Assembly (NCBI RefSeq): GCF_000468495.1
Contig: NC_022444.1
Span: 3,061,681-3,125,680, forward strand
Length of the DNA stretch: 64,000 nucleotides
Direction: 5' to 3'
DNA from: Megalodesulfovibrio gigas DSM 1382 = ATCC 19364
GTDB lineage: Bacteria; Desulfobacterota; Desulfovibrionia; Desulfovibrionales; Desulfovibrionaceae
Shown here: piece after piece, positions 1 through 64,000 of the stretch
Numbering within the stretch: position 1 is the first letter of the stretch
How the letters are laid out: the number at the start of each line of letters is the position of its first letter
Notes under the pieces: model-generated
What the model was told of the DNA's origin: nothing
Seen by the model: the letters and a program-made list of their open reading frames with translations, nothing else
The model's database searches: none
Position numbers and translations under genes: made by a program

Positions 1-27
1 AACCTTTCTTTAGAAAGGTTCTTCCCC
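1..27. terminator. Right half of a terminator-like hairpin cut by the window edge
   Basis: The first 20 bases are a perfect 9-2-9 inverted repeat (AACCTTTCT/AGAAAGGTT), followed by CTTCCCC. If the missing left flank reads GGGGAAG, the whole would form a long stem of the same GGTTC(T)CCCC type as the hairpins near 24.9, 48.1 and 55.9 kb. The left flank lies outside the window, so the extension is inferred. Confidence 0.5.
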
Positions 28-277
28 GAGAGCTCTTTTCAAAAACAACGTGCTCTAGCCTCCCGCTTCCTGCAGCGTCCTGCAGCCCCCGACGGCTCCG
101 GCCACTGCAACGCCTCCCCCATGCGCATCCCCCGCCTGTTGCAGCGCTCCCCCCCGTGCACAGCCTCCCTGCAGTCCTCTTCCCTCCCAGACGTCCCGCG
201 CCATGCACAACGACAGCAAAATATCCAAAGGCAGCAGGAAGGTATGCGCGGCTGCCGCGGAAGCGGTCCGTCAAGAA

Positions 278-305
278 TTGACAAATTACATTCTATATTG
301 ATAAA
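278..305 (+). promoter_or_regulatory. Candidate sigma70-type promoter for the 73-aa gene
   Basis: A perfect TTGACA (278-283) is followed after 16 bases by GATAAA (300-305), in an AT-rich stretch that contrasts with the GC-rich flanks. The gene with a good ribosome-binding site starts 82 bases downstream. Bases 28-277 hold only short low-quality reading frames on both strands, and I see no gene there. Confidence 0.5.
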
Positions 306-386
306 TTAATAGAAACACCTGCCGCCTGCCTGCGTTTGCGGCAGGCCCTTCATCGAATCACCAATTTCCCTGCGGAGGGGACGTAG

Positions 387-608
387 ATGCAGCAGGATCC
401 CATAGCGGAACTCTATGCCGTGGCAGCGGCATTGCAATTTCTTGAGGACTCATTCGGATGCCATGGAGAAGGAGGCAGGGCCGTGCGGGCCGAAGGCGCG
501 GCCTACGTCACCGGGCTCATGGGCCGACGGGTGGACGACATCGCCACCCTGCTGGCTGCTGCACCAGGCCCGGATGAGGTGGCAGGATTGCGTGAGTTTT
601 CACGGTGA
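387..608 (+). CDS. Small hypothetical protein, 73 aa
   Basis: I do not recognise this protein. It is short, predicted soluble and acidic, with no signal peptide or membrane segment, and it has an N-terminal helical stretch (AELYAVAAALQFLED). The start is supported by GGAGGGG six bases before the ATG and by a TTGACA-type promoter upstream. The stop is followed by an inverted repeat at 635-669 that may end the transcript. No neighbour suggests a function. It could be a local, lineage-specific gene. Confidence 0.5.
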   Translation: MQQDPIAELYAVAAALQFLEDSFGCHGEGGRAVRAEGAAYVTGLMGRRVDDIATLLAAAPGPDEVAGLREFSR

Positions 609-634
609 TGGCTCGGAGGCATTCAATATATCTT

Positions 635-669
635 TTTAGAGAAAAGCGCACTTGACTTTCTTCTCTAAA
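635..669. repeat. Perfect 9-bp inverted repeat (hairpin or operator)
   Basis: TTTAGAGAA (635-643) pairs with TTCTCTAAA (661-669) around a 17-base loop in an AT-rich gap between two small genes. It could be a weak terminator for the upstream gene or a binding site in the promoter of the downstream pair. A TTGACT at 652-657 sits inside the loop, which fits a regulatory site. Confidence 0.45.
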
Positions 670-734
670 TAGATACATCTCCTGCAGCACGCAGCGCCAG
701 CTGGCGCGCGCAACCGTCTTGCAAGGAGTTTGCG

Positions 735-959
735 ATGCCCCGCACGTCCACCCTACAACGAGACGACGCCACCGGCGCCCTGCTGCACCGTGTGGGGGAC
801 CGATGGCTGCCCCTGGAACTGGCCCTGGAGGCGCAGGAAATCCGGGACCACGCCCGCGCCGCCGTGCGCACCGCCCTGCAGGAATCCGCCAGCCCCGACG
901 ACCAAACGCCGGGGAACACTGCGCAGCACCCGGCCCTCCTGGGGGAGGAACCGGCATGA
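735..959 (+). CDS. Small hypothetical protein, 74 aa
   Basis: I do not recognise this protein. The first half reads like a short beta segment followed by a helix (RWLPLELALEAQEIRDHARAAV), and the last 25 residues are rich in Pro, Asp and Gln and look disordered. AAGGAG lies about seven bases before the ATG. The stop overlaps the start of the next gene as ATGA, so the two are probably translated together, and this protein may work with the zinc-ribbon protein that follows. Confidence 0.5.
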   Translation: MPRTSTLQRDDATGALLHRVGDRWLPLELALEAQEIRDHARAAVRTALQESASPDDQTPGNTAQHPALLGEEPA

Positions 960-1339
960 GCACGCTGCCGCTCTCGCGCACCTGCCGTCGTTGCCGCGCC
1001 ATCTTCCACATCATGCCACATCGGCTGACCCGACTGCCCGGAGCCGGCGAGTTGTGCCCTGCCTGCCGGTTTCTGGGAGAGGCGGCCGACCAGTCTCCAG
1101 AAATAGACGACATCCCCCCGCCGCGGCGCACCTGGCCGTGCCGCCTGTGCGGCCGGCACTCGGCCAACCGGCTGTACTGTCCGGAGCATCTGGAAGCGCT
1201 GTCGGCGGAGCTGGGCTACGATCCCGGAGATTTCGGCCTGGAGGACCGGGTCCTGCCCCTGGCCATGCGCTCGCATATGCAGCGCGAGGCGGCCGAGGAG
1301 CTAGGCGTGAAGGAGGAACAGGAGCGGCCGACGGAATAA
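956..1339 (+). CDS. Small zinc-ribbon protein, 127 aa
   Basis: This protein carries paired cysteine knuckles: CRRC near residue 10 and CPAC about 25 residues later, then CRLC with a nearby CPEH. The spacing fits one or two treble-clef or rubredoxin-like zinc ribbons. There is no signal peptide, so it should act in the cytoplasm. I chose the ATG at 956 because it overlaps the previous stop (ATGA) and because the frame upstream of it looks non-coding. The C-terminal helix is charged (REAAEELGVKEEQE). A role as a small nucleic-acid or protein adaptor is possible but not shown. Confidence 0.6.
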   Translation: MSTLPLSRTCRRCRAIFHIMPHRLTRLPGAGELCPACRFLGEAADQSPEIDDIPPPRRTWPCRLCGRHSANRLYCPEHLEALSAELGYDPGDFGLEDRVLPLAMRSHMQREAAEELGVKEEQERPTE

Positions 1340-1370
1340 GCAGCGCGCTCCATGCAGAAGACCATCGCAG

Positions 1371-1396
1371 GGCGGCTATCGGGCCGCCTTGCTTTT
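1371..1396 (+). terminator. Candidate rho-independent terminator
   Basis: GGCGGC (1371-1376) and GCCGCC (1383-1388) form a short stem with a six-base loop, followed by TTGCTTTT. It would stop transcription from the 735-1339 pair. It overlaps the end of the convergent anti-sigma gene. Confidence 0.45.
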
Positions 1397-1798
1397 ATAC
1401 AGCAGCCGCAGCACGTTGAAGTCCCCGATGCGCTCGTATTGCACCTTGTCCATGATCTTGCGCACCAGGTAGATGCCCATGCCGCCCCCGCCCAGCATGT
1501 CCAGACCGCCCGAGGAAGATGCCAGCACATTGAAGGGCTTGCCCCTGTCCACAATGCGCATCAGCAGTTGACCATCACTCGCTTTGCAGGCCAGCTGGAT
1601 GGTATGGCGGGGGTTGATGCGTCCTTCGGCCTTGGGGTAGGCGTAATAGACGATGTTGGTCAGCACCTCTTCCAGGGCCAGGGCCACGCGGCCCATTTCG
1701 ATTTCAGGCACGCCGCCGGCCACGGCCTCGCTTTTGAGGAAGGCCTTGAATTCCTCGATGCAGTCGAGGGACGCGGGGCGCTCAATACTGGCGGACAT
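1376..1798 (-). CDS. RsbW/SpoIIAB-like anti-sigma factor ATPase (HATPase_c_2)
   Basis: This 140-residue protein has the GHKL ATP-binding fold of RsbW-type switch kinases. The N box (EEVLTNIVYYAYP) supplies the Mg-binding Glu and Asn, MRIVDRGKPFN is the G1 region, and GGMGIYLVRKIMD is the Gly-rich lid. In the known family such proteins bind a sigma factor or phosphorylate an STAS anti-anti-sigma partner. No STAS gene is adjacent, but a SpoIIE-type phosphatase lies 10 kb away (11849-13879). I start at MSASIERP because the long upstream frame is only antisense to the MFS gene. It is divergent from that gene and may share its control region. Confidence 0.85.
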   Translation of the reverse strand: MSASIERPASLDCIEEFKAFLKSEAVAGGVPEIEMGRVALALEEVLTNIVYYAYPKAEGRINPRHTIQLACKASDGQLLMRIVDRGKPFNVLASSSGGLDMLGGGGMGIYLVRKIMDKVQYERIGDFNVLRLLYKSKAAR

Positions 1799-1922
1799 GA
1801 AACAATTTTCGTATGCTGCTGGAAAGAGTGGAACGGATGGCGCTCGGGCTCCTGACGTTGCGGCGCGGTACGGGCCTGCGCGTTCCCGGAAGACCCGTCC
1901 ATGAATACGACAAGGCAGGTCC

Positions 1923-4367
1923 ATGAGCAAGCCGCTTTTATCAAAGGCAGAACGTCCTGCGCCCCTGCGCCGGCTGGCCGCCATGCTGCTGGTGCTGCTG
2001 GCCCTGGCCATGGCCTTTGCCGCCGGCCTTTCCCTGTCCCGGCTGGAGACGCTGCAGAGCCGGGCCGTGCTGTCCCAGGCAGACGCCGCCGGCGCAGCCC
2101 TGCGGCAGGCCCTGGAAGCAGCGGTGCGCTTCGGCAAGCCGTTGCAGTCCGGCGTGGGGCTGGTGGGCATGGAAGAGCGGATCAAAACCGCCCGGCAGAG
2201 CCTGCCCGCCCTGGCCGGGTTGTCCATCGCCGATGCGGAGGGGGCCATCGTCCAAAGCCTGGACCAGACGCTGGAAGGCCAATCCCTCGGCGCGGTGCTC
2301 GGGCCGGACTGGGACGCCAACGCCACCGCCGTCTCCCATGCCGGCATGCGCCAGTTGCTGCTGCCCGTGCGCAACCCCGACGGCAGCCTGGCCGGCCGGC
2401 TGGTGCTGGGCATTCCCGAGGCCGTCTTCACGGAACGCATCCATGCCGGCATGCGCAGCGCCCTGACGCACATGCTGTACTGCCTGGCCGGCGCAGGCGT
2501 GCTCCTGGCCGTGGCCCTGCCCCTGGCGGCCCGGTCCCGGACAGGCGACCCCAATCGCCGCATCATGCTGGCCGGCTGTCTGTCCACGGGGCTGGCGTTG
2601 CTGTGCTATTCGGTATTGACCATCCATGACTTCCGTCAGCTGCATCGCCAGGTGCTGCAGGACAAATCCCTGGCCCTGGCTGGCGCCGCCGCCCAGGACA
2701 TCAATCGCCTGCTGGACAAAGGCCTGCCCCTGGAACGCATGCTCGGGCTGGATCGCCGCCTGGGCGCGCTCATCGACGGCGATGCGGAGATCGAATCCAT
2801 GGCGGTGCTGGACACGGCAGGCCAGGTCCGCTACCTCGCCACGGCCGCCGGCAATGCCACGGCAGCAGACGACAGCCCTGCCGACCCGTCCCTGCAGTTC
2901 GACACTGCGCTGGAACGCGCGGTACAGGGCCAATCCGAGCCGGCAGGCCTGGTGCGGGTGCGCCTTTCCCATGCCAATCTGGCCGAGGCCACGCGGCAGA
3001 TTGTGCTGGACACCGCCACCGTGGGCATCATTGCCCTGCTGTTTCTGGTGGAAACGATTCTGCTGGCATTGCGCAACGGCGGGCACGCCGCGCGGCGGAC
3101 TCGCCCTTCGGAATCGTCCGTGCCGACTTCCCCCGCGCCGGTCTCCGTGGGCTATGGCGCCATCCGGCCTGTGGCCTTCCTCTTTCTCTTTGCCCTGGAC
3201 ACCAGCCTGTCCTTCATCCCCCTGCAGATGGAGGTGCTGTATACGCCCATCTTCGGGCTGGCCAAGGATGTGGTCCTGGGGTTGCCCATCTCCGCGGAAA
3301 TGGGCTGCGCCGGCCTGACGGTGCTGGCTTCGGGAGCCTGGATCGACCGTATCGGCTGGCGGCTGCCGTGCATGCTCGGCCTGGCCGGCGCGGCGGCGGG
3401 GTCCCTGCTCTCGGCCCTGGCGCCGGACGCCCTGACCTTCATCGCCGCCCGGGGCATCACCGGTCTGGGGTACGGGCTGGGCATCATGGCCACCCAGGGA
3501 TTTGTGGTGGCGGCCACCAGACCGGACGAACGCGGCCGCGGCATGGCCCAGCTGTTTGCCGGAGTGTACGCCGGCAGCCTGTGTGGCGGTGCTGCCGGGG
3601 CCATGCTGGCCGAACGCGTGGGGTATGCGCCCATCTTCCTCATAGCCGCGGCGCTGCTGCTGGCCCTGGCCCTGGCCCTGCCCCTGCTCTTCCGGGATGC
3701 CACCCCCGCGGCCGGCATCGCCCACGCCGCAGGGCATCCCGGCACCCCGGTCGCCCCCGTCACCAGAACACCCGGCGCATTGCCGCGATTCCTGCGCAGC
3801 CGGGCCGTGCTGGCCCTGGCCTGCTGCGCCATCCTGCCCGGGGCCCTGGGGCTCATCGGCTATCTGAACTACCTCCTGCCCCTGGCCCTGGTGCGCGGCG
3901 GAGCCAGCCAGTCCGACGTGGGCCGCGTGCTCATGCTCTACAGCGTCTGCCTGATCTATCTTGCGCCGCCCCTGGCCCGGATCATCGACCAATCCTCCCG
4001 CCGACATGTGTGGATCACCGCCGCCGGCATCCTGGCCGCCATGGGACTGGGAGCCTACGCCGTGCTGGACGGCATGGCCGCAGCAGCCGCAGCCACGGCC
4101 ATGCTGGGCCTGTCCGCCAGCATCGCCTTTGCCGCCCAGAGCGCCTTTGCCTTGGATCTGGCCGAGACCAGGGCCCTGGGCGAAGCCACGGCCCTGAGCA
4201 TCACCAGCGCCATCGAGCGCCTGGGGCAGGTGCTCGGGCCCCTGTGCCTGGGCATGGCCGTGGCGGTGCTGGGGCTTGGCGATGGCGTCGCACTCGTGGG
4301 GCTGGGGGTGCTGGCCGCCACCCTGCTCTTCTGGCTCCTGACCAGACACCTTGGACGGACCCAATGA
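1923..4367 (+). CDS. Sensor-fused MFS transporter, 814 aa
   Basis: This membrane protein has two parts. Residues 1 to about 400 resemble a bacterial sensor: a first TM helix (about 19-37), a periplasmic region, a TM pair near 180-230, a second periplasmic region and a TM helix near 360-380. Residues from about 415 on form a 12-helix major facilitator domain, with the loop motif GAWIDRIGWR and RGITGLGYGLG. MFS proteins are normally about 400 residues, so this is a fusion. It may sense a ligand and transport it, or use the transporter half for signalling. Its stop overlaps the next start (ATGA), indicating an operon. Confidence 0.75.
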   Translation: MSKPLLSKAERPAPLRRLAAMLLVLLALAMAFAAGLSLSRLETLQSRAVLSQADAAGAALRQALEAAVRFGKPLQSGVGLVGMEERIKTARQSLPALAGLSIADAEGAIVQSLDQTLEGQSLGAVLGPDWDANATAVSHAGMRQLLLPVRNPDGSLAGRLVLGIPEAVFTERIHAGMRSALTHMLYCLAGAGVLLAVALPLAARSRTGDPNRRIMLAGCLSTGLALLCYSVLTIHDFRQLHRQVLQDKSLALAGAAAQDINRLLDKGLPLERMLGLDRRLGALIDGDAEIESMAVLDTAGQVRYLATAAGNATAADDSPADPSLQFDTALERAVQGQSEPAGLVRVRLSHANLAEATRQIVLDTATVGIIALLFLVETILLALRNGGHAARRTRPSESSVPTSPAPVSVGYGAIRPVAFLFLFALDTSLSFIPLQMEVLYTPIFGLAKDVVLGLPISAEMGCAGLTVLASGAWIDRIGWRLPCMLGLAGAAAGSLLSALAPDALTFIAARGITGLGYGLGIMATQGFVVAATRPDERGRGMAQLFAGVYAGSLCGGAAGAMLAERVGYAPIFLIAAALLLALALALPLLFRDATPAAGIAHAAGHPGTPVAPVTRTPGALPRFLRSRAVLALACCAILPGALGLIGYLNYLLPLALVRGGASQSDVGRVLMLYSVCLIYLAPPLARIIDQSSRRHVWITAAGILAAMGLGAYAVLDGMAAAAAATAMLGLSASIAFAAQSAFALDLAETRALGEATALSITSAIERLGQVLGPLCLGMAVAVLGLGDGVALVGLGVLAATLLFWLLTRHLGRTQ

Positions 4368-5878
4368 CCCCTTCCGCCGAGAACCTCTGCCGTCAGGTTT
4401 TCCAGCGTCTGCCGGGTCTGGCCGCCCTGCTGGAGACCGCCGGCGACCGGCTGCTGACGGACCATGTCCGGATGCTGGGCGCGTCCCTGCCGCCGCCCGT
4501 GCAATCGCGGCATGACCTGCCGGCCTGTCTGGGGCAGACGCCCGTGGCCCTCACGGCCAATCACCACGGGCTGGACACCCTGGCCCAGTCCTGGCAATCC
4601 ACCCTGGCCTTTTCCCTGCCGCATCTGCTCGCCGGTACCCCCAGGCCCGTGCCCGTGCTGGCCACGGGGCTGCCCTCCCTGAACAACATCACCTTTCCGG
4701 CCGGGCTGCTCTGCTCGAATTTTTCCCCGCACACGGACGAGACGCGCATCATCAGGCTGCCCCTGCTGCCCGCCCGGCTGCGGCAGACCATGGCCGCCGT
4801 TGCCCCGCCCGTCACCCAGGAGAATCTGCGTCGGGCCTGCCGGGCCGTGCGGGAGGATCTGCGTCTGCTGCCGGTCCAGAAAACACCCGCCCTGGCGCTG
4901 CTGGAAGCATTTGCGGACGACCTGCCCGGCAATCGGTTTGTGGAGCAGGCCGCCCGCTGGAATCGGCGGCTGTGGACTGGACTCTTTGCAGACGGGCAGG
5001 CTCCGCCCCTGGAATTCCTGGAGCTGGAAGCCGTCACGACGGCGCTGCTGACGCACGATCTCGTCCAGCCGTCTTCGCTGCTGTGGGGCTTGTTGTGGGA
5101 CGAGGGGATCCGGGAACGACTCCTCACGGCCCTGGACGGCTGCGCCGGCTGCTGGAATCTGGACCGCCTGAACCGGCTGGCCCGAATGCGCTGTCAGGAC
5201 GCGCCGGGGCATGACGACCTGGCCGGCGCAGGCACCTGCTTTTTCTGGGCAGCGGACGCAAAAGGCCGCCAGACCCCCCTGCGCCTGGAGTCAACCTCCG
5301 AGGGCTGGCGGCTGACCGGCGTCTGCCGCGATGGCACACCCGTCGTCTGGCCCTGGGAGCCGGCGGCGGTGCTGGAAGGGCTGGCCACACGACGGCTGCT
5401 GCCGTCCCTGTTCACCAGTTACGCCGCCCTGGCCCTGGCCCGGGGCGTGGCCTGCGTGGGCGGAGTCTATCAATCCGCATACCTGGCCCGCATGGTCGCC
5501 GGCACGGCCCAGGCCTTACGCGAGGCCGGACAGCCGGGCCTGGCCGCACAGGTGGGAGGGATCGCCGGGGACTGGTTCCTGGCCGGGGTGCACCTGCTGT
5601 TTGTGCAGGCGGGCGGCATCCTCGCCCCGGCCCACGCCATGGACGCCCTGACGACAGGGCCACTGCAGCGGACGGAGTTGCAGGCCATGGGCCGACTGAC
5701 ACTGCGGCAGGCCGTGCTCGCCGGACTGGTGCAGACCTATGGCGAGGTGGCGCCCAGGGAGGAACGCCCCGCCGGCTGGCGGGACATCCTGTGCAACCAT
5801 GCCGTCGCCGCCTGGGCGCCGGGCCTCAGCGTCCGAGCCTTGCGGTCCGGCACGATGACCGCTCCGGCCGTTTTCTGA
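4364..5878 (+). CDS. Hypothetical protein, 504 aa, coupled to the MFS sensor
   Basis: I do not recognise this family. It begins at an ATG overlapping the MFS stop (ATGA), so it is translationally coupled. It has no signal peptide, and its helices are mostly amphipathic, with a few hydrophobic stretches (for example FTSYAALALARGVACVGGVY near residue 350) that fall short of clear membrane segments. Cysteines are scattered without a metal motif. The last 53 bases overlap the convergent glycosyltransferase gene. Because it pairs with the sensor-MFS protein, it may be a cytoplasmic partner enzyme acting on the transported compound. Confidence 0.65.
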   Translation: MTPSAENLCRQVFQRLPGLAALLETAGDRLLTDHVRMLGASLPPPVQSRHDLPACLGQTPVALTANHHGLDTLAQSWQSTLAFSLPHLLAGTPRPVPVLATGLPSLNNITFPAGLLCSNFSPHTDETRIIRLPLLPARLRQTMAAVAPPVTQENLRRACRAVREDLRLLPVQKTPALALLEAFADDLPGNRFVEQAARWNRRLWTGLFADGQAPPLEFLELEAVTTALLTHDLVQPSSLLWGLLWDEGIRERLLTALDGCAGCWNLDRLNRLARMRCQDAPGHDDLAGAGTCFFWAADAKGRQTPLRLESTSEGWRLTGVCRDGTPVVWPWEPAAVLEGLATRRLLPSLFTSYAALALARGVACVGGVYQSAYLARMVAGTAQALREAGQPGLAAQVGGIAGDWFLAGVHLLFVQAGGILAPAHAMDALTTGPLQRTELQAMGRLTLRQAVLAGLVQTYGEVAPREERPAGWRDILCNHAVAAWAPGLSVRALRSGTMTAPAVF

Positions 5879-6998
5879 TGCGCACCGGACGCCGGGGCCG
5901 CAGGGAGTGCCGTGTTGCCGTGGTCTGCCCCAGGGCCTCGGGAGCGGGCACGTCGCACGTGCCGCCTTCCAGTTGCTCGGCGCACTGCAGGCAGGAGAAG
6001 GTCCAGGGCAAGGCGTGGGTGGAGGCGCTTTCCTGCAGCTCCGCCGGCCCCACGATGCGCCGGATGATGAACAGCGGCCGGCCCTTCACCTGCATGTAAA
6101 TGCGGCCGATGTACTCCCCGGCCATGCCCAGCACCAGCAGCTGGCAACTGCCCAGCACCAGCAGCACGCCCAGAATGGATGCCCAGCCCGGCACCACATA
6201 CCCGAAAAAGTAGCTGGCGAACACGTACAGCAACAGGGCGAAGCCCAGGCAGGAAAACGCCGCGCCGCCGTAGCTGGCGAAACGCAGGGGCCGGATGGAA
6301 AAGCCGGTGATGGCGTCCGTGGCGAAGGCAATCATCTTGCGCAGGGTGTATTTTGTCTCCCCGGCATAGCGCGGATCGCGGTTGTACAGCACCGGCGTCT
6401 GGGTGAAGCCCACCCAGCTGACCATGCCGCGGATGAAGCGGTGCCGCTCGGGCATGGCCTTGAGCACCTCCACCACCCGGCGGCGCATGAGCCGGAAGTC
6501 ACCCGTATCCAGGGGGATGGGCGCCTCGGTCATGGCGTTCAAAAAGCGGTAGAAGGCCTTGGCCTCCATCTTCTTGAGCCAGGTTTCGCCGTCGCGGCGG
6601 GCGCGCTGGCCGTAGACCACGTCCGATCCCTGCTCCAGCACCTCCAGCATTTTGCCCAGCAGCTCGGGCGGGTCCTGCAGGTCGGCGTCGATGAGCAGCA
6701 CAGACTCGCCGCGGCACACGGCCAGACCGGCGGTCACGGCCAGCTGGTGGCCATGGTTGCGGGACAGATCCACCCCGATGACCTGGGGATCCCGGGCCGC
6801 GATGCCGGCAATGATCTCCCAGGTGGCGTCCCGGGAGCCGTCATTGACGAGGACGATTTCGTAATCCGCCGCCCCGCAATCCAGCAGGCTCTTGCGCATG
6901 CGGGAGTAGAACTCTTCCAGACACAAAGCCTCGTTGTAGCACGGGGCCACCACGGAGATGGAGGGGCGCGGCGAGTGGCCGCAATGGCAGGCAGGCAT
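5826..6998 (-). CDS. Family 2 glycosyltransferase, DPM1/GtrB type
   Basis: The N-terminal 230 residues form a GT-A domain: SVVAPCYNEA, the NDGSRD nucleotide-binding loop, and the LIDADLQDPPE metal/donor motif typical of polyprenyl-phosphate mannose or glucose synthases. Two TM helices follow near residues 245-265 and 280-305. In the family this enzyme charges undecaprenyl phosphate with a sugar on the cytoplasmic side. The two membrane transferases upstream could use that lipid donor. The last 55 residues are Arg/Ser-rich, unlike the family, and overlap the convergent gene, so the true stop may have been lost. The start has AGGAT upstream. Confidence 0.85.
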   Translation of the reverse strand: MPACHCGHSPRPSISVVAPCYNEALCLEEFYSRMRKSLLDCGAADYEIVLVNDGSRDATWEIIAGIAARDPQVIGVDLSRNHGHQLAVTAGLAVCRGESVLLIDADLQDPPELLGKMLEVLEQGSDVVYGQRARRDGETWLKKMEAKAFYRFLNAMTEAPIPLDTGDFRLMRRRVVEVLKAMPERHRFIRGMVSWVGFTQTPVLYNRDPRYAGETKYTLRKMIAFATDAITGFSIRPLRFASYGGAAFSCLGFALLLYVFASYFFGYVVPGWASILGVLLVLGSCQLLVLGMAGEYIGRIYMQVKGRPLFIIRRIVGPAELQESASTHALPWTFSCLQCAEQLEGGTCDVPAPEALGQTTATRHSLRPRRPVRIRKRPERSSCRTARLGR

Positions 6999-7007
6999 GG
7001 ATTGATC

Positions 7008-8210
7008 CTAGATAACGATGTGCAGCCCCGTGGCCCAGGCAGTCATCAGAAAGCCGTTCCACAGTGCCATGAGAAGAAAACACAGGCCGGCAACGGTGGG
7101 TGCACGGCGATACACGTACGCCATGACCCCCACCAGGGGAAACACCACCAGAAAATACCGCGGCATGGAGGCCAGGGGCACATCTCCAGGACCGGAGAGC
7201 AGCGGCACCAGCATGAGCGGCAGAGCCAGGAGCACTTCGTCCCAACGCCGGAGCAGCACCACACAGGCCGCCAGGGCCAGATGCAGGCAGGTGGCGATGG
7301 CCAGATACACATTCTCCGGCGTGGCGAAATACAGGCTCTTGCCGATGGCCACCAGCGGGAAATGCCACACCCGGTACCAGCCGCGCTGGGCCTTCATGAA
7401 TGCAAAGGCGTCCCCGGCGTGGAAATGCAGGTACACGGCAAAGGCCACAATGCCCAGGGGAATGAGCCCCAGCCAGAGCACGCGCAAATCCGCACGCCGC
7501 GGCCGCCAGTCCAGGATCCCGGCAGCGCGGCGTTGCTCCAGAAAAATCCAGAGCAGGCCCAGGCCCACGGTGATGCCCACCAGCCGGGTGGCGGCCAGAA
7601 ACGCCCCCAGCACCCCGGCCAGGAACCATTGCTGTCTGTCCGCCGCCAGCACACACCCAAGCAGCAGCATCAGAAACAGCGATTCCGTGTACACCGCCGA
7701 AAAGATGAAGGAATGCGGCATGAAGCACAGGATGGCCACCGCCGCCCGGGCCGCGTCATCCCCCCATCGGGGTTTCCCCACAGCATACAGCAGCCGCAGG
7801 CTCGCCAGAAAACACGCATTGGAGAGGAGCACCCCGGCCAACAAAGGGTTGCCCGTGGCCTTGCTCAACAGCCAGACCAGCAGCGGGTACAGGGGAAAAA
7901 AGGCGAAGTTGAGCTGCCGGGGCGTGCCATCGGGGTTCACGTGGGTCACGCTGGTATCGTAGCCGTGCTGGATGATGTTGAAGTACCAGCCGCTATCCCA
8001 GGCAGACCAGACATCCAGCCAGGATGCAACGCTGGAAAACCAGTGGAAATGATCCAGCATAAACGCTTCCCAGCCCCAGCGGGCCATGATGCCGACGGCC
8101 TGCAGGATGAGCCGGGACACAAGGAAGCAGCCCAGAACCCAGATCCAGGGCGATCGCATCCAATGCCCGGCCTGCGATTCCGACGCGGCAGAGGGAAATA
8201 CGGCAGTCAT
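7008..8210 (-). CDS. PIG-V-like membrane mannosyltransferase (copy A), 400 aa
   Basis: This is a polytopic membrane protein with roughly ten TM helices and the PIG-V/GT-C hallmark AWDSGWY near residue 67 in the first outer loop, followed by FFPLYPLLVWLL and YTESLFLMLLL. In the known family such enzymes use polyprenyl-phosphate-linked sugars on the outer face of the membrane. It is a clear tandem paralogue of the next gene upstream, and the GT2 gene 9 bases downstream is the likely donor synthase. The ATG lies 10 bases after the stop of copy B, so the genes form one operon. The acceptor is unknown. Confidence 0.8.
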   Translation of the reverse strand: MTAVFPSAASESQAGHWMRSPWIWVLGCFLVSRLILQAVGIMARWGWEAFMLDHFHWFSSVASWLDVWSAWDSGWYFNIIQHGYDTSVTHVNPDGTPRQLNFAFFPLYPLLVWLLSKATGNPLLAGVLLSNACFLASLRLLYAVGKPRWGDDAARAAVAILCFMPHSFIFSAVYTESLFLMLLLGCVLAADRQQWFLAGVLGAFLAATRLVGITVGLGLLWIFLEQRRAAGILDWRPRRADLRVLWLGLIPLGIVAFAVYLHFHAGDAFAFMKAQRGWYRVWHFPLVAIGKSLYFATPENVYLAIATCLHLALAACVVLLRRWDEVLLALPLMLVPLLSGPGDVPLASMPRYFLVVFPLVGVMAYVYRRAPTVAGLCFLLMALWNGFLMTAWATGLHIVI

Positions 8211-8220
8211 CCGGCCTTCC

Positions 8221-9444
8221 TCACATCACAAATTTCAGGCTGGAGGTCCAGGCAGCCATGAGCAGACCGCTCCAGGTGGCCAGGCACAACGCCAGACACC
8301 AGAACAGCAGGGGCCGCCGGCTGCCCAGCCAGCCCAGTACGCCATACAGGGGAAACACCACCAGCAGGTATCGCGGAATGGCCACCAGGGGCGTGGCGGC
8401 CTCCCCGGAAAACAGCGGCAGCAGCATGAGCGGCAGGCTCAGCAGCAGTTCGTCCACACGGCGCAACCAGACCAGCACCCCGGCCAGGCACAGGGAGCCC
8501 AGGTAATAGATGGTGAAGTAGATGTCGTCCGTGCCGCCCTGCATCAGGCTTTTCCAGACAGCTTCCGGCGGCGTCTGCGACACCCGGCTGAACTGCTGCT
8601 GGATCTTCAGGAACGCCAGGGCATCCCCGGCGTGAAAATACAGGTACACGCAGAATCCCACCAGCCCCATGGGCACCAGGAACAGCCAGCCGAACTGCCC
8701 CCAGCCAACCTTGCCGGCCCGCTTCTGCACAATCCACATCCACAACAACGCCAACCCGATGGACACCCCCGGCACCCGCGTGGCCGAGAGCAGCGCCGCG
8801 AACACCCCGGCCCACATCCACTTCCCGCGCGAGGCAGCCAGCATGCAGGCCAGCAGAAGCAGCAGGAACAGGGACTCGGTGTACATGGCCGAAAAAATGA
8901 AGGTATTGGGATAACACGCCAGCAGCAGCACCGCCCGGCGGGCCTGGGCATCGTCCCAGCGTTCCCGACCGTACACATACAGCAGCCACATGGCCCCCAG
9001 CAGACAGGCATTGGCGATGATGACGCCCGAGGCCACGGTGTGCCCCGTCACCTGTTTGAGCAGCCACACCAGCAGCGGATACAGCGGAAAGAAGGCCAGA
9101 TTCAGCTGCCGGGGGGAGCCGTCGGGCAGGGTCTCGATGAGAAAGCGGTCGTAGCCGTGCTGCACAAGGCCCACATACCAGCCGCTGTCCCAGGCGGCCC
9201 AGATGTCCAGCCAGACCTGCTTGACCAGGAACCACTGGTAGATCTTGTCGATGAGATCCTTGTACCCGTCCCGAGAGGCCAGGCCGATGCCCTCCAGCAC
9301 CAGACGCGAAAGCACAAAGCACAGCACCACCCAGACCACGGGATGCTGCAGCCAGCGCTCCAGGGTGTCCAGGGTCCTGTCCAGCCAGGGAGAAGACGAC
9401 GGCGACAATGCGCCGTCAGGATGCTTCGACACAGGAGTATTCAT
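8221..9444 (-). CDS. PIG-V-like membrane mannosyltransferase (copy B), 407 aa
   Basis: This paralogue of the neighbouring copy shares the blocks AWDSGWY, DGSPRQLNLAFFPLYPLLVW and MYTESLFLLLLLA in the same order, with about ten TM helices. The reading frame extends about 90 residues upstream, but that part is antisense to nothing useful and lacks coding character. I start at MNTPVSKH, which has GAGG at proper spacing. The pair probably arose by tandem duplication, and the two may add successive sugars or work on different acceptors. Confidence 0.8.
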   Translation of the reverse strand: MNTPVSKHPDGALSPSSSPWLDRTLDTLERWLQHPVVWVVLCFVLSRLVLEGIGLASRDGYKDLIDKIYQWFLVKQVWLDIWAAWDSGWYVGLVQHGYDRFLIETLPDGSPRQLNLAFFPLYPLLVWLLKQVTGHTVASGVIIANACLLGAMWLLYVYGRERWDDAQARRAVLLLACYPNTFIFSAMYTESLFLLLLLACMLAASRGKWMWAGVFAALLSATRVPGVSIGLALLWMWIVQKRAGKVGWGQFGWLFLVPMGLVGFCVYLYFHAGDALAFLKIQQQFSRVSQTPPEAVWKSLMQGGTDDIYFTIYYLGSLCLAGVLVWLRRVDELLLSLPLMLLPLFSGEAATPLVAIPRYLLVVFPLYGVLGWLGSRRPLLFWCLALCLATWSGLLMAAWTSSLKFVM

Positions 9445-9508
9445 GCGCGGCCTCATGGCAGAACATCGCGACAGAGAGCAACCAGATGCGGTTGCGACAA
9501 GGATGCGG

Positions 9509-10714
9509 TCAATTGGCGGCGTTGGGGTCCGGCGCGACAGCAATGGCTTCGTAGATTTCGTCTGCAGCCATGAGGATGTCCACCGGCGGATCAAACCCCA
9601 CCACCTCCGCAGCCTTGAGGTTGATGGCGATCTTGGGCGGTTCCTCGAAGCGCTGGGGCAGGCTGCGGGGCGATGCGCCGCGCAGCACCTGGACGATGGT
9701 CCTGGCGTGGAATTCGCCCACATACCGGAAGCCGGCCTGGGCGATGGAGAGCAGCACGCCGTGGCGCACTTCCTCGCTGCCGGACTGGGAGAAGGTCGGG
9801 ATGCGCGCCTTGTTCAGCGGCTCCAGGATCACGGGCAGGCGGTGCAGCTGCATGCCGGCATTTTCCGTCAGGTACACGGCGTCCACCTTGGGGGCCAGCT
9901 CTTCGTGACAGGCCTTGAGGTTGCGCGCGGCCTGGCCGGAGTTCACAGACTCCAATTCCGCGGTGCAGGTCACCAGCACAATGCCGCGCTCCTGGGCCAC
10001 GAGCGTCACGTCGTCCAGGGCGGCGTAGGAGCGGCCGGCCACGGTGTCTTCATACACCAGGCCAAGTTTCTTGAAGCCGATGATGTCGTGGAACAGCCGC
10101 ACCTGACGCTGGTAGCGCGTGGGATCCACCCGGGCATTCAGGTGATCCAGGCCGGAATCGTCGGCGCTGGGGATGATCTTGGCTCCCACGGGATCGCTGG
10201 CGCTCATCACCAGGGTGGGCGTGGTGTGCGCAGCGTTGGCCAGGTCCTGCCCGGCCCAGGTGCCCATGGCGAAGATCAGATCGAGGTCATGTTTTTGGGT
10301 CAGCCGGCCCAGCACGTCCTGCTTGACGGTCTCGCGGGGGATGCTCTCGTTCCAGTCGCCGCCGTAAAAGGCGTCGGCCACGAATTCGATGTATTCGCTG
10401 CGCGCATTGGCCGCCAGAAAGGCCCAGATTGAGCGGGCGTCTTCGAGATCCTGCACGGGCGGAAACTCCAGGGGCTGACACCAGCCCAGCTCCACCAGCC
10501 CCTGCACCGTGGCCTTGAGGGTGGCCGGATAATGGGCATAGGGGCCGCCTTCGAAATAGCCGAGGCGAAAGCGCGAGCCGTCCGCCTTTTTGGCGGGAGC
10601 CATGGCCAGCAGGGACGGCACGGCGGCAGGCTCGTCCTGGGCGCAAAGGGGCGTCGCCGGCAGCAAGGCCAGGCAGCACAGCAGGGCGAAGCACAAAAGG
10701 CGAAGGCAGGGCAT
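9509..10714 (-). CDS. ABC substrate-binding protein, TrpX/PF04392-like, orphan
   Basis: A signal peptide (MPCLRLLCFALLCCLALL, cleaved after PLCAQ) precedes a periplasmic domain with family-like phrases such as LIFAMGTWAGQDLANAAH, LVMSASDPVGAKI and AVYLTENAGMQLH. The family binds aromatic amino acids or related ligands for ABC import. No permease or ATPase gene is adjacent, so it may serve a distant transporter or a sensor. I start at MPCLRLL because GAGGAA lies about eight bases upstream and the signal peptide begins there. The mature protein is about 380 residues, slightly longer than usual. Confidence 0.75.
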   Translation of the reverse strand: MPCLRLLCFALLCCLALLPATPLCAQDEPAAVPSLLAMAPAKKADGSRFRLGYFEGGPYAHYPATLKATVQGLVELGWCQPLEFPPVQDLEDARSIWAFLAANARSEYIEFVADAFYGGDWNESIPRETVKQDVLGRLTQKHDLDLIFAMGTWAGQDLANAAHTTPTLVMSASDPVGAKIIPSADDSGLDHLNARVDPTRYQRQVRLFHDIIGFKKLGLVYEDTVAGRSYAALDDVTLVAQERGIVLVTCTAELESVNSGQAARNLKACHEELAPKVDAVYLTENAGMQLHRLPVILEPLNKARIPTFSQSGSEEVRHGVLLSIAQAGFRYVGEFHARTIVQVLRGASPRSLPQRFEEPPKIAINLKAAEVVGFDPPVDILMAADEIYEAIAVAPDPNAAN

Positions 10715-10791
10715 GCTCGGGTTCCTCGCTCGGAAAGCGTCTTCTGGGTGCAGCATGGATTCGCCCCAGCATAGACGCTCCCCGCGCCACG

Positions 10792-11838
10792 TCAAGAGCA
10801 GTGCAGGCCGTCGGCGCAGTGCGGGGCCACATTATACGGTTTCTTTACAGAACAGGAATGGAACGCCCGGGCCAGGGACTCGTATTCCGGCCGAAAGAAC
10901 ACCTCGTCGCCCGTACCAAACCGGCGGGCGCACTCGTGCACATCGAGCACCAGATAATCCGACGATGCGCCCACCAGACGCATCCCCTGCTCCAGCGGCG
11001 TCTGCCGGGAGGGCGAGACCTCCAGCACGCCGACATCCAGGATAATCCGCCGCCGCAAGCCCTCGGTGTCCGTCCTCTTGTCCCCGGACTCCAGCACCTC
11101 GGCAGCCAGCAGGAAGGCATCCCGCCGCAGGCCGTCCACCCCGCACTCCTGGCCCATGAAGTGCCCCAGCAGCAGGGCATAACCGATGCGCAACTCCGTG
11201 ACGCAGGCCGGCAGCGCATGCCGCGCCAGCCAGGGCAGCAGCACCGACCCGCCCAGGGAGACCTCCCCGGCCTCGCCCGTCTGGCGGCCCACCTCGCAGA
11301 CCACCTTTTCCAGGTCGTCCATGCTCCGCGCCGAGGGCGGCGCTTCCACCAGACAGCCGAAATTGGCGGCCACGCCATCCAGACCGAACCAGGGGTGGGC
11401 CATCTGCCGCACGGCATGGGCCAGGGCCGGGACTTCGTCCGGCCGGCAGCCCTCGCGGCCGTCGCCCAAATCCATCATCACCAGTACGCGGTGGGATTGC
11501 CGCAGGGCCTGGGCCTGGGCAGCCAGGGCCCGGGCAACCTCCAGGCTGCTGACCACGCTGCGGCAACACAACGCGGCCACGTCTCGGACCTGGGACAGCG
11601 GCGGCAATCCGAGCATCACCGGCCGGGGCAACCCGGCGGCGGCCAGTCGGGCGGCCTGGGCCACGGAAGAGACAGCCACCGGCCCTGCGCCTTCCTCATG
11701 GCAGATGGCGGCCAGGGGCAACCAGGCATCCACGCCCTTGAGCACCGGCAGCAACCGGAGGCCCAGCCCCTGACAACGGGCCGCCAGGGCGCGCACGTTG
11801 CCACGCAGAAGCTGCAGGTCCGCCACAATCCGCGCCAT
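10792..11838 (-). CDS. PLP-dependent amino-acid racemase-like protein (alanine racemase N-domain fold)
   Basis: The sequence has the TIM-barrel layout of the alanine/ornithine racemase group: an N-terminal strand-helix with LPVLKGVDAW supplying the candidate PLP Lys, then VMMDLGDGREGC, and CVTELRIGYALLLG, which matches the LRIGE-type block near the phosphate-binding end of ornithine racemase-like proteins. It is a single 348-residue domain. The substrate cannot be read from the sequence. The ATG has AAGGTGG upstream and lies 10 bases after the phosphatase stop, so it may be cotranscribed with that gene. Confidence 0.65.
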   Translation of the reverse strand: MARIVADLQLLRGNVRALAARCQGLGLRLLPVLKGVDAWLPLAAICHEEGAGPVAVSSVAQAARLAAAGLPRPVMLGLPPLSQVRDVAALCCRSVVSSLEVARALAAQAQALRQSHRVLVMMDLGDGREGCRPDEVPALAHAVRQMAHPWFGLDGVAANFGCLVEAPPSARSMDDLEKVVCEVGRQTGEAGEVSLGGSVLLPWLARHALPACVTELRIGYALLLGHFMGQECGVDGLRRDAFLLAAEVLESGDKRTDTEGLRRRIILDVGVLEVSPSRQTPLEQGMRLVGASSDYLVLDVHECARRFGTGDEVFFRPEYESLARAFHSCSVKKPYNVAPHCADGLHCS

Positions 11839-11848
11839 GCGCCACCTT

Positions 11849-13879
11849 TCAGGAGGAATGAGGAGTGCTGCCCTTCCACCGCAGGCAGAGCATGGTAATG
11901 TCGTCGCTTTGCTCGGCCCCGTCGGCAAAGTGCGTCACCGAATCGCGCACGGCATCGGTGGCAGCCTTGGCCGACTCGGGCGCGGCCTCGCGCAGGGTGG
12001 TCAGCAGCCTGTCTTCGCCGTAGAGTTGCAGGGCATTGTTCATGGCTTCGGTCACGCCGTCGGTGTAGAGCAGCAGCATGTCGCCCGGGGCCAGGGTGAC
12101 GGAGAAGCCGGTGTAGACCACATCTTCCATGAAGCCGGCCACCGGGCTGCCCTGCCAGGGCAGGTAGCGCACGCCCTGGGCGTCCATGATCACCGGCGGG
12201 TTATGCCCGGCATTGGCCAGCTGGATTTCCCCAGTCTGCAGATCCAGAATACCGATGACCAGGGTGACGAACATGCAGTTGGGGTTGTCCTGGGAGAGCT
12301 GCGCGTTGACCTGGGCCATCATCCTGGCCGGGTCGCTGCGGCGCTCGGCCGCCCCCTTGACCAGAGTCTTGGCGATGGCCATGAACAGCGCCGCCGGCAC
12401 GCCCTTGCCGGAAACATCCCCGATGCTGAAAAACAGCCGGCGCTCGTCCAGCAGGGCAAAGTCATACAAATCACCGCCCACCTCCCGCGCAGACACGAGG
12501 AGGGCATTCAGGTCCAGCTCCTCGCGGTTCGGGAAAGGCGGGAAAATCTTGGGCAGCAGCCCCAGCTGGATTTCCCGGGCAATGCCCAACTCGCTTTCGA
12601 TGCGCTCCTTGGAGGCCGTCAGCTGCATGAGCTCCTGCACCCGCTGACGCAGGGAACCTTCCATGGAGACAAAGGCCGCGGCCAGATGGGCCACCTCGTC
12701 CCGGGAGAATCCTTTCTTGGCCGCCAGCGCCGCAAGGGGAAACTCTCCCTCCCGCGGCACGGTGAGGTCCTGTTCCGGCAGGGCGGCGGCATAGCCGGCC
12801 AAATCCCTGAGGGGCCGGGCCACGCGGCGGATGATGGCCCGCGTCAGCAGCACGCTGACCACAAAAATCCCCAGCACCACCAGGGAAATCTGCCGGATGA
12901 GCGCCCGCGAGGGGGCATGGATCTCCGCCAGGGGCGCGCAGACGGCAATGTGCCAGTCCAGGGCCTTGAACCAACTGACGTCCGCCTGCATGAGCGGCCC
13001 CGGGCCATCGGGCTGCTGCACGGCAAACTGCACCCGCTCGTGACGGTCGCCCCGCGCATGGGCCTGCAGATCCTCCAGCAAGGGCCGGCCCGTCTGCAGA
13101 TTGACGGCAGCGGCAAAATCGGCCGTCTGGTTGCGCGGCGGCACCACAATCTTGCCGGCGCCATCAAACATGAAGACAAAGCCCGACTGGGCAAACCGGA
13201 TGCGCGGCATGTGCTCGCGCAGGGTTTCCACAGTCTCCGCCAGCCGCCGTTCCATGGCGTCCTCGGCCAGCCCCACATCCACGGTGATGCAGATCAGCCA
13301 GCCCCAGGCATCGAAGGGCACGAACAGGCCGAAACGCCGGGAATCCTCCCCGCCGGTGCGCGACGGCCACCGCCAAGTGGCAAAGGCCTGGCCGTAGCGG
13401 CGGGTCTCCTCGCGCATGGCGCGGAGCAGCAGCCGACCCTTGATGTCCCGCAGGGCATCCTGGGGCTGACCCTCAAGGGTTTTGTCGGGATGAATCAGGA
13501 TGCGATCCTGCGCGTCGATGATCACCACATAGGAGTCGTTGCCCTGGTGCAGCTCGGCAATCCAGGCCATGGCGGCCTTCTGGGCGTCCGGCGTCTCCAG
13601 CTTCTGAAACTGCCGAAGCCCCGCCACGATGACGCTGGTCAACGTGGTCAGGCGTTCCTTGTAGGCGTTGGTGGCGGCCACCTTGTCCCGCACCAAGCCG
13701 TTGTAGCGGCCGGCGATGGTCAGCTCCACCAGGTTCAGGACGTTGTCCATGGAGCGATCTTCCGCGGCAAGCATGGCCTCGCTCACGTCCTGCTCCACAA
13801 GCACAATGACCCCCCCGGCCACCAAGGCCAGGATGAGCGCCACAAGGGCAAAAATTTTAGCACCGATGGAGGAGAACAT
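11849..13879 (-). CDS. Membrane-bound SpoIIE/RsbU-type PP2C phosphatase with sensor and HAMP domains
   Basis: Order of parts: TM helix (about 8-28), a long periplasmic Cache-like sensor to about residue 325, a second TM helix (VVLGIFVVSVLLTRAII), a HAMP linker, then a PPM phosphatase. The phosphatase has the motifs VGGDLYDFALL, FSIGDVSGKG, LANAGHNPP and LLLYTDGVTEA, which carry the metal-binding aspartates. In the family this domain dephosphorylates STAS anti-anti-sigma proteins. The RsbW-like gene at 1376-1798 could be part of the same circuit. I start at MFSSIG, where the TM helix begins; the upstream frame is antisense to the PP2C gene. Confidence 0.85.
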   Translation of the reverse strand: MFSSIGAKIFALVALILALVAGGVIVLVEQDVSEAMLAAEDRSMDNVLNLVELTIAGRYNGLVRDKVAATNAYKERLTTLTSVIVAGLRQFQKLETPDAQKAAMAWIAELHQGNDSYVVIIDAQDRILIHPDKTLEGQPQDALRDIKGRLLLRAMREETRRYGQAFATWRWPSRTGGEDSRRFGLFVPFDAWGWLICITVDVGLAEDAMERRLAETVETLREHMPRIRFAQSGFVFMFDGAGKIVVPPRNQTADFAAAVNLQTGRPLLEDLQAHARGDRHERVQFAVQQPDGPGPLMQADVSWFKALDWHIAVCAPLAEIHAPSRALIRQISLVVLGIFVVSVLLTRAIIRRVARPLRDLAGYAAALPEQDLTVPREGEFPLAALAAKKGFSRDEVAHLAAAFVSMEGSLRQRVQELMQLTASKERIESELGIAREIQLGLLPKIFPPFPNREELDLNALLVSAREVGGDLYDFALLDERRLFFSIGDVSGKGVPAALFMAIAKTLVKGAAERRSDPARMMAQVNAQLSQDNPNCMFVTLVIGILDLQTGEIQLANAGHNPPVIMDAQGVRYLPWQGSPVAGFMEDVVYTGFSVTLAPGDMLLLYTDGVTEAMNNALQLYGEDRLLTTLREAAPESAKAATDAVRDSVTHFADGAEQSDDITMLCLRWKGSTPHSS

Positions 13880-13946
13880 GCCGCGTAATATAGCCGATTT
13901 CGACAGGGATTCGCAATGAAAAAACACGGGCCGGGCGGGGCATCCC

Positions 13947-13976
13947 TTTACAGCGCCAACGATTTGCCCGTAAGAT
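13947..13976 (+). promoter_or_regulatory. Candidate promoter of the PP2C gene
   Basis: TTTACA (13947-13952), an 18-base spacer and TAAGAT (13971-13976) lie 51 bases before the GTG start of the PP2C gene, in the gap between two divergent phosphatase genes. Confidence 0.4.
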
Positions 13977-14027
13977 GCCTGCCAGCCGTGCAACAATCGC
14001 GGCGTCTTCAACCGCGAGGTTTGCTTC

Positions 14028-14783
14028 GTGCGCATCATTGCCGCCGCCCTCAGCCATGTGGGCCTCAAACGCCTGGAGAACCAGGACCGGTTCGCCATCC
14101 ATCCGGCAAGCCTGGACAATGGTCCATGGCGGCTTGTGGCCGTGGCCGACGGCATGGGCGGCGAGGCAGCCGGAGGCCTGGCCGCCCAGACCGCCATGGA
14201 CGAGCTGGAGCTGCTGGATTTCTCGGCCCTGTGCGAAGGGGATACCACCCGGATCCTGGCGTCGTGGGCCACGCAGGCCAATGCCGCCCTGCTGCGCATG
14301 GGCCGCAGCATCCAGGGGCTGGAGGGCATGGGCGCCACCTTTACCGTGGCGGCCCTGTGCAACGACACCGCCCACTGGCTGCACGTGGGAGACTCCAGAC
14401 TCTATCTGTTCCGCAACCACAGGCTGCGGCGCGTCACCCGGGACCACCGTTTTCTGCAGCCGCTGCTGGACAGCGGCTCCATGGCCCCGGCCGAGGCAGC
14501 CCAGCACCCCATGCGCAACCGGCTGGATCAGTGCCTGGGCTGCCCGCAATTCAAGCCGGATATGGGCAGTTTTGCCTGCCGACCGCGGGACGTGCTCCTG
14601 CTCTGCTCCGACGGCCTGCACGACCAGACCCCCGAAGAAAGCATAGCCGCCATCCTGGACGCCCTACCGGCCTCCCCCCGCGAACCAGACCTGGAAGAAA
14701 CCGCCCTGGCCCTGGTGCAGGCCGCCCTGCGCCAAGGCGGCCGGGACAACATCACCGTGGCGCTGGCCTGCGTGCAGGGGTAG
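14028..14783 (+). CDS. PP2C-family Ser/Thr protein phosphatase (PrpC/Stp-like)
   Basis: This soluble 251-residue protein has the complete bacterial PP2C motif set: HVGLKRLENQD near the N terminus, VAVADGMGGEAAGG, ATFTVAAL, LHVGDSRLYLFR, LLLCSDGLHD and GGRDNITVALA. These supply the two-metal site. Such enzymes reverse PknB-type Ser/Thr kinases, and a membrane kinase of that type lies at 48189-49883. The GTG start has GAGG nine bases upstream. Its last 120 bases overlap the convergent lipoprotein reading frame. Confidence 0.9.
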   Translation: MRIIAAALSHVGLKRLENQDRFAIHPASLDNGPWRLVAVADGMGGEAAGGLAAQTAMDELELLDFSALCEGDTTRILASWATQANAALLRMGRSIQGLEGMGATFTVAALCNDTAHWLHVGDSRLYLFRNHRLRRVTRDHRFLQPLLDSGSMAPAEAAQHPMRNRLDQCLGCPQFKPDMGSFACRPRDVLLLCSDGLHDQTPEESIAAILDALPASPREPDLEETALALVQAALRQGGRDNITVALACVQG

Positions 14784-15791
14784 CTGTCGGAATTCCCGGT
14801 CTGCGGACCACTCCTTGCGCCCCTTTTCCAGCTCGTCATACAATCGCAGCACCGCCTGACACGTGGCCCTGTCCCGTCCCTGGGCAATCTTGACGGCAAG
14901 ATTTTTCTGATTCCCGGTCAGGAGATGGAACAAGGCGATGCCGAACAGGCGGAGCGCCTCATGATCCGTGCCGCATGTGTTCAAGGCATCGTAAATTGGC
15001 TTAATATTGGGATAATCCTGCCACTTTTCGGCGGCTTCCCGGTCGAACTGCGCAAACACTTCGTGCGCAGAGCTGACCTCCCCCAGGAGCACATGCGTGT
15101 ACGCTTGCGTCATCAGAATCTGATGGCGAAACATGCACGTTGAATACTCCCCCAGCAACGCATCACATTGCTGCACCACTGCGTGCAGCCCGCTGCTGTC
15201 CTTGCGCTGCAGGCAGCCATCCAGGGCCAGGGACAGACGGACGGCACCATTCTGGCACGCAAGCAGCCTGGCATCCCCCATGGCGCCTTGGGGCTGCGGC
15301 GGCGGAGCGCCAGCCTCGCCGGGCGGAGCCGCCGGCTCACTACCCTCGCCGGACGGTGCCGCCCCGGCACTCGGCACCGACTGTTCCGGCGACCCAGGGG
15401 GAGCATGCCCAGGGGCAAAAGGAGGCCGTCCACCCCACGGCCCCGGCTGCATGGGAGGCCCCCAGCCAGGCCCATCCCCCATAAAGCGGCCAAGAGGCGG
15501 CCTAAAGCCCGGTGGGAACCGATGCCCGGGCAGAGGCCCGCAGCCGGGAGGAGGTCCATAGCCGGGCGGAGGCCCTGCATGGGGAGGCAGCAACGGCGGT
15601 GCGAACGGAGCGCGTTGCAACCAGGGGCGAAACGGCCCGGCATGCGGCGGCACTGGTTCGGAAGGCTGGCCAGACTCAGGGTATTGGGCAACAGGGGGCG
15701 GCGGGGTGGACGTCGCACACCCCACCGCCAGCAAGCATGCCAAACAGCACGCCAGGATCCTAAACAAAATGCCTGCGTTGGTATTCGGCAT
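14664..15791 (-). CDS. Proline/glycine-rich lipoprotein, 375 aa
   Basis: The N terminus is a lipoprotein signal peptide with lipobox LAVGC (Cys25). Residues about 27-165 are a low-complexity Pro/Gly/Pro-Pro-rich spacer, followed by a helical domain with paired cysteines (LLACQNGAVRL, VVQQCDALLG, YSTCMF). I do not recognise the domain. The ATG overlaps the end of the upstream gene by 32 bases, with AGGAA upstream, so the two form an operon. The last 40 residues are unusual and lie antisense to the PP2C gene, which suggests that the original stop was lost by a frameshift. Confidence 0.65.
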   Translation of the reverse strand: MPNTNAGILFRILACCLACLLAVGCATSTPPPPVAQYPESGQPSEPVPPHAGPFRPWLQRAPFAPPLLPPHAGPPPGYGPPPGCGPLPGHRFPPGFRPPLGRFMGDGPGWGPPMQPGPWGGRPPFAPGHAPPGSPEQSVPSAGAAPSGEGSEPAAPPGEAGAPPPQPQGAMGDARLLACQNGAVRLSLALDGCLQRKDSSGLHAVVQQCDALLGEYSTCMFRHQILMTQAYTHVLLGEVSSAHEVFAQFDREAAEKWQDYPNIKPIYDALNTCGTDHEALRLFGIALFHLLTGNQKNLAVKIAQGRDRATCQAVLRLYDELEKGRKEWSADREFRQLPLHAGQRHGDVVPAALAQGGLHQGQGGFFQVWFAGGGR

Positions 15792-16368
15792 ACAGTTCCT
15801 GAGGAGCATCGAGTTTTTGCAGCGTGACGATGAGTACTGCCATGGTATACTGGTCAAGGCGGTCCTGCTCCGTAAACAGGTCGGCAAGCAGGTCGTCGTA
15901 TGTCGCGTGTTTGCCACGGCTGGGGTGCCGCGCCTCAACACTGGCGTTCAGCTCTTTCAAGCGCAGCGCCAATGCCTGACACACAAGTTTGTCGCTCAGA
16001 TCTGACCGAACCTTCCAGGCAATGACCTGATCGGCATCCTGGTGCACGGTTTTTTCGGAGAGCAAGGCCTTTGGGGCAATCGCTGCACCGCGCTGCAGCA
16101 TACGCTTTCCGCTGCGCTCAATTCGTTTTTCGAGGATGCCCAACTCATCCTTCGCGGGCTGCGGCAGCTCTGCCTGGAAAAGACGTGTTACGATGTAGAC
16201 CTTGAGTTCAACCAGCGCCGCCCAGGCCGGCTGTACAGCCGCAATCCCGCCGGGCACAGTGAAGAGAAAAGTTAGCGCCGCCAGCAATACCAAAATGTTG
16301 GTGGTAATTTTTGTAAATCGTTTGTCACTGTCCGGGCCATCGCCATTTGATCCGTTCGACGTACACAT
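15760..16368 (-). CDS. Hypothetical single-TM protein, 202 aa
   Basis: A hydrophilic N terminus is followed by one TM helix at about 30-52 (ILVLLAALTFLFTVPGGIAAV) and a charged, mostly helical domain of about 150 residues. I do not recognise the family. Its base composition is lower in GC than its neighbours and it begins beside an AT-rich island, both consistent with transfer. I start at MCTSNGSNG because GGAGG lies about six bases upstream. It overlaps and probably couples to the lipoprotein gene, so the two may form an envelope complex. Confidence 0.65.
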   Translation of the reverse strand: MCTSNGSNGDGPDSDKRFTKITTNILVLLAALTFLFTVPGGIAAVQPAWAALVELKVYIVTRLFQAELPQPAKDELGILEKRIERSGKRMLQRGAAIAPKALLSEKTVHQDADQVIAWKVRSDLSDKLVCQALALRLKELNASVEARHPSRGKHATYDDLLADLFTEQDRLDQYTMAVLIVTLQKLDAPQELYAEYQRRHFV

Positions 16369-16578
16369 CTTGACCTCCGCAGGTAAAAGGCTCAAGAGAT
16401 ACCATCACACGCATCCAATAACGGCCATCCTCCAAAAATGGGGGCATCCTCCTTTTTTACGACCTTGAACGACCCCCGAAATATGTCAAGCTAAATATCT
16501 TGACACATTATGCCGCGCCATATTGATTGTTTTTATAATCAATATGATAAGCGACACCTCTAAACATTACAAAAAATT
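16369..16578. other. AT-rich intergenic island
   Basis: About 210 bases without a gene, clearly richer in A/T than the rest of the window. It holds a TTGACA-like box on each strand (16500-16505 on the plus strand, 16484-16489 on the minus strand) and the palindrome at 16519-16546. It is the likely control region of the minus-strand gene starting at 16368. Confidence 0.5.
16519..16546. repeat. Perfect 10-bp inverted repeat in the AT-rich island
   Basis: CATATTGATT (16519-16528) and AATCAATATG (16537-16546) are exact reverse complements around eight bases. The AT-rich arms suggest an operator for a dimeric repressor more than a terminator, because no T-run follows. Confidence 0.55.
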
Positions 16579-16614
16579 TACGCCGCCGGCAGGGAGGTCC
16601 CCACCGGCGGCGTA
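16570..16614 (-). terminator. Rho-independent terminator of the 151-aa gene
   Basis: On the minus strand an 11-bp GC-rich stem (arms 16579-16589 and 16604-16614, perfect) is followed by AAATTTTTT. It lies 40 bases after the stop at 16654 and is a classic intrinsic terminator. Confidence 0.8.
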
Positions 16615-16653
16615 CTCAAATATATATCGATTTGGCGCAGTGAGCGCCCAGGC

Positions 16654-17109
16654 TCAGTGCCGCGGATCCAGCACGTGGGAGACGGCCTGGGCCGCCTGTT
16701 GTGCGCCGGCGTCCAGCAGGTCCAGAATCACCATGGCCCGCAGCAGGTCGCCCCGGTTGGCCACGGTCAGGTCTTCCGACAGGCTGCCCTTGCAGGACGC
16801 CACGGCGTCGGATACCGGCCGCACGGCCCGGCCCTCATTGCCCAGATGCGCGGCGGTCAGGCTTTCCAGCACGTCCAGCAGATGAAATTTCCATTCTTCA
16901 TTGAAGTGCAGATGCACGTCCAGGATGCGGCGCACATTGGCCACGCCGCGGACCATCCCGGCAAGGCTGGTGTAATCCAGCGTCCAGATATCCTTGTCCG
17001 TCACGCCGGTTTCGCCCGAGGGCGCGGCGCGCAGATTGGCAAGGTGTGCTTCCTGTATGGCGTGGGTGCGGGCGTTCTTGAAGGCCTGCAGTTCGATGAC
17101 GGATCCCAT
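16654..17109 (-). CDS. Hypothetical soluble protein, 151 aa
   Basis: I do not recognise this protein. It is mostly helical with no signal peptide. A central segment (MVRGVANVRRILDVHLHFNEEWKF) and the C-terminal Ala/Gln-rich helix (AQQAAQAVSHVL) suggest a helical bundle. I start at MGSVIELQAF because GGGAGGGAG lies a few bases upstream and the frame above it is unconvincing. A strong terminator follows the gene. It lies next to the small secreted protein and the PAS kinase on the same strand, but the 125-base gap argues for its own promoter. Confidence 0.6.
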   Translation of the reverse strand: MGSVIELQAFKNARTHAIQEAHLANLRAAPSGETGVTDKDIWTLDYTSLAGMVRGVANVRRILDVHLHFNEEWKFHLLDVLESLTAAHLGNEGRAVRPVSDAVASCKGSLSEDLTVANRGDLLRAMVILDLLDAGAQQAAQAVSHVLDPRH

Positions 17110-17234
17110 ATCTCCCTCCCTGGTTCTGAGACGTCCCCCTTCCGGCGCGTGCGCCGGGTGCATCCGCGTCCATGCGATTGCGGGCTGGACATCTGCTTCT
17201 TCGGCCATCCCAGGAAAAACTTGAGGCCTGGGCG

Positions 17235-17591
17235 TCATTTGTTCTCCGGGGGGGAATATGGGTACAACGCAAAGTATTTATTTGGATTTTTGTTCAATAG
17301 CTGCAGGCGGCGCTCCAGCTCTTCCAAAAAAATCAGCAGCTCTTCCCGCCTTGGGGAGTGCTGCGCCGCCTCTAGTGCACGCTGGACCTTGACGATGCCC
17401 GATTCCAGCCGGCCCCGTTCCACCTCGCGCATGGCCGGGTAGCTTCTGGCAGGATCCTCCCGGGGCACGGCCAGTTCCTGGCCCGTGGTGGCGTTCTCGT
17501 TCTCCCAGATGGTCAGCACATTGCCCTGGGCTGCCGCCGCAACGGGCGTGATCAATACCATAGTCATGAAGATGGCGAGTGAATATGCCAT
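17235..17591 (-). CDS. Small secreted protein, 118 aa
   Basis: A signal peptide (MAYSLAIFMTMVLITPVAAAA, cleaved before QGN) is followed by about 95 residues, mainly one long charged helix (AMREVERGRLESGIVKVQRAL to LEELERRLQLL) with coiled-coil character and a short Pro/Tyr tail. It should be periplasmic. GGAGGGG sits just before the ATG. It lies 26 bases downstream of the PAS histidine kinase and is probably cotranscribed, so it could be a periplasmic accessory of that pathway. I do not recognise the family. Confidence 0.65.
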   Translation of the reverse strand: MAYSLAIFMTMVLITPVAAAAQGNVLTIWENENATTGQELAVPREDPARSYPAMREVERGRLESGIVKVQRALEAAQHSPRREELLIFLEELERRLQLLNKNPNKYFALYPYSPPENK

Positions 17592-17617
17592 TGCCCCTCC
17601 GCAAGGCGTGTCAGCGG

Positions 17618-18727
17618 TCAAGCCGGTGGCGACTCCTGCCCGTCTGGCGTGCAGGGGAACCGAAGCGTCACCGTGGCCCCGGCACCGGGCTTGCTTTCCA
17701 CGGTCACTTCGCCGTGGTGCTCCAGCATGATCAGCCGTGTCTCGCACAGTCCCATGCCCACATTGCCGGGTTTGGTGGTGAAAAAGGGATCGAAAATGAA
17801 CGGCATGTCCTTGGGGGAGATGCCGCAGCCGTCGTCCTTGATGCGCACGGCCACGCCCTGCGGGCCGGGCTGCACGTCCGTTTCCACGCGCACCCGGCCA
17901 TCCACGGCGGCCTCCAGGGCATTGACGTAAACGGCGCGCAAGGCCCGGCGCACCTGCACCGGGTCCACCATCAGCGGTCCCGGCAAACAATGGACACTGC
18001 ACTGCATGTCTGCCGTCACGGAACAATACTGGCAGCGGGCCTCCTCGGACACCGCCTGCACCAGCTCGGACACGGACACCGCCTGCCGCTCCAACTGCGG
18101 CAGGGAGGCATACTCCGCCACGGCCTTGACCGTGCGCTCCAGCTTGACGGCCTCCTCGCGGATGATGTCCAGCTTCTGCCGGGCCTGCTCGGGCAGGCGC
18201 ACGCCCCTGAGCAGCAGCGAGGCGAAGCCGCCGATGGTCATGGCCGGATTGCGAACCTGATGCGCCACGGAAAGCGCCAGGCGGCGCAGACTCTCCGAGC
18301 GCTCCTGCTGCAGGGCATGCACATGCTCAAACAGGGCCTTTTCCCGCGCCTGCCGGAGGTGCAGCTCCGTGACATCCTCCACCAGCAGCACGATGCCGGC
18401 CACGGCCCCCTGATCGCGCAAAAAGGAGGACGTGACGGCCAGACGCCGCGGGGCATCCTCTCCGGGGAAGGAATAGGGCGTTTCCCGGCGCAGGTGAATG
18501 GGCTCCTGGTTGATCACGTCCACCAGGATCTGATTGAATTCGTAGTTTTCCTCGCGGGAAAAGAAGCGCTCACCCCAGCCGCCGCCGGTGAGTTCCTCGC
18601 GCGAGAACCCCAGCACGGCAGTGATGGCGGCATTGACGAACACCACCTCGCCGGCGGCATTGATCACCATGCAGCCCTGGGGCATGCTTTCAAGGATGTT
18701 GTCCACGAAGATGTGATCGATGGCCAC
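17618..18727 (-). CDS. PAS-domain soluble histidine kinase, 369 aa
   Basis: An N-terminal PAS domain (about 8-125; CMVINAAGEVVFVNAAITAVLGF) precedes a HisKA-like region whose H box reads ALSVAHQVRNPAMTIGGFAS, with the phospho-accepting His in AHQVRNP. The HATPase domain has the N box (YVNALEAAVDGR), G1 (IKDDGCGI), F box (FIFDPFFTTK) and GMGLCETR. It has no TM helix, so it should sense an intracellular signal. A CQYC pair sits near residue 215. The start is GTG with GGAGG seven bases upstream. No response regulator is adjacent, so it is an orphan kinase. Confidence 0.85.
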   Translation of the reverse strand: MAIDHIFVDNILESMPQGCMVINAAGEVVFVNAAITAVLGFSREELTGGGWGERFFSREENYEFNQILVDVINQEPIHLRRETPYSFPGEDAPRRLAVTSSFLRDQGAVAGIVLLVEDVTELHLRQAREKALFEHVHALQQERSESLRRLALSVAHQVRNPAMTIGGFASLLLRGVRLPEQARQKLDIIREEAVKLERTVKAVAEYASLPQLERQAVSVSELVQAVSEEARCQYCSVTADMQCSVHCLPGPLMVDPVQVRRALRAVYVNALEAAVDGRVRVETDVQPGPQGVAVRIKDDGCGISPKDMPFIFDPFFTTKPGNVGMGLCETRLIMLEHHGEVTVESKPGAGATVTLRFPCTPDGQESPPA

Positions 18728-18866
18728 CCGCGCCCTCCTCTGCCGGTCAGTCTGCGCGTTCGATTGGTCCCGTCATGCTATCCTCCAAAAGCCTGCCATG
18801 CGTCAAGACGATGCCGGCGCCGCCATGGCGGATGACCTTTGCCGGATTTGCTGCTACACACCTCGC

Positions 18867-19706
18867 ATGCCCACCGCCGACCTGCATCTGCACACCCACC
18901 ACAGTCATGGCACGGCCGACGTGGCCGCCATGGTCCAGGCCTGCCTGGACCGCGGCATCCAGCTCGTCGGCATGACCGAGCACGCCCCGCGCCCCGCCGG
19001 ATTTCGCTATCCTGCGGAAGAATTCCAGGCCCACGTGCTGCAGCAGTTTTCGCAGTATGTGGCCGAGGTGCTCGCTGCGCGCCAGGCCTTTCCCCAGGCG
19101 GAAATCCTGCTCGGCACGGAAGTGGACTACGTGGCGGAGCATGAAGACTTTTTTGAACAATTCCTGCAATCCGCCCCCTTTGATTACACCCTGGGCGGCG
19201 TGCACTTTATTGGCCCCTGGGGCTTTGACTTTGCCCAGGCTGAATGGGACGTGCTGGACGAAGACGCCCGCCGCGCCGCCTACCTGGACTATTACGCCCT
19301 GGTGGCCGGCATGGCCCGCAGCCGGCGCTACACCGTGGCCCCGCATGTGGATCTGGTGAAGATCTTCAGCCGCGAGACCCACGCCCGGTTCCTGGATTCC
19401 GCCGACGGCCGCCGCGCCGTGGGCGAAGCCCTGGACGCCCTGGCCCAGGCCGGCATGTTGCTGGAGATCTCCACCGCCGGCCTGCGCAAGCCCTGCCGGG
19501 AGATCTATCCCGGCCCCACGGTGCTGGGCTGGGCCATGGAACGAGGGCTGGCGTGTTGTCCGGCGTCCGACGCCCACGCCCCAAACCAGGTGGCCTTTGC
19601 CTTCGATACCCTCACCGCCTACGCCCGGGAACACGGGGTGGAAGGCTGGACCGTGCCTGGACCCTGCCACGCCGGGCAGTCAGGCCGACGCCGTCTGCCG
19701 CTGTAG
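18867..19706 (+). CDS. PHP-family phosphatase, histidinol-phosphatase type
   Basis: The protein begins with the PHP metal motif ADLHLHTHHSHG, followed by MTEHAPRP, LLGTEVDY, GGVHFIG, VAPHVDLVK and the closing PASDAHAPN. Together these give the His/Asp/Glu residues of the trinuclear metal site. HisK-type enzymes dephosphorylate histidinol phosphate in histidine synthesis, but no other his gene is near, so other phosphate esters are possible. I start at MPTADLH because PHP proteins begin within a few residues of the first motif. No clear ribosome-binding site is visible. Confidence 0.8.
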   Translation: MPTADLHLHTHHSHGTADVAAMVQACLDRGIQLVGMTEHAPRPAGFRYPAEEFQAHVLQQFSQYVAEVLAARQAFPQAEILLGTEVDYVAEHEDFFEQFLQSAPFDYTLGGVHFIGPWGFDFAQAEWDVLDEDARRAAYLDYYALVAGMARSRRYTVAPHVDLVKIFSRETHARFLDSADGRRAVGEALDALAQAGMLLEISTAGLRKPCREIYPGPTVLGWAMERGLACCPASDAHAPNQVAFAFDTLTAYAREHGVEGWTVPGPCHAGQSGRRRLPL

Positions 19707-19915
19707 CGCACACCTTTTTTGTCAGGCAGACTCGGGAACACCCGGCCGCCGCGGCCCGCAGCCGTGCTTGCGCAAGTGTGGGGTCTTGGTGTACTCGTTC
19801 CGGGATCCCGGATGCCGTGCACGCCGCTGGCGCCCTTTGCCTGCTGCAGGGCTGTTGCCGGGCATCGCTTCGGAATCACTTCACCACTCCCCCGCCAAGG
19901 AGCAGCCGTCTCCCC
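19707..19915. other. Intergenic gap, nothing recognised
   Basis: These 209 bases follow the PHP gene. A CACACCTTTTTTGTC stretch lies just after the stop and could weakly terminate. I see no gene, promoter of good quality or RNA here. AAGGAG at 19897-19902 serves the next gene. Confidence 0.4.
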
Positions 19916-21775
19916 ATGAGGAAACGAGGTCCCTTCACCCTCGAAGCCAGCCCGGACAAGCCCTTCGCGCACGCCGCGCTGAACCTTGCCGGCCCGCTTC
20001 TGGAACGCGTGACGCAGCTTTCCGGCGTCAACGACATCTACGCCCGTGCCACGCAGACGCCCGGCCCCAACTTCTGGGCCAGGGTGCTTGCGGCCATGAA
20101 CCTGACCATCCAGCTTTCCGAGGAAGCCCGGGCCCGCATCCCGGCCACGGGTCCCGTGGTGGTGGTGGCCAACCACCCGTACGGTGGCATTGAGGGCATC
20201 ATCCTCGGCGCGCTGCTCATGAGCATTCGCGAGGACGTGCAGTTCATGGCCACCTACCTGCTCAGCTACATCCCGGACCTTGCGGACAAGGTCATTTTTG
20301 TGGACAACTTTGGCGGCAGCGACTCCCTCAAAAAAAACATCCAGCCCCTCAAGCAGTGCATCCGCACCCTGCGCGAGGGGCACATGCTGGCCATCTTCCC
20401 GGCCGGGGAGGTCTCCAGTTTCGACCTGCACCGCCGCCGGGTGATAGACCCGCCCTGGAACCCCACGGTGGCGCGCATCATCCAGAAAACCGGCGCGCCG
20501 GTGCTGCCCATCTTTTTCCCCGGCAACAACGGGCCGCTGTTCAATGCCGCCGGGCTCATCCATCCCCGGCTGCGCACCCTGCTGCTGCCGCGCGAGCTGG
20601 TGCGCCGCCAGCGCCGCTGCTTTCAGGTGCAGGTGGGCAGCCTTATCCCGGCCAAGAAGCTCAAGCGCTACGAAAACGAGCAGCAACTGCTGGCCTATCT
20701 GCGCCTGCGCACCTACATGCTGGACAAACGGCCCGATTCCCCCGGCGGCCGTCCCCGGTTCCGCTTGCTCTCCCTGCTCAAGAAAAAAGTGCTCCCGGCG
20801 GCACATCATGTGGCCAAGCCCACCGCGCCCATCGAACAGAGCCAGGACCCCGCCGTGCTGGCTGCAGAAGTGGCCCGCCTGCCCCCGGAAAACCTGCTGG
20901 CCGAAAGCGGCAAGTTCAAGGCCTATGTGGCCTCGGCCCAGGAAGTCCCGGCCATCCTGCAGGAAATCGGCCGGCTGCGGGAGGTGACCTTCCGCATGGT
21001 GGGCGAGGGCACAGGCAGATCCATCGACCTGGACCGCTACGACCAATACTACGCCCACCTGTTCATCTGGAACCAGGACACGCGCGAGGTGGTGGGCGCG
21101 TACCGCGTGGGCAAGTCCGCCAAGATCATTGAGGAACACGGCATCGAGGGGCTGTACACCTCCTCCCTGTTTTCCTTCAAGCCGCAACTCTTCGAGCGCA
21201 TGGGCCCGGCCCTGGAAATGGGTCGTTCCTTTGTCCGCCCGGAATACCAGAAAAGCATCGTGGCCCTGCCCCTGCTCTGGAAGGGCATCTCCAGTTACGT
21301 GCTGCTGCACCCGGATTACAAGGTGCTCTTCGGGCCGGTCTCCATCTCCAACGATTACACGCTGATGTCCCGCGAGATGATCGTGCGGTTCCTGCGGGAG
21401 AACAACTCCCTTTCCGAGTTCTCCAAACTCGTCAAACCCCGCAAGCCGCCGCGGCTGCGCTGCATGAAGCTGCACGAGGTGCGCGAATTCCGCGCCGTGC
21501 TCTCCAATATGGAAGACGTGGCCGAGGTGGTCTCGGACATCGAACCCGAAGCCAAGGGCATTCCCGTGCTGCTCAAGCAGTACCTCAAGCTGGGCGGGAA
21601 GATCCTTTCCTTCAATGTTGATCCGGACTTCAACAACTGTCTCGACGGCCTGATCTACGTGGATCTGCTGCAGACGCCTGTCAAAACCCTGGCCATGTAC
21701 ATGGGCATAGACAACGTCTACAACCTCCACGACTACCACGCCGCCAAGCAACGCCAGCCCGTGTGCACCCCATGA
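19916..21775 (+). CDS. olsF: Bifunctional acyltransferase, OlsF-like (ornithine-lipid synthesis)
   Basis: Two halves are visible. Residues about 65-300 resemble a PlsC-type lysophospholipid acyltransferase with VVVANHPYGGIEG as the catalytic-His block and IFPAGEVSS downstream. Residues about 340-600 are a GNAT-like N-acyltransferase of the OlsB type (FRMVGEGTGRSIDLDRYDQYY, LEMGRSFVRPEYQ). In OlsF proteins the C-terminal half makes lyso-ornithine lipid from ornithine and acyl-ACP, and the N-terminal half adds the second acyl chain. The catalytic motif here is HPYGGIE, with Glu where related proteins often have Asp. Its stop overlaps the thioesterase start (ATGA). Confidence 0.75.
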   Translation: MRKRGPFTLEASPDKPFAHAALNLAGPLLERVTQLSGVNDIYARATQTPGPNFWARVLAAMNLTIQLSEEARARIPATGPVVVVANHPYGGIEGIILGALLMSIREDVQFMATYLLSYIPDLADKVIFVDNFGGSDSLKKNIQPLKQCIRTLREGHMLAIFPAGEVSSFDLHRRRVIDPPWNPTVARIIQKTGAPVLPIFFPGNNGPLFNAAGLIHPRLRTLLLPRELVRRQRRCFQVQVGSLIPAKKLKRYENEQQLLAYLRLRTYMLDKRPDSPGGRPRFRLLSLLKKKVLPAAHHVAKPTAPIEQSQDPAVLAAEVARLPPENLLAESGKFKAYVASAQEVPAILQEIGRLREVTFRMVGEGTGRSIDLDRYDQYYAHLFIWNQDTREVVGAYRVGKSAKIIEEHGIEGLYTSSLFSFKPQLFERMGPALEMGRSFVRPEYQKSIVALPLLWKGISSYVLLHPDYKVLFGPVSISNDYTLMSREMIVRFLRENNSLSEFSKLVKPRKPPRLRCMKLHEVREFRAVLSNMEDVAEVVSDIEPEAKGIPVLLKQYLKLGGKILSFNVDPDFNNCLDGLIYVDLLQTPVKTLAMYMGIDNVYNLHDYHAAKQRQPVCTP

Positions 21776-22266
21776 GCCAGAACCATCCCGGCAAGCGCAT
21801 TGCCGATTCCATTGTGGTCATGAGCCACCAGATGCTCCCCGAAGACGCCAACCCCTACGGCAGCGTCCACGGCGGCGTCATCCTCAAACACATCGACACC
21901 ACCGGCGGCGTGGCAGCCATGCGCCATGCCCGCACCAATGTGGTGACAGCTTCCATCGACCGCGTGGACTTCCTCAAGCCCGTGCGCGTGGGGGATCTGG
22001 CCATCTTCACCGCCCGGCTGGAGTATGCCGGCCGCACGTCCATGGACGTCTCCGTGTCCGTCATCGGGGAAGATCTCATCACCGGCCGCACCCAGCATTG
22101 CGCCCAGGCCATGCTGACCTATGTGGCCCTGGACCGCGACGGCCACCCCATTCCCGTGCCGCCGCTGCTGCTGGAGACGGACGAGGAGCGCCAGCGCTCC
22201 GAGGCCGCCGCCGCCCGCCGCAAGCGCAGCGCCGAAGACAAAAAAGCCACGCGGCAACGCGGCTGA
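21772..22266 (+). CDS. Acyl-CoA thioesterase, hotdog fold (YciA-like)
   Basis: The protein has a single hotdog domain with the hallmark NPYGSVHGGVILKHIDTTGGVAA, which contains the catalytic Asp and the HGG turn, then DRVDFLKPVRVGD. YciA-type enzymes hydrolyse fatty acyl-CoA in the cytoplasm. The last 25 residues are a highly charged, Arg/Lys/Ala-rich tail (SEAAAARRKRSAED) beyond the fold. It is translationally coupled to the OlsF-like gene, so it may tune the acyl supply for lipid synthesis. An in-frame GTG nine bases upstream is a less likely start. Confidence 0.85.
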   Translation: MSQNHPGKRIADSIVVMSHQMLPEDANPYGSVHGGVILKHIDTTGGVAAMRHARTNVVTASIDRVDFLKPVRVGDLAIFTARLEYAGRTSMDVSVSVIGEDLITGRTQHCAQAMLTYVALDRDGHPIPVPPLLLETDEERQRSEAAAARRKRSAEDKKATRQRG

Positions 22267-22331
22267 TGCCACGACGAGGGAGCCCGGAACAATCTACGCC
22301 CCCCGGAATCTTTCGTTTTTTGGATAGCCGC

Positions 22332-23912
22332 ATGCCTGCTTCCCTTCCCCTTCTCCGCCTGGACCACGCCTCGGTGCTGCGTGGCGGCTCCCTGGTGCTG
22401 CAGGACCTCTGCTGGGAACTGCGCCCGGGGCAGCACTGGCTGCTGGTGGGCGAGAACGGCGCCGGCAAATCCACCTTCCTGCAGCTGGTCCGCGGCGAGC
22501 TCTGGCCCCTGGACCGCCACGCCCGGCTCTATGGCCTGGATGGCGTGCTTGACCCCTCGCCCATCGGCCTGCGCACGCGCATGGGGCTGGTCTCCCCGGC
22601 GCTGCAGGAACGCTATCAGCGTCAGGGGTGGCACATCCGGGGGCGGGAGATCGCCGCTTCCGGCTTCGACGACGCCTTTCTGTGCAACCGGACCCTCACC
22701 GCTGCCGAAGCCGCCCGCCTGGATGAAACCCTGACCCTGTGCGGCGCGGCAGATCTGGCGCAGCGGCCGCTCTCCTCCTTCTCCCAGGGGGAACTGCGGC
22801 TCCTGCTGCTGGTGCGGGCCCTGGCGCCGCTTGTCCAGCGGCCGGCCCTGCTGCTGCTGGACGAGGGATTGGAAGGCCTGGACACGCCGGCGCGCCGGCG
22901 CATCACCGCCGTGCTGGAAGCCCTCATGGCCCGGGCGGACGGTCTCGGCCTCATCCTGGCCGCGCATCGGCTCGACGAGCTGCCCTGCGGCCTGACCCAC
23001 GTCCTGCGGCTGGACGGCGGACGCCTCGTGGACCAGTCCACCCTGGACGCCTTCTCCCCGGACCACGCCACGCCCTGGACCGACCCCCCTGCCGCCGCGC
23101 CCTGCCCCATTCTGCACCGGGCCGGCACGCATCGCGCCATGGTCCCCCACGCCCCCGGCCGCGAGCCGCTGCTGGACATCGCCCACGCCGATGTCTTCGT
23201 GGACCGCGCCCACGTGCTGCACGATGTTTCCTGGACCATTCCGCACCCCCGCCTGCCTGCGGACGGCGGCCCCTCCTGCGACCATTGGGTCGTGCTCGGT
23301 CCCAACGGCGCAGGCAAGTCCACCCTGATGCGCCTGATCCAGGGTGAGCTGCCCCCGGCCCTGGGCGGCAGCATCCGCATGGCCGAGGTCCCCACGGTCC
23401 TGGAGCGCCGGCAGGCCGCGCCGCTGGTCTCCCCGGCGTTGCAAGCCACCTACACCTATGACGACACCGCCGCGGATGTGGTGGCTGCCGGCTTTTTCGG
23501 GGCCATCGGCCTCTGGGAAACGCCCACCTCCGCGCAACGGCGCATGGCCATGCATTGGCTGGAACACCTGGGACTGGCGGACCTGGCCCAGCGGCGACTC
23601 TCCACCCTGTCCACCGGGCAGGCCCGGCGGGTGTTTCTGGCCCGCGCCCTGGCTCCCTGCCCGCCCCTGCTGCTGCTGGACGAACCCTGCGCCGGCCTGG
23701 ATCCCGCCGCCCGCCGGCTCTTCCTGGAAACGCTGACCCGCGCCGCCTCCGCCGGGCCGTGCCTGATCCTGGTCACGCATCATCCGGAAGACTGCCTCCC
23801 CGTGTTTGGCAATGTCCTCGTCCTGCGCCAGGGCCGCGTGCAATACGCCGGCCCCCGGGAGCACTGCCCCCAGGCCCTGCTGGACGCATTGCTGCATACT
23901 GGTGAGGCATAG
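22332..23912 (+). CDS. Double ABC ATPase, ModF/YlmA-like
   Basis: This protein holds two complete nucleotide-binding domains. Domain 1 (about 8-235) has GENGAGKST, signature FSQGELR and LLLLDEGLEGLD. Domain 2 (about 275-520) has GPNGAGKST, LSTGQARR and LLLLDEPCAGLD with a downstream VTHH. It has no membrane segment. In the ModF group such ATPases sit near molybdate uptake, but no permease or molybdate gene is visible here, so the role is open. I start at MPASLPLL; an ATG at 22266 overlapping the thioesterase stop (TGATG) would add 22 unstructured residues and is a real alternative. Confidence 0.75.
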   Translation: MPASLPLLRLDHASVLRGGSLVLQDLCWELRPGQHWLLVGENGAGKSTFLQLVRGELWPLDRHARLYGLDGVLDPSPIGLRTRMGLVSPALQERYQRQGWHIRGREIAASGFDDAFLCNRTLTAAEAARLDETLTLCGAADLAQRPLSSFSQGELRLLLLVRALAPLVQRPALLLLDEGLEGLDTPARRRITAVLEALMARADGLGLILAAHRLDELPCGLTHVLRLDGGRLVDQSTLDAFSPDHATPWTDPPAAAPCPILHRAGTHRAMVPHAPGREPLLDIAHADVFVDRAHVLHDVSWTIPHPRLPADGGPSCDHWVVLGPNGAGKSTLMRLIQGELPPALGGSIRMAEVPTVLERRQAAPLVSPALQATYTYDDTAADVVAAGFFGAIGLWETPTSAQRRMAMHWLEHLGLADLAQRRLSTLSTGQARRVFLARALAPCPPLLLLDEPCAGLDPAARRLFLETLTRAASAGPCLILVTHHPEDCLPVFGNVLVLRQGRVQYAGPREHCPQALLDALLHTGEA

Positions 23913-23915
23913 CGC

Positions 23916-24671
23916 GTGATCCCACCTGCTGGCGCAACTGATTCCCCCGAACACGGCATGAAGCCGTACACGCCCCCTCGCCTGCCGCACGCCTTCATCC
24001 AGGCTGCCGGCGTCTTTGATGCGGACGAAGCCTTGCGCTGCTTCGCCGCCGGGGTGGACGTGGTGGGCATTCCCCTGCGGCTCAATCATCATCGCCCGGA
24101 TCTCTCGGAAGCCGCCGCCGCCGCCCTGGTAGCCACGGTACGAGCCCGCAACCCGCGGCTGGCCTTCGCCGTCATCACCTACGAGGACGACGCCTGCGCC
24201 GCCGCCGGCCTGTGTCGCGCCGTGGGGGCCCAGGCGCTGCAGCTGCACGGGGACATCGCCGCCGAGGCCGGCCTGCGCCTGCGCACCCTGCTGCCCGACG
24301 TGCTGCTGATGAAATCCTTGATCGTGGGATTGCGCGACGAAGCCGGCCTGCATGATGAAATGCAGCGGCATGCCCCCTGGGCCGACGCCTTCCTGACCGA
24401 CACCTTCGATCCCACCAGCGGCGCCATGGGCGCCACCGGCCAGATCCACGACTGGACCGTGAGCCGCCGGCTGGTGCAGCAATCGCCCCGGCCGGTCATC
24501 CTGGCCGGCGGGCTTGTGCCCGGCAACGTGGCCGCGGCCGTGGCAGCCGTACAGCCCGCCGGGGTGGATGCCCACACCGGTCTGGAGGACGCCGCCGGCA
24601 GCAAGGACTGGGCCACCCTCGCAGCCTTTGCAGCCCGGGCCCGGCTGGCGTTTGCCGGGCTGGCTCGCTGA
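23916..24671 (+). CDS. TrpF-like (phosphoribosylanthranilate isomerase fold) protein lacking the catalytic Cys
   Basis: The TIM-barrel signatures of TrpF are present: GVDVVGIPL early, QLHGD, DAFLTDTFD, the GATGQIHDW block matching GGTGxTFDW, and LAGGLVPGNVAAAV..GVDAHTGLED. However, the N-terminal KICG motif that carries the general base is IQAAG here (Ala31 in place of Cys). The candidate Asp acid (LTDTF) is kept. There is no other trp gene nearby. It may act on another sugar-phosphate or have lost activity. The GTG start has GTGAGG upstream; the ATG at 23958 is an alternative. Confidence 0.65.
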   Translation: MIPPAGATDSPEHGMKPYTPPRLPHAFIQAAGVFDADEALRCFAAGVDVVGIPLRLNHHRPDLSEAAAAALVATVRARNPRLAFAVITYEDDACAAAGLCRAVGAQALQLHGDIAAEAGLRLRTLLPDVLLMKSLIVGLRDEAGLHDEMQRHAPWADAFLTDTFDPTSGAMGATGQIHDWTVSRRLVQQSPRPVILAGGLVPGNVAAAVAAVQPAGVDAHTGLEDAAGSKDWATLAAFAARARLAFAGLAR

Positions 24672-24775
24672 GGCGCGCCCGGCGCGTTCTGCGTTTACGC
24701 TTGTGCGCAATGGAACTTGCACCCGCCCCGGAAATGCGCTAGGGACGTGCAAACATCCTCGCAAAGGAGCCCATC

Positions 24776-24889
24776 ATGGCCACGTTCTATGTCCTCCTTG
24801 GTCTCGGCAGCGCGCTGCTCGCCGTATGGCACATCAAGAAGTTTGGCGACAATCTGGCCAAGGAAGATCACGGGCATCATCATCACTGA
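24776..24889 (+). CDS. 37-residue membrane peptide with His-rich tail
   Basis: This short frame starts after AAGGAG at seven-base spacing and encodes one TM helix (YVLLGLGSALLAVWHI) followed by a charged linker and the tail EDHGHHHH. The layout resembles small accessory subunits of membrane complexes, and the His tail could bind Ni, Zn or Cu, but I do not recognise a family. A candidate promoter (TTGCAC, 17-base spacer, TAGGGA) lies just upstream, and a hairpin terminator follows at 24914-24935, so it looks like a free-standing transcription unit. Confidence 0.6.
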   Translation: MATFYVLLGLGSALLAVWHIKKFGDNLAKEDHGHHHH

Positions 24890-24913
24890 TGCGTGCCTTC
24901 GTTCGGGCGCTTT

Positions 24914-24935
24914 CGGGGGGACCCCGGTTCCCCCG
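24914..24935 (+). terminator. GGGGG-ACC/GGTTCCCCC hairpin after the His-tailed peptide
   Basis: CGGGGGGACC (24914-24923) pairs with GGTTCCCCCG (24926-24935), with one G-U pair, around a minimal loop. It has no strong T-run but lies directly after a stop codon and shares its stem sequence with the hairpins at 48.1 and 55.9 kb. Confidence 0.6.
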
Positions 24936-24960
24936 ATGCGTGTCGGGGTGGTCGATCATC

Positions 24961-24976
24961 TATTCTGTATAGAATA
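24961..24976. repeat. 6-4-6 palindrome TATTCT-GTAT-AGAATA
   Basis: This exact palindrome lies in a short AT-rich patch 116 bases before the sigma54 activator gene. It may be an operator for that gene. TATAGAAT within it could also act as a -10 box. Apart from this and the upstream hairpin, the 24890-25091 gap holds nothing I recognise. Confidence 0.45.
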
Positions 24977-25091
24977 ATTGCGAGCACTGACGGCATCCGA
25001 ACTGGACCCCGGCGCAGCGCGATGAGACCGACTTTCGTTGCCGGGCGCTGCCGCCTGGCCGGGCTCCAACCAGGCGCAACACCGCACTCGC

Positions 25092-26540
25092 ATGGCCGAC
25101 CCCACGCCCGCCCCGTCCCCTCCCGTCATTCCCTTGCCACTGGTGGAACATCTGTTCGATTCCCCGGTGGAACTGTTGCCCCTGCTCAACAGCATCCCCC
25201 TGCCGGTGGTGCTGCTCTCCAAAGACAAGCGCGTGCTTCTGCTTAACCGGCCAGCCCAGGCCCTCACCGGCTTTTCCCAGGAAGACGCCCAGGGCCTGCC
25301 CTGCCGCCACGTGCTGCGCTCCAGCCTGTGCGTGCGCGGCTGCCCCCTGGATGCACTGGGGGCCGAAGACCGCGCCGTGGTCCACGAGGCAGACATCATC
25401 AACAAGCTGCGCCAGCGCATTCCCGTACGGGCCACACAGTCCCCGGCCGTCACCTCCCAGGGCCGTCTGGCCGGGTACATCGAATGCATTGAAGACTTGC
25501 GCCCCCTCTCGGAGATGGCCAACCGGCAGCAGGCCGGCTTCACCTTCGGCCGCATCGTGGGGCGCTCCCCGCAGATGGAACGGCTTTTCCAGCTGGTGCC
25601 CTCCATCGCCTCTTCGGACTCCTCCGTGCTGGTGACCGGCGAAACCGGCACGGGCAAGGATCTGCTGGCCGAGGCCATCCATCAGGCCTCGCCCCGGGGC
25701 AAGGGCCCCTTCGTGAAGGTGAACTGCGGCGCCCTGCCGGAATCGCTGCTGGAATCCGAACTCTTCGGCCACCGCAAGGGCGCGTTCACCGGCGCCACCG
25801 AAAACAAGCCCGGCCGGTTTCAGCTTGCCCATAATGGCACGCTGTTTTTGACCGAAATCGGGGACCTGCCCCTGACCCTGCAGGTGAAGCTACTGACCTT
25901 TCTGGACGACCGCGTCATCTCCCCCCTGGGCGGCAGCATGCCCGTGCCGGTGAATGTGCGGCTCATCGCCGCCACCCACCGCAACCTGGAGGAGATGGTG
26001 CGCGCCGGCACGTTTCGTCAGGATCTCTTTTTCCGCCTCAATGTGGTGCGGCTGCACATCCCGGCCTTGCGCGACCGCGAAGAGGATGTGGATCTGCTGC
26101 TGGATCACTTCCTGCGCCGCATCAACGAGGAATTCAAGAAGCACGTGCAGACCTTCAGCGACGAAGCACGTGACATCCTGCTGCATTATGCCTATCCTGG
26201 CAACGTGCGCGAGCTGCGAAACATCGTGGAATACGCCGTCAACGTCTGCAACGGCAGCCGCATCGAACGCACCCACCTGCCTTCCTATCTGCTGGAACAG
26301 TCAGACATCCTGCCCGTGGCCTTCCGCCGGCTGGAGGCCGGTCCCGCTGCCACCGCCCTGCCTGTGCCAGCCGGCAACCCGGCCGTGCACGAGGGCGACG
26401 CATGGTCTGATATCGAGAAACGCATGATCCTCCAGGCCCTGGCCCAGGCCAAGGGCCGTCGGGGCAAGGCCGCCGATCTGCTCGGCTGGGGCCGCTCCAC
26501 CTTGTGGCGAAAAATGAAGCTGTACGGTCTGGATACATAA
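25092..26540 (+). CDS. PAS-containing sigma54-dependent transcriptional activator
   Basis: An N-terminal PAS domain (about 25-135) with a Cys triad at residues 71, 80 and 84 precedes an AAA+ domain: Walker A GETGTGKD (183-190), the sigma54 contact loop GAFTGA (230-235) and the arginine-finger region RQDLFFRLN. A Fis-type helix-turn-helix ends the protein (GRRGKAADLLGWGRSTLWRKM). Walker B reads LFLTEIGD, with Thr254 where the family has the Mg-binding Asp. The Cys triad suggests redox or metal sensing. The ATG has no clear ribosome-binding site; a TTG at 25038 is possible. A sigma54 promoter lies 0.5 kb downstream at 27047. Confidence 0.85.
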   Translation: MADPTPAPSPPVIPLPLVEHLFDSPVELLPLLNSIPLPVVLLSKDKRVLLLNRPAQALTGFSQEDAQGLPCRHVLRSSLCVRGCPLDALGAEDRAVVHEADIINKLRQRIPVRATQSPAVTSQGRLAGYIECIEDLRPLSEMANRQQAGFTFGRIVGRSPQMERLFQLVPSIASSDSSVLVTGETGTGKDLLAEAIHQASPRGKGPFVKVNCGALPESLLESELFGHRKGAFTGATENKPGRFQLAHNGTLFLTEIGDLPLTLQVKLLTFLDDRVISPLGGSMPVPVNVRLIAATHRNLEEMVRAGTFRQDLFFRLNVVRLHIPALRDREEDVDLLLDHFLRRINEEFKKHVQTFSDEARDILLHYAYPGNVRELRNIVEYAVNVCNGSRIERTHLPSYLLEQSDILPVAFRRLEAGPAATALPVPAGNPAVHEGDAWSDIEKRMILQALAQAKGRRGKAADLLGWGRSTLWRKMKLYGLDT

Positions 26541-26558
26541 GAAGCCCCGGAGTCCGGC

Positions 26559-26915
26559 ATGCCGCGTCTGCTCATCCCCCTGCTCGGCCTGGAAGTGGCC
26601 CCCCGGTTCGATCTAGCCACGGAAGTCTGGATCGGCGAGCTGGATGCCGCCACGCCGGAACACATCACCGGCAGCACCATCATCGTCCTGCCCCAGGCCT
26701 CGGCCGAGGATCTCTGCCAGCTGATCCTCAAGGAAGCCGTGGATGTGGTGCTGTGCGGGGGCATTGAGGAAGAATTCTACGACTATCTGCAGTGGAAACG
26801 CATCCAGGTGATCGATTCGGTCATCGCCCTGGCAGACGACGCCGCCCGGGCCTACGGGCGCGGCGAGTTGGGGCCGGGCACGCCAGACATCCGGGTGCTG
26901 CTGCCGCGCGGCTGA
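26559..26915 (+). CDS. NifX/NifB-type dinitrogenase iron-molybdenum cofactor-binding domain protein
   Basis: This 118-residue protein matches the small alpha/beta domain of the NifX/NafY/NifB C-terminal group: a start in RLLIPLLGLEVAPRFDLATEVWI, then VDVVLCGGIEEEFYDYL and a closing RVLLPRG. Family members bind Fe-S or Fe-Mo cluster precursors, and in sulfate reducers stand-alone copies are often linked to regulators. It lies 18 bases after the sigma54 activator stop and shares its operon, so it may modulate that regulator or carry a metal cluster. CCGGAG precedes the ATG. Confidence 0.7.
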   Translation: MPRLLIPLLGLEVAPRFDLATEVWIGELDAATPEHITGSTIIVLPQASAEDLCQLILKEAVDVVLCGGIEEEFYDYLQWKRIQVIDSVIALADDAARAYGRGELGPGTPDIRVLLPRG

Positions 26916-26965
26916 GTTGCTGTTTCGAATTGTTCCATATTGTCTTGTTCTTTTTTTATCAAATT

Positions 26966-26990
26966 GTTTCAAATCGTTTCCAGTTGAAAC
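26966..26990. promoter_or_regulatory. Candidate upstream activator site (inverted repeat GTTTCAA/TTGAAAC)
   Basis: GTTTCAA (26966-26972) and TTGAAAC (26984-26990) form a perfect inverted repeat, and further TTGTTYC-type half-sites run from about 26921 to 26980. It lies about 60-80 bases upstream of the sigma54 box, the usual place for an enhancer-binding protein, and the gene for such a protein is adjacent. Confidence 0.55.
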
Positions 26991-27046
26991 ACCCCGGCGT
27001 GTGGGAAATCCACGCAACCGCTCGAAATTCCACATTCCGTCCATCT

Positions 27047-27062
27047 TGGCACGCCTCTTGTT
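27047..27062 (+). promoter_or_regulatory. Sigma54 (RpoN) -24/-12 promoter
   Basis: TGGCACGCCTCTTGTT matches the RpoN consensus TGGCAC-N5-TTGC: the -24 GG and the -12 GT are ten bases apart, and only the final C of TTGC differs. It lies 64 bases before the ATG of the PEP-dikinase-like gene. Confidence 0.75.
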
Positions 27063-27125
27063 AAATCCTGGTCATGTGCGGTGCGCCAATGTGCCGCATG
27101 TGAAAGAAGTCGCAAGGAGGTCGCC

Positions 27126-29841
27126 ATGTTTCGATTCCTGCAATCCATCAAGTCCTTTCTGGGCGGCGGCAACGCGTCCCGGGAGCCCCGGCATGGCGGG
27201 TTGGAAGACACCTATGCCGCCGTGGCGTTTGCGGAACGCGGCGAGCATACCATGGCCGCGCGCGACATCCTGGGCGCCGTGCAGCGCGATTCCCGTGTGC
27301 GGCACAGTCTGGGGGCACTTTTGCCAGACCCTGCCCGAGCCCATTGCCGAGGACGTGCTGGCCTGGCTGGACAGCCAGACCGTGCGCATCGGCCGCGACG
27401 TCTTCACCATGCTCCAGGCCCTGCAGGCCATGGCTCCGAAGCAATACAGCGCGCTGACGGAACGATTCCGCGACATCTACCGGGATATCAACGCCACCCT
27501 GCGCCCGGCCTTCGTCTCCCCCGACGGCCCGCTGACGTTGCGCATCTCCGAAATGAACAGCGGCATGGGCGGCGTGGTGGGCGGCAAGATGGCCCAGCTG
27601 GGCGAGCTGCGCAACCAGCTGCTCTTCAACGTGCCGCCGGGATTCGCCGTCACCGTGCACGGGTTCGCCCTGTTCCGGGACGCCATTGGCCTGACGGATC
27701 TGGTGGCCATGGAGTGCGGCAACCTGTCGCCCTCCAATCCGCAGGAACTGCACGCCGCCTGCACGCGCATCCGCAAGACCATCATGGCGGCCACCCTCCC
27801 CGACGAGCTGGAAGAAGCCATCTGGAAACAGTTCGCCCGCCTGCAGTCCCTCAAGGGCAAGGATGTGGCCGTGGCCGTGCGCTCCAGCGCCGTGGGCGAG
27901 GATGCGCCGGGCGCCTCCTTTGCCGGCCAGTTCCGCACCCTGCTCAATGTGCGCGAGCATGCGCTCATCGACGCCATCAGGGAAGTGATGGCCAGCTTGT
28001 GGTCCCCGGCAGCCGTGAGCTACCGCAAGCGCCTGGGCATGCGCGAAACAGAAGCCGTGATGGCCGTGGGCGTGCTGACCCAGGAAAACGCCGTCTGCGG
28101 CGGCGTGGCCTACTCCCGTCATCCCCTGGATCCTGGCCTGGACGCCGTGACCATCGCCGCCAACTGGGGCCTGCCCAAGAGCGTGGTGGACGGCGCCGTG
28201 CCCACGGACCACTTCATGGTCTCCCGCTTCACCCCCATGCGCGTGGTGGAACGCCGCGTGGCCATAAAGCAGCGCAAATTCATCTGCCTGCCAGAGGAAG
28301 GCGTCTGCCGTCTGGAGGTGAACCCCGAGGACGCCGCCCGCCCCAGCCTGGACGACGCCCAGGCCATCAAGGTGGCCCACGCGGCCATGCGGATGGAAGA
28401 ATACTACGGGCATCCCGTGGATATCGAATGGTGCATCGGCGCGTCCAACACGGTCACGGTGCTGCAATGCCGCCCCCTGGAGGTGGCCCGGGACGTGCAA
28501 ACCCAGCATCTGCCCCCGAGCATCCCGCCGCTGCTGCACCAGGGCCGCACCGCCTCCCCCGGCGCAGCCTGCGGCCCGGCGTTCATCATCCAGAAAGAAG
28601 CGGACATGCTCCAGTTTCCCGAAGGCGCCGTGCTGGTGGCGGAAACCGCCTCCCCGCGCTATGCGGCGCTGTTGCCCAAGGCCGCGGCGGTGCTCACGGA
28701 GCACGGCAGCCTGACCGGCCATCTGGCCAATGTGGCCCGGGAGATGGGGGTGCCGGCGGTGTTCGGCCTGGAAGACGCGCGTACGCGCGTGCATCCCGGC
28801 AAGGAGCTGACCGTGGATGCGGATCTGGCCATGGTCTTCCCCGGCCGGGTGCGCCAGGTGCTCGCGCGGCCCACGCCGCGGCCGATGCTGGGGCAAACCC
28901 CCGGCCGCACCGCCATGCGCGCCGTGCTGGAAAAAATTGACCCCCTGACCATGGTGGATCCCCACGCCCCCAGCTTCCGGTCCGCCTCCTGCAAGACGTG
29001 GCACGACATCACCCGCTTCTGCCACGAAAAAATCGTCATGGAGCTGTTCGAGCAGGCCGAGAGCCTGGACCAGAAGATGGACGATTGCGACATGCGCGAG
29101 TGCCGCCGTCTGGTGGCGGAAAACGCCATGCAGTTCTGGGTGCTGGACCTCGGCGGCGGCGTGAAGCCCCGCTCCGAGGAGCTGGAAGTGGTGGAAGGCG
29201 TGTACATGGGCCGCAAGATCTCGCGGACCATCGTCAAGAAGATCGTCACCCTGGAAGAAATCGTCTGCGAGCCCATGCAGGCCGTCTGGCGGGGCATGAT
29301 GGCCAAGCCCTGGGAAGGCCCGCCGCCCATCGACTCCCGCGGGCTCATGAGCGTGTTCATGCAGGCCACCACCAATCCCATGCTGGACGTGAGCCGCGGC
29401 TCACCCATGCAAAACAAGAACTACTTCATCATCTCCAAGGATTTCGTCTGCCTGCAGTCGCGCTTCGGCTTTCACTTTCTCACGGTGGAGGCCCTGGTGA
29501 CGCCCGATCCCTCCAATGCCTATGCCCTGTTCCGCTTCCGCGGCGGTGCAGCGGACTTGGAACGCCGGGCCACCCGCGCCCGTCTGGTGGGCGATCTGCT
29601 GGCCGATCAGGGCTTTGCCATCGATTTGCTGGACGACGCCCTAAACGCCAAGGCCGACAGCCTGCCCCCGGACAAGATGCTGCGGCAGCTGGAAGTGCTG
29701 GGCTACCTGCTCATGCACACCCGACAGCTGGACATGATCATGGCCGACCCCGCCATGGTGGCCCGCTACCGCGCCGTCCTGCAGCAGGACATCAAGGCCC
29801 TGTACGCCGGCAAGTCGCTGACATCCGCCCCCCCGGGCTAG
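27126..29841 (+). CDS. PEP/pyruvate-dikinase-like phosphotransferase (frameshifted), copy 1
   Basis: A strong start (AAGGAGG, ATG at 27126) opens a frame that reads coherently to about codon 61, after which the homologous protein continues one base later. The break sits at a run of five G at 27311-27315. Past it the protein has an ATP-grasp PPDK_N domain (GKMAQLGELRNQLLFNVPPG, AVAVRSSAVGEDAPGASFAGQF), a mobile phospho-His domain (LTEHGSLTGHLANVAREMGVPAVFG) and a C-terminal domain of about 290 residues that is not the usual PEP-binding barrel. It resembles copy 2 at 33540 throughout. The break could be real, programmed (+1) or a sequencing error. Confidence 0.75.
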
Positions 29842-30014
29842 GGCGTTTTAATTTTTTGGAAGAGGACATTGGACCACGATACAAGTCTTTTGGAAATGGT
29901 CCCCCGCTCGCACCACTCTTCTTTTAAGGATAATCTCCTTCAGGACGCCGGCGGCTGATCCCGCCGCCAGAAATTCCCTTGCGCTTGCGCCGGGGGGTGT
30001 CTATTTTCCTCGGC
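29842..30014. other. Intergenic gap with a short hairpin
   Basis: The gap has a T-rich start (GTTTTAATTTTTTGG) and a 6-bp hairpin, CGGCGG (29949-29954)/CCGCCG (29961-29966). It may attenuate read-through into the PhnD-like gene. No promoter of good quality is visible. Confidence 0.35.
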
Positions 30015-31009
30015 ATGACCATCCCTGGCATGATGTCCGGCATCCGCTGGGCCGCCCTCCTTCTGGCCCTGGCCGGCTTGTTCCTGGCGTGTTGCAGCGA
30101 GGGCGAAACCGCCCGCAAGGTGGATTTTTCCAAACGCCAGGACCTGATGCCGCACCTGCCCAGGGACGGGCTGACCTACGCCTACCTGCCCCAGTATTCC
30201 CACACCATCTCCTATGCCCGGCATTACCGGCTGGTGGAACACCTGCGCGCCGTGACCGGGCTGCCCATCCGCCAGGTGTTCCCGGCCACCTTTGCCGAAC
30301 ACATCGACATGGTGCAGCGCGGGGAGATCGACATTTCCTACGTCAACCCCTTCGCCTATCTGAAGATGGCTCGCAGCGGCGCCTTTGCCTTTGCCCGCAT
30401 CATCGAACCCACGGGCTCGCCGGCGTTTCGCGGGGAAATCATCGTCCGGGCGGACAATCCGACCATCAAGACCATTGAGGACTGCCGGGGCAAACGGCTC
30501 ATGGCCGTGGATCCCTCCTCGGCGGGCGGCTTTCTCTTCCCCATGGGCCTGTTCCTGGAACATGGCGTGCACCTGGGAGATTTCGCCGAGGTGGCCTTTG
30601 CGCCGGGTCCGGGCGGCACGCAGGAAAAAGTGGTGCTGGCCGTGCACGCCGGGCTGTACGACGTGGGCGTGGTGCGCGACGGCACCCTGAGTCTGCTGGC
30701 CGACCGCATCGACATTTCCACCATTGCCGTCCTGGGCCGCTCCAAGGCGTACCCGGGCTGGCTGTTCGCCGCACGCCAGGGCTTGGCGCCCGAGGTGGTG
30801 GAGGCGGTGTCGCGGGCGTTGTTCTCCCTGTCCATGAATTCGCCCCTGGATGCGCCCATCCTGGAGGCGGCCCACATCCAGGCCGTGATCCCGGCCCGGG
30901 ATGCGGAGTATGAGCCCGTGCGGGAGCTGGTGGCCCGCCTGGAGGCGGATCTGGCCCGGGGCCGTGTGCCGCACCAGGCACCGACAGACATGCTGACGGA
31001 GGGGATGGA

Positions 31010-31013
<4 letters not shown>
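30015..31013 (+). CDS. PhnD-like periplasmic phosphonate/phosphate-binding lipoprotein
   Basis: A lipoprotein signal peptide (LLLALAGLFLAC) precedes a type II periplasmic-binding fold with PhnD phrases: YAYLPQYSHTISYARHYRLVEHL at the start, RGEIDISYVNPFAYL, SSAGGFLFP and LYDVGVVRDGTL. PhnD proteins bind phosphonate, phosphite or related anions for ABC import. There is no permease here; the gene overlaps the sensor kinase start (ATGA), so it is probably the kinase's ligand-binding partner. I chose the ATG at 30015; GTG (29997) and TTG (29979) are upstream alternatives. Confidence 0.75.
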
Positions 31014-33142
<2,129 letters not shown>

Positions 33143-33165
33143 GCCACTCCACCACAAGGACCCCC

Positions 33166-33525
33166 ATGGCAAACATCATCGTGCTGGACGACGTGGCCGA
33201 CGCCGGCGTGCTCATCAAGCGCATCCTGGAGCGCAAGGGCCACGCCGTGACCAGCTTTACCGAAGAGGAAGAAGCCCTGGCCTTTGCCGCCAAACACCGG
33301 CCGCAGCTGGCCATCCTGGACATCAAACTCAAGAAGATGACTGGCGTGGAAGTGCTGGACGAGCTGAAAAAGATCGACGCCGGCATCAAGGTCATCATGC
33401 TCACAGGCTATCCCACCCTGGAAACGGCGCGCGAAAGCGTGCGCCTGGGCGCGGACGAATACTGCGTGAAACCCATCGACAAGGACGAGCTCGAATTCAA
33501 GGTGGAAGAGGTGCTCGCCAAGTAA
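33166..33525 (+). CDS. Single-domain response regulator
   Basis: This 119-residue receiver has the acidic pocket (VLDD at the N terminus), the phospho-acceptor in LAILDIKLKKMTG, the Thr of MLTGYPT and the Lys of CVKPIDK. It has no output domain, so it acts through a partner, possibly the PEP-dikinase-like proteins or another phosphotransfer protein. The start has AAGGA six bases upstream; a GTG at 33139 that overlaps the kinase stop would add nine residues. It is cotranscribed with the kinase. Confidence 0.85.
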   Translation: MANIIVLDDVADAGVLIKRILERKGHAVTSFTEEEEALAFAAKHRPQLAILDIKLKKMTGVEVLDELKKIDAGIKVIMLTGYPTLETARESVRLGADEYCVKPIDKDELEFKVEEVLAK

Positions 33526-33539
33526 GCCCCAGCCGTGGT

Positions 33540-36077
33540 ATGCAGGTCCCCGTGCTGAACAAGGAACTACTGAAACACTGGACCTATCAGGTCTTTGCGC
33601 CGGGGACGCTGCTGCGGGTCCGGTACGAGGCGTTTCGCGAGCTGCTGGCCCTGGACGAAACCTGCCTGGAGCGCATCACCGAGCTGGAAGACATCCACTA
33701 CGGCCGCCGCGCCGTGGACTGGACCCGCGTGGTGTATCTGGTGCACGAGCTGGAGGACCTCGGCCGCAAACTCGTCTCCGCCCTGACCTCCCTCTCGCCC
33801 ACCAAGGGCGTTGCCTTGATGGAATATTTCCAGAAGATCGCCTTCTATCTGGAAATGGCGGTGGACATCGCCCCACCCGAAGCCGCCCCGCCCTTTGTGC
33901 TGCCCCTGGACCCCAAGGCCCCGCCGGCCCAGCTGGGCGGCAAGGCCGCCAATCTGGTGCAGGCCCGCCAGCTTCCGGACATGCCCATGCCCCAGGGCTT
34001 CGTCATCGCCGCCAGCGCCTTTCATTATTTTCTGGAAGCCAACAACCTGCGCGAAGCCCTGGACGAACAACTGCGCACCCTGCGGCTGGACGATCCCGAG
34101 GGCCTGGAGCGCGCCAGCGCCACCTTGCAGGCCCTGGTGCGCGAGGCCGAGATTCCCCCGGCCATCCTGCAGGAGCTGGCCCAGGCCCGCGCCAGCCTGC
34201 CCACCCCGGCCGCCCGCCTGGCCGTGCGCTCCAGCGCCGTGGCCGAGGATGCGGCCAATTCCTTCGCCGGGCAGTACGACAGCCTCCTGGACGTGGTCCC
34301 CGAGGATCTGCCCGAGGCCTGGCGCACCGTGGTCATGGGCAAGTATTCCCCCCGGGCCCTGACCTACCGCATTCTTACCGGCCTGTCGGACCTGGAAACG
34401 CCCATGGCCGTACTGGTCATGCCCATGGTGGACGCTGCCTATGCCGGCGTCTGCTACACCCGCGATGCGGACCGCTCCGCCAGCCTGTGCGGCATGATGG
34501 CCCTGTACGCCGTGCCGGGGCTGGGGGAGAATCTCGTCAGCGGCCGACTGTCTCCCGGGGTGTTCTGCATCGATCCCGGCGCGCCGCCGGCGCATCCCCC
34601 GGCCATCCTGCAGCGGCCGCCCGGCTTTGCCGGTCTGCCCGACGAGACCGTGCGCCGTCTGGCCCGCATGGCCTGGCAACTGGAGCAGTTCTTCGGCAGC
34701 CCGCAGGATGTGGAATGGGCCGTGGACCGGGCCGGTGCGCCATGGATTTTGCAAACCCGGCCCATGCAGCAAGGCCAGACGGCCACGCCCGCCGCCTTTG
34801 CTGCAGAGCAGCTGCCTGAGCATATCCCCGGGCATCTGCCCGAGCATCTGCCCGAACATCTGCCCGAACATCTGCCGGATCCCCTGCTGTCCGGCGGCGT
34901 GTCCGTCTCCCCTGGCGGCGCCTGTGGCCCGGTGGTGCACGCCCGCACCGAGGCGGCCATCCGCAGTGCGCCGGCCGGCTGCATCCTGATCACGGAATCC
35001 ATGCCGCCCTCCCTGGTGCAGATCATGGGCCAGGTGGCCGGGGTGATCAGCCTGCGGGGCAGCCGGGCCTCTCATTTTGCCTCCGTGGCCCGGGAATTCG
35101 GCCTGCCGGTGGTGGTGGGTGGCGACCGCGTGTTTTCCCTGCTCCGGGAAGGCGAAGAAATCACCCTGGACGCCGTGCACGGCCACGTCTTTCCCGGCTG
35201 CATCCAGGCCGTGGTGGAGGCTGCCCGGCTGCCGCGCAAGTCCCTGGTGGCGGCGGCGCACTCCCGCCTGGGCAAGCTCCTGCCGCATGTGGCCACCCTC
35301 TCCCTCACGGACCCCACCTCCCCCCAGTTCCGGCCGGAAAGCTGCCGCTCCGTGCACGATGTGGTCCGCTTTGCCCACGAAACCGCGGTGCAGGAAATGT
35401 TCTCCCTGCTGGGCAAGTCTGCCCGCGGCATGGCCCGGGCCAAGAAGCTCCAGACCCGCCTGCCCATGAGCATGTACGTGCTGGACCTGGGCGGCGGCCT
35501 CTTTGCCGGCGCGCGGGACAAGGCCGAGATTGTCCCGGACGACATCACCTCCACCCCCATGTGGGCGCTGTGGTGGGGCATGTCCAGCGTGCCCCTGCCG
35601 GCCGCCTCCCTGCCCATGGCCGACTGGGAATCCCTGGACCGCCACAGCGGCGGGCTGCTGCTGGACGACAGACTGCTGGCCAGCTTCGCCGTCATTGATG
35701 ATGCCTACGCCCATCTGATGCTGCGCTTCGGCTATCATTTCTGTGTGGTGGACGCCCTGTGCGTGCAGGGTGGGGAAAAAAACCATGTGGCCGTGCGCTT
35801 CAAGGGCGGCGGCGGGCAGTATCACCAACGGCTGCTGCGGCTGGATTTCCTCCGCCACGTACTGGAGGCGCAAGGGTTTTCCATCAAGACCATGGGAGAT
35901 TTGTTCGAGGCCCGTCTGGCCGGGGTGGACTGCAACACCCTGCGCCGCCGGCTGGTGGTGCTGGGTCGGTTGCTGGCCACCACCCGGCTCATGGACATGG
36001 CCCTGGACACCCCCGAGCAGGCCCACGCCCAGGCCCGGGAGTTCCTGGACGCCATGGCCGCCGAGCAGGAACACTAG
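33540..36077 (+). CDS. PEP/pyruvate-dikinase-like phosphotransferase, copy 2
   Basis: An N-terminal helical region (1-125) is followed by an ATP-grasp PPDK_N domain (about 130-410; LGGKAANLVQAR, AVRSSAVAEDAANSFAGQ, WILQTRPM), a Leu-Pro-Glu-His repeat linker (425-444), a mobile phospho-His domain with SRASHFASVAREFGLP, and a C-terminal domain of about 280 residues shared with copy 1. The PEP-binding barrel of true PEP synthase is not seen, so this may phosphorylate another substrate, as rifampin phosphotransferase does. Downstream, the phosphatase gene follows immediately. Confidence 0.75.
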   Translation: MQVPVLNKELLKHWTYQVFAPGTLLRVRYEAFRELLALDETCLERITELEDIHYGRRAVDWTRVVYLVHELEDLGRKLVSALTSLSPTKGVALMEYFQKIAFYLEMAVDIAPPEAAPPFVLPLDPKAPPAQLGGKAANLVQARQLPDMPMPQGFVIAASAFHYFLEANNLREALDEQLRTLRLDDPEGLERASATLQALVREAEIPPAILQELAQARASLPTPAARLAVRSSAVAEDAANSFAGQYDSLLDVVPEDLPEAWRTVVMGKYSPRALTYRILTGLSDLETPMAVLVMPMVDAAYAGVCYTRDADRSASLCGMMALYAVPGLGENLVSGRLSPGVFCIDPGAPPAHPPAILQRPPGFAGLPDETVRRLARMAWQLEQFFGSPQDVEWAVDRAGAPWILQTRPMQQGQTATPAAFAAEQLPEHIPGHLPEHLPEHLPEHLPDPLLSGGVSVSPGGACGPVVHARTEAAIRSAPAGCILITESMPPSLVQIMGQVAGVISLRGSRASHFASVAREFGLPVVVGGDRVFSLLREGEEITLDAVHGHVFPGCIQAVVEAARLPRKSLVAAAHSRLGKLLPHVATLSLTDPTSPQFRPESCRSVHDVVRFAHETAVQEMFSLLGKSARGMARAKKLQTRLPMSMYVLDLGGGLFAGARDKAEIVPDDITSTPMWALWWGMSSVPLPAASLPMADWESLDRHSGGLLLDDRLLASFAVIDDAYAHLMLRFGYHFCVVDALCVQGGEKNHVAVRFKGGGGQYHQRLLRLDFLRHVLEAQGFSIKTMGDLFEARLAGVDCNTLRRRLVVLGRLLATTRLMDMALDTPEQAHAQAREFLDAMAAEQEH
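34812..34871. repeat. Five 12-base tandem repeats encoding LPEH
   Basis: CTGCCYGARCAT-type units run five times in register inside copy 2 and encode LPEH-IPGH-LPEH-LPEH-LPEH at residues 425-444, between the ATP-grasp and mobile domains. This is likely an extended swivel linker whose length can vary by replication slippage. Confidence 0.8.
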
Positions 36078-36079
36078 CC

Positions 36080-37150
36080 GTGGCCGGCCGGGAATCGCCG
36101 CTCATGTGGGTCTCGGACCAGCTGGCCGTGGGCGCGGCACCCCTCTCCTACGTGCAACTGGCCCGCCTGCACGACGAGGGCATTTCCGCCATCCTCAACC
36201 TGTGCGACGAGTTCTGCGACCTGCACGACATCGAGCGCGATCACGGGTTCGAGGTCCATCACCTCCCCATCCCCGACGAAGAAGCCCCGGACATGACCGC
36301 CCTGGAACAGGCCCTCTCCTGGCTGGACGAGGCCATCTATCTGGGCAAGAAGGTCTACATCCACTGCCGCCACGGCATCGGCCGCACCGGCACCGTGCTC
36401 AATGCCTACCTGCTGCGCCGCGGCCTGGGCTACAAGCTGGCGGATCGCGTGCTGGCCAAGCTGCGCAGCAAGCCCACCAACTTCTGCCAGTGGCGGGCCG
36501 TCAAGCGCTACGGCAAGGTTGCCGGCAAGCTGACCATCCGCGAGCCGCGGCTGGAGTTCAAACGGCTGGTGGATCTGCATCCCTTCATCCACGATTACGA
36601 AAATCTGGCCGCCGAGGTCGAGGCCGCCATTGCCGCCGCCTGCGCTGCCCTGCCTCGGTGCGGCCGCGAACATGCCCGCTGCTGCAGCCGGCCCGTGCAA
36701 CTGACGTTCATCGAGGCCGTGGATCTGGCCACCGTGATCAACCAGGAACTAACCAGCGAGAAGCGCCAGGCCCTCATCGAACGCGCCACCCAGGCCTCCC
36801 GCCAGGAGCGGCTTGCCCGTCAGGCCCAGACGCAGGATGCCCAAATCGTCCAGGGAGAAAGCTGTCTGGCGGACATGGCCTTCCCCTGCCCCCTGCTGGA
36901 GGACGGCCGCTGCCTGCTCTTCTACATGCGGCCCCTGCAATGCCGCACTTACGGCATGCCCGCGGATGCTGCGGATGCGCTCTGGCGGCACATCTCCCCC
37001 ACCCTGGCCCAGCTCTCCAGCCAGACCTTTCTGGCCCTCTCCGGCTCGTTTCTGCCGGAATCGCCCCTGACCTTCTCCATTGCGGAGGTGGTCTCCGGCC
37101 GCTACGTCCAGCGCTTCTTCCACCAGCTCCGTCTGGCCATGCAGGGGTAG
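36080..37150 (+). CDS. Dual-specificity phosphatase fused to a YkgJ-like Cys-cluster domain
   Basis: Residues 1-150 form a dual-specificity/tyrosine phosphatase with the P-loop HCRHGIGRTG (Cys96, Arg102) and the general-acid candidate in PDEEAPD. Residues about 180-350 carry C194, C201-C202, then C270, C278 and C288 in the pattern CPLLEDGRC..RPLQCRTYG, which matches the YkgJ family of zinc/iron-chelating domains. The start is GTG, with AGGAA upstream; ATG at 36104 is an alternative. It ends the PhnD/kinase/dikinase cluster and could reverse phosphorylation made by the proteins encoded upstream. I know of no standard family with this fusion. Confidence 0.8.
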   Translation: MAGRESPLMWVSDQLAVGAAPLSYVQLARLHDEGISAILNLCDEFCDLHDIERDHGFEVHHLPIPDEEAPDMTALEQALSWLDEAIYLGKKVYIHCRHGIGRTGTVLNAYLLRRGLGYKLADRVLAKLRSKPTNFCQWRAVKRYGKVAGKLTIREPRLEFKRLVDLHPFIHDYENLAAEVEAAIAAACAALPRCGREHARCCSRPVQLTFIEAVDLATVINQELTSEKRQALIERATQASRQERLARQAQTQDAQIVQGESCLADMAFPCPLLEDGRCLLFYMRPLQCRTYGMPADAADALWRHISPTLAQLSSQTFLALSGSFLPESPLTFSIAEVVSGRYVQRFFHQLRLAMQG

Positions 37151-37160
37151 CCGGCCACCC

Positions 37161-38327
37161 TCACGCCCCGCGCAGGGCCTCCACGATGGACAGCCGCGCC
37201 GCCCGCACCGCCGGCAGCAGCCCTCCGGCCACCCCCATGAACGCCGCGAAGCCCAGGCACAGGCCGGCAATGCCCGGTGTGAGGCGAAAGGTGAAGGCCA
37301 GCTCCGAAAAGGTCTGAAAATTGGTGGTGGAGAAGGTGAACTGCGTGAGCGCCGACGCCGCCAGCACCCCCACCGCCCCGCCCAGCAGCCCCAGCAGCAG
37401 CGCTTCCAGCAGAAAGGCCAGCAGAATCGATCCCCTCCCGAAGCCCAGGGCGCGCAGGGCCCCGATTTCCGCAATGCGCGTGGCCACGGCGGAATACATG
37501 GTGATCATGGCCCCGATCATCGCGCCCAGCGAAAAAATGGCCGTGAGGGACACCCCCAGCACCCGCAGAAAGGTGGCCATCATCTCGGACTGTTTTTCGT
37601 AGAAGGCCGTCTCGCGGAACACGTCCACCTGCAGCCGCGGATCCGCAGCCAGGCGGACCTGCAACGACTCCAGCGCGGCATCGTCGCGCAGCCGCAGCAC
37701 CACCGTGGAGAAGGCCTGCCGTCGGAAGGCCTGCATCAGCACCTCCACATCCCCCCACACTTCCGACCCGAAGCCCGAGCCGGCCACATCGAACACGCCG
37801 ACCACAGGCCAGCGTGCCTGGGCAAACTGCAGGGCCTGCCCCAGATCCACCTCGGCAAAGCCTCGTGCCACGGCCATGCCGAGCAGCACTTCCGTGGACC
37901 CCGGCCGCGGCAACCGGCCCCGCAGCAGGCGGAATTCCGGACGAAGCCCCAGGGACGCCGGTTCCACCCCGCGCACGGGCACGTTGGCCACCACCCCGGT
38001 GCGCTTCTTGGGCAGGCCGATGAGCACCAGCAGTTCCCGGGCCACCAGGGGCAGGCCGTCCTGACCAGGGGCGATTTCCGGACTGGTCCGCACAATGCCC
38101 GCGGCCCAGCGTTCGATGCCGCTTTGCACCTCGGTTTCCGCGCCCTTGCGCAGCAGGATGGCGTTGTGCGGCGAGCCCGTGGCCACCAGGGTCTGCCGCA
38201 GGCCCTCGGCCAGCATCAGCGTGGCGGCAAACACAAATACCACCAGGGCCATGCCGCCGGCGGTAAGAGCCGTGGTCAGCCGGCGTCGGGCCAGATTGCG
38301 CCAGGAATAGGACAGGGGGACGGCCAT
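37161..38327 (-). CDS. FtsX/MacB-type ABC permease (copy A)
   Basis: This is a four-TM MacB-like permease: TM1 near 22-45, a large periplasmic domain to about 255, then three helices, with the FtsX core YSAVATRIAEIGALRALGFGRGSILLAFLLEALLLGLLGG. The C terminus ends with LPAVRAARLSIVEALRGA. The ATG overlaps the stop of the upstream permease by one base (TGATG), so the pair is coupled and likely forms a heterodimer. The pump would move lipids, peptides or siderophores across the envelope with the ATPase and HlyD-like protein encoded upstream. Confidence 0.85.
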   Translation of the reverse strand: MAVPLSYSWRNLARRRLTTALTAGGMALVVFVFAATLMLAEGLRQTLVATGSPHNAILLRKGAETEVQSGIERWAAGIVRTSPEIAPGQDGLPLVARELLVLIGLPKKRTGVVANVPVRGVEPASLGLRPEFRLLRGRLPRPGSTEVLLGMAVARGFAEVDLGQALQFAQARWPVVGVFDVAGSGFGSEVWGDVEVLMQAFRRQAFSTVVLRLRDDAALESLQVRLAADPRLQVDVFRETAFYEKQSEMMATFLRVLGVSLTAIFSLGAMIGAMITMYSAVATRIAEIGALRALGFGRGSILLAFLLEALLLGLLGGAVGVLAASALTQFTFSTTNFQTFSELAFTFRLTPGIAGLCLGFAAFMGVAGGLLPAVRAARLSIVEALRGA

Positions 38328-39484
38328 CAGCCCAGCCTCCGCAACCCCTCGGCAATGCGCAACCGCGCCGTCGAGATGGCCGGAAAGATGCCCGCCAGCA
38401 GTCCCACCAGCAGCCCCAGCACGGCCCCGAGCTGGAACGTCTGGACCTTCACCTCCACAAAAGGGAAATAATCCGACAGAAAATGCCCGAAAGCCTGCGC
38501 GCCCGGCGGAATGCCGGCCAGCCCCAGCCCTGTGCCGGCCGCGGCCAGGACCAGGGATTCCCCCATGATGAGCAGCCCGAGGGTGCCGCCGCCGAAGCCC
38601 ACGGTCTTCATGGCCGCATATTCCGCCGTGCGTTCCCGGGCGCTCATGGCCATGGTGTTGGCGGCCACGGCCAGGATGATGACGATGACCACGTACGACA
38701 CGATGCGGATGGCCACCAGAATGGCTTCGCTCATGGCCAGAAATCCCTGGGTGAAGGCCTTTTCCGTCTCGGTGAGGGTTTCGGCGCGGGAGTTCTTGAA
38801 CAGGGCGTCGATGGCCTGGGCCGTGGCCGCAGCGCGGGTTTCGTCCCGGATCTGGATCATGTAGAACCCCACCTCCCCGGCCCTGGCAGACTGCTCCCGC
38901 TTGAGCGTTTCGTCCAGGTACGCCCAGTGGAACAGCAACTGCGTTTCGTCCACGGTGCTGTGCGCGCCCTCGTACACGGCGCGGATGGTCAGGGGCCAGT
39001 CGCCGGGATAGATGGTCCCGCGCAGGGTGATGGTGTCCCCCAGTTTCCAGCCGAAGCGGTCCATGAGCTTGCGGCCCACCAAGGCAGCCTTGCGATCCTT
39101 GAAAAAGGCCAGCCGCTGCGCCTCGGGCACCAGAAATTCCGGATAGATTGACAGATACGTGACCGGCTCCACGCAAAAATTGGCAAAGAAGTTCTTCTCG
39201 TCCACGTAGATGCCGCCAAACCAGTTGCCGTAGGATACGGCGCTGACGTTCTCCACATTGTGGATCTTGTCTCGCTGGGAAAGCGGCAGGGGAAAGACCA
39301 GGCTGATGGCGTTTCGCGTGACCAGCCGGTTGGCCGCCGCAGCTTCCACACCGGCGTGCCAGGTATCGATGACCGTGCGCAAGAGCCCGAAGGCCAGGAT
39401 GGCCACAGCCACGCCGACCACGGTGAGCGCGGCGCGCAGCCGGTGGCGGAAGGCGTTACGGACCAGGAGCTTGAGGAGCAGCAT
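38327..39484 (-). CDS. FtsX/MacB-type ABC permease (copy B)
   Basis: The partner permease has the same layout: an N-terminal TM helix preceded by LLVRNAFRHRLRAALT, a periplasmic domain (about 50-250), then three TM helices with MAMSARERTAEYAAMKTVGFGGGTLGLLIMGESLVL. The start MLLLKLLV has GGGAGG nine bases upstream and overlaps the end of the ATPase gene by 29 bases. Together with copy A, the ATPase and the membrane-fusion protein it forms a MacAB-type four-gene operon. Confidence 0.85.
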   Translation of the reverse strand: MLLLKLLVRNAFRHRLRAALTVVGVAVAILAFGLLRTVIDTWHAGVEAAAANRLVTRNAISLVFPLPLSQRDKIHNVENVSAVSYGNWFGGIYVDEKNFFANFCVEPVTYLSIYPEFLVPEAQRLAFFKDRKAALVGRKLMDRFGWKLGDTITLRGTIYPGDWPLTIRAVYEGAHSTVDETQLLFHWAYLDETLKREQSARAGEVGFYMIQIRDETRAAATAQAIDALFKNSRAETLTETEKAFTQGFLAMSEAILVAIRIVSYVVIVIILAVAANTMAMSARERTAEYAAMKTVGFGGGTLGLLIMGESLVLAAAGTGLGLAGIPPGAQAFGHFLSDYFPFVEVKVQTFQLGAVLGLLVGLLAGIFPAISTARLRIAEGLRRLG

Positions 39485-40202
39485 GGCCGTCGCCTCCCGG
39501 GACATTGTACGGCGAGCCGTTGGCATCGATCCACAATTCACCCTTGTCCAGATGGATGAGCTTGCGGGCGCGCTCCGCGGCCCTGGGATCGTGGGTGACC
39601 ATGACGATGGTCTTGCCCAGTTCCGTGTTGAGCCGCTCCATGAGGGTCAGCACCTCTTCGGCGGAGGCGCGGTCCAGGTCGCCGGTGGGTTCGTCGGCCA
39701 CCAGCAGATCGGGATCCGCAGCCACGGCCCGGGCGATGGCCACGCGCTGCTGCTGCCCGCCAGAGAGCTGGCCGGGATAATGGTCCAGCCGGTCGGCCAG
39801 CCCCACGGCGGACAGGGCCGCCACGGCGTGCGCGCGCCGTTCCCTGGCGGAAAGATCCGTGAGCAGCAGCGGCAATTCCACGTTCTCCTGGGCCGTGAGC
39901 ACGGGAATGAGGTTGTAAAACTGAAAGATGAAGCCCACATGGTGCGAACGCCAGGCGGCCAGCTCGGATTCGGAGTATTGCGTCAGATCCTCGCCACGGA
40001 ACACAATCTCTCCGGCGTCGGCCTGATCGATGCCGGCGATGCAGTTCAGCAGCGTGGACTTGCCCGACCCCGACGGCCCCATCAGGGCCAGGAAATCCCC
40101 GGGCATGATGTCCAGGGTGATGTCCGTGAGCACGGGAATATCCTGCTCGCCGCGGCGGTAGTGCTTGGCCAGGTTGCGGATGCGCAGCAGGGGTTCCGCC
40201 AT
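39456..40202 (-). CDS. ABC ATPase, MacB/LolD-type
   Basis: This has the standard 248-residue nucleotide-binding domain: Walker A GPSGSGKST, Q loop, signature LSGGQQQRVAIARA, Walker B LLVADEPTGDLD and the His switch in VTHDP. This subfamily drives MacB-, LolCDE- and FtsEX-type permeases by mechanotransmission. The start at MAEPLLR directly follows the stop of the HlyD gene, a coupled arrangement. Confidence 0.9.
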   Translation of the reverse strand: MAEPLLRIRNLAKHYRRGEQDIPVLTDITLDIMPGDFLALMGPSGSGKSTLLNCIAGIDQADAGEIVFRGEDLTQYSESELAAWRSHHVGFIFQFYNLIPVLTAQENVELPLLLTDLSARERRAHAVAALSAVGLADRLDHYPGQLSGGQQQRVAIARAVAADPDLLVADEPTGDLDRASAEEVLTLMERLNTELGKTIVMVTHDPRAAERARKLIHLDKGELWIDANGSPYNVPGGDGHAAPQAPGP

Positions 40203-40204
40203 GG

Positions 40205-41458
40205 TCAGTCTTCCTGCACCCGGACGGGCATGCCGCCGGCCAGTTCCTCCGCGGGAGAAAGCACCACTTTCTGCCCCGCGGCCAGTTCGCCGGCAATGGC
40301 GGTGAGCCCGCCGAAGGCCTCGCCCGGCTGCACGGCCACCTGCTCCAGCGTGCCGTTTGCATACCGCAGCACGTGCGCGCGCTCCTGACGCCACACCAGG
40401 GCCTCGGCCGGCGCCGTGAGGCGGGGTGTTTCCTCGCCGGGAGCCAGAGCCCGGGAAAGAAAGGACACGCGCACGCTCATGTCCGGCAGCACCCGCGGAT
40501 CCAGATGATTGAAGCGGACCTTGACCAGGATGGTGGCCTTGGTGCGGTCTGCCGTGGGGACGATCATATGCACCACGCCGGGAAAGCGCTCGCCGGGCAG
40601 GGCATCCAGCTCAATCTCGCAGGGCATGCCCGCCGCCACCTTGCCGATCTGCGACTCGCTCACGTCCACCTCGGCCTGCAGGGAGGTCAGATCCGCCAGC
40701 GTGACCACCGAGGCCCGGGCGCTGGCCGCCGCGCCCAGGGGAGTGAGGATGTCGCCCACGTCGGCATTCTTGGTGAGCACCACGGCGTCAAACGGCGCAC
40801 GCAGGGTGGCATAGCCCTGGTCCACCCGGGCGCGTTCCGCGGCGGCCTTGGCAGCCAGGACCTGCTTGGAAACCTGAAAAATGGCCGCCCGGGCCACGTC
40901 ACGGCGGGTCTCGGCGGCATCGTATTCGGATTGGGCAATGGCCCCCGTGCGCACCAGGGCCTGCAGACGGCGCTCCTGACGTTCCGTGTCCAGAAGTTCG
41001 GCCTCCAACTGCTTCAGACGGGCTTCGGCGGCCACCACCTCGGCCAGGGCCGCAGCGTGGGCGGCGGCAAGGTCCTCGGCTTCCAGGCGGGCCAGGATGT
41101 CGCCCTGGCGCACCAATTGGCCCTCCTCCACCCCCAGCCAGACCAGCTGTGAAGTGATCTTGGCGGCCACGGAAGACTTGCGATCCGCCACCATGTAGCC
41201 GCTGGCGGTGAGGGCGGCCAGGGTCTGGGAAGGATGCGTCAGGGCCACCGTGCCCAGGCGCACCAGGGGCGGCCGGGGCCAGAACCACCAGGCCGCGCCG
41301 GCCCCCAGACAGACCAACAGAAACAGCAGCCCCCAGGGGATGCGACGACGACGACGCAGCCCCCGGCCATCGCGCTGAATGCGCAGGGAGGCCAGATCCT
41401 TGGAGGTTGATACCGCAGTGACAGTGGAAGAAGCCATGGCCGGCACTGTAGCAGGCAT
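40205..41458 (-). CDS. HlyD/MacA-type periplasmic adaptor (membrane fusion protein)
   Basis: An N-terminal anchor helix (about 43-65; WGLLFLLVCLGAGAAWWFW) precedes a biotinyl-lipoyl/helical hairpin (about 95-215; VEEGQLVRQGDILARLEAEDL, with a long coiled coil) and beta-barrel domains. This is the MacA/HlyD layout, linking the inner-membrane permeases to an outer-membrane channel. No TolC gene is adjacent. The ATG has AAGG upstream; an inner ATG at 41437 has no ribosome-binding site. It is the first gene of the four-gene export operon. Confidence 0.85.
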   Translation of the reverse strand: MPATVPAMASSTVTAVSTSKDLASLRIQRDGRGLRRRRRIPWGLLFLLVCLGAGAAWWFWPRPPLVRLGTVALTHPSQTLAALTASGYMVADRKSSVAAKITSQLVWLGVEEGQLVRQGDILARLEAEDLAAAHAAALAEVVAAEARLKQLEAELLDTERQERRLQALVRTGAIAQSEYDAAETRRDVARAAIFQVSKQVLAAKAAAERARVDQGYATLRAPFDAVVLTKNADVGDILTPLGAAASARASVVTLADLTSLQAEVDVSESQIGKVAAGMPCEIELDALPGERFPGVVHMIVPTADRTKATILVKVRFNHLDPRVLPDMSVRVSFLSRALAPGEETPRLTAPAEALVWRQERAHVLRYANGTLEQVAVQPGEAFGGLTAIAGELAAGQKVVLSPAEELAGGMPVRVQED

Positions 41459-41554
41459 TCATCGCCTTGCAAAGTATTTGTTTCGCTTTAAACGATGCAG
41501 TGCACATGAAAATGTCATTTGACGCCTGCACCGCACACGCGGTACGGCGTGGCC

Positions 41555-41842
41555 ATGATTGCAGTCATCTCAGGCGTTATTGCACTGGTACTGATCCATG
41601 GACAACTGCAGCAGCCACCGGAATATCAGACCCGGGAGGCCCTGCTGCAGCATCTGGAAGCCATCCGCCATCCGCAACCGCCGCCGACCAGGGCCGGGGA
41701 TCCCCACGCCCGCATGGACACAAACCGGGACGGCCGCCTGACCCGCGAGGAATGGGACGCCTTCATGACCGTGCACGACGAGGATTACATGCCCTGCCAC
41801 CGCGGCCAGGGCGAGAAGGACGACACCGTGCCGCGGCCCTGA
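41555..41842 (+). CDS. Membrane-anchored single EF-hand protein, 95 aa
   Basis: A short N-terminal TM helix (MIAVISGVIALVLIHG) is followed by a linker and one canonical EF-hand loop (DTNRDGRLTREEW) that should bind calcium. The C terminus has a Cys/His pair (MPCHRGQGEKDD). The exact start is uncertain: GTG at 41549 and TTG at 41519 are in frame, and none has a strong ribosome-binding site. It pairs with the EF-hand protein that follows 116 bases downstream. Confidence 0.65.
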   Translation: MIAVISGVIALVLIHGQLQQPPEYQTREALLQHLEAIRHPQPPPTRAGDPHARMDTNRDGRLTREEWDAFMTVHDEDYMPCHRGQGEKDDTVPRP

Positions 41843-41860
41843 GATTTTCGCCCCGCCGCA

Positions 41861-41889
41861 TTGACCCTCTCCCCTGTCCGCCTTATGCT
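41861..41889 (+). promoter_or_regulatory. Sigma70-type promoter of the second EF-hand gene
   Basis: TTGACC (41861-41866), a 17-base spacer and TATGCT (41884-41889) lie 69 bases before the ATG. The same two hexamers and spacer occur at 50457-50485 on the other strand. Confidence 0.65.
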
Positions 41890-41958
41890 GTCTGATGACT
41901 CGGCACCCTCGACCAGGGCCGCCGGTCCACTCCATCACGCACAAAGGAGCCATCCAAC

Positions 41959-42315
41959 ATGAAAACCCTTCGCCTGCTCTGCTGCTTCCTGCTCCTGGCC
42001 GCATCCCCGGCCTATGCCGGCATGGCCGCCGGCCCGCACGGCAGCCCCCATGGCGGGATGATCGGCTTTGATCATCTCGACGCAGACAAGGACGGCAGCC
42101 TCTCCCGGGACGAGTTCGCGACCATGATGCGCGGCAGCACGCATCCGGACAACAAGGATGCCGCCTTCAAGATGATCGACACCGACGGCGACGGCGGCAT
42201 CTCCCCCCAGGAATGGGACGCCTTCAAGGATTCCCACGCCAAGGCCATGGGCAAGCACGGCCAGCCGGCCGAAAGCCCCGACTGCGCCCCCGACGGCAAC
42301 AAAACCGTCCAGTAG
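41959..42315 (+). CDS. Secreted EF-hand calcium-binding protein, 118 aa
   Basis: A signal peptide (MKTLRLLCCFLLLAASPAYA) leads to a small periplasmic protein with two EF-hand loops, DADKDGSLSRDEF and DTDGDGGISPQEW, both with the usual Asp/Asn/Glu ligands. Gly/His/Met-rich sequence precedes them. It probably binds calcium in the periplasm. AAGGAG precedes the ATG, and the promoter at 41861 and terminator at 42331 make it a self-contained unit. Confidence 0.85.
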   Translation: MKTLRLLCCFLLLAASPAYAGMAAGPHGSPHGGMIGFDHLDADKDGSLSRDEFATMMRGSTHPDNKDAAFKMIDTDGDGGISPQEWDAFKDSHAKAMGKHGQPAESPDCAPDGNKTVQ

Positions 42316-42330
42316 GCAACCTTACAGCGT

Positions 42331-42365
42331 AACGGGGAGAATCGCCTGCGGCGGCTCTCCCCGTT
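42331..42365. terminator. Strong 10-bp hairpin between convergent genes
   Basis: AACGGGGAGA (42331-42340) and TCTCCCCGTT (42356-42365) form a perfect stem with an inner CGCC/GGCG pairing. It lies between the ends of the EF-hand gene and the radical SAM gene and could serve both. No clear T-run follows. Confidence 0.65.
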
Positions 42366-42378
42366 GCTGCGAGGTCGA

Positions 42379-44907
42379 TCACGCCTTCCGGCGTCGCCAG
42401 CCTGTCGCCAGCCCCCACCAGGAGCCCGCGGCCAGGGCCGCTGCCCTCGCCAGCACGAACCCCGGCACGGCCAGGGCCAGGACGACATCCTGCCGCAGCA
42501 GTCTTCCCGTCCAGGGCAGGGCCGAGGCCGCAATGCCCGCCGCCAGCAACGCCTCCACCCGGAACAATCCCGGCCAGCACACCGCCAGGGGCAGGATGGC
42601 CCAGCCGAGCATGGCGGCCAGGGTCTGGAATTTCACGGCCTTGGATGTGTAGCGGTCCGAGACGGCCTTGTCCGGATAGCGCCGGTAGACCCTCACCCGC
42701 CAGTACGCCCGCCAAAACTTGGTGCGGCAGTAGCGCCCCAGGCTGGCTGGGTGCAGATGCTGGACCACAGCCCGCGGCGCGAACACCAGCCGTCGACCCG
42801 CGGCCAGCAGGCGGTAGGAGAACTCCGTATCCTCATTGTTGGCAGTTGGATAGGAGACATCGAACCCACCGGACTCCAGGAAGACGGACCGCCGGAAGGC
42901 CGCGGCGTAGGTGGCCACCAGATCCACGGGGCCGCCGTCCTCGTGCAGGGCATAGCGGGACTCGAATTCGGCCTGGGCAAACCGCGCCGTGAGCTGCCGC
43001 TGCAGGGTGCGGTAGGCGCCCTGGACGCCGTCCACGGTGGGGTCCTCGAATTTTTTCAGGATATTGACCAGAAAATCCGGCCCGGGCCGGCAATCCGCAT
43101 CGGTAAAGACCACCACCGCGCCCCGGGCGTACTGGCCACCCAGATTGCGCGCCGCGGCCGGCCCGTGGTTGCGCCCGTCGGGATGCTGCAGCCAGCGCAC
43201 GCTGCCATCATCCACCCAGGAGCGGCAGCAGGCGGCGGTATCGTCGGTGGAACCATCATCCACCACAATGATTTCATAGGATTTTCGCGACTGATTCTGC
43301 CGCACCAGACTGCGCAGGGTGTGCGGCAGGGTCCCGGCGGCATTGTACGCCGGGATGACCACCGAGGCCGCCAGACCGGGTTCCTGCGGCTCCAGGGCCG
43401 GCAGGGACTCGGCGCAGGCCGGGGGCGCGCCGGCACCGGACCCGAAGAGCAGGTGCTTCACAAACACCCGGCCCGCCTTGACACTGCGGTGGCGTTCATC
43501 AGGATCCTTCAGCGCCTCCCAGGCCTTGCGGAGCAGGAATTTGGGACGGAAATAGAAACGCCGGCGGGCCTGATCGCACAGGGCCACCAGCTCCTCGGGG
43601 CCGAAGTGCTCGTTGCGGGTGACGCAGTTGTGCAGCCCCTGCGGCGTCAGCCAGGCCGAGAAGTCCACCGTGGTGATCCACCCCTTTTCCTGATACATGG
43701 CGTAGGCTTGCGTACCGGGATAGACCATCACCGGGTAGAACTGCGCCGTGTCCGGGTCCAGATCAAGGGCCAGACGGATGGTCTGTTCCACGGCGGCACG
43801 GTCCTCGCCGGGGAAGCCGATGATGAAGCAGCCGTGGATGCGCAGGCCGGCGGCTCGTGCATCGGCCATGAAGCGTCTTGCCCGGTCCGCACCCAGGCCC
43901 TTGCGCATGCAGGCCAGGGTGGCCGGCACGCCGGATTCGAAGCCCACGCAGAGCATGCGACAGCCTGCGGCCTTGAGGGCGCGCATGGTCTCCAGGTCCA
44001 GATCCATGCGGGCGTTGGCGGACCAGGTGAACTGCAACCCGCGGTCCTGGATGACCTGGGCGAACTCCAGGCTGCGGGCGCGGTTGGCGGTGAGGGTATC
44101 ATCCTCGAAAAAGATGGACCGCACCTGCGGGCATTCCCGCAAAATCTCCTCCACCTCATCCAGCACGTTGGCGATGCTGCGAATGCGCACAACATGGCCG
44201 GTGAGGGTCTGCGGATACACGCAGAAACTGCACCGGAACGGGCAGCCCCGGCTGGTGGTCAGGGTGACCATGGGATGCAGCCCGTTGGGGTTGAAATAGT
44301 CTTCCAGCCGCAGATGCCGACGATACACGCGGCTCACAAAGGGCAAGACGTCCAGATCGTCAAGGAAGGGCCGGTCGGCGGCGGCGCGGATGTCCTCGCT
44401 CTCGGACTCGGCACGGAAGGTCAGGCCCTGGATGTCCTGCAGCACGGTCGCCGGCGGCCGGCCGCCGGCCTGGCGCACGGCCCGGGCCAGCTCCAGCACG
44501 GTGTATTCGTATTCGCGGCGGGCCACGGCATCCACCCAGGGAGCCTGCCGCAGGGTTTCCTCCGGCAGGGCAGACACATGCACCCCCACCATGACCACGA
44601 TGGCCTGGGGCACGACGGCCTTGAGCTGCCGGGCGGCCTCCAGGTCGTTGGCGATGGAGGGGGTGGAGCTGTCCAGAATCATGAGCAACGGCTGTTCAAT
44701 GCGGGCGCGGTCCAGCACGGCATCCAGGGACAGGCCGGCAGCCGGCGCGTCCTGGAAGGTGACGTCGAACCCGGCTTCTTCCAGCACGCCGGCGGCATAC
44801 GCCAACCAGATGGGATAATACAGCGTACCGGACTTGGTGACGGCCGGACTGCGCTGCGGCCTGGAAAATTTGGGAAAATACGGGGGGTTTAGAACAAGAA
44901 TGTGCAT
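42379..44907 (-). CDS. B12-binding radical SAM protein fused to a GT2 glycosyltransferase
   Basis: Residues 1-150 resemble a B12-binding Rossmann domain (HILVLNPPYFPKF, VVMVGVHVSALPEET). Residues about 210-430 are a radical SAM barrel with the cluster motif CPFRCSFC (Cys222, 226, 229). Residues about 513-740 form a GT2 transferase (SVVIPAYNAAGT, VVDDGSTDD, FTDADCRPG), and TM helices follow at about 760-825. A methyl- or rearrangement-type radical enzyme joined to a glycosyltransferase suggests a modified sugar is made and attached by one protein. The divergent polysaccharide export genes support an envelope role. I start at MHILVLNPP. Confidence 0.8.
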   Translation of the reverse strand: MHILVLNPPYFPKFSRPQRSPAVTKSGTLYYPIWLAYAAGVLEEAGFDVTFQDAPAAGLSLDAVLDRARIEQPLLMILDSSTPSIANDLEAARQLKAVVPQAIVVMVGVHVSALPEETLRQAPWVDAVARREYEYTVLELARAVRQAGGRPPATVLQDIQGLTFRAESESEDIRAAADRPFLDDLDVLPFVSRVYRRHLRLEDYFNPNGLHPMVTLTTSRGCPFRCSFCVYPQTLTGHVVRIRSIANVLDEVEEILRECPQVRSIFFEDDTLTANRARSLEFAQVIQDRGLQFTWSANARMDLDLETMRALKAAGCRMLCVGFESGVPATLACMRKGLGADRARRFMADARAAGLRIHGCFIIGFPGEDRAAVEQTIRLALDLDPDTAQFYPVMVYPGTQAYAMYQEKGWITTVDFSAWLTPQGLHNCVTRNEHFGPEELVALCDQARRRFYFRPKFLLRKAWEALKDPDERHRSVKAGRVFVKHLLFGSGAGAPPACAESLPALEPQEPGLAASVVIPAYNAAGTLPHTLRSLVRQNQSRKSYEIIVVDDGSTDDTAACCRSWVDDGSVRWLQHPDGRNHGPAAARNLGGQYARGAVVVFTDADCRPGPDFLVNILKKFEDPTVDGVQGAYRTLQRQLTARFAQAEFESRYALHEDGGPVDLVATYAAAFRRSVFLESGGFDVSYPTANNEDTEFSYRLLAAGRRLVFAPRAVVQHLHPASLGRYCRTKFWRAYWRVRVYRRYPDKAVSDRYTSKAVKFQTLAAMLGWAILPLAVCWPGLFRVEALLAAGIAASALPWTGRLLRQDVVLALAVPGFVLARAAALAAGSWWGLATGWRRRKA

Positions 44908-44936
44908 GATTGGGCCGGCCTGTCTAAGGAGTTGTC

Positions 44937-44965
44937 TTGCCATGGGAAAATAAAGCTTCTACAAG
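44937..44965 (+). promoter_or_regulatory. Candidate promoter of the polysaccharide export genes
   Basis: TTGCCA (44937-44942), a 17-base spacer and TACAAG (44960-44965) lie 56 bases before the chosen start of the Wza-like gene, in the gap divergent from the radical SAM gene. Confidence 0.45.
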
Positions 44966-45021
44966 AGCACAGGCCCGCATGCAACCGCATGGGAGCAATC
45001 AACCTTCAGCCTGGCGCCATC

Positions 45022-45888
45022 ATGACCTTGTATCTTCGTCCTGTCTTGCTGCTTGCGCTATTCTGGATCGCGGCGTTGCTGTGTCCAGGCTGCGGCGGCC
45101 CCAAGGATCCCGTGTCTCTTTCCCCTGTGTCGGCGGGAAGTTCCATAAACGCCACCCGAAACGCCGTGCATGCCGGCCCCCTGGCCTACGGCGACAAGCT
45201 CTCCGTGCATGTCTGGCGGCATGACGACCTGACCCTGGAACCGCAGGTGGACGAAACCGGCGGCTTCGATTTTCCCCTGATCGGCAAGGTCCAGGCCTCC
45301 GGCAAGACCATCGGCCAGCTGCGCGACGAAATGCGCTCCCGCCTGGCTGTGTATCTGGTGAATCCCCAGCTCATGGTGGAGCTGATGCAATCTGCCTTCC
45401 GCACGGCCTATGTCTACGGCGAAGTGACGGCCGAAGGGCCGGTGGTCCTGAATCATGACGTCACGCTGTGGGAGGCCATCTCCCGGTGCGGCGGCTTCAC
45501 CCGCGACGCCAGCGAGGGCAACGTGCTGATCATCCGCGGCGCCCAGGGCCGGGGGGAAATGCAGCTCCTGGTGGCGGACATGAAGCTCGCCAACGTGGAA
45601 AAGGACAAACCCTTCAACTTCTCCGGCTACCTGGCCCCCGGCGACCTGGTGTTCGTGCCGCCTACCACCCTGGCCAATGTGGAACGCTTCATGACCCGGC
45701 TGCGCAACATCCTGGAGGCCATCGCCTCGGCGGAACGCGCCATCATCTTCATTCCCCAGGTCCGCGACGCCCTGATCGACGTCTACGACGGCCAGCCGCC
45801 GGATTACACCAGCAGCTCCGGCAACCTGAACAACGTCGCCGGCGAAAACCTCAGCAACCAGGGCGGCGTAATCACGCCTACGCAATAA
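45022..45888 (+). CDS. Wza-like polysaccharide export outer-membrane lipoprotein
   Basis: The signal peptide ends at a lipobox-like LLCPGC. The mature protein has the Poly_export domain (AGPLAYGDKLSVHVWRHDDL, FDFPLIGKVQASGKTIGQLRDEMRSRL) and SLBB-like repeats (VYVYGEV-type AYVYGEVTAEGPVVL, LWEAISRCGGFTRDA). In the family this forms the outer-membrane channel for exopolysaccharide. The ATG at 45022 fits the signal peptide best; ATG at 44989 would add 11 residues. The Wzc-like gene follows at once, which is the usual export pair. Confidence 0.85.
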   Translation: MTLYLRPVLLLALFWIAALLCPGCGGPKDPVSLSPVSAGSSINATRNAVHAGPLAYGDKLSVHVWRHDDLTLEPQVDETGGFDFPLIGKVQASGKTIGQLRDEMRSRLAVYLVNPQLMVELMQSAFRTAYVYGEVTAEGPVVLNHDVTLWEAISRCGGFTRDASEGNVLIIRGAQGRGEMQLLVADMKLANVEKDKPFNFSGYLAPGDLVFVPPTTLANVERFMTRLRNILEAIASAERAIIFIPQVRDALIDVYDGQPPDYTSSSGNLNNVAGENLSNQGGVITPTQ

Positions 45889-45892
45889 CCAC

Positions 45893-48073
45893 GTGGAACT
45901 CAGACAGCTTCTCGAAATTCTGTGGCGGCGGCGGCGGCTGTGCGGCGGCATTGCACTGGGGGTGTTCCTGGGCATCTTGCTGCTCACGCTCCTTGTAGTG
46001 CCCCGGTACGTGGCCACCTCCAAGGTCCTGGCGTACAAATCTCCCTCGGCAAGCACCCTGCTCAGCTCCCTGGGCCTGCGCTCGTCCACCATGCCGGAAA
46101 CGGTGTCCGACGCCGAAGTGGCCAACTACAAGCTGATCGCCCAGTCCGCACCCGTGCTGCAGGCCGTGACCCAGGAACTGGAGCTGCAGCGCGTGCGGGC
46201 CCGGTCCCTGCTGCCGCGCATGATCCCCGGCGCCACCTGGCTCCTGCCCAAGCTGGGGCTGGATGGCCTGCTCAACGCCACCAAGCCCCTGCAATGGGAC
46301 GAACTGGGCAAGAAGAGCATCCTGCAATTCTTCTTCCCCAGGCCGTATGTGGATATTTCCGAGGATCAGGACGCGGACATATTCACCATCACGGTGCAGG
46401 CCACAGACATGGCCGAGTCCGTGCGCATCGCCAACACCGTGGCCAAGGCATTCATCGACCGCGATGTGGAACTGCAGCGCGAGGAGTTCTACCGCTTTGC
46501 CGACTCCATTGAGGCCCGCATCCCCCTGGCCAAGGCGGAATATGAGCGGACCCTCAAGGGGCTGCAAGACTTCCGCGAAAAGCACGCCTCCATCAGCCTG
46601 GATGAAGAAATCCTGCGGCTTATCGGCCTGATTTCCTCCGTGGCCAGCGAACGAGACGAAGCCGGCGTGCAGGCGGAACAATATCGCGCCATGCTGGCCG
46701 AAACCCGGCGTCTGCTGGCTGCCACGCCGCAGTACTCCAAATCCCAGGAGCAGATGGAACGCAACCCGGTGGTGGATTCGGTCAAACTCACCCTGCGCGA
46801 CCTGTACCTGGAGCTGGCCAACACCCGCACCCGTTACACCGAACAGCACCCCCAGGTGGTGGACATCCAAAACCGCATCAAGCAAGCCAAAGAAATTATT
46901 CAAGAAGAAGCCGCCAGGATCTTCGGTGACGTCACCCTTGCCCTGGACCCGCTCTTCACCGAACTCGCGCAACGCGCCTCCCAATACGCTGCCGACACTG
47001 CCGGGGCGGAGATGCAGCAGCAGGCGTATGATCAGGTGCTGGCCAGCCTGAACCAGAAGCTGCTGCGCTTCCCGGCCATGCAGACCAACTATGCCTTGCT
47101 CAGTCTTCAATATCGCCGCGCAGAGCAGTATCTTCAGACACTGATGGACATCAACTATCAGGTGGACACGGCCCGCTCCCTGGCTGTTTCCAACCTGCGG
47201 CTGGTGGAAGCCGCCAGCATCCCCCCGGATATTACCGATTACAAGCAGCCGAACCTGATGCTGCATGTGGCCCTGGCCATCTTTCTGGCGGGATTTTTCT
47301 CCCTTGTCGGCACATTTTTACGGGAATACCTGGATCCTGCCGTGCTGCGGCCGGACGATGCAGCCACAGCCGCCGGCGCACCGTGTCTGGCCGTGCTGCC
47401 GGCGGGATCCGGCACGCGGCAGGGCGCCTTTGCCAGCCGGCCTGCGGGGCATCCGCAGCGCGAGGCGCTTTCCGCCCTGGCCGCCACCCTGGAATCCGGA
47501 AATCCTGTCCCCCGCCGCATCGGCCTGCTGCCGCTGAATGATGAGCCCGCCACCGCCCTGGCCGTGGCGCATCTGGGCCAGATGCAGACCGAGGAACGCC
47601 ACCGCACCCTGCTGGTGGATCTGTGTCTGCGCACCCCGCATCTGGATGCCCTGTTCGGCGTGGCCCGATCCCCCGGCGTGGCGGAAGTGCTGGCCGGCAA
47701 GGCGACGGCGCAGGCCTGTCTGCAGCCCCTGCCCTTTGAGCAGGCCCGGCTGCTGGCCGCCGGACGGGCGGATCTGCTCCAGGGAACCGTCCTTTCCAAA
47801 CGCGCACTGGAGCCGCTGTTGAACTCCCTCGCCGCACAGGTGGACCGCACCGTGTGCCTGCTGCCTGCCCTGGCGACCAATGCCGACGGCCTGCGCATCG
47901 TGTCCGTGCTGAATACCGTGGTGCTGGTGGCCTCCCAGGGCGTGACCCACCGCGAGGCCTTGTCCAACGCGGCTGCCGGCGTGCGACAGGCGGGAGGCAC
48001 CGTGCAGGGCGTGGTGCTGATTCAGGAATCAGGATGGAAAGCATTCCCCCAACTGCAGTGGAAACGCGCCTGA
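45893..48073 (+). CDS. Wzc/GumC-like chain-length determinant with a degenerate ATPase domain
   Basis: Wzz-type layout: TM1 near residues 18-40 (GIALGVFLGILLLTLLVV), a long periplasmic coiled-coil region (about 130-440), TM2 near 456-475, and a cytoplasmic tail of about 230 residues. In BY-kinases that tail has a Walker A GExxxGKS and a Tyr-rich end; here IGLLPLNDEPATALAVAHLG stands in the P-loop position with no Gly-Lys-Ser/Thr, and no Tyr cluster ends the protein. It is likely a chain-length regulator without kinase activity. The start is GTG. Confidence 0.8.
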   Translation: MELRQLLEILWRRRRLCGGIALGVFLGILLLTLLVVPRYVATSKVLAYKSPSASTLLSSLGLRSSTMPETVSDAEVANYKLIAQSAPVLQAVTQELELQRVRARSLLPRMIPGATWLLPKLGLDGLLNATKPLQWDELGKKSILQFFFPRPYVDISEDQDADIFTITVQATDMAESVRIANTVAKAFIDRDVELQREEFYRFADSIEARIPLAKAEYERTLKGLQDFREKHASISLDEEILRLIGLISSVASERDEAGVQAEQYRAMLAETRRLLAATPQYSKSQEQMERNPVVDSVKLTLRDLYLELANTRTRYTEQHPQVVDIQNRIKQAKEIIQEEAARIFGDVTLALDPLFTELAQRASQYAADTAGAEMQQQAYDQVLASLNQKLLRFPAMQTNYALLSLQYRRAEQYLQTLMDINYQVDTARSLAVSNLRLVEAASIPPDITDYKQPNLMLHVALAIFLAGFFSLVGTFLREYLDPAVLRPDDAATAAGAPCLAVLPAGSGTRQGAFASRPAGHPQREALSALAATLESGNPVPRRIGLLPLNDEPATALAVAHLGQMQTEERHRTLLVDLCLRTPHLDALFGVARSPGVAEVLAGKATAQACLQPLPFEQARLLAAGRADLLQGTVLSKRALEPLLNSLAAQVDRTVCLLPALATNADGLRIVSVLNTVVLVASQGVTHREALSNAAAGVRQAGGTVQGVVLIQESGWKAFPQLQWKRA

Positions 48074-48113
48074 TTGTAGAGCAGATCACCCCCGAAACAG
48101 ATCCTTGCGAGGG

Positions 48114-48144
48114 GGGGGGAACCCGTGTGAGAACGGTTCTCCCC
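48114..48144. terminator. GGGG-AACC/GGTTCTCCCC hairpin between convergent genes
   Basis: GGGGGGAACC (48114-48123) pairs with GGTTCTCCCC (48135-48144), one G-U pair, 11-base loop. It lies between the ends of the Wzc-like and kinase genes and belongs to the same hairpin family as 24914 and 55893. Confidence 0.65.
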
Positions 48145-48188
48145 AGACGGCTCTTCTCAGACGTACCGTGCTTCAGGGCAGATGACGG

Positions 48189-49883
48189 TCAGGATCGTCC
48201 CAGAAAGTCATGCACCTTGGGCGCAAGCAGGCAGGCCACCGCATACGCGGCGAGCAGGGCGTAATCAATGGCCGTGAACACGGCACTCAGGCTGCCCGTC
48301 ATCAGATAATTCCCCACCCCCAGCGACAGGGCAAAGCTCGCCAGCACCAAGGCCCGATTGCGCCGCACCGCCAGGATGAAGTACAGCGCCCCCAGCACAT
48401 AACACAAGACGAACACCAGGGACGCCACGACATCATCCTCCCGAAAACGCACGGAAAGCACACATCCCAGCGTCGCCACGAAAGCGGCCACCTCCCAGCT
48501 CAGCAAGCCTGAGCCCCTGGGGCAGGTCCCGTAGGTGTCGTCGCACGCGCCGTGGATGGATTTCCGGTCGGGGCCATGCGCATAGGGGGTGTATGCCGGA
48601 GTCTGGGGTCTGCCTGCGGCAGGGCTTGATGTGGGTACGGATGCAGGCGCGGGCGTGGCCGGCTCGTCCTGCGATGCCCCGGCACCATTGCCGTTGCCGT
48701 TGGCCGGAGGCGCTGGCTGCGACGCCGGCGGCGGCGTGGCTGCCACGGCCTGGACCACCGAGGCCAGGGCCGGCGGCGGGCCGGGAAGTGCAGGGAGGGA
48801 GGCCGGCTCGGCGCCGGAGGCCGCCTTGCCCGCCGACGGAGGAGCGGATGCGGGAACAGGGGCCGCCGTGGTATGCACCTGTCTCCAGGAGGGGCTGCCG
48901 TCTTCTGCGGCATCCGGCATCACGCGCACGATGGGAAGGGGCCGCACCGTGTCCAGCCCCTCGCTGGCCAGCACGCGCTCCACAGCCTCCAGAAACTCGG
49001 CGGCCGAGGAATAGCGGCGGTCCGGGTCGTACTGCACGGCGCCGAGGATGACCTCGCGCACGCCGCGGGGCAGCGTGTCCGGCATGGTGATCATGGCGCC
49101 GGAGAGCCGCTTCTTGACCATCAAATTCTTGTTGCCCTTGGCGTCCTCCTCAAAGGGAAGACTGCCCGTCAACATTTCGTAGCCCACCAGCCCCAGGGAA
49201 TAGATGTCCACCTGAAAATCGTAGCCGTGGCCGTAGGGGTCCTTGATGACTTCGGGGGCAATGTACAGCGGCGTGCCCACGCGGGTTTCCGCCTGGCTGG
49301 TATCCGTCACCTGGCGGGCCACCCCGAAGTCGCCGATGCGAGCCATGCCGTCTTCGTTGATGAAGATGTTCTCCGGCTTGATGTCGCGGTGGATGACCTG
49401 CTTGGCGTGGATGTGCATCAGGCCGCGCAGGCAGTCCGCCAGCATGCGCATGGCCCGGGGCCAGGGGATGGGGCCCTTCTTGATTTCCTTGGCGAGGTTG
49501 TTGGGCAGATAATCCATCATCACGGCCAACAGGGCGGTGACGGACTCGGAATCGCGGATGTGAAACACCTGATGATTGTGCCAGCCCACCACATTCTGGT
49601 GGCCGCCCAGGCTGTACAGGTGCACCAGCTCCTTGGCTTCCTGGCTGATGGCGTCCTGCAGGGAATCCAGGGAATCGCTGTTGGTGCTGGCTTTTTTGGT
49701 CAGGGAAATGACCTTGAGGGCGGAGACGAATCTGGCCCCCAGGTCCTCGCGCTCCAGCTTGAAGACGCACCCGAAGGCCCCGGCGCCAAGAAACGCCACG
49801 ACCTTCCAGCCGCCGAACAACGGCTCTTTCTTACGGAGAAAGCCGAGGATGGTATTTTTGCAGTACAGGGACCTGTCGGCCAT
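48189..49883 (-). CDS. Membrane-anchored Ser/Thr protein kinase (PknB type)
   Basis: The kinase domain (about 25-315) has the Gly-rich loop GAGAFG (33-38), the ATP Lys57 (ALKVI), HRDIKPEN (165-172, catalytic Asp167), DFG (185-187) and APE (209-211), so it should be active. A Pro/Ala-rich low-complexity linker (about 340-455) leads to four C-terminal TM helices (about 465-560). There is no PASTA or other sensor domain. The PP2C phosphatase at 14028 is a possible partner elsewhere in the window. The small coiled-coil gene lies upstream on the same strand. Confidence 0.9.
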   Translation of the reverse strand: MADRSLYCKNTILGFLRKKEPLFGGWKVVAFLGAGAFGCVFKLEREDLGARFVSALKVISLTKKASTNSDSLDSLQDAISQEAKELVHLYSLGGHQNVVGWHNHQVFHIRDSESVTALLAVMMDYLPNNLAKEIKKGPIPWPRAMRMLADCLRGLMHIHAKQVIHRDIKPENIFINEDGMARIGDFGVARQVTDTSQAETRVGTPLYIAPEVIKDPYGHGYDFQVDIYSLGLVGYEMLTGSLPFEEDAKGNKNLMVKKRLSGAMITMPDTLPRGVREVILGAVQYDPDRRYSSAAEFLEAVERVLASEGLDTVRPLPIVRVMPDAAEDGSPSWRQVHTTAAPVPASAPPSAGKAASGAEPASLPALPGPPPALASVVQAVAATPPPASQPAPPANGNGNGAGASQDEPATPAPASVPTSSPAAGRPQTPAYTPYAHGPDRKSIHGACDDTYGTCPRGSGLLSWEVAAFVATLGCVLSVRFREDDVVASLVFVLCYVLGALYFILAVRRNRALVLASFALSLGVGNYLMTGSLSAVFTAIDYALLAAYAVACLLAPKVHDFLGRS

Positions 49884-50101
49884 TCGTGTTACATCCGTTC
49901 GCGCAACCCTAACGAGTGCAGGTTACGGGCACGCGTCGAACGCCTCGCCCGGACGATCTGCCCGACGCAGGCACTTCGCCCCCGGGCTTTCCGGGGGAGC
50001 ACGGCCCGCGCGACATCGTCATGCTCTGGCGGCATGGTATGCCAGGGCATCACCCCAGGCAACACAAAAAAAACAGCGGGCGGCCACCGGCGAGAGGAGG
50101 C

Positions 50102-50164
50102 GCGACTATCACCACCGTCGCGACTATCGCCAGCATGGCGACTATCACCACCATGGCGACCATC
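50102..50164. repeat. 18-base tandem repeat, about 3.5 copies
   Basis: GCGACTATC alternates with ACCACCRTS or GCCAGCATG in an 18-base period. It lies in the 49884-50187 gap between the kinase gene and the small coiled-coil gene, where I see no gene. It may be a slippage product, or DNA with a binding role. Confidence 0.75.
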
Positions 50165-50187
50165 GCCGCCACAACAGGCGCAAGGGC

Positions 50188-50364
50188 TCAGGCGGCGAAG
50201 CGTTCCTGCTGGAGCATCTGCTGCTGGGCGCTCTTGGCCTCCTGCAGCAGGCGGTCCAGCTCCCGGAGCTTTTGATCCCGGATGGAGGCGCTGGCCCGGC
50301 GGCGGCGCTCCAGAAGTTCCATGTCCTTGAGGTGCTGTTCGACGAGATGCTGGATGTCGCGCAT
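50188..50364 (-). CDS. 58-residue coiled-coil protein
   Basis: GGAGG lies six bases before the ATG, and the product is one long charged helix with heptad-like Leu spacing (LVEQHLKDMELLERRRR, LRELDRLLQEAKSAQQQML). It has no signal peptide or TM. A promoter (TTGACC-17-TATGCT) lies about 93 bases upstream. I do not recognise the family, but small coiled-coil proteins often act as adaptors or oligomerisation factors, and the kinase gene lies downstream on the same strand. Confidence 0.6.
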   Translation of the reverse strand: MRDIQHLVEQHLKDMELLERRRRASASIRDQKLRELDRLLQEAKSAQQQMLQQERFAA

Positions 50365-50456
50365 GGCAAGCCTCCGCCCACATGGCGTTGCTGATCCCCC
50401 CGCGGAACGCGGCGACGAACGGGCAAGAGCGTACGCCCTTGCTCTAGACTTTTTCT

Positions 50457-50485
50457 AGCATAGCAACGACGCCGATCAAGGTCAA
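50457..50485 (-). promoter_or_regulatory. Sigma70-type promoter for the coiled-coil gene
   Basis: On the minus strand TTGACC (50485-50480), 17 bases, TATGCT (50462-50457). It matches both hexamers of the promoter at 41861-41889. It fires toward the 58-residue gene. Confidence 0.6.
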
Positions 50486-50531
50486 GGGGGTGTGCGGACA
50501 GATGAAATCGAGCCGCACAGGCATGGGGAAC

Positions 50532-50756
50532 TCAGCGCAAGCCGGTGGATTCCGGATCCTGCTGCTGCTGGCGGCGCTTGTATTCCTTCATGTTGAAGTG
50601 GTGCAGCACCTGGATGTCGTGGCGTTTGCGACGCACGCACAGCCTCCAGATGCTTACCAATAAAAAGACAACGGCGATGCCGGCCAGCGCCCATTCCCAG
50701 AAGCGGATACGGGAGAAGTCGATCATCATGGCGAGTTCGTGGATCAATGTCTCCAT
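50532..50756 (-). CDS. Small single-TM protein, 74 aa
   Basis: A short N terminus precedes one TM helix (about 24-42; WALAGIAVVFLLVSIWRL) and a basic cytoplasmic tail rich in Arg, Lys and Gln (RRKRHDIQVLHHF, KEYKRRQQQQDP). The positive-inside rule puts the tail in the cytoplasm. AGAAGAGAG precedes the ATG. I do not recognise it. It is on the strand of the coiled-coil gene, but the 168-base gap and the internal promoter suggest separate transcription. Confidence 0.6.
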   Translation of the reverse strand: METLIHELAMMIDFSRIRFWEWALAGIAVVFLLVSIWRLCVRRKRHDIQVLHHFNMKEYKRRQQQQDPESTGLR

Positions 50757-50854
50757 CTCTCTTCTGTAGCCATCTTTTCCCCGGCAGGCAAGGTGTGGAA
50801 GGCCTCCACGTCAGAACTTCCCTCGCCTCGGCCATAGCGGCGGATTCTTCGGGG

Positions 50855-50882
50855 TTGCCTCTTGCCTGTTCTGTGCTATCAA
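50855..50882 (+). promoter_or_regulatory. Weak candidate promoter of the 171-aa periplasmic gene
   Basis: TTGCCT (50855-50860), 16 bases and TATCAA (50877-50882), 52 bases before the ATG. Confidence 0.35.
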
Positions 50883-50933
50883 ATGCTCGCACGCATCAGT
50901 CAACCTCGCACTTGGACATGGAGGACCGTGCCC

Positions 50934-51449
50934 ATGCAATTTGTCAGACATCCCGCTGCTGCCTTGCTGCTCTGCCTGTTCACCACCGGCGTGTTCCTTG
51001 CCGCCACCCATGCCACCGTCCATGCCGCGGACTGGCGCCTCAAGGGCTGGGAGCAGGGCTCTGCCTACGACGCGCTTTACATCCCCGCGGACCGTGAAAA
51101 ATTCACGGCCGTGATTGAAAAGGTCATCGACATCACCCCCATGCCCGGCATGGATGAAGGCGTGGGCCTCATCGCCAAACGAGACGACACCGGCGAAAAA
51201 GTCACCGTGCACATCGGCCCCAAGGACTTTGTCACCACCAGATCAGACTGGGCTGCCGTGACCCCCGGCGCCAAAGCCAAGATTTACGGCGTGTACAATG
51301 ACCTGGCCGACAAGGAAATTTTTCTGCTGAACAAGATCGTGGTCGGTGACAAGATGGTCAAGGTCCGCAAGACCGGCGATGGCAGAGGCTGGTGGACCCT
51401 CACCCCCGAGGAGCTGGCAAAGGAAGAGGCGGACAACAAGGCCGAGTAA
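50934..51449 (+). CDS. Hypothetical periplasmic protein, 171 aa
   Basis: A signal peptide (about 1-31, ending THATVHAAD) leads to a beta-rich domain of about 140 residues with KVTVHIGPKDFV and AKIYGVYNDLADKEIFLLNKIVV, which reads like an OB-type fold. I do not recognise the family. GGAGG lies nine bases before the ATG. A patatin-type lipoprotein follows after 49 bases, so the two may be cotranscribed and act in the envelope. Confidence 0.65.
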   Translation: MQFVRHPAAALLLCLFTTGVFLAATHATVHAADWRLKGWEQGSAYDALYIPADREKFTAVIEKVIDITPMPGMDEGVGLIAKRDDTGEKVTVHIGPKDFVTTRSDWAAVTPGAKAKIYGVYNDLADKEIFLLNKIVVGDKMVKVRKTGDGRGWWTLTPEELAKEEADNKAE

Positions 51450-51498
51450 CCCATTCAACGAATTCTCGCCGTCCACCCTTTTTCCGGAGCATCCCCGC

Positions 51499-52764
51499 AT
51501 GTCCACCCTCCCCTGCCCCCCTCGCCTTCCTCACGCCTGTGTTCTGGGGATCGTCTCCCTGCTGTGTCTGGCCTGCGCTGCTTGCGGCAGCCTGCGCGTC
51601 CGGCCACCAATCCCCGGGCAGGACACCAATCCCCTGACCCTGAGCCAGACCCGGGTGATGGCCACCCGCAACGATGCCGGCATTGCCGGCGTGCGTGGCT
51701 GGGGCGACGTGCTCTCCCCGGATCTGCAGCACAGCCTTGCCGAGTCCACGCAACAATATCGCGACCGGCTCCAGAAAGAAGGCCAGCCCATGCCCCAGGC
51801 CTTCGACATCATGGCCCTGTCCGGCGGCGGACCAGACGGCGCCTTTGGCGCGGGGGTGCTCTGCGGCTGGACAGACACCGGCACCCGGCCGGAATTCCGC
51901 ATTGTTACCGGGGTGAGCACCGGCGCGCTCTCTGCGCCCTTCGTCTTCCTGGGGTCAAAGTATGACGCCGAGTTGCGCGAGCTCTACACCACGCTGAAGA
52001 CAAAGGACATTCTCTTCCTCAAGGGCATCTATCGCATTATCTTTGGCGATTCCGTCACCGACAACACCCCCCTGCTGCGCATCCTGCAGCAACGCGTTAA
52101 CGCCGAGATGCTGGACGCCATTGCCAAGGAGCATGCCCGGGGCCGCCGGCTGTTCATTGCCACCACCAACCTGGACGCCCAGCGCAACGTGGTGTGGGAC
52201 ATGGGAGCCATTGCCGTTTCCGGTCATCCCAAGGCTCTGGAACTGTTCCACAAGGTGCTGCTGGCTTCTTCCGCCATTCCCGTGGCCTTTCCGCCGCAGT
52301 ACATTCCCGTGCAGCGCGGCGAGGATCTCTACGACGAGATGCACGTGGATGGCGGCGTCATCTCCCAGTTCATCGTCTACGACGGCTATCTCAATCCCAA
52401 ACGCATGGCCGAGGAACTGGGGCAGATGCACGCCTACGAAAAAGTGTTCAAGCGCGTGCACATCCTCATCAACAACAAAATCGGTCCCGTGGGCGAGCCG
52501 GTGAAGCCCCGCCTCGCGCCCATCGCCTCCCGGGCCATCTCCACCCTCATCAAATCCCAGGCCAAGGGCGCATTGGCCTATGCCTACCTGCTGGCCAAGC
52601 GCGACGACATGCACATGCGCTTCCTGGCCATCCCCGAGGAGTTCGAAGCCCAGGCCGCCGAGCCCTTCGATCCCGTGGCCATGAAAAAGACGTTTGAACT
52701 CGGCTACGAAATCGGCCGCAACCAGACCGGCTGGCAGGAGCTGCCCCCGGGCTACGAACACTGA
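51499..52764 (+). CDS. Patatin-like phospholipase lipoprotein
   Basis: A lipoprotein-type signal peptide (SLLCLACAACGS) is followed by a patatin domain with the oxyanion motif SGGGPDGAFGAG (about 108-119), the nucleophile in GVSTG (Ser140) and the catalytic Asp in VDGG (Asp284). Patatins hydrolyse lipid acyl esters. Envelope location suggests it acts on outer- or inner-membrane phospholipid. A strong terminator follows at 52778. Confidence 0.85.
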   Translation: MSTLPCPPRLPHACVLGIVSLLCLACAACGSLRVRPPIPGQDTNPLTLSQTRVMATRNDAGIAGVRGWGDVLSPDLQHSLAESTQQYRDRLQKEGQPMPQAFDIMALSGGGPDGAFGAGVLCGWTDTGTRPEFRIVTGVSTGALSAPFVFLGSKYDAELRELYTTLKTKDILFLKGIYRIIFGDSVTDNTPLLRILQQRVNAEMLDAIAKEHARGRRLFIATTNLDAQRNVVWDMGAIAVSGHPKALELFHKVLLASSAIPVAFPPQYIPVQRGEDLYDEMHVDGGVISQFIVYDGYLNPKRMAEELGQMHAYEKVFKRVHILINNKIGPVGEPVKPRLAPIASRAISTLIKSQAKGALAYAYLLAKRDDMHMRFLAIPEEFEAQAAEPFDPVAMKKTFELGYEIGRNQTGWQELPPGYEH

Positions 52765-52777
52765 CAACACGCCCCGC

Positions 52778-52821
52778 CCCGGGGGAGCGTCGCCCTGCCG
52801 ACACTCCCCCGGGCCTTTCTT
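52778..52821 (+). terminator. Rho-independent terminator after the patatin gene
   Basis: CCCGGGGGAG (52778-52787) and CTCCCCCGGG (52804-52813) form a perfect 10-bp stem, followed by CCTTTCTT. It separates the patatin unit from the operon downstream. Confidence 0.8.
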
Positions 52822-52843
52822 CCCCCTCCGCATTGAGAAGACC

Positions 52844-53863
52844 ATGCACGATCTGAATCAGCTCATCCGATCCATTGCCCAATACGAGGACGACGCCCCC
52901 CGCCAGGCCGAGGGCGCAGACCTGCTGCTCTATTGTCCCTGCCCGGTCAAGCTGGTGGCCAGGGACCGTGTGGAGGCCATTGCCGCAGCCAGCCGGGATG
53001 CCGGCGTGCCGCTCACGGTGCGCATCCCCATGGGCTGCACCAGCGTGGACCCCTACGACCCCCTGTTCCAGGAGCCGGACCCGGCCCGGCTGCCGGGCAT
53101 CATCGCCTCCATCGGCTTCGGCGATTTCTGGAAGCGCACCTTCACGCAGCGTCATCTGCAGGGCGATCTCTTCAAGGCCGTGCTCCCGCCACGCCTCAAC
53201 CCCCTGCATGTTCGCGCCGGGCTGGTGGATCCCCGGGGGCGGTACAGCATCTACGGCGTCACCCCGTACATCTTCCTGGTGGACGATCGCAAACTGGGCG
53301 ACGTGCCCGCCCCCCGCGTGTGGGCCGATGTGCTGGATCCCAAATACAAAGGCATGCTGGTGATGTGCGGCGACGGCGACGACATGGCCGACGCCGTGGT
53401 CATGAACATCCACAAGGAGTTCGGCATGGAAGGCCTGCAGGCCCTGGCCAACAACGCCAAGTGTCTGCTGCACTCCTCCGAAATGGCCAAGGTGGCCGGC
53501 ACCAACGATCCGCGCGCCGCCGCCGTGTTCATCATCCCGGCATTCTTCGCCGCCAGCGTCCGGCCCACCTCCCATGTGCGCATGGTCTGGCCCGAGGACG
53601 GCGCCTGCGCCTCGCCCCTGTATTTTCTGGCCAAGGCCGCGGAGCACGAGCGCCTGGCCCCGCTCCTCAACTTCTTCCTGCATGACTTTGCCGCCATCGA
53701 CAGCGCCCGCTGGTTCGTCCCCATGGCCGAGCACGACTCGCCCCTGCCCGAGGGCGCGTCCCTCAAGTGGGTGGGCTGGGACTATGTGGAGCAGTTCGAC
53801 GTCAACCGCCTGCGCGAGGAATTGCACCCGGTGTTCCGCACCCTGCTGCGGGAGCGGCGATGA
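52844..53863 (+). CDS. Cytoplasmic substrate-binding-fold protein of a permease-less ABC-like operon
   Basis: The sequence follows the periplasmic iron/solute-binding (type II) fold: an early LLLYCPCPVKLVARDRVEAI, then YGVTPYIFLVDDRKLGDVP, WADVLDPKYKGMLVM and AVFIIPAFFAASV. Yet it has no signal peptide and must stay in the cytoplasm. The CPCP motif near residue 30 could bind a metal. Its stop overlaps the start of the NTPase gene (ATGA). In this operon it may be a cytoplasmic carrier or scaffold for a metal or cofactor. The ribosome-binding site is weak. Confidence 0.65.
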   Translation: MHDLNQLIRSIAQYEDDAPRQAEGADLLLYCPCPVKLVARDRVEAIAAASRDAGVPLTVRIPMGCTSVDPYDPLFQEPDPARLPGIIASIGFGDFWKRTFTQRHLQGDLFKAVLPPRLNPLHVRAGLVDPRGRYSIYGVTPYIFLVDDRKLGDVPAPRVWADVLDPKYKGMLVMCGDGDDMADAVVMNIHKEFGMEGLQALANNAKCLLHSSEMAKVAGTNDPRAAAVFIIPAFFAASVRPTSHVRMVWPEDGACASPLYFLAKAAEHERLAPLLNFFLHDFAAIDSARWFVPMAEHDSPLPEGASLKWVGWDYVEQFDVNRLREELHPVFRTLLRERR

Positions 53864-54639
53864 ACGAGCCTTCCCAGCCGGAACAGCCGGCACAGCCGAT
53901 ACCAGCGGCACGGCCCATCCGACTCATCACCGTGGCCGGGCCGCCGGCCTGCGGCAAGACGGCGGTGGTGGCCAAGACCTGCGGCAGGCTGCGCGAAGCC
54001 GGAGTCTCCACGGCGGTGATCAAGTTCGACTGCCTGCAGACCAGGGACGACACCCTGTACCGGGCCGCCGGCGTGCCCGTGAGCGTGGCCCTTTCCGGCG
54101 GGCTGTGTCCGGACCATTTCTTCGCCTCCAACCTGGAAGAGGCCTTTGACTGGGCGCAGGAGACCGGGGCGGACTGTTGCATCATCGAGACTGCCGGCCT
54201 GTGCAACCGCTGCTCCCCGCACTTGCGCGGCGTGATGGCCCTGTGCATCATCGACAACCTGATGGGCATTGATGCACCGGAAAAAATCGGCCCCATGCTC
54301 CGGCTGGCCGATCTGGTGCTGGTGACCAAGGGCGATCTCGTGTCCCAGGCCGAACGCGAGGTCTATCGCCATCGCATCCGTCAGATGAACAGCCGCGCCG
54401 TCATCCGCCACGTCAACGGCCTCACCGGCCAGGGCTGTCAGGAACTGGCGCAGATTCTGGCCATGGCCCCGGCCGTCTCCTCGGTGACGGACATGAAGCT
54501 GCGCTTCTCCATGCCCGCGGCCGTCTGCTCCTACTGCCTGAGCGAAACACGCATCGGCTCGAAATATCAGAAAGGCAACGTGCGCAAGGCGGATTTCGGC
54601 ATCCGGCCCGTCCAGCAGGAGGCGCAGCATGGGGAGTGA
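53860..54639 (+). CDS. HypB/CobW-like P-loop NTPase, cysteine-rich
   Basis: Walker A is GPPACGKT near residue 27, the switch/Walker B region is IIETAGLCNRCSPHLRG, and the base-specificity motif is TKGD, all typical of the SIMIBI GTPases HypB and CobW. A C-terminal CSYC pair (SETRIGSKYQKGN follows) and many other cysteines suggest metal binding. HypB inserts nickel into hydrogenase and CobW relatives handle cobalt or zinc. Here the partners are the substrate-binding-fold protein and the ABC ATPase, with 4- and 11-base overlaps, so a metallocentre-assembly role is inferred. Confidence 0.75.
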   Translation: MNEPSQPEQPAQPIPAARPIRLITVAGPPACGKTAVVAKTCGRLREAGVSTAVIKFDCLQTRDDTLYRAAGVPVSVALSGGLCPDHFFASNLEEAFDWAQETGADCCIIETAGLCNRCSPHLRGVMALCIIDNLMGIDAPEKIGPMLRLADLVLVTKGDLVSQAEREVYRHRIRQMNSRAVIRHVNGLTGQGCQELAQILAMAPAVSSVTDMKLRFSMPAAVCSYCLSETRIGSKYQKGNVRKADFGIRPVQQEAQHGE

Positions 54640-55423
54640 GACCACCATCCGCGCCATTACCGTGACTGCCGGCCAGGACAAGACCGGACTTCCCGAGGCC
54701 CTGGATCTGACCTTCCGCACCGGCGAGGTGGTGGCCCTGCTGGGCCCCACGGGATCGGGCAAGAGCCGGCTGCTCTCGGACATCGAATCCCTGGCCGACG
54801 GCGACACCCCCTCCGGCCGCCGCCTGCTGCTGGACGGCCGCGCCCCCACCGCCGAGGAGCGCTTTGCCCTGCATGGCCGGCTGGTGGCCCAGCTGACCCA
54901 GAACATGAACTTCGTGCTGGACATGGGCGCCCAGGACTTCATTGCCGCCCATGCGGAAAGCCGCGGCATCGCCGATCCTCCCGCCGCAGCCCGTCAGGTG
55001 ATCGATGCGGCCAATGCCCTGGCCGGCGAACCCTTCGCCCCGCACACCCAGCTGACGCAACTCTCCGGCGGGCAGTCCCGGGCCTTGATGATCGCGGACA
55101 CAGCCCTGCTGAGCTGGTCCCCGGTGCTGCTCCTGGACGAGATCGAGAACGCCGGCGTGGACAAGCGCGCCGCCATGCGGCTGCTGCTCAACAGCGAGAA
55201 AATCGTCGTCATCGCCACGCATGATCCGGTGCTGGCCCTCAGCGCAGACCGGCGGGTGGTCATCGCCAACGGCGCCGTGGCCGCCATCCTCACCCGCACC
55301 CCGGCAGAGGAAGCCCTGCTGGCCCGGCTGGCCGGCCTGGAAAACGGCTTGGCCGCCCTGCGTCAGCAATTGCGTACAGGCGGGGAACTGGGAGACTGGG
55401 CAGCATTTTTTCAGGAGAAATAG
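54629..55423 (+). CDS. ABC ATPase without a permease gene
   Basis: This 264-residue nucleotide-binding domain is complete: GPTGSGKS, a Q-loop-like TQNMNF, signature LSGGQSRALMIA, Walker B VLLLDEIENAG and VIATHDP. It starts 11 bases inside the end of the NTPase gene, with AGGAGG upstream, so it is tightly coupled. No membrane partner is encoded in the operon. It could power a soluble assembly step, as some UvrA- or SufC-type ABC ATPases do, or use a permease encoded elsewhere. Confidence 0.8.
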   Translation: MGSETTIRAITVTAGQDKTGLPEALDLTFRTGEVVALLGPTGSGKSRLLSDIESLADGDTPSGRRLLLDGRAPTAEERFALHGRLVAQLTQNMNFVLDMGAQDFIAAHAESRGIADPPAAARQVIDAANALAGEPFAPHTQLTQLSGGQSRALMIADTALLSWSPVLLLDEIENAGVDKRAAMRLLLNSEKIVVIATHDPVLALSADRRVVIANGAVAAILTRTPAEEALLARLAGLENGLAALRQQLRTGGELGDWAAFFQEK

Positions 55424-55527
55424 GCCACTCGCAGACACCGCAATTCTCGTCCACCCCCCTTGCAAGGCCCCGGCCTGGAAGGATAGGGTCCGTACATCCA
55501 CCTCACCTTTTTGCACAAGGAGCCCCC

Positions 55528-55854
55528 ATGAGACAGCTGATGAAGACGGCCATGATCGCGGCCAGCCTGGTGGCGCTGTGCGCCTCCCCGGCCATGGCCA
55601 AGAAGCAGGGCATCCAGGACATTGATTTTTCTCAGATCACCTGCGGGGATTTCGTGGCCGATCTGCAAACCGCCAGCGCCGAGGATGTGGGCGTGATCTT
55701 CATGTGGCTGGACGGCTACCTGAGCGGCGTGAGCGGCGATACCACCCTGCGCTGGGACGGCATGCAGGATTTCGGCACCAATCTGGTGGATCTTTGCAAA
55801 AAAAAGCCCCGAATGAAGGTGCTTGACGCTTCCGAGGAAGTGGGCATCGAGTAG
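55528..55854 (+). CDS. HdeA/HdeB-like small periplasmic protein
   Basis: A signal peptide (MKTAMIAASLVALCASPAMA) is followed by about 85 residues with the HdeA-type pattern: Cys in ITCGDF, a central MWLDGYLSGV and a second Cys in LVDLCKKKP. HdeA proteins are acid-activated chaperones held by one disulfide. AAGGAG lies seven bases before the ATG. The gene stands alone between the ABC operon and a hairpin terminator. Confidence 0.75.
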   Translation: MRQLMKTAMIAASLVALCASPAMAKKQGIQDIDFSQITCGDFVADLQTASAEDVGVIFMWLDGYLSGVSGDTTLRWDGMQDFGTNLVDLCKKKPRMKVLDASEEVGIE

Positions 55855-55892
55855 CGTTTCCGGATTCTGCCTTCTGGAACAAAGGCGTCGCA

Positions 55893-55925
55893 AGGGGGAA
55901 CCCCTTTTTCCACAACGGGTTCCCC
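55893..55925 (+). terminator. GGGGGAACCC/GGGTTCCCCC hairpin terminator
   Basis: A perfect 10-bp stem (55893-55902 and 55916-55925) with a 13-base loop lies 38 bases after the HdeA-like stop. Same stem sequence family as the hairpins at 24914 and 48114. Confidence 0.7.
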
Positions 55926-55965
55926 CCGGAAACCCCTGAAGCCCGCCGCGGCGCTGGAGAGCAGC

Positions 55966-56481
55966 ATGCAGATCCGACCGGAAGTTCCGCACGAATTCCC
56001 CGCCATCTTCGCCCTGGTGCAGCGCGCCTTCGCCACGGCGCGCGTCTCCAACGGGCAGGAGCAGCATTTTGTGGACCGCCTGCGCGCCAGCACGGGCTAC
56101 CTCCCGGATCTGGCCCTGGTGGGGGAAGAACATGGCGAGCTCCTCGGCCACATCATGCTGACGCGAACCCATGTGGAAACCAGCGCCGGCCCCCATCCCC
56201 TGCTGCTGCTGGGACCGGTGGCCATCGTGCCGGAGCGCAGGGGCCAGGGCCTCGGCTCGCAGCTCATCCGCGACACCCTTCGCCGCGCCCAAGGCCAGGG
56301 ACACACGGCCGTCATCCTGGTGGGGGATCCCGCCTTTTATACCCGGCTGGGCTTCCAGGCGGCCGCGACCTTCGGCATTGCCAATACCAACGACATCCCG
56401 GATCAATACGTCCTTGCCTGCGAGCTTGCACCCGGCGCGTTGAAAAATGCCGGTGGCGGGGCAATCACCTTCGAGGTGTAG
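55966..56481 (+). CDS. GNAT-family N-acetyltransferase (YhbS-like)
   Basis: Single GNAT domain of 171 residues: LLGHIMLTRTHV, the acetyl-CoA loop VAIVPERRGQGLGSQLI, and GDPAFYTRLGFQAA. YhbS-type proteins acetylate small molecules or peptides; the substrate cannot be told. The ATG is preceded by GGAGAG. It is upstream of, but probably separate from, the giant sensor gene. Confidence 0.85.
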   Translation: MQIRPEVPHEFPAIFALVQRAFATARVSNGQEQHFVDRLRASTGYLPDLALVGEEHGELLGHIMLTRTHVETSAGPHPLLLLGPVAIVPERRGQGLGSQLIRDTLRRAQGQGHTAVILVGDPAFYTRLGFQAAATFGIANTNDIPDQYVLACELAPGALKNAGGGAITFEV

Positions 56482-56667
56482 CCGCACGAGCCATCGTTTC
56501 CTTGCATATTGTTGAGGTCGCCGATATGGTTTCCGTGCAATGGCGAGATCCGGGTTGACGTTGACGCCAGGCGGGGGCTTGGTGACACGATTGCAGCCGG
56601 ACCAGGCTGTCAGCCTCTGCCGACAGCTGCAGGACTCATTGGACTCACAGGACCGGGGGGAACGATC

Positions 56668-59600
56668 GTGCGACTGGCCTTGGCTGTGCTTGCATTGCTG
56701 CTGTGTTCCACGCCCGCCCGTGCGCAGGAGGCGACGTCCATCGTCTACAACGCCGGCGTGGCGCCGCTGAAGTTCGAGGACGCCGCCGGGCTGCCCGCGG
56801 GCATTCTGCCGGATATCTGGCGGTTGTGGGCCGAGAAGACCGGGCGCGCCATCCAGTTTCTGCGCACCGAGACCTTCAACGAATCCCTGGAGATGGTGAA
56901 GGACGGCCGGGCCGCGCTGAACGCCGGGCTGTTCCGCACACCGGAGCGCGAGGCCTTCCTGGAGTTCTCCGACCCTGTCTTCACCCTCAATTATTTCGTG
57001 TTCACGCACCCCTCAATCAAGATGGCCACCAGCCTGTACGAGCTGCAGGGGATGGTGGTGGGCGTGCCGCAGGGGGGCTTCACGCGCGATCTGGTCAGCA
57101 TCAGCATCCCCGCACACCTCATCCGCGAATACCCAAGCAACGAGGCGCTGTTCCAGGCGGCGCTGCGGGGGGAGATCAAGGCCTTCGTGTCCACGGAACT
57201 GGCCCTGCTCTATTTTCTGGACCAGAACCGGCTGGCCAACACCTTCGGTTACGACAAGGCCGCCCCGCTCTCCAGCCAGACGTACTGCGCCGCGGCCCGC
57301 AAGGGCGACACCGCGCGCATTGCCGAGGTCAACGCCGGTCTGGCCCGCATCAGCGAGGCGGAGCGCGCGGCCCTGCTGCAGCGCTGGCTCGTGTCCGGCG
57401 TGAAGACCATCCCCCCGGCGCTCGCCGGCATGCTTACCGTCGAAGAGCGCGAATTCCTGGCGCGCAAACGCGTCCTCACCGTGCACAACGAAAGCGACTG
57501 GGCGCCCTTCAATTTTCAAGAGAACGGCGCACCGCGCGGATTTTCCATTGATTACATTCGCCTGCTGGCCGAAAAGACCGGGCTGGAGGTGGAATTCATC
57601 AGCGGCTTCAGCTGGGATCAGTATCAGGAGATGCTCAGGGCCGGGCAGCTGGACGTGATGATGAACATCGTCATCACGCCGGATCGCAGCGAATACATGA
57701 CCTTCACCCCGTCGTACGTCGATATGGCCCGCATGCTCTACACCCGCAAGGATGAGCCCCACATGGGCGCCATTGCGGATCTGTTCGGCAAGCGCTTCGC
57801 GGTGCCCAAGGGATTTTATTATCAGGAACTGCTGGCCGCGTACCCGGAAATCGAAATCGTGGAGGTCCGGGACACCACCGAAGCCGTCCTGGCCGTCTCC
57901 TCCGGCAGGGCGGACCTGCTGCTTGCGCCCATGCCCGTGGTCAACTACCTGAGCGAACAGCTCCAGGTCACCAACCTGGAGGTGGGGGGCATGGTCCCGG
58001 AACTGGACCCGGGACCGACGCCGGGCGGCGCCGTCCCCCTGCACATGGCCATCTCCCGCAACCAGGCCATGCTGGCGGAAATCCTGACCAAAGGAATGAC
58101 GCTGATTACCCCGGCCGAGGTGGCCGCCCTGAAGGCCGCCTGGCTGACGCCCCGGGCAGGCGAAGCCGCGGAACCGCAACTGCGGTTCACGCCGGCGCAG
58201 GAGGCCTGGCTCCGGGCGCACCCGTCCTTCCGCATGGCCGCTTCCACGGACTGGCCGCCCTTTGAGCTGACCACGGCCACGGGCACCTATGGCGGCGTGA
58301 TTCCGGAATATGTCCAGTGGCTGCAGCAGGCCTTGTCCATCACCATGCAGCCGGTGTCTGGCATGTTGTGGCCGGAAGCGCTGCAGGCAGCCCGCGACGG
58401 CCGCATCGACATCCTGCCCGCCGTCACCCCCAACGATGAACGCCGGGCCTTCCTGCACTTCACCCGACCATACCTGACCCTGCCCATCGTCATCGCCACC
58501 CGAGACGATGCAGACTATGTGGACAGCCTGGAACGGCTGGCCGGCAAGCCCCTGGCCGTGGTCCGGGATCACATCGTCCAGCACTATCTTGAGCGCGACC
58601 ACCCGGACATCCCCCTGCTGCTGACGGACACCTCCGAAGAGGCCGTGCGCGCCGTGGTGGATGGGCGCGCCTTCGCCCTGGTGGAAAACGGGGCCGTGCT
58701 GCACTATCTGGAACGCCGGCTGGGATTGAAGAACCTCAAGGTGGCCGGCCCCACGCCGTACACGTATGAGCTGGCCATGGCCGTGCGCCAGGATCTGCCC
58801 GAGCTGGCGGCCATCCTGGATCAGGCCCTGGCGGCCGTTCCCGAGACGGACAGGACCGTGTTCTATGAGCGCTGGATCAATGTGCATTTTGAACGCACTG
58901 TGGACTGGACCGCCGTGCGGCGGGTGGGCCTCACCCTGGCTGTCTTCGTGGGGGGCATCCTGGTGGCCGTGTTCATCTGGAACCGGCGGCTGGCCCGGGA
59001 AGTGGCCGTGCGCACCCGCGCCGAGGAAGCCCTGCGCGATGCCGAGGCCCGCAGCCGGCTGGTGCTGGAATCTGCCGGGGAAGGCATCTTCGGCATGGAC
59101 GCCAACGGCGCGCTGCTGTTCATCAACACCGCCGCCTGCGAAATGCTGGGATTGGATCACGACGACGCCATCGGCCAGGATGTGCATGCCCTCATCCACC
59201 ACAGCCATGCCGACGGCACACCCTACCCTCGGGAACAAAGCCCCATGCACCGCTCCTGCACCCAGAGCGTGGTGCATCGCATCGAAAATGAGGTGCTCTG
59301 GCGGGCGGATGGCACGAGCTTTCCCGCGGAATACACCACCGCTCCCCTGCGCAAGGGCGAGGACATCGCCGGCGCGGTGGTCACTTTCCGCAACATCACG
59401 GAGCGTCTGGCCACCCGCCGGGCCCTGGCCGAGAAGCAGAACTTTCTGCAGTCCGTCATCGACAACTCCAGCGCCCTCATCTACGTGAAAGATCTCCAGG
59501 GCCGCTACATCCTGGGCAACCAGACCTGGCGACGCACCAGCGCCGCGGCCTTTGCCGAGCCCATCGGCCTGACAGATGCTGATCTCTTCCCCGAGGCCCT

Positions 59601-60306
59601 GGCCCGGCAACTGCAGGAAAACGACCGCACCGTCATCGAATCTCTCCGCCCGCACAGCTGGGAAGAAATCGTCACCAATTCCCAGGGTGAACGCATTGAT
59701 TATTATTCCATCAAGTTCCCCCTGCTGGATGCGGACGGCAAGCCCTACGCCGTATGCGGCATGTCCACAGACATTACCGAACGCAAGAAAACCGAGGCCG
59801 CCCTGCAGGAAAGCGAAAAGCGCCACCGGGTGATCTTCGAGAAGTCCCCCCTGGGCATGATCCTTTTTTCCAAGGACGGCACCATCATGGACTGCAACGA
59901 CAAATTCGTGGAGCTCATGGGTTCGCCGCGGGAAAAGCTCATCGGCTTCAATACCGCCCGGCAGAGCACGCCCAACATGCGGGCCACCCTGCGACGGGCC
60001 CTGGACGGCGAGGCCACGGTGTTCGAGGATGAATACACCTCCGTCACCGGCGGCAGAACCATGGTCCTGCGGGCATCCTTCAATCCCATCAATCCGAACA
60101 CCCGTCCCACTGGCGTCATTGCCACAGTGGAGGACATCACCGAGCGCCGGCGCATCGAGCAACAACTGCGCAGCAACTTCGAGGAGCTGGAGCGCTTCAA
60201 CCGCCTGGTGGTGGGCCGGGAGGAGCGCATGATCCAGCTCAAACAGGAAATCAACACCCTGCTCGCCGCCCAAGGTCTGGCAGGCAAGTACAACATCGTC
60301 CAGTGA
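56668..60306 (+). CDS. Giant sensor: three periplasmic solute-binding domains, TM helix and three PAS domains, no kinase
   Basis: Signal peptide (about 1-20, ending PARAQ), then three type II solute-binding (SBP_bac_3/BvgS-like) domains at about 25-250, 260-495 and 505-745, one TM helix (753-771) and PAS domains near 790, 924 and 1051. The C-terminal 50 residues are a coiled coil (EELERFNRLVVGREERMIQLK). There is no HisKA or ATPase domain. BvgS/EvgS carry one or two such periplasmic domains and their own kinase, so this looks like a sensor split from its kinase, which is encoded two genes downstream. The GTG has a GGGGGGAAC ribosome-binding site. Confidence 0.8.
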   Translation: MRLALAVLALLLCSTPARAQEATSIVYNAGVAPLKFEDAAGLPAGILPDIWRLWAEKTGRAIQFLRTETFNESLEMVKDGRAALNAGLFRTPEREAFLEFSDPVFTLNYFVFTHPSIKMATSLYELQGMVVGVPQGGFTRDLVSISIPAHLIREYPSNEALFQAALRGEIKAFVSTELALLYFLDQNRLANTFGYDKAAPLSSQTYCAAARKGDTARIAEVNAGLARISEAERAALLQRWLVSGVKTIPPALAGMLTVEEREFLARKRVLTVHNESDWAPFNFQENGAPRGFSIDYIRLLAEKTGLEVEFISGFSWDQYQEMLRAGQLDVMMNIVITPDRSEYMTFTPSYVDMARMLYTRKDEPHMGAIADLFGKRFAVPKGFYYQELLAAYPEIEIVEVRDTTEAVLAVSSGRADLLLAPMPVVNYLSEQLQVTNLEVGGMVPELDPGPTPGGAVPLHMAISRNQAMLAEILTKGMTLITPAEVAALKAAWLTPRAGEAAEPQLRFTPAQEAWLRAHPSFRMAASTDWPPFELTTATGTYGGVIPEYVQWLQQALSITMQPVSGMLWPEALQAARDGRIDILPAVTPNDERRAFLHFTRPYLTLPIVIATRDDADYVDSLERLAGKPLAVVRDHIVQHYLERDHPDIPLLLTDTSEEAVRAVVDGRAFALVENGAVLHYLERRLGLKNLKVAGPTPYTYELAMAVRQDLPELAAILDQALAAVPETDRTVFYERWINVHFERTVDWTAVRRVGLTLAVFVGGILVAVFIWNRRLAREVAVRTRAEEALRDAEARSRLVLESAGEGIFGMDANGALLFINTAACEMLGLDHDDAIGQDVHALIHHSHADGTPYPREQSPMHRSCTQSVVHRIENEVLWRADGTSFPAEYTTAPLRKGEDIAGAVVTFRNITERLATRRALAEKQNFLQSVIDNSSALIYVKDLQGRYILGNQTWRRTSAAAFAEPIGLTDADLFPEALARQLQENDRTVIESLRPHSWEEIVTNSQGERIDYYSIKFPLLDADGKPYAVCGMSTDITERKKTEAALQESEKRHRVIFEKSPLGMILFSKDGTIMDCNDKFVELMGSPREKLIGFNTARQSTPNMRATLRRALDGEATVFEDEYTSVTGGRTMVLRASFNPINPNTRPTGVIATVEDITERRRIEQQLRSNFEELERFNRLVVGREERMIQLKQEINTLLAAQGLAGKYNIVQ

Positions 60307-60331
60307 CCGGCGATCCGTCCGGGAGGCAAGC

Positions 60332-60865
60332 ATGTTCAAGGAAGCGCGACGCGAGCTGTTGTTCGACTGGGGCATGATCGGCGATATCGGCGCTGGCCGG
60401 CCAAACCTGGGCCCGCACACCGACGTGAGCATCTACCGCCTGATGCAGTTCACCCTGCGTGACGTGATGATCCATCGACTCGGCGTCCAGGCCACGGACG
60501 ACATCTTCCGCACGGCCGGCGAGCTGGCCGGGCGGGAATTCTGCAGGAACTTCATCGACACCGCCTGGGACTTCAATACATTTTTCACGCGCACCAAGGA
60601 CTTGCTGGAGCAGTTGAAGGTGGGCATGCTGCGCGTGGAATCGGCCGACCTGGAACGCATGGAACTGACGCTGACCGTGGCCGAAGACCTGGACTGCTCC
60701 GGCCTGCCCGTATGCGACGAGACCGTGTGCGTGTATGATGAAGGCTTCCTGGCCGGCCTGCTGGGGGAATACTCCGGCAAGCCCTTTGCCGTGAAGGAAG
60801 TGGACTGCTGGTGCTCCGGCGACCGCGTGTGCCGGTTCCACGCCACCCCGTTGGATGACGCCTGA
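60332..60865 (+). CDS. V4R-domain protein, 177 aa
   Basis: This matches the V4R (4-vinyl reductase) domain: helical N half, then CSGLPVCDETVCVYDEGFLAGLLGEYSG and VKEVDCWCSGDRVCRF, with the conserved cysteines and the closing Cys-x-Phe. V4R domains bind small hydrophobic ligands or metals and often occur beside sensors. It lies 25 bases after the giant sensor and two bases before the hybrid kinase start, so it is likely a signal-relay or ligand-sensing subunit in this phosphorelay. Confidence 0.8.
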   Translation: MFKEARRELLFDWGMIGDIGAGRPNLGPHTDVSIYRLMQFTLRDVMIHRLGVQATDDIFRTAGELAGREFCRNFIDTAWDFNTFFTRTKDLLEQLKVGMLRVESADLERMELTLTVAEDLDCSGLPVCDETVCVYDEGFLAGLLGEYSGKPFAVKEVDCWCSGDRVCRFHATPLDDA

Positions 60866-60867
60866 TC

Positions 60868-63639
<2,772 letters not shown>

Positions 63640-63642
63640 CGC

Positions 63643-64000
63643 ATGACATCCGCGCCGCAGTCCCGCGTGCTCATTGTGGACGACACCCCGGAAAACATCC
63701 AGGTGCTCATGGAAACCCTGCGAGGCGAGCACGCCCTGCAGGCCGCCAAGGACGGCGAAAAGGCCCTGCGCCTGGCCTTTGCCGCACCGCATCCCGATCT
63801 CGTACTCCTGGACATCATGATGCCGGGCATGGACGGGTACGAGGTCTGCCGCCGCCTGAAAGCCGATGTGCGCACCAAGGACATCCCCGTCCTGTTCATC
63901 ACCGCCCTGACCGAAGAAGAGGACGAAGCCCGCGGCCTGGCTCTGGGCGCCGTGGACTACATCACCAAACCCTTCCGCCCCGGACTGGTGAAGATGCGCG
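63643..64000 (+). CDS. Response regulator, cut by the window end
   Basis: The receiver begins SRVLIVDDTPENIQVLMETL, with the acceptor Asp in VLLDIMMPGMDGYEVC, the Thr in FITALTEEED and the Lys in YITKPFRP. About 119 residues are visible and the frame is open at the window edge, so an output domain (HD-GYP, GGDEF or other) may follow. It overlaps the promoterless junction with the hybrid kinase and is the likely terminal acceptor of the phosphorelay. Confidence 0.85.
   Translation, partial: MTSAPQSRVLIVDDTPENIQVLMETLRGEHALQAAKDGEKALRLAFAAPHPDLVLLDIMMPGMDGYEVCRRLKADVRTKDIPVLFITALTEEEDEARGLALGAVDYITKPFRPGLVKMR

Follow-up and report, generated by a model that had tools for sequence, protein, structure and literature searches.

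Kazakov et al. (2015; PMC4641369) described the single-component sigma54 regulons of Desulfovibrio vulgaris Hildenborough, which are close described relatives of the system presented here. In those regulons, as in our case, one-component activators are encoded beside their predicted target sigma54 operon and conserved sites are found upstream, and the DVU0569 promoter lies downstream of the activator gene, as it does in the window (the whole 64-kb stretch of DNA that was analysed). Unlike our locus, the regulons presented in the main text of that report do not combine an activator that has a NifX-like partner with an operon of receiver, CBS, and DASS or TSUP genes (PMC4641369).

OrpR (DVU2106) also resembles our activator, being a sigma54 activator encoded beside the genes of the orange-protein complex. 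This complex includes proteins of the PF02579 family, and OrpR senses via Fe-S. IHF is required at the orp operons (PMC3897727). However, the orp operons are divergent, lack a transporter and are controlled by an activator with a GAFTDA motif, whereas the window locus has a tandem layout with other genes, an activator with GAFTGA and no divergent orp operons beside it. A third point of comparison is the set of DASS sulfate-transporter clusters reported in 26 sulfate reducers, which also hold two-component and CBS genes and for which control by kinases and response regulators has been proposed (2025; PMC11887813). The Desulfosarcina variabilis-type cluster contains, like many of the operons considered below, a DASS permease, CBS proteins and several two-component genes, but as far as the cited text of that account extends, a sigma54 activator, a NifX-like gene or a GTTTC array is not mentioned (PMC11887813).

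The window most probably contains a sigma54 module that works via a GTTTC array and whose local target operon has been damaged by deletion. The elements, the gene pairing, their conservation and the deletion relative to a sister species are demonstrated at the level of sequence. The module is ordinary in kind and, as far as the cited parts of the literature show, it has not been described for an operon of this type. Genome-wide statements come from pattern searches of the host genome, which has 3.796 Mb in two contigs, with a chromosome of 3,693,899 bases.

The activator and its NifX-like partner

The activator gene is located at 25092-26540 on the forward strand and its product contains a PAS domain with three cysteines (Cys71, Cys80, and Cys84), an AAA+ domain with a GAFTGA motif, and a Fis-type HTH; the presence of both of the latter identifies it as a sigma54 enhancer-binding protein. 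In a set of 96 activator sequences the three cysteines are kept at 96-99% and GAFTGA is present in nearly all, and the PAS domain may hold a metal or Fe-S centre. The initial annotation had described this gene as adjacent to the promoter. The ORF was confirmed, but a second gene (26559-26915, forward strand) intervenes before the promoter, and it encodes a small NifX/DiNase-like protein that falls slightly under the Pfam cut-off for PF02579 and whose profile matches MJ0327 structures.

This NifX-like gene belongs to the regulatory module. The activator adjoins it in all 30 orthologue loci of the Desulfovibrionaceae, and the pair was present in 77 of the 80 named loci, which were collected via the NifX-like protein and are mostly from Desulfobacterota. 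Two of the three named loci without the pair start at a contig edge.

The GTTTC array and the sigma54 element

A near-consensus RpoN site had been claimed at 27047, and the sigma54 -24/-12 element TGGCACGCCTCTTGTT is present at 27047-27062 on the forward strand, one base off the consensus. It fits TGGCACG-N4-TTGC save that a T replaces the last C; in the promoter core (TGG-N9-TGT) the GG and the spacing are correct and the C that is usual at -12 is a T, a variant shared with the sister species (G015). Transcription is expected to start at ~27072, and a scan of 26880-27160 revealed neither a sigma70-like promoter nor a terminator.

Upstream of this element we have found five half-sites (GTTTC at 26922, GTTCC at 26932, GTTTC at 26966 and 26976, and an inverted GAAAC at 26986) with spacings of 10, 34, 10, and 10. 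The first two form a putative enhancer box (GTTTC-N5-GTTCC, 26922-26936), a direct repeat with a 10-bp period, and the next two form a second putative box (GTTTC-N5-GTTTC, 26966-26980) that begins 34 bp after the GTTCC of the first, both boxes being on the forward strand. The inverted half-site (26986-26990, reverse strand) pairs with the one at 26966 in the inverted repeat that the initial annotation had reported as perfect and 60-80 bases upstream. In fact, GTTTCAA at 26966-26972 and TTGAAAC at 26984-26990 match perfectly across an 11-bp spacer and were measured at 57-81 bp upstream of the promoter, and the further half-sites that had been mentioned were located at 26922, 26932, and 26976. 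A T-rich tract with an ATCAA end (26950-26962, forward strand), identical in the sister species, may be a weak IHF-like candidate.

Chance expectations were obtained by dinucleotide shuffling (n=5000) of the 131-bp stretch that precedes the promoter. The inverted repeat by itself is unremarkable because two 7-bp inverted repeats in this stretch, against a shuffle mean of 0.44, correspond to p ~0.10; the palindrome was rejected as the binding site on this basis and because its outer bases differ in the sister species. For the number of half-sites p was 0.01, and the two direct repeats spaced at 10 bp were matched in none of the 5000 shuffles. On sequence grounds, the putative enhancer is formed by the GTTTC direct repeats with a 10-bp period, arranged in two boxes, and not mainly by the palindrome. 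In the sister species, whose activator is 93% identical, all five half-sites are found in the same register, two of them with single changes, and the promoter core, with its unusual T at -12, is identical over more than 20 bases.

A search for the half-site near other RpoN promoters had also been suggested initially, and the combination of repeats and promoter was found at a single locus of the genome, the one described here, with no matches in the control; it also occurs once in the window. A second candidate site near 2727056, upstream of a CBS-domain gene, carries a TGTTTCATAATGTTGCA repeat (L040 1501-1517, G000:C2:2727056) and was discarded as it has no convincing sigma54 element.

The probable target operon and its remnant in the window

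The operon typically found downstream of the module encodes a pseudo-receiver, a CBS protein and a DASS (sulfate-type) permease. Among the 66 loci whose downstream sequence exceeded 8 kb, 42 had a DASS, TSUP or SulP permease there, and 40 of these 42 were DASS, although some of the DASS matches are only ~23% identical. Across genera, the operon commonly opens with a receiver gene whose product has Gly replacing the phospho-Asp (e.g., L067 7919-8281). According to the DASS-cluster account (PMC11887813) and to their family membership, the operon permeases probably transport sulfate. The idea that a regulatory RNA could be the target in one genus, as for DVU2359 (PMC4641369), was rejected since the promoter of that genus is followed by a receiver ORF, and scripted 'CMK' matches downstream were discarded as being mostly receiver domains. 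The operon order in the sister species is a small ORF, receivers, a TSUP permease, protein Y, and the PEP-synthase-like PEPa; the order TSUP-Y-PEPa was also found in L060, and TSUP-Y in L129. The window contains no DASS permease cluster and the genome has no close DASS homologue (best 23%).

The first feature after the promoter in the window is a Shine-Dalgarno sequence (AAGGAGG) with the 5' portion of a conserved small ORF (ATG at 27126), together spanning 27115-27323 on the forward strand; this ORF has 83 aa in the sister species and is cut here at a junction at 27323-27325. It is followed by PEPa (27325-29841), a 5'-truncated PEP-synthase-like gene (PPDK_N and PEP-utilizers) whose reading frame differs from that of the small ORF, and then by genes for a PhnD-like periplasmic binding protein (29979-31013), a histidine kinase (sCache, PAS, HisKA, and HATPase_c; 31010-33142), a stand-alone receiver with a normal phospho-Asp (LAILDIK; 33148-33525), and PEPb, a second PPDK_N and PEP-utilizers protein (33555-36077), all of them on the forward strand. 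Up to ~27324 the window aligns with the activator locus of the sister species, and beyond this point with another sister contig that bears PEPa. The first of these contigs stops inside a TSUP (TauE) permease, and the second starts inside a TSUP permease and continues with protein Y, PEPa, PhnD, the kinase, and the receiver. As read from this alignment, a deletion of ~4.1 kb, a size that presumes neighbouring sister contigs with a gap of ~240 bases, took the receivers, the TSUP permease, and protein Y, and PEPa lost its start. The possibility that PEPa simply contains a frameshift or a sequencing error was dropped in favour of a deletion junction.

Because the receivers and the permease are lost and PEPa is truncated, the intact switch would read into a damaged operon. 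The initial annotation had proposed a dedicated activator of the downstream cluster; conservation strongly supports the switch, but the apparent target cluster is a truncated remnant of a deletion. The deletion rests on one assembly and the junction carries just a few bases of microhomology, as could be expected if the join were an assembly error and the strain truly had the receivers, the TSUP permease, and protein Y, the reading of the promoter being correct all the same. We consider this unlikely, since the missing sister DNA was found nowhere in the host genome whereas the adjoining sister DNA was matched there at 90% identity.

The module in other genomes and its proposed mode of action

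Sigma54-like sites were scored with a matrix written from the general consensus, and 28 of the 30 family loci have one that exceeds 10 bits downstream of the pair, mostly with GTTTC half-sites, while ~5% of control windows attain this level; the loci of genus g38 have a diverged form of the array (e.g., GATGC-N5-GTTGC-N5-GATGC). Ahead of the sigma54 site in 38 loci we counted 100 half-sites (GTTTC/GAAAC) vs ~13 expected, 19 direct repeats at 10 bp vs 0.015 expected, and 11 at 34 bp and 8 at 44 bp, both far above expectation. The window array shows exactly these 10, 34, and 44 bp spacings. Furthermore, in 36 of the 80 named loci a sigma54 site with GTTTC half-sites was located on the strand of the pair and no more than 4 kb downstream of it, with 0 upstream and 1 on the opposite strand as controls, and the motif scan was negative in the remaining 44, some of them on short contigs. 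The loci share ancestry, so none of these counts is independent. When the pair is followed by histidine kinase and response regulator genes, the motif lies ~2.2-3.5 kb off, before the next operon, which often encodes a receiver, a CBS protein, and a DASS permease. A pattern search across the family that was blind to gene position gave 26 matches, 6 of which fell directly after the activator gene or a homologue (loci in G002, G024, G028, G059, G092, and G139).

In the mechanism that we propose, the neighbouring activator would bind the GTTTC array (26922-26990) and loop to the sigma54-RNA polymerase, firing the promoter at 27047-27062. Its Cys-containing PAS domain would sense the signal, and the NifX-like partner would perhaps modulate this sensing. 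The module is widespread in sulfate-reducing Desulfobacterota and is normally placed before an operon that encodes a pseudo-receiver, a CBS protein, and an anion permease of the DASS or TSUP type, with sulfate as the probable substrate.

It could be argued that the array is bound by another regulator, such as a response regulator of the cluster, and that the activator acts elsewhere, as histidine kinases and receivers are frequent in these clusters and the published model, in the text cited, assigns them a transcriptional role (PMC11887813). This is improbable, because the receivers at the operon start are stand-alone and mostly without phospho-Asp, and because the array is found after the activator gene also in loci with no intervening kinase. 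Moreover, the activators in L128, L132, L136, and L146 lack the C-terminal Fis HTH, and in these four loci the GTTTC array and sigma54 site were absent downstream of them. The joint absence of HTH and motif, in only four cases, is no more than suggestive of a link between activator and array.

With respect to the target of the sigma54 module, PEPa is by position under the promoter, and probably so in the sister operon, further downstream. It is nevertheless very improbable that the PEP-synthase-like cluster is intact as a dedicated target, the frame change being a programmed or tolerated fusion, as the sister species has two separate complete genes ~4.1 kb apart, and the join, besides being out of frame, removed the PEPa start. 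Finally, the genome is rich in near-consensus sigma54 elements (101 matches at no more than one mismatch vs 78 in the reversed control), but that the element at 27047 is a functionless chance sequence is hardly credible given its position, the array, its conservation in the sister species and its recurrence across many genera.

A sigma54 module heading a transporter operon would represent an alternative to the kinase/response-regulator control of sulfate uptake put forward in the cited account (PMC11887813), and, via the Cys PAS domain, a redox or metal signal may be coupled to uptake. Tentatively, and without yet favouring it, we suggest that the Cys-PAS sigma54 activator and its NifX-like partner could be, via the GTTTC array, the main switch of DASS/TSUP uptake across sulfate-reducing Desulfobacterota, with its cargo lost in this genome.

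Two additional observations were made on the PEP-synthase-like genes and their surroundings. The same genome contains a second PEPa-type cluster, 42% identical, at G000:C2:3200890-3207172, and the ORF that follows PEPb (36104-37150) resembles by eye a dual-specificity phosphatase, with which PEPb could possibly form a kinase/phosphatase pair.

Follow-up and report, generated by a model that had tools for sequence, protein, structure and literature searches.

In a 64,000-nt window from Megalodesulfovibrio (Desulfovibrio) gigas, the whole stretch of DNA analysed here, we found a conserved signalling operon consisting of the genes for a PhnD-like protein, a kinase, a receiver, a dikinase-like phosphotransferase and a phosphatase. 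As the initial annotation of this DNA had proposed, these genes belong together, since their order is kept in 35 of the 39 homologous loci holding the phosphotransferase gene DIK2. By gene order, annotation and gene length, and not by sequence comparison with the D. vulgaris genes, this core corresponds in M. gigas to the 'nitrate cluster' DVU0249-DVU0245 / Dde_0601-0605. Its likely output is a TauE/SafE (TSUP) permease, which had been missed because the M. gigas permease is located ~0.9 Mb away. On balance we lean towards a pathway in which an oxyanion signal, probably thiosulfate, would reach DIK2 by way of kinase and receiver and the phosphotransfer carried out by DIK2 would enable the permease, and in which we infer the ligand, the receiver-DIK2 contact, the target and the direction. 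The features of the region are as follows, the sister species being a same-genus MAG that was the single relative from a whole-protein DIK2 scan of genome contigs:

25062-26540 (approximate start), + strand: EBP, sigma54 enhancer-binding protein (Pfam Sigma54_activat, HTH_8, PAS)
26559-26915, + strand: NifX/FeMo-co-binding-like protein, EBP partner (PF02579, weak, 24.0 bits against a cut-off of 26.3)
27046-27060, + strand: sigma54 (-24/-12) promoter TTGGCACGCCTCTTG (exact pattern match; block kept in the sister species)
27126-27324, + strand: 5' portion of the small 'LEDTYAAVAFAERGEH' gene (intact 83-aa version at G015:C279)
27324-29841, + strand: DIK1, 5'-truncated dikinase-like gene (Pfam; homology with the sister DIK1), with PPDK_N at 27574-28506, mobile His domain at 28615-28824 and new C-terminal domain at 28834-29838
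29979-31013, + strand: PhnD/PtxB-like periplasmic binding lipoprotein, the sensor (PF12974, 190 bits)
31010-33142, + strand: sensor kinase HK (sCache_3_2, HAMP-like, 6-Cys cluster, PAS, HisKA, HATPase)
33166-33525, + strand: response regulator RR, receiver domain only (PF00072)
33540-36077, + strand: DIK2, dikinase-like phosphotransferase (Pfam, conservation, PEP synthase alignment, models), with N-terminal helical domain at 33579-33920, ATP-grasp at 33930-34793, mobile domain at 34971-35183 (His518 codon 35073-35075) and new C-terminal domain at 35187-36074
~36080-37150, + strand: dual-specificity phosphatase (DSP) with fused YkgJ-like Cys domain (Cys98 of HCX5R at ~36365; Cys domain 36659-36943)

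All six genes named initially, DIK1 and the five of the core, are present in the window in the order described (ORFs, Pfam), and their junctions are indeed tight, with a 4-base overlap between PhnD and HK and gaps of 2-26 bases from HK to the phosphatase. The proposed Cys cluster of the kinase (31694-31846) comprises six Cys, each kept in 36 of 37 alignment rows. RR is a receiver without DNA-binding output, 105-144 aa long in 38 aligned rows (nearly all 119-125), in which Asp52 and Lys102 are invariant. In the phosphatase we found the motif HCRHGIGRTG as well as an invariant YkgJ-like Cys pattern, in line with the metal-binding-type domain ascribed to it.

Both dikinase-like proteins combine an ATP-grasp (PF01326; 272 and 213 bits) and a phosphohistidine domain (PF00391) and lack the PEP barrel according to Pfam, and a PEP-supply role is therefore ruled out. 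In the alignment the His of PEP synthase falls on His518 of DIK2, which is 98% conserved among 76 family members; the ATP-grasp residues R236, E398, Q411 and R413 are 97-98% conserved in the same set, and the ATP-grasp motifs RSSA..ED, DxEW and Q.RP are 88-98% conserved. The alignment with PEP synthase ends at residue 577. The barrel had been thought to be replaced by a shared C-terminal domain, and this holds: the domain has 53 aligned members with 14 invariant columns, and the confident model of the domain (pLDDT 87.7) is predicted to be a non-barrel fold. It matched no family in Pfam and, in sequence and fold searches of the PDB, nothing at E<=0.001. The N-terminal domain is modelled as a three-helix bundle, for which the structure search returned no meaningful match. 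The family is apparently undescribed and its C-terminal domain unannotated.

Of the 395 Desulfobacterota genomes sampled, 147 carry members of the dikinase family, and a search of a plasmid collection gave no relative. All 59 DIK2 carriers also have the phosphatase, and all 60 non-carriers have neither gene, in counts uncorrected for common descent and with a DIK2 score cut chosen by eye that keeps G031 (464 bits) in and leaves five genomes of a single genus (420-454 bits) out. In the wider family 58 of the 62 dikinase genes have a receiver-only regulator no more than 9 kb away, and 33 of the 62 have a sigma54 EBP as neighbour. The latter, together with the missing barrel in both copies, would suit a degenerate scaffold that has no kinase activity and titrates the receiver, with the permease under transcript-level control by other regulators. 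Against such a scaffold, which we regard as improbable, speaks the 97-98% conservation of the ATP-grasp motif and the catalytic His.

The TSUP permease gene, together with the gene of a ~190-aa membrane partner, M250, is adjacent to the core in 29 loci, and in the 20 of 56 genomes where both are unlinked to the core they still co-occur with DIK2. M250 accompanies DIK2 in 58 of 59 genomes (Fisher 5e-23, genomes being counted as independent of ancestry), and across the phylum a TSUP permease lies within 10 kb of 27 of 34 tabulated dikinases, 1.2 being expected. Beside the M. gigas core TSUP, M250 and PhsA are absent from the window; permease and M250 are encoded elsewhere on the circular chromosome (L098:8291-10141; G000:C2 ~278.8-280.6 kb). 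The conserved neighbours include PhsA, TSUP and DUF169 genes, and a PhsA-like gene adjoins the permease in 14 genomes (11 core loci and 3 unlinked permease loci); its best NCBIfam match is thiosulfate reductase PhsA with 506 bits, under the 694-bit cut-off. A published link between dikinases and TauE was not found in a literature search that covered few subscription journals.

The nitrate cluster of Desulfovibrio, DVU0251-DVU0245 / Dde_0597-Dde_0605, has been described by Korte et al. 2014 (PMC4001038). Transposon mutants in its permease, M250, receiver and dikinase genes grow fully in 100 mM nitrate, resistance follows from loss of function in both D. vulgaris and G20, and G20 cluster mutants are also mildly sick on thiosulfate. 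M250 mutants do not behave alike in different strains and assays (PMC4001038). Unlike the pathway mutants, the phosphatase mutant of D. vulgaris stays nitrate-sensitive (PMC4001038), which is consistent with a role opposing the dikinase pathway. However, the G20 phosphatase mutant is nitrate-fit as well (+2.08; PMC4001038), which speaks against a simple on/off pair.

The upstream part of the region has a different history. The exact TTGGCACGCCTCTTG pattern has one match in the window and its block is identical in the sister species although the flanks have diverged, whereas a loose one-mismatch sigma54 pattern is not rarer in the window than by chance. Homology to the sister-species DIK1, which is full length, begins exactly at 27324, and the small LEDTYAAVAFAERGEH gene is severed at ~27324, from where it continues out of frame into DIK1. 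In the sister MAG the order headed by EBP is EBP-NifX-small-RR-RR-TSUPb, and the EBP-NifX pair also adjoins two PhsA/TSUP loci (L102 and L107). Sequence comparison indicates that M. gigas lost the start of DIK1, along with a 234-aa gene, a TauE/SafE (TSUP) permease and two response regulators, in a deletion with its junction at ~27324. A GGGGG run near 27312 had raised the suspicion that DIK1 simply carries a frameshift or an error of sequencing, which was ruled out because two distinct source loci of the sister species join exactly at 27324. DIK1 does not share the reading frame of the promoter-proximal ATG and is probably a remnant without most of its N-terminal helical domain. By the same comparison DIK1, the sigma54 promoter and EBP derive from a neighbouring, decayed TSUP module that is separate from the core. 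A single promoter region driving all genes, as proposed initially, does not fit a DIK1 that has lost its 5' end and that the deletion has fused, in another frame, to an unrelated gene next to the promoter. Sigma54 control of the core is not supported either, this EBP and promoter being absent from the core elsewhere, nor is a module with two dikinases: in the comparison of neighbourhoods DIK2 does keep company with PhnD, kinase and phosphatase (35/39), but DIK1 is no conserved partner, and among the 39 loci it is the same-genus sister species alone that has DIK1 upstream of PhnD.

The PDB relatives of the PhnD-like sensor are PtxB, HtxB, ArrX and AioX, the closest structural ones including the two-component arsenic-oxyanion sensors AioX and ArrX, and PhnD-type sensing of sulfur oxyanions is known from TtrS/ThsS (PMC5408782). 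The initial model assumed phosphonate/phosphite or phosphate-limitation signalling through two dikinases under sigma54 control, with the target undefined. PF12974 and the relatives PtxB, HtxB and PhnD favour it, as do the sigma54 promoter and EBP upstream, but the unit of DIK1 and sigma54 is a deletion-joined remnant, phosphonate/phosphite genes were not seen in the conserved neighbourhood, which instead has PhsA, TSUP and DUF169, and the published phenotypes concern nitrate and, mildly, thiosulfate (PMC4001038). Nor is the binding protein placed beside matching ATPase and permease genes (PhnCDE/PtxABC type) in the window operon or the conserved neighbourhood. We consider this model very unlikely.

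In the oxyanion pathway that we prefer, the lipoprotein would bind a periplasmic oxyanion, most probably thiosulfate or a related sulfur oxyanion, and act on the membrane kinase, whose cytoplasmic 6-Cys segment is possibly redox- or metal-sensing. The kinase would phosphorylate the receiver-only regulator, and this would activate DIK2, perhaps via its helical N-terminal domain. ATP would then phosphorylate His518 in the mobile domain, from where the phosphoryl group could be passed to a target held by the C-terminal domain. The end result would be an active TSUP anion permease with its M250 partner, until the phosphatase ends the signal. If nitrate harms the cells by entry through, or on account of, the permease, loss of any positive component would therefore give resistance. 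DIK1 and its sigma54 control are probably left over from a second dikinase-TSUP module next to the core, which the deletion disrupted. Alternatively, the product of the dikinase-like protein could be a small phosphorylated compound, a metabolite or second messenger, that controls expression or activity of the permease in place of a protein phosphate, in the way that rifampin phosphotransferase (Rph) phosphorylates a small molecule. The ATP-grasp and phosphohistidine chemistry of the superfamily acts on small molecules (matches to PEP synthase and rifamycin phosphotransferase) and the many invariant polar residues of the C-terminal domain resemble an enzyme pocket, but none of the neighbouring genes resembles one for a protein that would sense or break down such a molecule, and the neighbour that is conserved encodes a DSP/PTP-type phosphatase. 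Such phosphatases usually act on phosphoproteins, some on inositol phosphates or nucleotides. We therefore hold a small-molecule product to be rather unlikely.

Nitrate injection is used in oil fields against sulfate reducers. Mutations in the nitrate cluster defeat this treatment, and its mode of action has been a puzzle since 2014. The genetics of the cluster were already known; new are the unannotated domain, found in 147 of 395 Desulfobacterota genomes, and the link of this odd dikinase to TSUP permeases across the phylum, together with the co-occurrence of permease and dikinase even when unlinked, giving a concrete hypothesis that leads from signal to phosphotransferase to permease. Tentatively, receiver-only regulators might control PEP-synthase-like phosphotransferases as signalling outputs throughout the phylum, the C-terminal domain passing phosphate from the phosphohistidine to or on behalf of TauE/SafE permeases and gating anion transport. 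If true, this would be two-component-driven, phosphorylation-gated anion transport assembled from carbon-metabolism parts.

Compared with known systems, the nitrate cluster shows the same set and order of PtxB/PhnD-like protein, PAS/HAMP kinase, receiver-only regulator (360 bp in both), PPDK/PEP-utilizer protein and DSP phosphatase. TSUP and M250 are adjacent there and most relatives have them too, but they are unlinked in M. gigas, where a truncated second dikinase and a sigma54 promoter stand in front. PEP synthase and pyruvate phosphate dikinase have the ATP-grasp and swivelling phosphohistidine domains, motif residues and His in common with DIK2, which differs by an unrelated ~290-aa domain in place of the PEP/pyruvate barrel and by its extra N-terminal helical domain. 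Rph also joins ATP-grasp and phosphohistidine domains and moves phosphate to a non-pyruvate acceptor. The Rph acceptor domain sits between the ATP and His domains. DIK2 departs from this order of ATP-grasp, substrate domain and C-terminal His domain: its putative acceptor domain, the extra domain (556-851), comes after the His domain (484-554), and in this part the two proteins are unrelated in sequence. AioXSR/ArrXSR and TtrSR/ThsSR likewise lead from a PhnD-fold periplasmic sensor via a histidine kinase to a regulator, often near an oxyanion reductase, whereas the M. gigas regulator lacks an output domain and the last two genes of the operon encode a phosphotransferase and a phosphatase. TtrS/ThsS carry the sensor domain within the kinase itself; in M. 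gigas the sensor is a separate PhnD-like lipoprotein.

All genes listed by the initial annotation were found in this part of the Megalodesulfovibrio gigas chromosome (CP006585, 3,693,899 bases; PMC4287179; here G000:C2), its observation being confirmed in part and its interpretation supported in part. The gene of the PhnD-like sensor overlaps that of the sensor kinase (HK) by 4 bases, and the remaining gaps among HK, the receiver-only response regulator (RR), the dikinase-like protein DIK2 and the phosphatase are 2–26 bases. Between HAMP and PAS the kinase carries six cysteines (window 31694–31846), each kept in 36 of 37 rows, possibly as a redox or metal sensor. What did not hold was the view of the first dikinase, DIK1, as ordinary operon leader from the promoter region, as two different source loci are joined at 27324:

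27126–27324, 5' part of a small gene, joined out of frame to DIK1 at the deletion junction
27324–29841, DIK1, starting at the deletion junction, with the intervening genes kept in the sister MAG

In this metagenome-assembled genome of a sister species the homology to DIK1 begins precisely at 27324, and the homology to the upstream stretch (the sigma54 enhancer-binding protein EBP, NifX, the sigma54 promoter and the small-gene start) stops precisely there and is located on a different contig. This contig reads EBP-NifX-promoter-small gene-RR-RR-TSUPb (a TauE/SafE permease, TSUP, at the contig end) and the one with DIK1 TSUPb-234 aa-DIK1-PhnD-HK-RR-DIK2, and from the matching gene halves the two probably adjoin inside TSUPb. 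As the homologies end and start at 27324 with the intervening genes kept in the sister MAG, M. gigas has lost roughly 4 kb, and two regulators, the permease, the 234-aa gene and most of the DIK1 N-terminal domain are missing. The promoter-proximal ATG (27126) and DIK1 are in different reading frames. The junction may be an assembly fault, although the published genome was built from Sanger, 454 and Illumina data with 160-fold coverage (PMC4287179).

Both dikinases possess PF01326 (ATP-grasp) and PF00391 (phosphohistidine) and, as had been claimed, no PEP barrel was found; the alignment of DIK2 with PEP synthases ends at about residue 577. Its catalytic H518 and the ATP-grasp residues R236, E398, Q411 and R413 are 97–98% conserved among 76 family members. 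The proposed novel C-terminal domain shared in place of the barrel also stands, with 14 invariant columns across 53 rows, including H57, D58, H64, R180, H184, R218 and D270 (fragment numbering), and a confident predicted structure (pLDDT 87.7). PDB searches with the sequence and with the fold of the model yielded no relative (best fold match E 0.015, TM about 0.2).

Gene order was compared in 41 loci, and after setting aside L058 and L059 (the paralogue region of M. gigas itself) 39 were left, all with a DIK2 orthologue and including the truncated sister-MAG contig. The order PhnD-HK-RR-DIK2-phosphatase is kept in 35, the exceptions being the truncated contig, L070 (insertions) and L075 and L076 (DIK2-phosphatase alone), and a TauE/SafE permease and M250, a membrane protein of ~200 aa, are adjacent in 29. 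Gene order, annotation and gene length identify this core as the 'nitrate cluster' described by Korte et al. 2014, a known genetic cluster to which it adds a new member. In D. vulgaris Hildenborough transposon mutants of DVU0246 (dikinase), DVU0247 (receiver), DVU0250 (M250) and DVU0251 (permease) grew the same with and without 100 mM nitrate, unlike the phosphatase mutant DVU0245, and cluster mutants of D. alaskensis G20 were mildly sick with thiosulfate (PMC4001038). In ten loci M250 and PhnD are separated by a bacterial-PH-domain gene (PF10882; L065:4300-4809) that runs on the other strand. One genus (L100:8349-15196) has TSUP-M250-PhnD-HK followed directly by a different dikinase (30% identical) and DIK2-phosphatase elsewhere. 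At L145 (G221, another family) PhnD-HK-RR is found with phosphatase and dikinase in opposite orientation, and the nitrate-cluster type thus occurs outside Desulfovibrionaceae.

Of 119 genomes compared within the family, 59 have both DIK2 and the phosphatase and 60 have neither, and 58 of the 59 DIK2 carriers have M250, all counts ignoring kinship. The DIK2 score cut was chosen by eye, and five genomes just under it have a phosphatase-domain-only homologue. M250 is unlinked to DIK2 in 20 of 56 genomes, therefore their association is more than linkage. In M. gigas TSUP (84% identical to that of a relative) and M250 are located at about 279–280.6 kb of G000:C2.

Across the Desulfobacterota the C-terminal domain is carried by 147 of 395 sampled genomes (84 of 246 genera). 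A TSUP lies within 10 kb of 27 of the 34 tabulated dikinase genes (1.2 expected; 21 genomes with mapped TSUP genes), and within 9 kb of the 62 other family members receiver-only regulators were found for 58, kinases for 49 and TSUP for 43. Only one of them has a phosphatase nearby, so this gene is particular to loci of the nitrate-cluster type, and what the family shares in general is the link of receiver, dikinase and permease. No publication on a dikinase-TauE/SafE link was found in the literature searched. With its undescribed domain and its ties to two-component systems and permeases, this putative phosphotransferase family varies a known kind of enzyme in a way not described before. M. 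gigas has two further dikinase paralogues interleaved with kinases and receivers (L058:10175-18553, G000:C2 ~3.20 Mb), near a TauE/SafE permease at G000:C2:3197636. In other genera (L102, L107, L160) the EBP-NifX pair again neighbours genes for TSUP, PhsA and two-component proteins, a pattern that would fit a sigma54 regulator controlling permease modules. Kinase/receiver/TSUP modules also have near them a family of small proteins in which the motif 'LEDTYAAVAFAE.GE' is repeated (L160:2131-2379, L163:5806-6093, L151), and the one member scanned had no Pfam match.

In the mechanism that we propose the sensor would act through kinase, receiver and DIK2 on permease activity, and the phosphatase would oppose this chain. 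Toward it count the receiver without DNA-binding domain, the retained dikinase catalytic residues and the phenotype of the positive-component mutants, which equals that of the permease mutant (PMC4001038); the G20 phosphatase result (+2.08) fits an opposing phosphatase poorly (PMC4001038).

Structural relatives of the PhnD-like sensor include PtxB and HtxB, and besides these ArrX and AioX, with which two-component systems sense arsenic oxyanions. TtrS and ThsS, PhnD-like sensor kinases near tetrathionate/thiosulfate reductases, are validated sensors (PMC5408782), and in 14 genomes the permease adjoins a PhsA-like gene. Thiosulfate or another sulfur oxyanion would therefore be the leading ligand. 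A leaky thiosulfate transporter was proposed by the authors of the nitrate cluster (PMC4001038) and restated in a later paper (PMC9723548).

Follow-up and report, generated by a model that had tools for sequence, protein, structure and literature searches.

A conserved operon of a cytoplasmic substrate-binding-fold protein, a G3E GTPase and a stand-alone ABC ATPase, with a genomic link to nitrogenase

Three genes follow one another on the + strand of the 64,000-nucleotide stretch of Megalodesulfovibrio gigas DNA that we analysed (the window). The first (52844..53863, +) encodes a 339 aa protein of the SBP_bac_6 fold (SBP) without a signal peptide, the second (53860..54639, +) a 259 aa HypB/UreG-like G3E GTPase, and the third (54629..55423, +) a stand-alone ABC ATPase of 264 aa. 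The first and second genes overlap by 4 bp and the second and third by 11 bp. The Pfam scores were 189.5 bits (SBP_bac_6), 48.3 bits (cobW) and 57.8 bits (ABC_tran), respectively. Coordinates and Pfam matches thus bear out the first-pass annotation, which had described three overlapping genes for a binding fold, a cysteine-rich NTPase and a complete ABC ATPase. No NCBIfam equivalog cut-off was reached by the first or second protein, nor by the third among its best 25 families listed. The same annotation had noted that no permease accompanies the trio, and this holds: none was present among the window ORFs read around it, and in the branch of relatives to which it belongs (the window clade) the operon lacks the membrane permease of an ABC importer.

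Relatives were found by tblastn and profile searches, with adjacency taken from the tblastn positions; the automatic count is an undercount owing to mis-set starts and the score threshold. About 50 loci in Desulfobacterota and Bacillota contain the trio, which is carried by genomes labelled Desulfovibrionaceae, Desulfobacteraceae, Syntrophobacteraceae and Desulfomicrobium and, widely, by Bacillota. Because the three genes are kept together in loci of many genera, their arrangement is not due to chance, and the operon is confirmed as real and conserved. In the GTPase tree, clade A is accompanied by the SBP and a distant clade B consists of GTPase and ABC genes with no SBP found. In clade A the window type has the order SBP-GTPase-ABC, as do several further subclades; an alternative order, GTPase-ABC-SBP, adjoins Tau- or Fec-type importers. 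Distant GTPase-ABC pairs without an SBP were seen at L049-L051, L099-L103 and L106. One Desulfobacterota genome (G202) holds two different clade-A trios, one of an Anf/TonB subclade and one of an Hcp-linked subclade (L040, L045), which suggests separate clients. No riboswitch was found in an Rfam scan of 8 loci, and no conserved sigma-54, Crp-like or shared palindromic sites were found upstream of the SBP genes.

The first protein had been read as cytoplasmic, and its orthologues agree: a hydrophobic N-terminal signal was found in none of the 52 SBP rows checked (0/52), so that the trio SBP is not the exported SBP of an ABC importer. The best PDB folds for its AlphaFold model (pLDDT 89.9) were the ferric-binding proteins SfuA, FutA and FbpA. 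The overall fold is common to the trio SBP and the FbpA/SfuA/FutA/AfuA proteins (TM about 0.6), but the trio SBP is cytoplasmic and the sequence identity is 10–18%. Residue conservation was counted over 51 rows. In the CPCP motif singled out by the first-pass annotation, the second cysteine, C33 (52940..52942, +), which lies in a PCPVK loop after the first strand of the predicted model, is kept in 41/51, whereas the first, C31, is found in only 5/51. Two further cysteines, C65 in PMGCTS (53036..53038, +; 24/51) and C175 in MCGDGDD (53366..53368, +; 22/51), are kept in the window clade and mostly absent outside it.

The second protein has the hallmarks of the G3E GTPase superfamily: a GPPACGKT P-loop, ETAG (the G3 ExxG motif), TKGD (G4), a Pfam cobW match and a HypB-like fold. 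HypB and UreG were the best PDB folds for its AlphaFold model (pLDDT 90.6), and the catalytic-motif residues G32-K33-T34, E110/G113 and K157/D159 are invariant in relatives. Six further residues are invariant in 63/63 relatives: C83 and H86 of a CPDH motif (54106..54117, +), C115 and C118 of a CxxC directly after the G3 motif (54202..54213, +), and C223 and C226 of a C-terminal CxxC (54526..54537, +). In a profile alignment, C83 falls on the metal-site cysteine of HypB, which we take to be a metal ligand in that protein. The GTPase therefore has its fold, its G3E motifs and the position of a metal-site cysteine in common with the HypB/UreG metallochaperones, but it adds the two CxxC motifs and has an ABC ATPase and an SBP as partners. 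It scored 49.2 bits against a cut-off of 121.2 for HypB (TIGR00073) and 24.5 bits against 204.2 for UreG (TIGR00101). The Pfam cobW domain is also that of the COG0523/CobW GTPases, for which a CxCC motif has been described (PMC9164220); this motif is absent from the trio GTPase, where the cysteines are arranged as CPDH, CxxC and CxxC. On these features we would sort the trio with the G3E metallochaperone systems, outside HypB, UreG and COG0523.

Motif reading of the third protein located a Walker A sequence, GPTGSGK (54743..54763, +), and an LSGGQ signature (55061..55075, +); with a Walker B glutamate and an H-loop, the ABC ATPase motifs are complete here and in relatives. SufC-type proteins are soluble ABC ATPases that function without a permease in a metal-cluster context. 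The trio ATPase resembles them in this respect, but it is paired with an SBP and a GTPase rather than SufB/SufD.

An unexpected genomic association was that with nitrogenase, a link missing from the interpretation given in the first-pass annotation. In a set of 297 genomes from the window's order, with the trio scored by its window-type GTPase, true nifH was present in 33/34 genomes with this GTPase versus 94/236 without the GTPase family (Fisher p 2.6e-11, uncorrected for phylogeny). The single nifH-less carrier is an 84% complete genome. In a phylum sample, nifH was found in 16/17 clade-A carriers and in 83/378 other genomes. Nitrogenase can do without the trio, as shown by the 94 genomes of the order in which nifH is present and the trio absent. 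In Bacillota the association was absent (4/21 trio-plus versus 3/20 trio-minus genomes), and the co-occurrence may in part reflect lifestyle and shared ancestry. Co-occurrence with metalloenzymes or corrinoid enzymes had been put forward as a check; the metalloenzyme part is matched by nifH in the window's order, but the corrinoid suggestion is not supported, since nothing corrinoid recurs beside the trio.

Gene neighbourhoods gave a second line of evidence. In one genome (G883) the trio ends the nif cluster, between nifB and nifA, following the genes nifH-I1-I2-D-K-Fd-GNAT-E-N-B. In another (G744, locus L005) SBP-GTPase-ABC begin 55 bp after the end of a nifV-like gene, which scored 304 bits against a cut-off of 463 and is flanked on its far side by nifH. 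A sister subclade shares its island in G153 and G202 with ModE, ModD and ModABC genes and with AnfD and AnfG, both of which score over cut-off. Nitrogenase is thus found with the set in two window-type lineages that are separate from each other, and in a sister subclade as well. In the window itself and in most relatives the trio is not adjacent to nif genes. At the loci of these two Desulfobacterota (L118 in G202, L119 in G153), the Anf/Mod genes, AnfD/AnfG denoting Fe-only nitrogenase, adjoin a TonB/FecBCD island; in G362, modE-modD-modABC follow the importer island of the trio.

In other subclades the set lies near genes for a SAM-methyltransferase, FmdE, DUF364, a TonB receptor, or FecBCD- or Tau-type importers. 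A permease conserved near orthologues would have counted against the earlier reading; none was found in the window clade, but these other subclades do adjoin complete TonB/FecBCD or Tau-type importers with an ATPase of their own. A metal-import island at L039 and L044 comprises genes for a SAM-methyltransferase, FmdE, a TonB receptor and a 168–173 aa protein with a molybdopterin-oxidoreductase domain, with DUF364 also at L044. One Desulfovibrio genus has an NRAMP metal transporter gene directly upstream of the SBP gene and in the same orientation (L107:5760-7022; also L004, L108 and L112). In one genus (L109-L111) the GTPase gene is preceded at ~2–3.5 kb by what we take to be a UPF0597 cysteine desulfidase-like gene, separated from the trio at L109 by a presumed amino-acid-transporter-like gene. 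Published studies connect FmdE and DUF364 with the transport and chelation of metals (PMC2954224, PMC2954201).

We also considered the cargo. NifQ delivers Mo to nitrogenase, a possible role in common with the trio, but the proteins are unrelated: the trio proteins match families other than NifQ (PF04891), and no NifQ was found in G000. In the order sample NifQ was absent from trio-plus and trio-minus diazotrophs alike, and replacement of NifQ by mutual exclusion is therefore ruled out. Mo as a universal cargo is likewise ruled out, by the absence of moaA from three Bacillota with a trio or pair, none of which has nifH (G401, G623 and G642; nearly all the sequence of G623 is in one contig).

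The lack of signal peptides, the absence of an ABC permease common to the window-clade loci and the invariant Cys/His at the HypB metal-site position all point to a soluble metal module. We infer that the trio is a cytoplasmic, NTP-driven module for handling metals or metal clusters, which in the window clade most probably serves the nitrogenase cofactor pathway; we give this reading a probability of about one half. It keeps the soluble, non-transport, metal-related part of the metallocentre assembly line first proposed and leaves out the corrinoid part. In such a module the SBP-fold protein would bind an imported metal species in the cytosol, and the GTPase, with its five invariant cysteines and His86, would take the metal as a dimeric metallochaperone of the HypB/UreG type and release it when GTP is hydrolysed. 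With no membrane partner, the dimeric ABC ATPase would drive the docking or opening of the SBP and the GTPase. The client in the window clade would be the nitrogenase cofactor pathway, with Mo or Fe delivered towards NifB/NifEN; those of sister subclades would differ, with Fe-only nitrogenase islands in some and perhaps Hcp in others.

A broader role is rather unlikely but has several observations on its side, namely a general Fe-S or hybrid-cluster assembly or repair module with both Hcp and nitrogenase as clients, the nif link then being to another O2-/NO-sensitive cluster enzyme. In 8 genomes an Hcp gene is found no more than about 6 kb away, in more than one arrangement and often with Crp/Fnr-type genes, and full-length Hcp was found in 18/21 trio-plus versus 5/20 trio-minus Bacillota. 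A distant SBP carries DUF1858. A small protein family adjoins the clade-B pairs in six loci (with a PF04060 Fe-S domain at L051), and others lie near NifS-like or Rrf2-like genes. However, within the GTPase tree only one subclade shows the Hcp linkage, and no window-clade locus that was read has hcp as a neighbour. Every genome tested in the family has Hcp, trio or not, and Hcp was for this reason rejected as the client of the window clade.

The cytosolic SBP fold and the position between nifB and nifA in G883 would also fit a regulatory sensor, with the SBP reading out the metal or nitrogen status of the cytosol and the two NTPases acting as a switch on nitrogenase or on metal uptake; this is improbable, as five invariant cysteines and two NTPases with their catalytic motifs complete suit delivery better, and that nif operon already contains nifI1I2-like genes. 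That the proteins are parts of an ABC importer with a permease encoded elsewhere is very unlikely, despite the SBP and ABC ATPase annotation in Pfam and the importers adjoining several subclades, since none of the 52 SBP rows has a signal peptide and the adjoining importers come with an SBP and an ATPase of their own. Hardly to be expected is Ni or corrinoid maturation of the HypB/CobW/MeaB kind: the GTPase has the HypB/UreG fold and hypE/hypD-like genes lie near the trio in one genus, but they are on the opposite strand and in that genus only, the GTPase falls far under the HypB cut-off, and no corrinoid neighbour is recurrent.

More tentatively, the metal-handling module may be a dedicated nitrogenase metal-delivery machine of NifQ-less anaerobes, in which the SBP, the five-cysteine GTPase and the membrane-free ABC ATPase would pass Mo or an Fe species to cofactor assembly; this possible machine would belong, as a single branch, to a larger family of soluble metal-trafficking systems with different clients. 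Our literature search found no description of the trio, which is apparently undescribed. The plasmid nif cluster is the only one named in the portion consulted of a D. vulgaris fitness paper (PMC10102598), and the portion consulted of a paper on nickel in cable bacteria (PMC11247825) does not show the trio. If this reading holds, the trio would also put an SBP and a soluble ABC ATPase to use inside the cell, for which we found no description in the literature searched. An uncharacterised trio that lies in a nif operon, and that co-occurs almost perfectly with nifH across its clade, is a directly testable candidate for Mo/Fe supply.
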